23,591 nucleotides of DNA from a virus, in IMG/VR virus record IMGVR_UViG_3300029787_000339, positions 1 through 23,591 of that record; one strand, written 5' to 3'. Below are positions 1 through 23,591 of the stretch, piece by piece. The position numbers and the translations under genes are program-made. Position 1 is the first letter of the stretch. The number at the start of each line of letters is the position of its first letter. A model generated the notes under the pieces. The model had not been told where the DNA came from and did not search any database. It was given only the letters and a program-made list of their open reading frames with translations.

Positions 1-1
1 A

Positions 2-55
2 AAACGAGGAACTGGAGCAGCAATGTCTGGTACAAAGTTTAGCGGCACATTCTAA
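2..55 (+). CDS. 3' end of an upstream phage gene (partial)
   Basis: An open frame enters from the left edge and stops with TAA at 53-55, three bases before the next ATG. The visible 17 residues end in GAAMSGTKFSGTF. This resembles the C-termini of small phage proteins of the form RGTGAA..GTKF, and also the end of the 6347 gene product, which has GCGVVMNNRRK. The body of the gene lies outside the window, so no function can be given. It is probably a short protein near the portal region (inference). Confidence 0.55.
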   Translation, partial: KRGTGAAMSGTKFSGTF

Positions 56-58
56 TAT

Positions 59-688
59 ATGGCAGAACTTGTATGTAATCTACCATCTATGAGCGTTTAT
101 GTTCGAAGAGAATATTTAAGAGATCATCAAGATGGACATGGAGAATTTGTAAAAGGTGTGTGGGTCACTGCTAAATCTATACCAGGGAGAGCCTTTTACT
201 TCGAAACATTTTTACCAGACTATGGCGCATTATACGATAAACTTCCTATTAGTGCCTTTTTGTCAAAACCTAAAACTCCAGAAGTAGATTTAAATTTACC
301 AAATTTACAGTTTTGGAATTGTATGGATTATAATGTCATAGCTTGTCATAAACAATTTATAGGTTCAATGGATTATGAAATATTGACTAGGGATCATGGT
401 ACTATGCATGGATCTTACATTTGTACACTTGATAATTATCATGGACATGCTGATGTTATAGATTATACGACTAGTGAGGAACCCGCAGAACATAAATCAT
501 TTAATTTATTAAAGTTGGATAATGGACAGTTTTGTTTGTACCCCAACAATAGAATGAGAGTATACGATAACAGTTTGACACCTAAAAAACCTAAACAACC
601 AGACTTTAAAGTGAGTACAATTGAGTATCAAGTAGAGAATGGCTTTGAATATAGACTAGGTGATCAAGATGAATATTTTTGGAAATAA
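59..688 (+). CDS. conserved phage protein of unknown function, 209 aa
   Basis: The ATG follows the upstream stop after three bases, and the gene ends directly before the 691 gene, so it sits in a tight operon. The protein is soluble-looking, rich in Tyr, Asp, His and Asn, with no signal peptide or membrane segment. A His-rich stretch at about residues 117-133 (DHGTMHG, then NYHGHAD) is notable but matches no metal-site family I can name. I associate similar proteins with the portal-to-scaffold interval of marine podoviruses, but I know no function. A virion or head-assembly role is guessed from position only. Confidence 0.7.
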   Translation: MAELVCNLPSMSVYVRREYLRDHQDGHGEFVKGVWVTAKSIPGRAFYFETFLPDYGALYDKLPISAFLSKPKTPEVDLNLPNLQFWNCMDYNVIACHKQFIGSMDYEILTRDHGTMHGSYICTLDNYHGHADVIDYTTSEEPAEHKSFNLLKLDNGQFCLYPNNRMRVYDNSLTPKKPKQPDFKVSTIEYQVENGFEYRLGDQDEYFWK

Positions 689-690
689 TT

Positions 691-903
691 ATGGATATAG
701 TTGACTTTTCTAAGAAATTGTACAAAAGATTAAAAGAACGTGAAGACGACATCGTCTTGACGCTGACAACTGGTGGTGTTCAAAACCACGAACACTACAA
801 GCAGCTAGTGGGTGAGTTACAAGGACTCTCATACACTCGAGAAGAAATCAAGTCCTTGCTGGAAGGAAAATTTGAAGATGCCGAAGACATTATACGTACC
901 TGA
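691..903 (+). CDS. small acidic helical phage protein, 70 aa
   Basis: An in-frame TTG at 679 would overlap the upstream gene. I prefer ATG 691 because GGAA at 681-684 lies seven bases before it and the previous stop is at 686-688. The sequence is charged and predicted helical (KKLYKRLKEREDDI, then YKQLVGELQGLSYTREEIKSLL). It ends acidic, in FEDAEDIIRT. It overlaps the co-chaperonin gene by 26 bases in another frame. Comparable small proteins occur next to portal genes in marine phages. The role is unknown, and a small head-assembly or neck factor is possible. Confidence 0.65.
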   Translation: MDIVDFSKKLYKRLKEREDDIVLTLTTGGVQNHEHYKQLVGELQGLSYTREEIKSLLEGKFEDAEDIIRT

Positions 904-1294
904 TTATTTAAAAGAACAGTTAAAAAACAACAAACCTCAAACAGACGATCTCAAACTAAAAGAAAGACTACCCCAACCTACTGGTTGGAGACTCCTTGTT
1001 ATGCCTTATAAAGGGCGTGAAACAACTGAAGGTGGAATTCATTTACCAGATGCAGTCCGACAAAGAGAAGCTTTGGCAACAGTAGTTGCCTACGTTTTGA
1101 AAGTAGGACCTCTTGCTTATAAAGATAAAGATAAATTTGGTGATGGAGAGCCTTGGTGTAAAGAAGGCGAATGGATATGCATTGGTCGATATTCTGGCTC
1201 AAGATTCAGAATTGAAGGCGGTGAAGTAAGAATTATCAATGATGATGAAGTGATAGCTACCATCGTTGATCCAGAAGACATTCAGCATATATAA
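878..1294 (+). CDS. GroES-like co-chaperonin, 138 aa
   Basis: The core follows GroES order. PTGWRLLVMPYKGRETTEGGIHLPD at about residues 34-58 corresponds to the first beta-strands and the mobile-loop region with its GGI(V/H)LP-type signature. Next comes A.VVAYVLKVGP, then WCKEGEWICIGRYSGSR, then EVRIINDDEVIATIVDPEDI, the last equivalent to the GroES end with the 'ILAIVE' strand. It is longer than bacterial GroES (about 97 aa) because of a roughly 30-residue N-terminal extension and an insert around YKDKDKFGDGEPWCK. ATG 878 is chosen because GGAAGGA at 861-867 precedes it and homology begins after it; a longer frame from 812 would lie mostly inside the 691 gene. Viral GroES proteins are known to work with host GroEL in capsid folding. 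No GroEL is seen here, and neighbouring scaffold and capsid genes support that role. Confidence 0.85.
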   Translation: MPKTLYVPDYLKEQLKNNKPQTDDLKLKERLPQPTGWRLLVMPYKGRETTEGGIHLPDAVRQREALATVVAYVLKVGPLAYKDKDKFGDGEPWCKEGEWICIGRYSGSRFRIEGGEVRIINDDEVIATIVDPEDIQHI

Positions 1295-1303
1295 GGAGAA
1301 ATC

Positions 1304-2215
1304 ATGTCTACAGTAGAAAAAAATGAAGTTAGAGAAGAAAATGTTTCACGTGAAACAATTGACGATAAACCCGTAGAAGTCGAACTTCCGCTTGGTCTTG
1401 ATGAAAAGGATAAGAAATCAGAGCAAGTTACTGAAGTTAAAGAAGAAAAAAAAGAAGATGATGAAGTAACGGAATATAGTAAAAAGGTTCAAACAAGAAT
1501 CAACCAGATTACTGATCGTTATAGAAAAGAACAACGTGATAAAGAAGAAGCGGTTCGTTTAGCTAAACAGTTAAAAGATCAAAACTCAAAGCTTGAGACT
1601 CAAATACAAAACTTAGATAAGGGTTACATATCTGAATATGGAACTAGGATTGAGTCCCAACTAGCGTCTGCGTCTGAAGCTTATAAAAAGGCACTTGAAG
1701 TAAATGATACTGATGCAATGGTCAAAGCTTCACAAGCAATTGCTAAAGTTACCATTGAGCAAGAAAGACATAGAATAGCTAAACAAAGACAAGAGGATCA
1801 AGATGTTTCACGTGAAACAATTCAGACTCAACCTCCTGTTCAAACACAAGCACAACCTGCACCAGAGCCAGATCCAAAAGCTAAAGCGTGGGCAGAAAAG
1901 AACATTTGGTTTGGTGAAAACGATGAAATGACGGCACTTGCTTTTGGTGTTGATAAAAAATTACAACAAGAAGGATTTGACTTAGGAAGCGATGAGTACT
2001 ATTCTGAGTTAGATAAACGAATTAGGAAAAGATTTCCCGAGGAGTTTCAAGAAGAAAAAACGAGTAGTGTTAACAGAGTCGCACCCGCTGATAGCACGGC
2101 ATCTCGCAGTAACAGTAAGGGACGCAGGACCGTGAAGTTAACACCATCGCAAGTACAGATGGCTAAAAGACTAAATGTTCCTCTTGAAGAATATGCTAAA
2201 TATGTGAAAGAGTAG
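1304..2215 (+). CDS. capsid scaffolding protein, 303 aa
   Basis: This is a highly charged, Lys/Glu/Gln-rich protein with no hydrophobic core. An acidic N-terminus is followed by a long predicted coiled coil at about residues 56-115 (YSKKVQTRINQIT, then RLAKQLKDQNSKLETQIQNL). After that come a helical segment (SEAYKKALEVNDTDAMVKASQ), a Pro/Gln linker at about 173-193, and a compact C-terminal part with WFGENDEMTALAFGVD and a basic tail (GRRTVKLTPSQVQMAKRLNVPLEEY). This is the usual layout of a phage scaffold lying two genes before the capsid gene. The start has a good AAGGAG ribosome site. The short peptide VSRET occurs twice, at residues 14-18 and 168-172, and each copy is encoded by a perfect parS palindrome, which is unexpected in such a gene. 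The call rests on composition and position, with remembered family similarity. Confidence 0.82.
   Translation: MSTVEKNEVREENVSRETIDDKPVEVELPLGLDEKDKKSEQVTEVKEEKKEDDEVTEYSKKVQTRINQITDRYRKEQRDKEEAVRLAKQLKDQNSKLETQIQNLDKGYISEYGTRIESQLASASEAYKKALEVNDTDAMVKASQAIAKVTIEQERHRIAKQRQEDQDVSRETIQTQPPVQTQAQPAPEPDPKAKAWAEKNIWFGENDEMTALAFGVDKKLQQEGFDLGSDEYYSELDKRIRKRFPEEFQEEKTSSVNRVAPADSTASRSNSKGRRTVKLTPSQVQMAKRLNVPLEEYAKYVKE
1342..1357. promoter_or_regulatory. parS: parS-like ParB-binding site, copy 1
   Basis: The sequence TGTTTCACGTGAAACA is a perfect 16-bp palindrome. It matches the near-universal chromosomal parS consensus to which ParB-family CTPases load. It lies inside the scaffold coding sequence and encodes VSRET with flanking codon parts. 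The flanking bases are shared with copy 2, so 20 bases (1341-1360) are identical. The match is seen directly; binding by a host or phage ParB is inference. No ParA or ParB gene is visible in the window. Confidence 0.8.
1804..1819. promoter_or_regulatory. parS: parS-like ParB-binding site, copy 2
   Basis: This is a second exact copy of TGTTTCACGTGAAACA, 462 bp downstream of the first and in the same reading frame (residues 168-172). The identical stretch extends to 1803-1822. Outside these 20 bases the two neighbourhoods are unrelated in sequence. Two perfect 16-mers are far beyond chance in 23.6 kb, so selection for the DNA sequence is likely. Whether it recruits ParB is not shown by sequence alone. 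Confidence 0.8.
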
Positions 2216-2223
2216 GAAATATT

Positions 2224-2673
2224 ATGACAGATAGAACAACTCCACGATCAGACAATACACGTGCTAAGACAACACGCAGAAAACCATGGGCACCACCTAG
2301 TAGACTAGACGCTCCGAAGCCAAAAGATGGGTTTAAACATCGTTGGATCAGAACACATTTAAGAGGAGATGACGATCAAATGAACGTTCATCAAAGACTT
2401 AGAGAAGGTTATGAGCCAGTAAGAGTTGATGAATATCCCGATCAAGACTTTGCTTCAGTTGAAGAAGGAAAACATGAGGGTGTAATTGGTAATGGTGGGT
2501 TAATGCTCGCCAGAATTCCTGAGGAGACAGTTGAAGAGAGAACTGAATATTATCGGGATCAGACCCGCAATCAAATGACTGCCGTAGACTCAGACTTAAT
2601 GAAGGAACAACATCCTTCCATGCCTATTGAAAATAATAGGCGGAGTCAAGTAACTTTCGGAGGTAAGAAATAA
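2224..2673 (+). CDS. conserved phage head-region protein, 149 aa
   Basis: This protein is hydrophilic, with a basic disordered N-terminus (TRAKTTRRKPWAPPSRLDAP) followed by the recognisable stretch KPKDGFKHRWIRTHLRGDDD. It then has YEPVRVDEYPD, a Gly-rich turn (GVIGNGGLMLARIPEE) and a charged helical end. Proteins with this KPW.P.S.LDAP...G..HRWIR pattern sit between scaffold and decoration or capsid genes in many marine podoviruses. Their function is not established. It starts nine bases after the scaffold stop and has no membrane segment. It may be a minor scaffold or head component (inference from position). Confidence 0.72.
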   Translation: MTDRTTPRSDNTRAKTTRRKPWAPPSRLDAPKPKDGFKHRWIRTHLRGDDDQMNVHQRLREGYEPVRVDEYPDQDFASVEEGKHEGVIGNGGLMLARIPEETVEERTEYYRDQTRNQMTAVDSDLMKEQHPSMPIENNRRSQVTFGGKK

Positions 2674-2706
2674 TCTCTTATCTTTTAACTTAATAAGGAG
2701 CTATAA

Positions 2707-3333
2707 ATGGCAAATGCAGATTTAAAATTTGGTCTAAAGCCAATTAATGCTATGGGGGGTACAAACCCTGGTGGCACAAATCAGTATTTCATTGCTAGTG
2801 ATGCAGCAGCTATTTTCCAAGGCACTCCTGTTCAAGTCGAGTTAACTGGTGGTACAATCCAAGTACTGGGTGCTGCTACTGGAGACGCAAGGCAGATCTT
2901 AGGAGTTTTTGCTGGGTGTGAATACGTTGACAACACTACAAAGAAATTAAAATTTTCCAACACGTGGCCAGGAGATGGTTCAGCCGATACTAATTTTGAT
3001 ATTAAAGGCTTTGTATATGACAATCCAATGCAAAGGTATGTCATATGTTCTGATGGTACTAATACTAGCAGAGCTACTGCAAAAGTTGATATTTTCAAAA
3101 CTGCTGAGTTAGAGAATGCTACAAGTGGAAACACAACAACTGGTATATCAACCGCACAGATAGACATTTCTACTGCTGAAGATTCCGATCCATCAAATCC
3201 TTTGATGATTCTTGGAATTCAAGAGGATGTAGAAAATCAAGATCATACTGCTGCTGGAATTAAGTATATCGTAAAAATCAATAATCATGTCTTCTTCAGT
3301 TCTGTCGGAGATAGTGATGCTGCTATATCATAA
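2707..3333 (+). CDS. putative capsid decoration/structural protein, 208 aa
   Basis: It is Gly/Thr/Asp-rich and predicted mostly beta. It begins MANADLKFGLKPINAMGG and has a YFIASDAAAIFQGTPVQ segment, then a GCEYVD and PGDGSADTNFDIKGFVYDNPMQRYVI region. This type of protein directly precedes the capsid gene in marine podoviruses and is usually called a virion structural or decoration protein. A strong AAGGAG site precedes the ATG. Its stop TAA at 3331-3333 forms part of the capsid gene's ribosome site. No catalytic motif is seen. A head decoration or stabilising role is inferred from position and beta character. Confidence 0.65.
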   Translation: MANADLKFGLKPINAMGGTNPGGTNQYFIASDAAAIFQGTPVQVELTGGTIQVLGAATGDARQILGVFAGCEYVDNTTKKLKFSNTWPGDGSADTNFDIKGFVYDNPMQRYVICSDGTNTSRATAKVDIFKTAELENATSGNTTTGISTAQIDISTAEDSDPSNPLMILGIQEDVENQDHTAAGIKYIVKINNHVFFSSVGDSDAAIS

Positions 3334-3338
3334 GGAGG
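3332..3338 (+). promoter_or_regulatory. full-length Shine-Dalgarno of the capsid gene
   Basis: AAGGAGG lies seven bases before the capsid ATG and uses the last two bases of the upstream stop codon. It is among the most complete ribosome-binding sites in the window, as expected for the most abundant virion protein, and it fixes the start at 3346. Confidence 0.75.
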
Positions 3339-3345
3339 CTTAACT

Positions 3346-4254
3346 ATGGCAATTTCAAGAGCACAACTCGCCAAAGAATTAGAGCCTGGCTTAAACGCTC
3401 TCTTTGGTATGGAATTCGGCAGGTATGAAAATCAACATGCTGAAATTTTTACAACTGAATCTTCAGATAGATCTTTTGAAGAAGAAGTAATGCTTTCTGG
3501 TTTTGGTGCAGCACCAGTGAAACAAGAAGGTTCTGGAGTATCATTTGATGATGCCAACGAATCATTCACTGCTCGCTATAATCATGAAACTATTGCTTTA
3601 GCTTTCTCAATCACTGAAGAAGCAGTAGAAGACAACTTGTATGACAGATTGTCTTCAAGATATACACGTGCATTAGCAAGATCAATGGCACACACAAAGC
3701 AAGTTAAGGCAGCTTCTGTTCTTAACAATGCTTTTGATAGTTCAGTTACTGGTGGTGACGGAGTTGAGTTATGTTCAACTGCACACCCAATTATAACTGG
3801 TGGTACTTTTGCTAATGAGCCATCAACAGATGCGGATCTTAACGAAACATCTTTAGAAGATGCTTTGATAAGTATTGCAGGTTTTGTTGATGAAAGAGGT
3901 CTCAAAATTGCATTGACTGGTAGAAAATTAGTTATACCACGTCAACTACAATTTGTAGCTGAAAGGCTAATGGCATCTAACTTGAGAACTGCAACAGCAG
4001 ACAATGACATTAACGCAATAAGATCAACTGGAATGCTTCCAGAGGGTTACACAGTTAATGACTTTTTGACTGACACAGATGCATTTTTCATCTTAACAGA
4101 CACTCCAAGAGGCTTTATGCATTTTGAGAGAACACCATTAGCTACTCAAATGGAAGCAGATTTTGATACTGGCAACATGAGATTCAAGGCCAGAGAAAGA
4201 TATAGTTTTGGATTTTCTGATCCAAGATGTGTCTTCGGATCAAAAGGTGCATAA
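3346..4254 (+). CDS. major capsid protein, 302 aa
   Basis: Recognised by its N-terminus (ISRAQLAKELEPGLNALFG, then RYENQHAEIF) and the block SFEEEVMLSGFGAAPVK. It also has ARYNHETIALAFSITEEA, YTRALARSMAHTKQVKAA, and a C-terminal GFMHFERTPLATQ with KARERYSFGFSDPRCVFG. I associate this with the large marine-phage capsid family related to Mu gpT-like major head proteins and found in HTVC010P-like pelagiphages. An HK97-type fold is expected from family knowledge. About 300 aa with no N-terminal delta domain fits a separately encoded scaffold. It has the strong ribosome site at 3332 and is followed by an intrinsic terminator, so it is the last gene of the head transcript. Confidence 0.88.
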   Translation: MAISRAQLAKELEPGLNALFGMEFGRYENQHAEIFTTESSDRSFEEEVMLSGFGAAPVKQEGSGVSFDDANESFTARYNHETIALAFSITEEAVEDNLYDRLSSRYTRALARSMAHTKQVKAASVLNNAFDSSVTGGDGVELCSTAHPIITGGTFANEPSTDADLNETSLEDALISIAGFVDERGLKIALTGRKLVIPRQLQFVAERLMASNLRTATADNDINAIRSTGMLPEGYTVNDFLTDTDAFFILTDTPRGFMHFERTPLATQMEADFDTGNMRFKARERYSFGFSDPRCVFGSKGA

Positions 4255-4279
4255 TTAAATATCCCTCATCGGATGAAAG

Positions 4280-4306
4280 GAGCGACTTTACAGTCGCTCT
4301 TTTTTT
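4280..4306 (+). terminator. rho-independent terminator after the capsid gene
   Basis: GAGCGACT (4280-4287), the loop TTAC and AGTCGCTC (4292-4299) form a perfect 8-bp GC-rich stem, followed by seven T (4300-4306). It lies 26 bases after the capsid stop. It is the only clear intrinsic terminator in the window and separates head genes from the downstream structural genes. Confidence 0.92.
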
Positions 4307-4325
4307 ATGTTATAGTTTTAATACC

Positions 4326-4349
4326 TTGACGAAGAATAAACTTCGACAA
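4326..4349 (+). promoter_or_regulatory. inverted repeat in the leader before gene 4372
   Basis: TTGACGAAG (4326-4334) and CTTCGACAA (4341-4349) are inverted repeats with one mismatch, spaced by AATAAA. They sit between the terminator and the ribosome site AAGGAGA of gene 4372. This could be an mRNA hairpin (a 5-bp CGAAG/CTTCG core) protecting the 5' end, or an operator or phage-polymerase promoter element. A TTGACG reads like a -35 box, but there is no matching -10 box at normal spacing. The repeat is seen; the role is a guess. Confidence 0.4.
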
Positions 4350-4371
4350 TTGCCAAGACAAGGAGACTCAC

Positions 4372-5001
4372 ATGGCTACTACAACTTTTACAGGTCCCGT
4401 TAGATCTATAGGCGGACTTAATGTCGTTAACAAATCAACTTCAACTGGTGCTTTTACAGAAACTGGATTTTCTGTAAATTCAACTGGACAACTTATTTCA
4501 TTAGGAACAAGAAAAATTCAAACATTTGCAGTGAGTTTAGCTGGTACAAATGCAGCATCTGTTACTTATGGAGACAATGATGTTCTTGTTGAGATTGGAG
4601 AACTAAATACTGATCATCCAGATGCTTTAGTTACTGCGAGTAAATTCTTTATTCACAAAATAGTTCTTGGAATAACAACCCCTGCTGCGAGTGATGCGCA
4701 ATCTTTAGCAAACTTACAGTTAAGTGCTACATCGGGTACTGCAACTAATACTGCTATATCTTCTGGTACAGAGATTGTTGGTGCGGGTGTAACATCATTT
4801 AATCCAAGAATATCAGCGACAGATTCAGTAACAGAAGTTGACATCGATTTAGATGCAAGTGCTGGTACATTTCATGTGTTCGAACCAAACCTTAATGCAG
4901 CGATAGCTAGTAAGCATTTATACATGGGTGCTGGTGCCGCTTGTGATGCCGCTTTAACTGCTTTCCGTGGTACACTTGAAATAGAATATTCCGTTTATTA
5001 A
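4372..5001 (+). CDS. putative virion structural protein, 209 aa
   Basis: The first gene after the terminator, with an AAGGAGA ribosome site. The N-terminus TTTFTGPVRSIGGLNVVN is a pattern I associate with virion proteins that follow the capsid gene in marine phages. The rest is Ala/Thr/Ser-rich and beta-like, with alternating polar and hydrophobic residues (FAVSLAGTNAASVTYGDNDVLVEIGEL). It ends in FRGTLEIEYSVY, a strand-like close. There is no enzyme motif or signal peptide. A head fibre, decoration or neck protein is plausible; exact placement in the particle is not known. Confidence 0.6.
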   Translation: MATTTFTGPVRSIGGLNVVNKSTSTGAFTETGFSVNSTGQLISLGTRKIQTFAVSLAGTNAASVTYGDNDVLVEIGELNTDHPDALVTASKFFIHKIVLGITTPAASDAQSLANLQLSATSGTATNTAISSGTEIVGAGVTSFNPRISATDSVTEVDIDLDASAGTFHVFEPNLNAAIASKHLYMGAGAACDAALTAFRGTLEIEYSVY

Positions 5002-5013
5002 TAGGAGAGTGAT

Positions 5014-5616
5014 ATGGCAGGTCGTTCAGACGTACGAGCACTCACAGTTAGTGATGAGAATGCAGCAAGCACCACAAGAATTGCTGTTGCAGCTAGACCT
5101 ACGGCAGCTTTTACTTTAGCTAACACCACTCATGCAGGTGGGGCAGGAAGAAATGTTACAGTAACAACGTCAGGAACTGGTGATAACGCAAAAACAGTTA
5201 CTGTTGTTGGAACAGATGTTTTCGGAAACGCTCTAACTGAAGTTATCACTTCTACTGGTTCTGCTGAAACAGTGGCGGGAGCTAGTATATTTTTGTCAAT
5301 AACTTCAGCTACGTGTTCAGCACAATATGCAGCAAACGTTTCTGTTGGTTCTGGATCTTTGTGCGGACAAGCTATTTTTGGTGGAAGAACAAGACTGAAA
5401 GGTTTCTCTGTAACATCTGGAGGGACCGCAGGTGATGTTGAGTTTTTTGATGGCTCACCAGAAGATGGAACAGCTTTGTTTAAATCAAGAACTATAGGCA
5501 CTGCTAATACTGTGATTGATAGAAATATACCAGATGAAGGTGTACTGTTTGCAAGTGGAATGTCTGTGAAATATACAGTTGATGTTTCAGATATGATGAC
5601 TTTCTTCTTTGCATAG
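5014..5616 (+). CDS. putative virion structural protein, 200 aa
   Basis: A Ser/Thr/Gly-rich beta protein with TVVGTDVFGNALTEVIT in the middle and LKGFSVTSGGTAGDVEFFDG in the second half. These two blocks are familiar from virion proteins of marine podoviruses. Residues 110-118 include a Cys pair region (SLCGQA after SATCSAQ). It has an AGGAG site just after the previous stop and is co-transcribed with gene 4372. The closing DVSDMMTFFFA is hydrophobic but too short for a membrane anchor. The likely role is capsid or tail decoration, inferred from context. Confidence 0.58.
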   Translation: MAGRSDVRALTVSDENAASTTRIAVAARPTAAFTLANTTHAGGAGRNVTVTTSGTGDNAKTVTVVGTDVFGNALTEVITSTGSAETVAGASIFLSITSATCSAQYAANVSVGSGSLCGQAIFGGRTRLKGFSVTSGGTAGDVEFFDGSPEDGTALFKSRTIGTANTVIDRNIPDEGVLFASGMSVKYTVDVSDMMTFFFA

Positions 5617-5624
5617 GAGAAGTA

Positions 5625-5909
5625 ATGTCTAGAAAAAAAGACAAACAACCACCTAAAACTAAAAAGTATTTCCGCCCTACTAAAAAAGGGGCGGGAATGA
5701 CTAAAGAGGGTGTTGCTAAATATAGAAGAGACAACCCTGGTAGTAAGTTAAAAACTGCGGTTACTGGTAAAGTTAAACCTGGTAGCAAAGCTGCAAAAAG
5801 ACGTAAATCATTTTGTGCAAGATCCGCAGGTCAAATGAAGAAGTTTCCAAAGGCTGCTAAAAATCCAAACAGTCGATTGAGACAAGCAAGAAGAAGATGG
5901 AAATGTTAA
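5625..5909 (+). CDS. small basic Cys-containing protein (DUF6321-like), 94 aa
   Basis: More than one third of residues are Lys or Arg. The stretch GMTKEGVAKYRRDNPGSKL, followed by KTAVTGKVKPGSKAAKRRKSFCARSAGQM and then PNSRLRQARRRWKC, matches my memory of the DUF6321 family found in phages and other large DNA viruses. The two Cys (FCAR and the C-terminal residue) are part of that signature. The function is unknown; the charge suggests binding of DNA or another polyanion, perhaps inside the head. An AGGAGA site precedes the ATG, and the stop is followed immediately by the next ATG. First of a run of small basic genes up to 7062. Confidence 0.72.
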   Translation: MSRKKDKQPPKTKKYFRPTKKGAGMTKEGVAKYRRDNPGSKLKTAVTGKVKPGSKAAKRRKSFCARSAGQMKKFPKAAKNPNSRLRQARRRWKC

Positions 5910-6116
5910 ATGCCTAGAGGAAGACCAAAAAAACTGACCGCAGAACAAGTTATGGCCGAGTTAGCTAGACATGAAAAAGAATGCGGTTTTAGATATACCA
6001 GATTAGAAGAAAAACTAGAGGATAATAAGGCTAGTCTCAAAGGTCTTGATATGAGACTTTGGGGATTAGGTGTGTTAATAATAGGTGCTGCAATAGCTGA
6101 GAATTTTGTACAATGA
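5910..6116 (+). CDS. small membrane protein with AT-hook-like N-terminus, 68 aa
   Basis: It begins MPRGRPKK, which contains the canonical AT-hook core PRGRP. A charged helix likely to form a coiled coil follows (EELARHEKEC-like, then RYTRLEEKLEDNKASLK at about 28-44). A single hydrophobic segment at residues 50-63 (LWGLGVLIIGAAIA) then leads to a short tail. Helix plus one C-terminal membrane span recalls holin-associated XhlA-like proteins, so a lysis accessory role is one option. DNA attachment to the membrane during entry or packaging is another. The AT-hook is seen only as a short motif and may be coincidental. It directly abuts the 5625 gene and overlaps 6113 by ATGA. Confidence 0.65.
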   Translation: MPRGRPKKLTAEQVMAELARHEKECGFRYTRLEEKLEDNKASLKGLDMRLWGLGVLIIGAAIAENFVQ

Positions 6117-6274
6117 CCATGTCTCGTGGTAGTATGAGTAAACAAATTACGAATCCACCTAGAAAGAAAAAATGGAGTGCCAAGAGGAAGACAAAGATCA
6201 ATTGCAAACGACCTAAAGGATTTTCTGAGAGAGCACATTGTGCCTCTAAAAAAAGGAGAGGTAATAAAAGGTAG
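6113..6274 (+). CDS. very small basic Cys-containing protein, 53 aa
   Basis: It starts in the ATGA overlap with the previous stop. It has the motif INCKRPKGFSERAHCASKKRR near the C-terminus, with two Cys spaced 12 apart, a pattern I recall from small phage proteins. About 38 percent of residues are Lys or Arg. An internal ATG at 6119 or 6134 could be the true start. It overlaps out of frame with the 6177 ORF for 98 bases, so one of the two frames might be fortuitous; I regard both as likely real. The function is unknown and nucleic-acid binding is plausible. Confidence 0.62.
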   Translation: MTMSRGSMSKQITNPPRKKKWSAKRKTKINCKRPKGFSERAHCASKKRRGNKR

Positions 6275-6347
6275 TCCAGTTAAATTATGCCTTGAGTGTG
6301 GAAGAAAAAAATGGACTTGTAAGTGTCACAAAATAAGGAGTAAGTAA
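6177..6347 (+). CDS. overlapping zinc-ribbon-like small protein, GTG start, 56 aa
   Basis: A frame from GTG 6177 to TAA 6345-6347 encodes a protein starting (M)PRGRQRSIANDLKDFL. It ends with the Cys motif CLECGRKKWTCKCH, a CxxC-x6-CxC arrangement that could bind zinc. Its first bases closely resemble the start of the 5910 gene (GCC.AGAGGAAGAC shared). It explains the otherwise gene-free stretch 6275-6346, and its stop overlaps the next ATG as TAATG, like several other junctions here. The ribosome site is weak. The first 98 bases are also read by the 6113 gene in another frame. Function is unknown; DNA or RNA binding is suggested by PRGR and the Cys cluster. Confidence 0.55.
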   Translation: MPRGRQRSIANDLKDFLREHIVPLKKGEVIKGSPVKLCLECGRKKWTCKCHKIRSK

Positions 6348-6787
6348 TGCCAAAAGACGCATGTTATCATAAAGTTAAAGCTCGCTACAAAGTTTTTCCC
6401 TCAGCGTATGCCTCAGGAGCTATTGCAAAATGTCGCAAGGTTGGTGCTGCAAACTATGGCACTGGCGGTAAAAAGAAAAAAACCAAGAAAAAAGCAGAAG
6501 GCGGTGCAGTTAAGTTTGGTTCTGGTGGAAGTCCTAAATTTGAAGAGGTAGGCAGTCCAAGGTATAATATGAAAGATTTAGAAAAAGCAGTAAGAGAACT
6601 ATATTACGAAAAAAAACTACCTCCAAAACCAAATTTTACTGTTGATTCAAAAGGAAATGCTACAAAAAATTTTAGAAATGGCGGATCCACTAAACAAAAA
6701 CGTAAAAGACCATCAAAAAACCCAAACATTGCAAAAGGTTGTGGTGTCGTTATGAATAATAGAAGAAAAGAAACGTTTTACGGATAA
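6347..6787 (+). CDS. basic phage protein with YKVFPSAYASGAI motif, 146 aa
   Basis: The N-terminal block DACYHKVKARYKVFPSAYAS, then GAIAKCRKVGAANYG, is a recurrent signature of small phage and giant-virus proteins of unknown function, with two Cys (C6 and C29). A Lys-run and Gly-rich linker follow (KKKKTKKKAEGG). Then comes a helical stretch (MKDLEKAVRELYYEKKL) and a basic end with NIAKGCGVVMNNRRKETF. The last block is like the C-termini of other short phage proteins, including the fragment at the window start. Both ends are coupled by TAATG overlaps. No enzymatic motif is seen. A DNA-associated virion role is plausible. Confidence 0.65.
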   Translation: MPKDACYHKVKARYKVFPSAYASGAIAKCRKVGAANYGTGGKKKKTKKKAEGGAVKFGSGGSPKFEEVGSPRYNMKDLEKAVRELYYEKKLPPKPNFTVDSKGNATKNFRNGGSTKQKRKRPSKNPNIAKGCGVVMNNRRKETFYG

Positions 6788-7062
6788 TGGCAGTTAGAAA
6801 AACAAAAGCTGGTCTAGCACTTAAACGATGGTTCAAAGAAGATTGGAAAGATCAAAGAACTGGTAAAAAGTGTGGAAGACAAAAGGGTGAAAAAAGAGGT
6901 ACACCTTATTGTAGACCAACAAAACGTATTTCTAAGAAAACACCAAAAACTGCATCAGAGATGACAGCTACTGAAAAACGTAGTAGGATAGCACAGAAGA
7001 AAAGATTAGGTCAGCCTAAAGGTGCTCCAAGAAGAGTTAAATCTTTAAAAAGAAAAAAATGA
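6787..7062 (+). CDS. small basic protein (DUF5872-like), 91 aa
   Basis: The sequence LALKRWFKEDWKDQRTGKK, then CGRQKGEKRGTPYCRPTKR, then ISKKTPKTASEMT matches the DUF5872-type pattern as I remember it: W-rich start, CGRxKGE...YCRP, then KTPKT. About 37 percent of residues are Lys or Arg. The two Cys may pair or bind metal. It starts in a TAATG overlap with the 6347 gene and is the last of the small basic cluster. Function is not established; DNA or RNA binding is inferred from charge. Confidence 0.72.
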   Translation: MAVRKTKAGLALKRWFKEDWKDQRTGKKCGRQKGEKRGTPYCRPTKRISKKTPKTASEMTATEKRSRIAQKKRLGQPKGAPRRVKSLKRKK

Positions 7063-7088
7063 ATAATAAAAAGAAAATGGGATAAATT

Positions 7089-7754
7089 ATGGCAACATCA
7101 AACTCTAGAGATTTTGATTTAGATGTATCAGATGCAATAGAAGAGGCATATGAAAGATGTGGTTTAGAGGTTAGAACGGGATATGATCTCAAAACAGCAA
7201 GACGATCGTTAAATATAATGTTTTCTGAATGGGCAAATAGAGGTTTAAACCTTTGGACTGTTGAACAAAAGACTCAAGCTTTAACTTCTGGCACTGCATC
7301 TTATACATTTAACGCAGATCATACTGATTTACTAGAAGTTGTTATACGAAGAAGTGGCACTGATTTTTCTTTATCAAGAATGTCGAGAGGCGATTATTTA
7401 AATCTTCCAAATAAAGATCAAAGTGGAAGACCAAGTCAATATTATTTTGACAGAAAAATTACTCCTGCAGTTATTTTATGGCCAACACCAGACTCTAGCT
7501 CAGATAGTTTAATATATTATTATGTCCGTAGAATACAAGACGCAGACACAATGCAAAACACACATGACATTCCATTTCGTTTTTTACCTTGTTTAGTTGC
7601 AGGTCTATCCTACTATATATCAATGAAGAAGGCACCAGATAGAATACAGATATTAAAGAGTGTTTATGAAGAAGAATTTCAAAGAGCAAGCGATGAAGAT
7701 GAAGATAGAGTACCACTAAAACTTACACCAGATATTAAATACTTGAGGGTTTAA
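7089..7754 (+). CDS. P22 gp4-like head-tail adaptor, 221 aa
   Basis: An N-terminal helical block SDAIEEAYERCGLEVRTGYD is followed by LKTARRSLNIMFSEWANRG and LNLWTVEQ. Then comes a beta part (LTSGTASYTFNADHTDLLEV), a GRPSQYYFDR segment and PAVILWPTPDSSSDSLIYYYVRRIQD. It ends in helices with FLPCLVAGLSYYISMK. This is the layout of the P22 gp4/SU10-type adaptor that binds under the portal. Length is close to the family norm. Its stop overlaps the next start (TAATG). It and the 8062 product probably form successive neck rings, supporting a podovirus assignment. Confidence 0.72.
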   Translation: MATSNSRDFDLDVSDAIEEAYERCGLEVRTGYDLKTARRSLNIMFSEWANRGLNLWTVEQKTQALTSGTASYTFNADHTDLLEVVIRRSGTDFSLSRMSRGDYLNLPNKDQSGRPSQYYFDRKITPAVILWPTPDSSSDSLIYYYVRRIQDADTMQNTHDIPFRFLPCLVAGLSYYISMKKAPDRIQILKSVYEEEFQRASDEDEDRVPLKLTPDIKYLRV

Positions 7755-8065
7755 TGGCTAGATTTGCAAGCAATAAAAGAGCATTTGGATATTCAGAACG
7801 TTCTGGATTCAAATATAAATTAAGTGACATGAGAAAAGAATGGAATGGATTGACTGTTGGTTATGATGAATATGATCCTAAACACCCACAATTAAGTCCT
7901 ATTCGTGTAGGTCCAGATCCTCAAGCTTTAAGAAATCCAAAACCAAGAGTTGAATTTAGAGATGCAAAAGTACAGTTTCCTATATTTGATTTACAAACAA
8001 TATCCTTCAAAGAAAAACTAAAACTACAATCAGCATTAGGTTCTGTTACAGTGAGCACATCATGA
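7754..8065 (+). CDS. conserved neck-region protein, 103 aa
   Basis: It begins MARFASNKRAFGYSERSGFK and continues YKLSDMRKEWNGLTVGYDEY, DPKHPQLSPIRVGPDPQALR and NPKPR. This pattern is shared by small proteins placed between adaptor genes in marine podoviruses. Related proteins sometimes carry CxxC pairs like a zinc ribbon; here the equivalent places (YSERSG and YDEYDP) have no Cys, so metal binding is unlikely. The C-terminus GSVTVSTS is nearly the same as that of the 20567 gene product. It overlaps the 8062 gene by ATGA. A virion neck component is inferred from position. Confidence 0.65.
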   Translation: MARFASNKRAFGYSERSGFKYKLSDMRKEWNGLTVGYDEYDPKHPQLSPIRVGPDPQALRNPKPRVEFRDAKVQFPIFDLQTISFKEKLKLQSALGSVTVSTS

Positions 8066-8706
8066 GTTTTACATTATCTTCACTTAAAACGGCTATCAAA
8101 GATTATAGCGAAAATCAAGAGACATCTTTTGTAACTCACTTAGATGATTTTATTGTTTCTGCTGAAGAGCGAATACTTAAAAGTGTTGACTTAGAATATT
8201 TTAGAAAAAATGTAACTGGAGCAATGACTTCAAGCAATCAGTTTTTGGCTGTTCCAAGTGATTATTTGGCTTCATTTAGTTTATCGATTACATCTTCTAG
8301 CACTAAACATTTTTTACTACAAAAAGATGTAAACTTTTTGCAAGAATTTAATCCAGATGGATCAACTGGTAGACCTAAATACTACGCTATATTTGATGTG
8401 AATAATTTCCTTATATCTCCAACACCTAATGACAACTTTTCTGTTGAATTACACTATTATTACAGACCAACAAGTTTAAAAGATTCTGGAGATTCTGGAA
8501 CTACTTGGTTGAGTACAAATGCACCAAATGCTTTATTGTATGGATGTTTAGTTGAAGCATATACATACATGAAAGGTGAGCCAGATGTTATGCAACTTTA
8601 CAACAATAGGTTTATAGAATCTTTGAGTAGAGTCAAGGACTTAGCAGAGGCAAGAGAAAATAGTGATGCATATCGTAGAGGACTTCCAGAAAGGCCAAGG
8701 ACTTGA
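8062..8706 (+). CDS. SU10-like phage adaptor protein, 214 aa
   Basis: It begins SFTLSSLKTAIKDYSENQET, followed by FVTHLDDFIVSAEERILKSV. Next come VPSDYLASFSLSI, GSTGRPKYYAIFD, VELHYYYRPTSLKD, and a C-terminal helical part with LLYGCLVEAYTYMKGEPDVM and QLYNNRF. This order of helix pair, beta half and ending helices fits the short-tailed phage adaptor family (SU10 adaptor type), related in fold to the 7089 product. Start and stop are both translationally coupled: ATGA before and TTGA after. It would sit between portal or adaptor 1 and the nozzle encoded at 18702. Confidence 0.72.
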   Translation: MSFTLSSLKTAIKDYSENQETSFVTHLDDFIVSAEERILKSVDLEYFRKNVTGAMTSSNQFLAVPSDYLASFSLSITSSSTKHFLLQKDVNFLQEFNPDGSTGRPKYYAIFDVNNFLISPTPNDNFSVELHYYYRPTSLKDSGDSGTTWLSTNAPNALLYGCLVEAYTYMKGEPDVMQLYNNRFIESLSRVKDLAEARENSDAYRRGLPERPRT

Positions 8707-9386
8707 CCGAAATAGCTATAGTAGGTCTAGGTTCTAGTTACGCAGATTTTATTTCTGCACGAGTTAATTCTCAAAAGTTTGATGAAATATGGGGTATTAA
8801 TTCTATTGGTGGTATTATACATGTTGATAGAACTATTATGATGGATCCAGTATCTAGATTTCTTGATACAAAAAATGCAGGCACACAAACAGAAATTGCC
8901 AGAGAATTTTTAAAAAACAACAAAAAACCTATATATACTTGTGAGTTAGACAAAAGAGTTAAACATTTAGTTAAATATCCATTAGCAGAGGTGGTGAAAA
9001 ATACTGGTCTTTGTTATTTTAATAACACTGTTCCTTATGCAATAGCTTTAGCAATTTATGAAAAAGTTGATAAAATTAATTTATATGGCATAGATTATAG
9101 TTATATGCACAATTTACATATGGCTGAGGCGGGTAGAGCTTGCACTGAGTTTTGGCTTTGTGTTGCCATACATAAGGGTATGCAGATTGAAGTTGCTCAT
9201 AGATCAAATTTATTAGATACGAGTGTGCCTAATGAAGAAAAACTTTATGGATATCATAGATTAGATGATCCATTGGTACAGACTATGAACAAAGGTGTGC
9301 TTGAGGTAACTAAACAATCTTTGTTAAGTTCTCCAGAACCACAAGATAAAACACCTATTTTATTTGGAAGGCATGATAATGTTTAA
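8703..9386 (+). CDS. Rossmann-like protein of unknown role, TTG start, 227 aa
   Basis: The start is TTG within a TTGA overlap; no suitable ATG is near, and the conserved strand-loop EIAIVGLGSSYADFI begins at residue 3. Further blocks are YDEIWGIN-like (FDEIWGINSIGG), DRTIMMDPVSRFLDTKNAGT, PIYTCELDKRV, YFNNTVPYAIALA, INLYGIDYSY and EEKLYGYHRLDD. The glycine-rich first loop and the IN.YGIDY strand suggest a Rossmann fold, distantly like DUF115/MptE or sialyltransferase-type enzymes. I recall close relatives in many marine phages without known function. Its place among neck genes could mean nucleotide-sugar or virion modification, but no substrate can be named. Confidence 0.65.
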   Translation: MTEIAIVGLGSSYADFISARVNSQKFDEIWGINSIGGIIHVDRTIMMDPVSRFLDTKNAGTQTEIAREFLKNNKKPIYTCELDKRVKHLVKYPLAEVVKNTGLCYFNNTVPYAIALAIYEKVDKINLYGIDYSYMHNLHMAEAGRACTEFWLCVAIHKGMQIEVAHRSNLLDTSVPNEEKLYGYHRLDDPLVQTMNKGVLEVTKQSLLSSPEPQDKTPILFGRHDNV

Positions 9387-9666
9387 TGTAAATGTTGCAC
9401 AAGTAGGCAGTGTAAACGTAGCGACTTCAGAACATGGTGGTCTATCTGACGAACAGATAGCTGATCTTGCTTTAGAAAAAATATGTTTAGTTTCTGATAC
9501 TGCACCAGAACCTATTAAGCAACAAGCCTTGGCTTACAAAGAGAATTTGAAACAAGTCTTAATATATTACGTTAGATTGGCAAAAAAAGAAGAACGTGCT
9601 AGTATTGTAAATATTCTAGAAAAGAATAGTGGTAATGATGTAGCAAATTTAATAAGGAGATTATAA
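9379..9666 (+). CDS. small conserved helical phage protein, 95 aa
   Basis: I choose ATG 9379 because GGAAGG at 9366-9371 lies at proper distance. TTG 9364 and ATG 9373 are alternatives that are too close to or inside that site. It has DEQIADLALEKICLVSDTAP, then EPIKQQALAYKENLKQVLIYYVRLAKKE, and ends in DVANLIRRL. This pattern is a recurrent small protein in marine phage structural regions. It is mostly helical and has no membrane segment. It overlaps the previous gene by eight bases, and its stop overlaps the next ATG. Function is unknown. Confidence 0.68.
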   Translation: MFNVNVAQVGSVNVATSEHGGLSDEQIADLALEKICLVSDTAPEPIKQQALAYKENLKQVLIYYVRLAKKEERASIVNILEKNSGNDVANLIRRL

Positions 9667-10121
9667 TGGCCATTACTCAAGCGATGTGCACATCTTTTAA
9701 AAAAGAATTATTAGAAGGTGTACATAATTTTAAAAACTCTGGCGGAGACACTTTTAAATTAGCACTTTATGCAATTAGTAGTGGAGGTAAATCTTCTACA
9801 ACTGCTACATTAGGTGCTACAACAACTGCTTTGGTAACAACGGGTGAGGTTGCATCAAGTGGTTCATACACAACTGCTGGTGGGACTTTAACAAGAGTTG
9901 ATCCAACAACATCTGGCACAACTGCTTTTACAGATTTTTCAGATGTTAGTTTTACAACTGCAACAATTACTGCTAGAGGAGCTTTGATATATAACAGTTC
10001 TGATAGTAATAAAGCAGTGGCAGTTTTAGATTTTGGCGGTAATAAAACATCTACCTCTGGTACTTTTACAGTTCAGTTTCCAACGGCAAATGGAAGTAAT
10101 GCAATAATTAGGATTGCCTAA
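9666..10121 (+). CDS. conserved virion protein, 151 aa
   Basis: The N-terminus ITQAMCTSFKKELLEGVHNF, a Thr/Ser/Gly-rich middle, and the C-terminal block TARGALIYNSSDSNKAVAVLDFGG ending FTVQFPTANGSNAIIRIA form a very widespread phage structural family. It is predicted all-beta. Annotations of relatives vary (virion structural, head or tail protein), and I cannot assign a precise position in the particle. It starts in a TAATG overlap and ends in one, beginning the fibre and appendage region. Confidence 0.65.
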   Translation: MAITQAMCTSFKKELLEGVHNFKNSGGDTFKLALYAISSGGKSSTTATLGATTTALVTTGEVASSGSYTTAGGTLTRVDPTTSGTTAFTDFSDVSFTTATITARGALIYNSSDSNKAVAVLDFGGNKTSTSGTFTVQFPTANGSNAIIRIA

Positions 10122-10744
10122 TGACTCAAATTACTGGATGGGGACGAGGCACTTGGAACGAAGGTTCCTGGGATAGTCCACTTCCAGTCGTTGTTACGGG
10201 TGTTTCTGGTACTACTGCATTAGGAACGGCAACACAAGCCTCCATATATCCAGTTACTGGTGTTTCTTCAACATCTGCGCTAGGCAATGAAAGTGTTACT
10301 GCTTCTGCTCTTGTAGTTGAAACTGGTGTTGTAGGCACTTCTGCACTAGGTAGTGAAAATGTTGTTTGTGATGTAAGTTTTTCTGTTACTGGTTTAGGTG
10401 CTACGGGTGTAAGTGGTGATGAGACAGTAAGTGCCTCTGCTTTAGTAACAGAAACTGGTCTTGTAGGTACAATTGGTTTTGGTGACGAACAAGTTGTTGG
10501 AACTGCACTTGTCACACCTACTGGACTAAGTGCTACGAGTGCAATTGGTTCAACTGTTATTGAATCTAAATATGCAGTTACTGGATTTGAATTGACATCT
10601 GGTCTTGGAAATGAGAATGTATATCAAGATGTGGTGCCAAGTCAGACACCTAATTATGTAAGTGTTAGTGGTGCGACAACTGAGTATACTAATATAACAC
10701 CAAGTCAAACAGAGACTTGGGTTGAGATTAATAAGGCGGCATAA
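10121..10744 (+). CDS. tail appendage protein with seven ~22-aa repeats, 207 aa
   Basis: A conserved N-terminal tag GWGRGTWNEGSWDSPLP is followed by seven tandem units of about 22 residues built on TG(V/L)..TSALG.E.V.ASALV. Their TG pairs are at residues 26, 46, 68, 90, 112, 134 and 154. The C-terminus has two PSQT..(Y/W)V units and ends TWVEINKA. Such repeats suggest a beta-solenoid or extended fibre. The N-terminal Trp/Gly tag is probably the particle-binding part (inference). The bases of the repeat are less regular than the protein, so it is not a very recent expansion. Confidence 0.65.
   Translation: MTQITGWGRGTWNEGSWDSPLPVVVTGVSGTTALGTATQASIYPVTGVSSTSALGNESVTASALVVETGVVGTSALGSENVVCDVSFSVTGLGATGVSGDETVSASALVTETGLVGTIGFGDEQVVGTALVTPTGLSATSAIGSTVIESKYAVTGFELTSGLGNENVYQDVVPSQTPNYVSVSGATTEYTNITPSQTETWVEINKAA
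10190..10621 (+). repeat. tandem repeats coding seven 22-aa units
   Basis: The units run in frame through the 10121 gene with a period of 66 bp, the first and last being 60 bp. The DNA copies are diverged but keep recognisable cores such as GTAGGCACTTCTGCACTAGG. Copy number could change by slippage or recombination and thereby alter fibre length. Confidence 0.6.
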
Positions 10745-11257
10745 ATGGCAAGTTCTTTTTCAACAAATCTAGGTGCAGAAATAATGGCATCAGGCGAAAA
10801 GTCTGGTACCTGGGGCGATATAACAAACTTTAATTTAAATATTGTAGATAGATTGGTGTCTTTTGGTGAATTAACCGCAAGTGATACAACTACAGATTTA
10901 ACTATTAGAGTAGCATCGCCAACATCTGGTTCAAGCAATGTACAAACTGGAATGTATTCTGTTATAAATTTAAAGGATAGTGGGTCAGATTTAGGTGGTA
11001 ATAATACTGTTACTATAGGACCTAACACCGCATCAAGATTTTTCATAATTAAAAATAGTCTTTCTGGAACAAGAAGTGCTATAATAACACAAGGTTCTGG
11101 AAGCAGTGTTACGATTGCAAACGGAAACATAGATCTTGTCTTTTGTGATGGTGCAGGATCTGGAGGAGCGGTCACAAGTGTGGGTGACTCATTACAATTA
11201 ACTAACAATGCTGCAATTGCAGCGGAGGCCACAAGTTTGGCCATAGCTTTAGGATAG
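10745..11257 (+). CDS. tail fibre-like structural protein, 170 aa
   Basis: It begins MASSFSTNLGAEIMASGEKS, followed by GTWGDITNFNLNIVDRLVS. This is a common opening of marine-phage fibre-like proteins (..LMATGEKSGTWGDITN.N). The rest is a beta-rich region with a strand-loop pattern (MYSVINLKDSGSDLGGNNTV, then FFIIKNSLSG, then GNIDLVFCDGAG). It ends with AAIAAEATSLAIALG, perhaps a short helix. It sits between the repeat protein and other small beta proteins. A fibre, collar or baseplate appendage is likely; the receptor is unknown. Confidence 0.6.
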   Translation: MASSFSTNLGAEIMASGEKSGTWGDITNFNLNIVDRLVSFGELTASDTTTDLTIRVASPTSGSSNVQTGMYSVINLKDSGSDLGGNNTVTIGPNTASRFFIIKNSLSGTRSAIITQGSGSSVTIANGNIDLVFCDGAGSGGAVTSVGDSLQLTNNAAIAAEATSLAIALG

Positions 11258-11266
11258 GAGAATAAA

Positions 11267-11719
11267 ATGGCAGATGAAGCTATCGCAAGCATCCAGGTTA
11301 GCGTTTTACCCGATGAGATAAGAAAAACCTTATCGTCAACTATGACTGTTACACCTGCAGATGCGAATGATAAATTTTATTATAAACTTACGAGTGTATC
11401 AAACTCTAGTACAGATTTGATTGCAGGTGCTTTTTTGGATTATACTGCGGTTGATGATGATACTGCACCAACTGCGGTGGCAACTGGTGATAAAGTTAAA
11501 TTTTTGTTTATTAAGAATGTTGATACAAATAGTAGAAGTATATATGTAGTTTTAGATGCGGGAACTGCATCAAGCTCTGTAACTGATGGTATTACAATAG
11601 GACCTAATGAGTTTTTCTGTGCACGATTACCTAATACTACAGTAGCGGATATTCATGCAATTTCTTCTGCCTCAACTGCTGAAGCAATAGTGGTAGCACT
11701 TTTAGATGATGTAGGCTAG
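11267..11719 (+). CDS. small virion protein, 150 aa
   Basis: It has an AGGAGA ribosome site. The N-terminus is DEAIASIQVSVLPDEIRKTL. A beta-rich body follows, with FYYKLTSVSNSSTDLI, VKFLFIKNVDTNSRSIYVVL, DGITIGPNEFFCARLPN and a final AIVVALLDDVG. The IGPNEFF..RLP stretch resembles jelly-roll-type appendage proteins that I associate with marine phages. No enzyme motif. Position implies a tail or fibre component. Confidence 0.55.
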   Translation: MADEAIASIQVSVLPDEIRKTLSSTMTVTPADANDKFYYKLTSVSNSSTDLIAGAFLDYTAVDDDTAPTAVATGDKVKFLFIKNVDTNSRSIYVVLDAGTASSSVTDGITIGPNEFFCARLPNTTVADIHAISSASTAEAIVVALLDDVG

Positions 11720-11728
11720 GAGGGATAA

Positions 11729-12064
11729 ATGGCTAATACTTTTAAAAACAAAGTATATGATGGGACTTCTAGCACGTCTGCCAGTGCTGAGATGCTTGTC
11801 TATACTGTACCTACATCCACAACAACTGTTGTTATTGGATTAACATTAGCCAACACAAATACTTCAAGCCAAGTTACTGCAAGTGTTAAATTACATGCAG
11901 CACAAAGTGTATTTCTTGCGAGAGATATTCCTATTCCTGCTAATTCAAGTTTTGAATTCATGGCGGGTAATAAGATTATTATGGAAGCGGGTCATACGTT
12001 AGCGGTCATATGTAATACTGCAAATAGTTTAGACACAGTAGCGAGCATCATGGAGATAACCTAA
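11729..12064 (+). CDS. small conserved virion protein, 111 aa
   Basis: It has an AGGAGG ribosome site. The sequence TVVIGLTLANTNTSSQVTAS, then VKL, then FLARDIPIPANSSFEFMAGN and KIIMEAGHTLAVICNTANSLDTVASIMEI is a strongly patterned beta-sandwich. It belongs to a common marine-phage appendage family whose members have the motif ..P.PAGSSLE...G.KI. It is usually close to fibre genes. The stop overlaps the next start (TAATG). The role within the fibre complex is unknown. Confidence 0.65.
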   Translation: MANTFKNKVYDGTSSTSASAEMLVYTVPTSTTTVVIGLTLANTNTSSQVTASVKLHAAQSVFLARDIPIPANSSFEFMAGNKIIMEAGHTLAVICNTANSLDTVASIMEIT

Positions 12065-12519
12065 TGCCTTTCATTGGATCAAGTCCAGTTAATCAATTTG
12101 AAAATTTACCAACTAGACAAGAATTCAGTGGTGATGGTAGTACGACTACTTTTACATTAAATCAAACTGTTAATTCTGCACAAGAGATTGTTGTAAGTGT
12201 TGATGGGGTAGTGCAAGAACCAACGGGTGCTTATACTGTACCAGATGGCACAACTTTGACATTTAGTGCGGCACCTAGTTCAAATTCTGGCAATAATATT
12301 TTTGTCATGTTTTTTGGTAGGACTTTAGGAACTGTAACACCTGCAGATGAGAATAAAGGTAATTTTAAAACTGGTGGTATTTTTAGAACAAACGCTCAAA
12401 GTTTAACAACATCAACTACAATTTTAGCTACAGAAAACGCTCAAGCCACGGGCACTTTAACAGTGGCAAGTGGCGTGACACTAACTGTCAATGATGGTGG
12501 AAGGTTGGTGGTGACATGA
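12064..12519 (+). CDS. fibre-cassette head gene A (MPFIG-type), 151 aa
   Basis: It starts MPFIGSSPVNQFENL, followed by a beta domain FSGDGSTTTFTLNQTV with VVSVDGVVQEPTGAYTVPDG and NIFVMFFGRTLG. That domain occurs in many phage fibre proteins. The second half (GGIFRTNAQSLTTSTTILAT, then ATGTLTVASGVTLTVNDGG) looks like a fibre-tip beta region. It is the counterpart of the 15677 product (MPYIG start, same domain) and heads the first copy of a four-gene cassette. It ends in ATGA overlap with the first GDLA gene. It may anchor the following small fibre proteins (inference). Confidence 0.65.
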   Translation: MPFIGSSPVNQFENLPTRQEFSGDGSTTTFTLNQTVNSAQEIVVSVDGVVQEPTGAYTVPDGTTLTFSAAPSSNSGNNIFVMFFGRTLGTVTPADENKGNFKTGGIFRTNAQSLTTSTTILATENAQATGTLTVASGVTLTVNDGGRLVVT

Positions 12520-12971
12520 GTACAATCAAAGTAGATACATACCTAACTCGTGGTGGTGCATCAGAAATAGCCATTGACAAACTAAAAGGTGCATCAAGTG
12601 CAGGTTCAATGACTGTTGTTGGAGAGGGTGGTTCAACCACTACTAATATGCAACAAGGGTTGGCGAAGTGTTGGATTAATTTTCAAGGACAAGACACATT
12701 TTCAACTAGGGGTTCTTTTAATCTAGCTAGTATGACAGATAATGGAGTTGGCGATTATACAATTACAATAAATAATGACATGGGTAACAATGATTACAGT
12801 ATAACATCCACAGGATATAAACCAAGTGCTGACTTTGGTTTTATAACAAATAATAATGGAAATTATTTTACAACTGGAACTGCTAGAATTGAAACCGTTG
12901 AACATGACGGTGGTCATAAACAAACAGAATTTGACCAATCTTGCGTTACAATTCACGGAGACTTAGCATGA
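12516..12971 (+). CDS. GDLA-type small fibre protein A1, 151 aa
   Basis: First of three paralogues in cassette A. It begins MSTIKVDTYLTRGGASEIAI. The family core follows: GEGGSTTTNMQQGLAKCW, NFQGQD, GSFNLASMTDNGVGDYTITI and NNDMGNNDYSIT. It ends IHGDLA. The core QG..K.W...NG...DSFN.ASITD.GTGDYT is a domain often found once at the end of marine-phage fibres. Here it is a stand-alone gene. The last codons are part of a junction repeat containing the next gene's ribosome site. It probably forms receptor-facing trimers or hetero-fibres; the receptor is unknown. Confidence 0.68.
   Translation: MSTIKVDTYLTRGGASEIAIDKLKGASSAGSMTVVGEGGSTTTNMQQGLAKCWINFQGQDTFSTRGSFNLASMTDNGVGDYTITINNDMGNNDYSITSTGYKPSADFGFITNNNGNYFTTGTARIETVEHDGGHKQTEFDQSCVTIHGDLA
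12957..12971 (+). repeat. fibre junction repeat 1
   Basis: GGAGACTTAGCATGA codes the final GDLA and, in its ATGA, the stop of one gene and the start of the next. GGAG serves as the ribosome site for the downstream gene. It differs by one base from junctions 3 and 6. Confidence 0.75.
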
Positions 12972-13432
12972 GTACAGTAGTATTAGACACAATCACAGGC
13001 AAGTCCACTGCAACAACCATAACCATTGGCTCAACACCTGTAGTTAGTGCAAGTGCAAACTCTATGACTATTAGAGGTGAGGGTACAGCACAGACAAGTA
13101 TTCAGCAAGGGTTGGTTAAAACATGGATGTCAATGAACGGAAGTAGCACGATAGCACTTTTTGATTCTTTAAATACTGCATCAATTACAGACAACGGAAC
13201 TGGTGATTATACTCAAACTTACACTAATGCAATGGGTAACAATGATTATTCTACAGTTATATCAGTTAGGGCGCAAAGTTCTTCTTATTTAAACGGAGGA
13301 ATGATTGGTAATGATAACAGTTATGCTATGGTTACAGGTAATGTACGAGTAACAACAAACTATGCAGCAGGTTCTTCTGCTAGAGAAGATAGAGGTATAG
13401 TAAATACTCAAATAGCAGGAGACCTCGCATAA
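12968..13432 (+). CDS. GDLA-type small fibre protein A2, 154 aa
   Basis: The start is ATG 12968 in the ATGA of junction 1; an upstream ATG at 12941 in the same frame lies inside gene A1 and lacks a ribosome site. It begins MSTVVLDTITGKSTATTITI. It carries RGEGTAQTSIQQGLVKTWMS, then DSLNTASITDNGTGDYTQTY, then TNAMGNNDYSTV, and ends QIAGDLA. The core matches A1 closely while the C-terminal part (residues about 95-145) differs, as expected if the distal part meets different receptors. Confidence 0.68.
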   Translation: MSTVVLDTITGKSTATTITIGSTPVVSASANSMTIRGEGTAQTSIQQGLVKTWMSMNGSSTIALFDSLNTASITDNGTGDYTQTYTNAMGNNDYSTVISVRAQSSSYLNGGMIGNDNSYAMVTGNVRVTTNYAAGSSAREDRGIVNTQIAGDLA

Positions 13433-13436
13433 TGGC
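13418..13436 (+). repeat. fibre junction repeat 2
   Basis: GGAGACCTCGCATAATGGC, identical over 19 bases to junctions 4 and 5. It codes GDLA, stop TAA, the overlapping start ATG and the ribosome site GGAG. Confidence 0.8.
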
Positions 13437-13818
13437 AAACGGAACAATAGCATTTGATACATTATCAACAAGTGGACAGATAACAGGCACAGCTAAGTCT
13501 GTGGATACTGATTATATTGTAAAGGGTAGTGCAAAAACGACAGTAGCTGCAACTGATGCTGCCGTTTTATTTGATTCTTTAAATGTTTCAAGTGGAGTAG
13601 ACGAAGGCACAGGAGATTATAAGTATAACTTAACTGCTGCTTTTTCTGCAACAACTCTTTATTTGTGTAACGCAGGAACTTGTCTTGGAGCTTCTAATGT
13701 TGTTAGGGTAAAATCAGCAGAAGCAAGTACGATTCTTTTAGACCTCGCAACAATGAACAGTAGTTTTAGTTCAGCAGATGCTTCTCACTCAGTAGCTACA
13801 TTTGGAGACCTAGCATGA
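13432..13818 (+). CDS. GDLA-type small fibre protein A3, 128 aa
   Basis: It starts in TAATG of junction 2 with MANGTIAFDTLSTSGQITGT. The family core is more diverged: DAAVLFDSLNVSSGVDEGTG, DYKYNLTAAFSATTLYL, and it lacks the QG..K.W element, making it the most atypical of the six. It ends VATFGDLA. It is the shortest member and may correspond to the third gene of cassette B (17012, 132 aa), which has a similar late part (VTSVFATVNYAA). Two Cys (LCNAGTC) could pair. Confidence 0.62.
   Translation: MANGTIAFDTLSTSGQITGTAKSVDTDYIVKGSAKTTVAATDAAVLFDSLNVSSGVDEGTGDYKYNLTAAFSATTLYLCNAGTCLGASNVVRVKSAEASTILLDLATMNSSFSSADASHSVATFGDLA
13804..13818 (+). repeat. fibre junction repeat 3
   Basis: GGAGACCTAGCATGA, identical to junction 6, with the next base C also shared. 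It closes the first triplet of fibre genes and starts the 13815 gene through ATGA. Confidence 0.78.
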
Positions 13819-14303
13819 CAATAGAAACACCAGAATTTCAAGGCACACATCTTTGGGATAGACTGTGTTGGGCAAAAGAAAAGCTAGAGCCATACAGAAC
13901 AGAATATTGTGTAGTATGGGAAGACCCTGAAACACCTGATGAACCTGCAAAGGTTACACATCCTGACCCTAATTGGATGGCTTGTGCATTGCAGGGTGGT
14001 ATTTTACCTCCCGTTGAGGCATACTGGGAGTTAAAAAAGGATGAGGCAAAACCAGACTTTGTTAAACATACAAGAGGGTATTTGCTTCACAACACAAAGC
14101 CTATTGAGGCAATGACAGAAGAAAGAGCTATAGAGTATTTAATTATGAAAGATATTCCACAACATGTGTGGAAAGATTACGACAAAGCAAATAAACCTAG
14201 AATGGTTATTTGTACTAAACAACAGCTTCCTAGCACTAGAGTATGGCGAAATGCTTGGAAGATTAATGAAGAACTAACCATACAGAAAGAAAAGGTGGCT
14301 TAA
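13815..14303 (+). CDS. putative tail fibre assembly protein, 162 aa
   Basis: Unlike its neighbours it is not Thr/Ser-rich but Trp/Lys/Glu-rich, with HLWDRLCWAKEKLEPYRTEY, then VVWEDPETPDEPAKVTHPDP, PPVEAYWELKKDEAKPDF, ERAIEYLIMKDIPQHVW and a final STRVWRNAWKINEEL. The RNAW..(N/S) motif also occurs in the next gene product (FRNAWSLSG). Soluble, helical composition beside fibre genes suggests an assembly chaperone rather than a structural part. No exact family is recognised. It starts in junction repeat 3 and abuts the 14304 gene. Confidence 0.5.
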   Translation: MTIETPEFQGTHLWDRLCWAKEKLEPYRTEYCVVWEDPETPDEPAKVTHPDPNWMACALQGGILPPVEAYWELKKDEAKPDFVKHTRGYLLHNTKPIEAMTEERAIEYLIMKDIPQHVWKDYDKANKPRMVICTKQQLPSTRVWRNAWKINEELTIQKEKVA

Positions 14304-14675
14304 ATGGCAACAACAAACATAGTAGATAAAGATGGTAATACTATTGCAGCATCAGATGCAACTGTGCCATCAGATAGGCATTTTAGAAATGCGTGGTCAT
14401 TATCTGGTAAAACAATAACAGAAGATTTAACTGCATCTAAGGTTATATTTAAAGATAAGATTAGAGAAGTTAGAACTCCGTTATTAGCAGCAGAAGATGT
14501 CGTGTATATGAAAGCATTAGAAGCTGGAGATAGTTCTGCTCAAGCAGCAAGTGTAACTAAGAAGAAAGCATTGAGAGATGCACCTGCCGCACAAGCAATC
14601 ACAGATGCAGACACTATTGCTAAGTTAAAAGCAGCTTGGGATACAAGTGTATTAGGCGATAGTCCATACGCATAG
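14304..14675 (+). CDS. putative tail assembly chaperone-like protein, 123 aa
   Basis: The block VPSDRHFRNAWSLSGKTITE is followed by DLTASKVIFKDKIREVRTPL, LAAEDVVYMKALEAGD and VTKKKALRDAPAAQAITDAD. I know this pattern from small proteins beside fibre genes in marine phages, related in style to tail assembly chaperones. KKALRD(A/L)PA recurs in the 15293 product as RQALRDLPAN. It starts directly after the previous stop. It likely helps fold or trimerise the neighbouring fibres (inference). Confidence 0.6.
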   Translation: MATTNIVDKDGNTIAASDATVPSDRHFRNAWSLSGKTITEDLTASKVIFKDKIREVRTPLLAAEDVVYMKALEAGDSSAQAASVTKKKALRDAPAAQAITDADTIAKLKAAWDTSVLGDSPYA

Positions 14676-14684
14676 GAGTTGTAG

Positions 14685-15293
14685 ATGGCGTTAACTAAAG
14701 TAACAGGTGCAGGTGTAGGAACTGTAAACAATTTAATTATTGCTGATGCAGGGAACATAGGCAGTGCTAGTGATACAGATGCGATAGCTATATCAAGTGG
14801 TGGTGTTGTAACTCTTTCACAATCTTCACAAAGAGCACAGACTTTTGTATTACAAGCTGACCAATCAGGTGGTGGTGCAGAAGAAACTTTAACAAATTGG
14901 GGTGAACAAAGTGGTGATTACACAAGAGTAGGTGCAGCTAATTTTACTCAAAGTTCAGGCATCTTTAGTTCAGCAACTACTGGCACATTTTTATGTCTCC
15001 AACAATTTAGTTTAAGTTCAGGTGGTTCTACAGATTTGTTTGATTTAAGACTGGAAATAAGCACAGATAGTGGTAGTAATTTTACTGGAAGAGCAGTTGT
15101 TCTTGATGTGGGTAATAGTGGATATGCTGTCTCTTCTCACAATCTAACTATATTTACAGTATCTAACACAACTACATTTAGACTACGTTACAGACTTGGA
15201 GCAATGAATACTGTTGCAACTAATAACACAATAAGGGGTGATGCTAATCAAGCAGAAACAGCTATAACTTTTGTAAAATTAGGAGTGATTTAA
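14685..15293 (+). CDS. tail fibre protein with jelly-roll-like C-terminus, 202 aa
   Basis: It begins MALTKVTGAGVGTVNNLIIA, a frequent opening of marine fibre proteins, then a short repeat-like stretch to about residue 50. A C-terminal beta domain follows: RAQTFVLQADQSGGGAEETL, TNWGEQSGDYTRVG, FLCLQQFSLSS, DLRLEISTDSGSNFT, TTTFRLRYRLG and a final AITFVKLGVI. The order and closing strand resemble C1q/TNF-like jelly-roll tips used by phages for binding. It sits between two chaperone-like genes, so it may be their client. The stop overlaps the next start (TAATG). Confidence 0.6.
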   Translation: MALTKVTGAGVGTVNNLIIADAGNIGSASDTDAIAISSGGVVTLSQSSQRAQTFVLQADQSGGGAEETLTNWGEQSGDYTRVGAANFTQSSGIFSSATTGTFLCLQQFSLSSGGSTDLFDLRLEISTDSGSNFTGRAVVLDVGNSGYAVSSHNLTIFTVSNTTTFRLRYRLGAMNTVATNNTIRGDANQAETAITFVKLGVI

Positions 15294-15667
15294 TGGATAA
15301 GCAAATGTTAATTATTTCTGCTTTACATACTCTAGGGATAAAAAATTGGTATTTAAAAAGAACTCCTACTAATGAAGCAGAGTTCAAAGAAAAGTTTTCA
15401 AAAAAAGATGGAAGTGAACCAGATGTAATATGGTCACAAATACAAACAGCGTTAGCAGATGGTGGCATAGTGGCAATGGCAGAGTTAAGAAAACAAAGAG
15501 AAGAGTTGTTAAAAGAGACAGATTGGATGTCGGCATCAGACTATACAATGACAGATGCTTGGAAAACATATAGACAAGCTTTGAGAGATTTACCTGCTAA
15601 TAATAAAACTGCGAGTTGGGATGGAACTACATTAGGTAATGTAACATTCCCAACGAAACCAAGTTAA
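15293..15667 (+). CDS. phage tail assembly chaperone (Phage_tail_APC type), 124 aa
   Basis: The C-terminal half AELRKQREELLKETDWMSAS, then DYTMTDAWKTYRQALRDLPA, matches the phage tail assembly chaperone family (PF16778 as remembered): LR..RD.LL..TDW...SD.....W..YRQALRDLP. The N-terminal 45 residues (LIISALHTLGIKNWYLKRTP, TNEAEFKEKFSK) are an extra helical part that precedes the domain. Such proteins help fold and oligomerise tail fibres and are not part of the particle. The gene lies between the jelly-roll fibre and cassette B. Confidence 0.75.
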   Translation: MDKQMLIISALHTLGIKNWYLKRTPTNEAEFKEKFSKKDGSEPDVIWSQIQTALADGGIVAMAELRKQREELLKETDWMSASDYTMTDAWKTYRQALRDLPANNKTASWDGTTLGNVTFPTKPS

Positions 15668-15676
15668 GGATAAACC

Positions 15677-16135
15677 ATGCCATACATAGGTCGTTCAGAA
15701 AATTTTGGTGTAAGAAGTAGGTTCCAGTATCAAGCTACGGCTGGACAAACGAGCTTTAGTGGATCAGATGCCAACTCACTTGTACTAAGTTACACCGATA
15801 GTTTGTACATGGATGTATATCAAAACGGAATATTACTTGTACCAGGAGATGATTATACATCAACAACGGGTACAACTGTTGTATTAGTTCAAGCAGCAAG
15901 TTTAAACGATATAGTAGAAATGGTTGTCTATGATACATTTAGTGTAGCTAACTCTTATACAAAAACAGAAGCTGATACAAGATACCCATTTAAAGGTAAC
16001 AATAGTATTATAAGATTAAATGGACAGACAATCAGTGCAGATATTACAATAGATAGTGATGAGAATGGTGTAAGTGGTGGTCCTATAACACAGTCGGCAA
16101 CAGTCACTGTTAATGGATATTGGAGTATTGTATGA
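15677..16135 (+). CDS. fibre-cassette head gene B (MPYIG-type), 152 aa
   Basis: It starts MPYIGRSENFGVRSRFQYQA. The same beta domain as in the 12064 product follows (GQTSFSGSDANSLVLSY, then YMDVYQNGILLVPGDDYTST, then DIVEMVVYDTF). Then come a Y.K.EAD.RY linker (NSYTKTEADTRY) typical of fibre proteins, and RLNGQTISADITIDSDENGV near the end, closing in NGYWSIV. It leads the second four-gene cassette and overlaps the first GDLA gene by ATGA. It is nearly the same length as its counterpart (151 aa) but strongly diverged in sequence. Confidence 0.68.
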   Translation: MPYIGRSENFGVRSRFQYQATAGQTSFSGSDANSLVLSYTDSLYMDVYQNGILLVPGDDYTSTTGTTVVLVQAASLNDIVEMVVYDTFSVANSYTKTEADTRYPFKGNNSIIRLNGQTISADITIDSDENGVSGGPITQSATVTVNGYWSIV

Positions 16136-16587
16136 CAAGTCAATTAAATGTAGATACCATTGTAGATAAAGCAGGGTCAAGTGGACCTTCTTTGCCTAAT
16201 ACAACTACAATAAAAATGGGTAATACCTCTACCTATGTATCTGATGGTGGAGCAGTTACACAGAATACTGTGCAAGGATTAACTAAAGCATGGAATAATT
16301 TTAATGGTTCTGGAACAGTGGCTTACAGAGACAGTTTTAATTATTCAAGCATAACAGATGATGCTACTGGTAAATACACTTGTACTATGACTAATAATAT
16401 GAGTAATTCACATCCAACAACAACTTTTGGTTCTTTTCTAGATGCTGCTTCACACAGTTTTCCAAGATTTACTACAGGTGCATCTTATGAATCTAATACT
16501 GCAAAATTTACAGGAGCAAGTACAACATATAATGATGGCACTGACCATGCTAATATTTCTTTAGCAACTACAGGAGACCTCGCATAA
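16132..16587 (+). CDS. GDLA-type small fibre protein B1, 151 aa
   Basis: The start is ATG 16132 in an ATGA overlap; a TTG at 16120 in frame is rejected. It begins MTSQLNVDTIVDKAGSSGPS. The core has VTQNTVQGLTKAWNNFNGSG, then TVAYRDSFNYSSITDDATGK, then YTCTMTNNMSNSHP. It ends ATTGDLA. Same length as A1. The distal third (SFLDAASHSFPRFTTGASYE) differs from all paralogues and is the likely binding part. Confidence 0.7.
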   Translation: MTSQLNVDTIVDKAGSSGPSLPNTTTIKMGNTSTYVSDGGAVTQNTVQGLTKAWNNFNGSGTVAYRDSFNYSSITDDATGKYTCTMTNNMSNSHPTTTFGSFLDAASHSFPRFTTGASYESNTAKFTGASTTYNDGTDHANISLATTGDLA

Positions 16588-16591
16588 TGGC
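16573..16591 (+). repeat. fibre junction repeat 4
   Basis: GGAGACCTCGCATAATGGC, identical to junctions 2 and 5; with junction 5 the identity extends four more bases into the next gene (TAGT), 23 in all. It codes GDLA, stop, start and ribosome site. Confidence 0.8.
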
Positions 16592-17012
16592 TAGTGAACT
16601 TAAAGTAGATAAATTTACAGGTGTAACCACAGCAGGTTCTATACTTGTTACAGGTGAAGGCAATAGTACAACAACTAATCTGCAACAAGGGTTGGTGAAG
16701 GCATTTTGTTCTTATGATTTTGACACAGACCAAGTAAGGTCTTCTTTTAATATAGGTAGTGTAACAGACAGAGGAACTGGTTCTTTGTATGGCAATTTTA
16801 CAAATAATATGGGAAGTGCTACTGGCTATACCTGTACTTCAGGTACAACACCTGTTGACCCTGGTTCAATGGCAAATGACGACACAAATAGATACTCACT
16901 TATTTCAGCAGATACTGCCGCTAGGTATTCACAAAACAATGTAGCACCAAGCACAGGTGCTGTTATTAATGATGAAGCTGTGCAGGGAATAATAGTGGGA
17001 GACCTCGCATAA
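16587..17012 (+). CDS. GDLA-type small fibre protein B2, 141 aa
   Basis: It starts in TAATG of junction 4 with MASELKVDKFTGVTTAGSIL. The core reads TGEGNSTTTNLQQGLVKAFC, then SSFNIGSVTDRGTGSLYGNF, then TNNMGSATGYTC. It ends IIVGDLA. The GEG.STTTN.QQGL block is shared with A1, so B2 may be closer to A1 than to its positional partner A2. Three Cys are present in the body. A receptor-binding fibre subunit is inferred. Confidence 0.7.
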   Translation: MASELKVDKFTGVTTAGSILVTGEGNSTTTNLQQGLVKAFCSYDFDTDQVRSSFNIGSVTDRGTGSLYGNFTNNMGSATGYTCTSGTTPVDPGSMANDDTNRYSLISADTAARYSQNNVAPSTGAVINDEAVQGIIVGDLA

Positions 17013-17016
17013 TGGC
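16998..17016 (+). repeat. fibre junction repeat 5
   Basis: GGAGACCTCGCATAATGGC, identical to junctions 2 and 4. It lies at the boundary between fibre genes B2 and B3, in the same reading frame and role as the others. Confidence 0.8.
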
Positions 17017-17410
17017 TAGTATATTAAGAGTAAACACATTAACAGATGCAAGTAGTAATAATTCTGTGCCAATGGCTACTGTTAATCAGGGAACAGCTAA
17101 ATCATGGGCTGATTTTACAATGGCATCAACACCTTCTGCTGATGATTCTTTCAATTTAGCAAGTATTACAGATGTTGCAACAGGTAAAATGGGTATAGTA
17201 GTTACAAGTGTTTTTGCAACTGTCAATTATGCAGCACAAGGGCATAGTAATGGAACAACAGGTAATACTTTTGCAGCAGAAACTATGGTTGGTTTAAAAC
17301 AAAGTCAAAATGTAACTACAAGCACTTCAACTTATGAATTTTCTGCATATGCAAGTGATTATGTTGATGCAATTCATAATTATACGCTTACACACGGAGA
17401 CCTAGCATGA
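17012..17410 (+). CDS. GDLA-type small fibre protein B3, 132 aa
   Basis: It starts in TAATG of junction 5 with MASILRVNTLTDASSNNSVP. The core is ATVNQGTAKSWADFTMASTP, then DDSFNLASITDVATGKMGIV, then VFATVNYAAQGHSNG. It ends LTHGDLA. It closes the second triplet, and its final junction is identical to that of the first triplet. It is the shortest of triplet B, as A3 is of triplet A. Confidence 0.7.
   Translation: MASILRVNTLTDASSNNSVPMATVNQGTAKSWADFTMASTPSADDSFNLASITDVATGKMGIVVTSVFATVNYAAQGHSNGTTGNTFAAETMVGLKQSQNVTTSTSTYEFSAYASDYVDAIHNYTLTHGDLA
17396..17410 (+). repeat. fibre junction repeat 6
   Basis: GGAGACCTAGCATGA, identical to junction 3. It starts the large fibre gene 17407 by ATGA, as junction 3 starts the chaperone-like gene 13815. 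Confidence 0.78.
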
Positions 17411-18525
17411 CCAGAGCAGCAGAAATAGCAAAGATGGGTGAAGTCCTAACCAATAGTCAGATTGGTGGGCGAAGGAATATTTTTATTAATGGAGCAATGA
17501 ATGTGGCACAGAGAGCAACGAGTGCAACTGGTCTTGGTGCTTCAACTGGATATTTTACTGTGGATAGGTGGGAGACATCTATGACAACATCTGGTCGTTT
17601 TACCATGTCACAAGTTGCAAGTGGCTTAAATGGTTTTGCTAATGCTATGAAGTTAGATTGCACCACAGCAGATACATCTATTGCAAGTGATGAATTTCTG
17701 GTGGTACAACAAAAACTTGAAGGTCAAGATTTACAACAATTAAAAAAAGGCACAAGTGATGCAGAGCAGGTTACAATTTCTTTTTATGCTAAAGTTGTTG
17801 GAAGTTCTACAGATGTAGTTTTCAACTTAGTTGATTCAGATAATAGTAGGCTTGTTTCTAAGCTATTTACTCTTACAACAAATTGGGCAAGGTATTATTG
17901 GAATGTTCCTGCTGACACTACTGGTGCATTTAATGATGACAATGCAAAATCATTAACTTTACAAATATTTTTACACGGAGGTTCAAATTATTCAAGTGGA
18001 ACTGTACAAACCACATGGGGAAGTAACACAACTGCAAATAAAGGAGCAGGCGTAGATTCATTTTTTAGTAGTACGGACAATGAGTTTTTTCTAACTGGAG
18101 TACAGATGGAAGTAGGCTCACAAGCCACACCATTTGAGCATAGGTCATTTGGGGAAGAACTAGCTTTGTGTCAGAGATATTATCAGAAAGTAGTTGCAGG
18201 AACAGGAGGAGCATATAAAAGATTTGCAAGTGGGTATAATTCTTCAACCACCGTAAATGAAATTATTGTAGATTTACCTACAGAAATGAGAAGCTTTCCA
18301 TCTTTAGAAACAACAGGAACTGCATCAGAGTATGCTATATATCATGGGAGTACCGTTACTACTTGCAATGCTGTGCCTGCTTTGGTTACAGATTCAGATG
18401 CTGGGGTAGGTAATTCTATAAATATTAAAACTACAGTTGGTAGTGGTTTAACAGCAAAAAATGCTGCAGCACTTATAGCTAATAATACTGTGGGTGCTTA
18501 TTTAGCTTTCGATTCGGAGTTGTAA
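17407..18525 (+). CDS. receptor-binding tail fibre, 372 aa
   Basis: The largest of the fibre genes. It begins TRAAEIAKMGEVLTNSQIGG, followed by RRNIFINGAMNVAQRATSAT, GYFTVDRWET and a carbohydrate-binding-like beta domain (EQVTISFYAKVVGSSTDVVF, NWARYYWNVPADT, FFLTGVQMEVGSQATPFEHR). The widely shared element SFGEELALCQRYYQKV lies at about residues 248-263. A C-terminal strand-rich tip follows to residue 372. The RN.I.NGAM.VAQRGTS...Y..DRW and EL..CQRYY signatures are typical phage fibre or spike regions that contact host glycans. It overlaps B3 by ATGA. Confidence 0.78.
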   Translation: MTRAAEIAKMGEVLTNSQIGGRRNIFINGAMNVAQRATSATGLGASTGYFTVDRWETSMTTSGRFTMSQVASGLNGFANAMKLDCTTADTSIASDEFLVVQQKLEGQDLQQLKKGTSDAEQVTISFYAKVVGSSTDVVFNLVDSDNSRLVSKLFTLTTNWARYYWNVPADTTGAFNDDNAKSLTLQIFLHGGSNYSSGTVQTTWGSNTTANKGAGVDSFFSSTDNEFFLTGVQMEVGSQATPFEHRSFGEELALCQRYYQKVVAGTGGAYKRFASGYNSSTTVNEIIVDLPTEMRSFPSLETTGTASEYAIYHGSTVTTCNAVPALVTDSDAGVGNSINIKTTVGSGLTAKNAAALIANNTVGAYLAFDSEL

Positions 18526-18526
18526 A

Positions 18527-18700
18527 ATGATTATAGAAAATGCAAAATATACTAAAGATACTCTTACTGAAAAAAATAGTGCAATAAGTTGTGTAATAGA
18601 TGGTAAACATTTTTCAGTACCAATAGCGATAGATAACAGACACTACCAAGCAATCCAAGAATGGGTAGCTGAAGGCAACAAGATAGAGGAAGCAGATTGA
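18527..18700 (+). CDS. small conserved tail-region protein, 57 aa
   Basis: It begins one base after the fibre stop, with MIIENAKYTKDTLTEKNSAI. The motif SCVIDGKHFSVPIAIDNRHY, then QAIQEWVAEGN, is one I recall from small phage proteins downstream of fibre genes (DG....VP...NR.Y..I..W...GN). It is acidic and predicted as a small alpha/beta unit. It may be a chaperone or a minor tail component. It ends one base before the nozzle start. Confidence 0.68.
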   Translation: MIIENAKYTKDTLTEKNSAISCVIDGKHFSVPIAIDNRHYQAIQEWVAEGNKIEEAD

Positions 18701-18701
18701 C

Positions 18702-20570
18702 ATGCCTCTATCTAAATTACAATTTAGACCAGGAATAAATAGAGAAGGAACTAATTATTCTAACGAAGGCGGTTGGTTTAACTGTGATAAAATTAGATTT
18801 AGAAGTGGTTATGTAGAACGTATAGGTGGTTGGGCAAGAGTATCTAATAATCAATTTACTGGCACCGCAAGAAAACTACACGACTTTGTTACGTTAGATT
18901 CTCAAAACTTATTGTTTATAGGAACAGAACAAAAAGCTTTTTTAGAAAATTCTGGTACTTTTAATGACATTACTCCCATTAGATCATCAGTATCTTTAGG
19001 GTCAAATCCCGTAAATACAACTGGTGGTGCAGGCAGTGGCGTAGTAACAGTAACTACATCTACCGCTCATGGTGCTATAACTGGTGATTTTGTAACATTA
19101 GCTAGTTTAACGACAACAGATGGTATTACTGCCGCACAATTAAATATCGAACACACAATTACATCTGTTCCATCAACCACAACATTTACTGTAACAACTG
19201 CAGGATCTGCAACATCTGGTAGCACTGCGGGTGGCGGGTCATCTGGCACGGCTGCTTTTCAAATAAACGTAGGTATTAATACCACGATCCTTGGATCTGG
19301 ATGGTCGGCAGGTACTTGGGGCAGATTTACGTGGGGATCTGCATCTGGTGCTTTATCTGGTATAACTCTTCGTTTATGGCAAGCCGACAATTTTGGCGAA
19401 GATTTAATTTTCAATGTTCAGAATGGTTCTATTTATTATTGGGATGCGTCAAGTGGTGTTAGCACAAAAGCTGTAGAATTATCATCTCTTACGGGAGCCT
19501 CAGACACTCCAACGATAGCAAGACAAGTTTTAGTTTCTGATGTTGACAGACACATTATATTTTTTGGTGCAAATACTATAGGAACATCAACACAAGATCC
19601 TATGCTTATAAGGTTTGGCTCACAAGAATCATTAACTGATTTTACACCAACGGCCACAAACACAGCAGGTGATTTACGATTATCTAAAGGTTCTGAAATA
19701 ATTACCGCAGTGCAAACAAGCAGACAAATACTTGTTTGGACAGATCAAGCTTTGTATTCCATGCAGTTTGTCGGACCGCCATTTACTTTTGGTGTGTCGA
19801 TGATTGGTGATAATACTAGAATAGCGGGACCTAATACCGCTGTAACAGTTAATGATGTTGTTTACTGGATGGGTCAAGAAAACTTTTATGTCTATGACGG
19901 CCGAATACAAGCCATACCATGTAGTGTTCGTGATTATGTATTTAACGATATGAATAATCAACAATCATTTAAGTTTCATGCGGGTAGTATAGGTAGCCAA
20001 ACCGAAATATGGTGGTTTTATTGTAGTTCAAGTAGCACCGAAATAGATAGGTATGTTATATGGAACTACAATGAAAAGGTTTGGTACTTCGGTAATTTAG
20101 TCAGAACTACATGGAATGATAGAGCCTCTGGCCTTAGAAGTTTTCCACAAGCTACGGGCACAGATCAATATCTATTTGATCATGAATTTGGTCTTGATGA
20201 TTTAGCAACTGGTAGTGCGGTAGCCATAAATGCTTTTGTTGAATCTAGTGACTTTGATATTGGTGATGGACATCAATTTATGTTAATTAACAGAATAATA
20301 CCAGATTTAAGCTTTAATGGATCGACTGCAACAAATCCCGCTGCCAAGTTAACAATGAGAAGTCGTGATTTTCCTAGTGATGATTTCACAGAATCTCCTA
20401 GTGGCACAATAACAAGAACTGCATCTGGACCTCCAGAAGTTTATGACGATAATATATTTCTAAGAGCCAGAGGCAGACAGATGTCTTTACGTGTAGAAAA
20501 CGAAGCTACTGGTGTTAAGTGGAGATTAGGTGCACCAAGACTTGATGCAAGAGCAGATGGTAGACGATGA
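18702..20570 (+). CDS. tail nozzle / P22 gp10-like hub protein, 622 aa
   Basis: The N-terminus LSKLQFRPGINREGTNYSNE, then GGWFNCDKIRFRSGYVERIG, then GWARVS is the hallmark of the gp10-like stabilisation and nozzle family: PGI....T.Y...G.W.....RFR.G..E.IGGW. A beta-propeller-like body follows, with repeated segments such as LIFNVQNGSIYYWDASSG, VSDVDRHIIFFGA, SRQILVWTDQALYSMQFVGP and QENFYVYDGRIQAIPCSVRD. The end has MTMRSRDFP-like LTMRSRDFPSDDF and QMSLRVENEATGVKWRLGAP. A Thr/Ser-rich insert at about 105-190 is an Ig-like or fibre-like addition. It forms the distal tail tube below the adaptors. ATGA overlaps the next gene. Confidence 0.78.
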   Translation: MPLSKLQFRPGINREGTNYSNEGGWFNCDKIRFRSGYVERIGGWARVSNNQFTGTARKLHDFVTLDSQNLLFIGTEQKAFLENSGTFNDITPIRSSVSLGSNPVNTTGGAGSGVVTVTTSTAHGAITGDFVTLASLTTTDGITAAQLNIEHTITSVPSTTTFTVTTAGSATSGSTAGGGSSGTAAFQINVGINTTILGSGWSAGTWGRFTWGSASGALSGITLRLWQADNFGEDLIFNVQNGSIYYWDASSGVSTKAVELSSLTGASDTPTIARQVLVSDVDRHIIFFGANTIGTSTQDPMLIRFGSQESLTDFTPTATNTAGDLRLSKGSEIITAVQTSRQILVWTDQALYSMQFVGPPFTFGVSMIGDNTRIAGPNTAVTVNDVVYWMGQENFYVYDGRIQAIPCSVRDYVFNDMNNQQSFKFHAGSIGSQTEIWWFYCSSSSTEIDRYVIWNYNEKVWYFGNLVRTTWNDRASGLRSFPQATGTDQYLFDHEFGLDDLATGSAVAINAFVESSDFDIGDGHQFMLINRIIPDLSFNGSTATNPAAKLTMRSRDFPSDDFTESPSGTITRTASGPPEVYDDNIFLRARGRQMSLRVENEATGVKWRLGAPRLDARADGRR

Positions 20571-20854
20571 CGAAAAAAATTGTAAGAACAGTTTTACCAA
20601 TAGCACCATCAACTTACGATCCAGTTTATGTAAATCAATTGGCACGTGCCTTAGATAGATTAATAGATGAAGTAAGATCTGCTAACATTAACTTCCAAGG
20701 CGTAGGTGGACAAGGTAGTAGTAATGCATTACAAGAGGGTGATATTTTTGTTGGTGATGCAGGATTTTTAAAAATTGTTACAACGGGTGATATTTTTTCT
20801 GGAACTTTTGTAGCAACGACAAGTTTAGGTAATGTTACTGTTTCAACATCCTAA
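20567..20854 (+). CDS. small tail-associated protein, 95 aa
   Basis: It starts by ATGA overlap with the nozzle gene. It has a helical first half (VYVNQLARALDRLIDEVRSA, then NINFQG), a Gly/Ser linker, and a beta end GFLKIVTTGDIFSGTFVATT with the closing LGNVTVSTS. The helix-then-strand design suits a small trimeric tail part. The last residues nearly repeat those of the 7754 product. Such proteins directly follow nozzle genes in related phages; function is not known. Confidence 0.62.
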   Translation: MTKKIVRTVLPIAPSTYDPVYVNQLARALDRLIDEVRSANINFQGVGGQGSSNALQEGDIFVGDAGFLKIVTTGDIFSGTFVATTSLGNVTVSTS

Positions 20855-20891
20855 TATAGACGAGTAAATAAATTTTTGTTAGTATTTGGAC

Positions 20892-21266
20892 ATGATGCAA
20901 TCTGGTATAAGTAGTTTATTAAATTTTAACGATCCCAATACGGGTATGGGTTATGGTTCAATAGAAGAACTTGAAGATGCAATTATGGCTAAGAAGAATC
21001 CACCAACAAACAGTGGTGGTATTCGGGCGTTAATGGCGGGTGGATCTCCAGAGTTTGGCGGTGTATTAAAGGGTCCTGGAACTGGAACCTCGGACAGTAT
21101 ACCAGGGATGATCTTTCAAGATGGTAAACCAGTGCAACGTGCAGCGTTGTCAAACAATGAATTTGTTTTTACAGAAAGAGCCGTAAAAGGTGCGGGTAAT
21201 GGAAACATAGACAAAGGTATAGCAACCATGTATGATTTAATGGACAAGTTTGAAGGAATGGCATAA
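20892..21266 (+). CDS. probable internal virion protein, 124 aa
   Basis: Two ATGs (20892 and 20895) are possible; a TTG at 20886 is rejected. No strong ribosome site is seen. The protein is Gly/Met-rich: SGISSLLNFNDPNTGMGYGS, then a helix IEELEDAIMAKKN, then the motif SGGIRALMAGGSPEFGGV, then SDSIPGMIFQDGKPVQRAAL and SNNEFVFTERAVKGAGNGN. The GGI..LM.GG element and the LSNNEFVFTE.AV.GAG block recur in marine-phage proteins near ejection genes. It is followed by TAATG overlap with 21266. An ejection or internal head protein is inferred. Confidence 0.6.
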   Translation: MMQSGISSLLNFNDPNTGMGYGSIEELEDAIMAKKNPPTNSGGIRALMAGGSPEFGGVLKGPGTGTSDSIPGMIFQDGKPVQRAALSNNEFVFTERAVKGAGNGNIDKGIATMYDLMDKFEGMA

Positions 21267-22147
21267 TGGCAACGTCAACAGTAGAACAAAAAACCATACT
21301 ACCAGACTATCAAAGAGATTTTCTTGAAAAATTACTTACGGATGTAAGAGATACAGCAACACAACCCGTTGAGTTTCCAGAAATACAAGTTGCAGGTTTA
21401 ACACCACTACAACAACAAGCTATAACACGTGGCGCAGAAGGCATCGGTGGATTTCAAGATTTATTACAAACTGGTGCAGATACTGTAGGTGCAGGCATTG
21501 CTGCTTTAGGTCCTAAAGGTGCAGAAAGATTTCAAAATCAATTTGTTGATGACGTTTTAAAACAAAATTTAGCAGATATAACTAGACAAGGTGACATTGC
21601 AAGACAACAGATTGGTAGTAGAGCCGTGCAACAAGGTGCATTTGGTGGATCAAGACAAGCTATTGCAGAACAAGAATTACAAAGAAATCTTGCCGATACA
21701 TTTGCAAGACAATCTGCTGGATTAAGAGCACAAGCTTTTGAGTCAGCACAAGACAGAGCACAAAAAGCATCTGAATTATTTACAAAAGCGGGTATAGCAA
21801 CTGCGGGTCTTGGTGAAGCACAACAAGGTGCACAGATGAGAGATGTTCAGTTACTATCATCGTTGGGCGGTCAAGAGCAGCAACAACAACAAAGTGAATT
21901 AGATGCTTTGAGAGCTACATCCACACAAAGACAGTTTGAGCCATATCAAAGATTGTCATTTATGTCAGATATATTTAGAGGTGTACCATCAACTGCGACT
22001 ACATTATCTTCAACCACGACCCCCGATCCAAGTAGATTCTCACAAATAGCAGGTATTGGTGGCGGAATTGCTAGTCTCATGGGTGCCTTTGGTGGTGGAG
22101 GCGGTGGAGGCCTTGGTAGTATTCTAGGTGGATTATTCGGCAAATGA
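21266..22147 (+). CDS. putative DNA-ejection / internal virion protein, 293 aa
   Basis: A long Gln/Ala-rich helical region (residues about 35-220) includes LTPLQQQAITRGAEGIGGFQ, VLKQNLADITRQGDIARQQI, GSRAVQQGAFGGSRQAIAEQ and QRNLADTFARQSAGLR. A poly-Gln stretch follows (QEQQQQQ). It closes with a glycine-rich, hydrophobic C-terminus IAGIGGGIASLMGAFGGGGG and ILGGLFGK. Helical, Ala/Gln-rich protein plus membrane-active Gly tail is typical of proteins that leave the head and cross the host envelope (gp14/gp7-like role). Direct homology is not claimed. ATGA overlap with the next gene. Confidence 0.65.
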   Translation: MATSTVEQKTILPDYQRDFLEKLLTDVRDTATQPVEFPEIQVAGLTPLQQQAITRGAEGIGGFQDLLQTGADTVGAGIAALGPKGAERFQNQFVDDVLKQNLADITRQGDIARQQIGSRAVQQGAFGGSRQAIAEQELQRNLADTFARQSAGLRAQAFESAQDRAQKASELFTKAGIATAGLGEAQQGAQMRDVQLLSSLGGQEQQQQQSELDALRATSTQRQFEPYQRLSFMSDIFRGVPSTATTLSSTTTPDPSRFSQIAGIGGGIASLMGAFGGGGGGGLGSILGGLFGK

Positions 22148-23591
22148 GTTTTATGAATCGCAAAATGTTTAATCGTAATGCTCGTAACAAGCTTAATACT
22201 ATGGGTGGTATTGCTAGTTTTCAGACTGGTGGATCAGTTTTTCCGTCTTCATTATTTGGACAATCTCAGTTTAACAAATTATTAGATCAAGGATACAGAC
22301 CAAAAGAAATAAGAGAATTACAAGCAGGAAATAGACAATTCTACATTAATCCCAAAGATACTACTGCTGATATCCAATCATCTCCTATGAGTTATCTACA
22401 AAAAATAGCTGCTCAAGCAAAAAATCAAGGTATGGGATCTCTTAGTGCTATTGATAAAATTAATTTAAACATGGCCATGGGGCAGTATGCTGGTAGTCAA
22501 ACATTACCTGGATTAAAACAAAATTTAAAAGGTAGTATGTTAGAACCTTTTGTCAATGCTGCGACAGAAAGTGTGGGTGCCTTTGGCCCTGGTACATTAG
22601 GTGGTATAAGTAGTATTTTATTTTCTGGCGACCCTAAAACAAAGGGTTTTTCTGGTAGAGTTGCAAGAATCCAACCTAATCAAGAGTTTTTAAAAAGTAT
22701 TGGTCTTGAATCATTACCAACTTCATCAGAGGCTTTAGATGAAGAAATGGCAATGACGGGAACTCCTCCTGGTCAAATTATAACAAACAAACCACCAATA
22801 GCAGGTGGACCTACTTATCAAGATCCAACGTTAGTAGATCCTAGTGATCCCGCAGTAATTGACAGAATACAGTCAGGCATTGATGTAAGAGACATGAGTA
22901 AAAATTTACAAGATGGACAAGGTGTAAGATTCAATGAAAAGACTCGCAAATATGAGGCTGACCCTAGATTTGTTGATCCTTCAGTTGCTGAAGAAGAAAA
23001 AGGCATAGCAGGCGAGTTAGCAAAAGGAGATATAACTGAAAAGAAAGATTTATCTCCTGGTAGATTGCAAGCTGAGTTTGGATCACCACTTGGTAAAAAA
23101 CAAATTATTAAACCAGATCCTAAGGTGGTTGCTCCAACTACTGAAGATAAAGAGGACAAAAAAGATACTGATAAAAAAGATGATATTGTTGAACCAAAAG
23201 CTACTACAAAAGAAGATGTTGAAAAGTTAATTAACTCAGGTAGTCCAGAAGAACAACAGTCTGAACTTAAACAGTTGATGTCAGAATTTAAACAAAATGC
23301 ACCTAAATATGAAGGTATGGACAAAAGTTTAGCCTTAGCAAAAGTGTTTTTCTCTATTGCAGCGGGTAAAAGTCCAGATGCAATTACTAATATCGCATCT
23401 GGTTTGGAAAAAGGTGCAGACATGTTTATAAAAGATAAAAAAGAAAAAGATGCTTTTACAAGACAAGTTGATTTGGCTGCATTAAAACATGGTTTGGTTG
23501 AAAGATCAAAAGACAGAAAACAAAAATATTTTATAGCTTCTGAAAACGTAACTGTTGATGGTAAGAAATACGAAGAAGGAGATGTCGTAAA
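22144..23591 (+). CDS. large internal virion/ejection-type protein (partial, no stop), at least 482 aa
   Basis: An uninterrupted frame runs from ATG 22144 (ATGA overlap with the previous stop) to the right edge; ATG 22153 is an alternative. The N-terminus is basic (NRKMFNRNARNKL) with MGGIASFQTGGSVFPSSLFG, then residues about 100-175 are Gly/Ser-rich. A charged, Pro-rich linker (KEDKKDTDKKDDIVEPK) is at about residues 336-356. Helices follow, with LALAKVFFSIAAGKSPDAIT and IASGLEKGADMF. It resembles large ejection proteins that follow the small Gly-rich ones in podoviruses. There may be an enzymatic domain beyond the edge. The opposite-strand open frame at 22818-23423 is a shadow of this gene. 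Confidence 0.7.
   Translation, partial: MSFMNRKMFNRNARNKLNTMGGIASFQTGGSVFPSSLFGQSQFNKLLDQGYRPKEIRELQAGNRQFYINPKDTTADIQSSPMSYLQKIAAQAKNQGMGSLSAIDKINLNMAMGQYAGSQTLPGLKQNLKGSMLEPFVNAATESVGAFGPGTLGGISSILFSGDPKTKGFSGRVARIQPNQEFLKSIGLESLPTSSEALDEEMAMTGTPPGQIITNKPPIAGGPTYQDPTLVDPSDPAVIDRIQSGIDVRDMSKNLQDGQGVRFNEKTRKYEADPRFVDPSVAEEEKGIAGELAKGDITEKKDLSPGRLQAEFGSPLGKKQIIKPDPKVVAPTTEDKEDKKDTDKKDDIVEPKATTKEDVEKLINSGSPEEQQSELKQLMSEFKQNAPKYEGMDKSLALAKVFFSIAAGKSPDAITNIASGLEKGADMFIKDKKEKDAFTRQVDLAALKHGLVERSKDRKQKYFIASENVTVDGKKYEEGDVV

Follow-up and report, generated by a model that had tools for sequence, protein, structure and literature searches.

Consensus chromosomal parS sites in a putative scaffold gene of a marine phage group with no detected ParB, and their occurrence in other phages

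Introduction

ParABS is usually treated as a system of the host or of plasmids. Why does a virulent marine phage carry two perfect copies of a chromosomal centromere site, parS, within one late gene, and which protein would read them? The question is raised by a 23,591-nt stretch of viral DNA (the window, meaning the whole stretch that was analysed). The features needed in the following sections are listed here.

812-1294, + strand: GroES-like co-chaperonin gene (phrog_3188); the gene may in fact start downstream of 812
1304-2215, + strand: putative scaffold gene holding both sites (phrog_28737, a function-unknown family; in the relatives examined it precedes the capsid gene)
1342-1357, strand (.): parS site 1, TGTTTCACGTGAAACA, codons (N)VSRET, near the N-terminus of ORF 1304-2215
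1804-1819, strand (.): parS site 2, TGTTTCACGTGAAACA, codons (D)VSRET, in the Q/P-rich linker of ORF 1304-2215
3346-4254, + strand: major capsid gene (phrog_371, major head protein)

The Sites and the Gene That Carries Them

A first-pass annotation of this DNA described the two 16-mers as perfect, identical to the consensus chromosomal parS, and surrounded by identical 20-base cores. All of this was reproduced. The motif scan of the window returned both copies with 0 mismatches, and each matches the 16-bp palindromic consensus TGTTNCACGTGNAACA at 16/16 positions; the cores at 1341-1360 and 1803-1822 both read ATGTTTCACGTGAAACAATT. VSRET is the reading of both sites in the frame of ORF 1304-2215, as had been stated, and base-composition arithmetic again gives ~1e-5 for the expected number of exact copies in the window. 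A scan of the whole 23,591 nt revealed no third site even with up to three mismatches allowed, and the two-site outcome occurred in 0 of 100 dinucleotide shuffles of the window. These shuffles, together with the control palindromes of equal composition described below, rule out a chance origin of the sites. The Noc-binding site (NBS), a palindrome of the ATTTCCCGGGAAAT type, was ruled out as their identity, the window sites differing from it at the specificity positions (PMC7383237).

The annotation had also placed the sites in a scaffold gene. The location inside ORF 1304-2215 holds; the scaffold role is suggested by the position between the GroES-like and capsid genes and by a coiled-coil look, the product having no Pfam match and phrog_28737 no assigned function. 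Elsewhere in the window, tandem small genes (~130-160 aa) at 12516-13818 and 16120-17410 have in common a motif like SxTDxGTGDYT, and may form a repeated family of putative tail-associated proteins.

Conservation in Close Relatives

The search of relatives' scaffold genes for the 16-mer, proposed with the first-pass annotation, was carried out on 33 related loci in IMG/VR. Site 1 is kept 16/16 in 27/27 sequences with an intact N-terminus (window clade and sister clade, the window included), and site 2 is kept 16/16 in 19 sequences, being missing as one block from the sister clade (~72% identity). Both are absent in the six most distant loci (<=51% identity). Six related records carry a further exact site 6-8 kb upstream, shortly behind terL, where it opens a short ORF (MNVSRET...); one of the related records (G015) has an extra site another 3.1 kb upstream. 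Every copy in the 20 related records is perfect, with no versions bearing one or two mismatches. The sites of this phage group thus form a cluster of up to about three within ~8-9 kb, and judging from the relatives, a third clustered site would lie upstream of the window.

Selection on DNA Rather Than on Peptide

A codon alignment of 20 distinct genes contains 56 peptide-conserved five-codon windows, and VSRET alone among them has zero synonymous change. Calculated codon by codon, the probability of zero synonymous change given the conserved residues is ~0.003 for site 1 and ~0.017 for site 2; 33% of same-residue codons differ between the two clades. The codon before VSRET alternates between AAT and GAT (Asn/Asp), which always gives the first T of the palindrome. 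The first-pass annotation had named VSRET encoded by varied codons as the result that would speak against selection on DNA. In the plus frames of 194 related loci VSRET was found 52 times, 51 of them as the exact 16-mer; the sole other copy lies inside a GroES-like gene. The peptide is entirely absent from L333, a locus 78% identical to L088 (a T7-type scaffold gene discussed below), and locus L470 retains the palindrome as TGTTCCACGTGGAACA with the peptide altered to DVPRGT. In view of the altered peptide under a retained palindrome in L470, and of the 51/52 occurrences of VSRET that are the 16-mer, selection on DNA is favored over selection on peptide; as read from these alignments, it is the DNA, not the peptide, that is conserved at the sites. 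Selection for VSRET itself is ruled out by the lack of synonymous change and the 51 exact copies.

Recurrence in Other Scaffold Genes

Within the same family, the distantly related L042 (38% identity) carries an exact site in the linker, where the window has site 2. Unrelated T7-type scaffold genes (PF05396; L088, L146, and the relative L351) carry exact sites too, close to the N-terminus. The site was found in only 2/80 IMG/VR relatives of each scaffold family, the window's and PF05396. Because most relatives in both families are without one, sites must have been gained and lost, and disordered N-termini and linkers probably do no more than tolerate them. No such site is present in HTVC023P, 023Pt_psg01, CRP-901, and DSL-LC04 of the wider family; as most members of that family are without it, the site is dispensable for infection in general. 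A separate observation concerns a short frame, VKN(D/G)(M/I)NVSRETLP, which is repeated in five contigs (L061, L079, L135, L145, L153) with the same exact site. They probably represent another phage group with conserved parS.

ParB in the Phage Group

ParB_N (PF02195) was detected in none of the 20 related records, which include a near-complete relative of 53.8 kb (G010), and no ParA, ParB, or integrase is among the Pfam and PHROG matches listed for the 47 ORFs of that relative. Its gene content comprises terminase subunits, portal, capsid, DNA polymerase A, helicases, lysis genes, and a methylase. The earlier remark that no parA or parB is visible is therefore borne out, and the accompanying suggestion of a phage ParB elsewhere in the genome finds no support, none being detected in the 20 relatives or among the matches listed for G010. 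A phage-encoded ParB as reader of the sites is made improbable by the same records, and own parA and parB genes, the mark of a phage-plasmid cassette, were not found in them. With no parB turning up in the records searched for this group, the reader of the sites would have to be host ParB.

Placement near a phage replication origin was also considered and set aside: the cumulative GC skew of G010 merely mirrors gene orientation and is uninformative. A HlyC-like acyltransferase domain protein, a C5 DNA methylase, and a Mom-like DNA modification protein were noted in the near-complete relative (L172 592-1023, L174 3585-5445).

The Candidate Host

SAR11 genomes carry the same sequence inside rsmG, where it reads VSRET in the same frame, in the gene order mnmG-rsmG-parA-parB. 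The site is present with at most one mismatch in 59/118 SAR11-family genomes, exactly once in 56 of these 59. The other 59 of the 118 are without parS at this threshold, which may mean that these genomes are incomplete, that their sites have diverged, or that the system was lost. The ParB of SAR11, the candidate host of the window phage, matches the structure of C. crescentus ParB (6t1f) at ~1e-56 and is canonical, retaining the equivalents of R173 and G201; these residues are absolutely conserved in parS-type ParB (PMC7383237).

The kinship with HTVC023P and HTVC027P, the low GC, and the related capsids make SAR11 the likely but unproven host group. Assignment through infected single cells was attempted: related capsids occur in 2/397 SAR11 assemblies, neither is closer than HTVC023P, and both are without sites, which leaves the host unproven. 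One SAR11-family assembly contains two different contigs of the phage family (G090:C1 and G090:C5), with capsids 64% identical to that of the window.

Breadth across Phages

The 16-mer occurs in at least 120 IMG/VR stretches, and two control palindromes of equal composition occur in 1 and 7 stretches in all of IMG/VR. At 120 of these loci (with crude gene calls), 53 of 146 sites are intergenic versus 10.6 expected by length, a five-fold enrichment. No rsmG, mnmG, or parA homologs lie beside the sites at these loci, on the same crude calls, and there is one weak ParB; misbinned host DNA was on these grounds rejected as the source of the 120 listed matches. An exception is G067 (the L121 record, 116,662 bp), which bears 24 TGTTTCACGTGGAACA/TGTTTCACGTGAAACA-type sites and has the look of an actinobacterial origin region entered as viral. 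Long IMG/VR records mostly have 1-6 sites each, and ParB_N scores above cut-off in 3/45 of them.

Among 50,697 phage records, 315 match the extended palindrome exactly over 16-18 bp, and none matches the control palindrome. They include phages of Listeria, Microbacterium, Arthrobacter, Gordonia, Bacillus, Lactobacillus, Enterococcus, Ruegeria, and Butyrivibrio, as well as microviruses; a larger plasmid collection yielded 18 matches. Beyond the ten most frequent organism names listed for the 315, none accounts for more than six records. All 12 named phage genomes that were checked whole have 1-4 sites (<=2 mismatches), often clustered, and ParB_N lies above cut-off in one of the 12. Phage vB_BcoS-136 has four sites inside 1 kb, and Ruegeria pomeroyi phage DSS3P8 has three exact ones and no ParB_N. 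The relative HTVC027P, whose isolation host is SAR11 HTCC1062, carries one site, mismatched at a single end position, and Bacillus subtilis phage Goe1 (phi29-like) has an exact site and a one-mismatch site; neither has ParB_N. Among other phages, sites turn up in replication, lysis, and tail regions or between genes. Exact parS was also seen in microviruses of ~5 kb, namely phi-CA82, Spiroplasma phage 4, and gut microviruses (HQ264138 3904-3919; M17988 692-709), with a single site in phi-CA82.

It appears rather probable from this distribution that clusters of host-type parS without ParB constitute a widespread phage strategy, which would place phage genomes under the centromere machinery of the host, and that it extends over phages of marine Alphaproteobacteria, Bacillota, and Actinomycetota, even to 5-kb microviruses.

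Relation to Known Systems

The phage sites resemble the chromosomal parS of ParABS (rsmG-parA-parB of SAR11; Caulobacter, Bacillus) in the identical 16 bp and in clustering, and the SAR11 site also in the NVSRET reading inside a gene. They differ in lying away from a bacterial origin and in that no parA or parB was found in the records searched. Phage-plasmid ParABS cassettes (P1, N15, plasmid prophages) likewise have a parS-type cis site; in contrast to the window's group, where none was found, they encode their own ParA and ParB.

The closest precedent is phi29, in which genome entrapment in spores is said to involve host Spo0J (ParB), reportedly from work by Meijer et al. in EMBO J in 2005. 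By analogy, the window phage may be a virulent phage without ParB that relies on host ParB, and the phi29-like Goe1 has the same pattern as the window group, host-type parS without ParB_N. The window phage differs in being marine, in having a likely non-sporulating host, and in carrying its sites in the scaffold gene. The combination of host-type parS and no ParB holds for the window group across 20 related records. Our literature search found nothing on phage parS read by host ParB; the occurrence of host-type parS in ParB-less phages is apparently unreported in its breadth, phi29 being the known precedent.

Proposed Mode of Action and Alternatives

We consider it about an even chance that the phage parS loads host ParB and nucleates a partition-like complex on phage DNA. 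The window sites would be functional parS, selected as DNA, in a group of about three clustered sites. On loading there, host ParB would form closed CTP clamps that slide along the DNA between terL and the capsid gene; the covered region would resemble the partition complex of an origin, which host ParA (and SMC) could position or segregate. The phage genome would then be treated like the host origin in a slow or stalled infection, and the host chromosome would lose ParB to it, as a side effect or an additional advantage. Binding, loading, and spreading of host ParB on the phage sites, and positioning or segregation as the benefit to the phage, are each predicted from sequence. The partition-like complex is preferred on two grounds: sites usually occur singly or in tight clusters and not in large arrays, and phi29 offers a precedent. 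Against it, it is not obvious why a lytic podovirus-like phage should need segregation, and most members of the wider family are siteless, including 78/80 IMG/VR relatives.

The main rival is titration, in which the sites act as a decoy that draws host ParB (with ParA, SMC, and division regulators) off the origin and so blocks segregation and division. Site-bearing SAR11 chromosomes mostly have one site and phages of the clade up to three, multiplied by phage copy number, and any permissive sequence would serve as position. A decoy would, however, be expected to have more sites, and many phages have a single one, phi-CA82 among them, while sites cluster instead of multiplying; we regard titration as possible but doubtful. 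The location in late genes in the window and its close relatives would also suit regulation, with host ParB spreading from the sites to silence or time the late head genes, and long-range silencing by a ParB-family clamp is known from KorB of plasmid RK2 (PMC11790492). Late-gene silencing is made unlikely by the sites of other phages, which sit in unrelated replication, lysis, tail, and intergenic regions, so that there is no common gene to control.

Use of the palindrome by another factor, phage-encoded or terminase-like, for replication, packaging, or regulation would make the parS match a coincidence. One further site does lie shortly downstream of terL and the phage has HTH proteins; yet a coincidental 16/16 consensus match in unrelated phage families is implausible, and palindromes of equal composition are rare or absent, so we give this reading little credence. 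Chance or a protein-level constraint on VSRET, which is conserved within the clade, is highly improbable: the peptide comes and goes with the 16-mer, without synonymous change, the intergenic enrichment elsewhere is strong, and the 51 exact copies among 52 contradict it.

Concluding Remarks

The proposed loading of host ParB and formation of a partition-like complex can be examined directly, as complete site-bearing isolates are available for tractable hosts (DSS3P8, Goe1) and their sites lend themselves to synonymous change. Perfect host centromere sites, kept by strong selection on DNA in virulent phages without ParB, imply an interplay between phages and chromosome segregation that reaches far beyond phi29.
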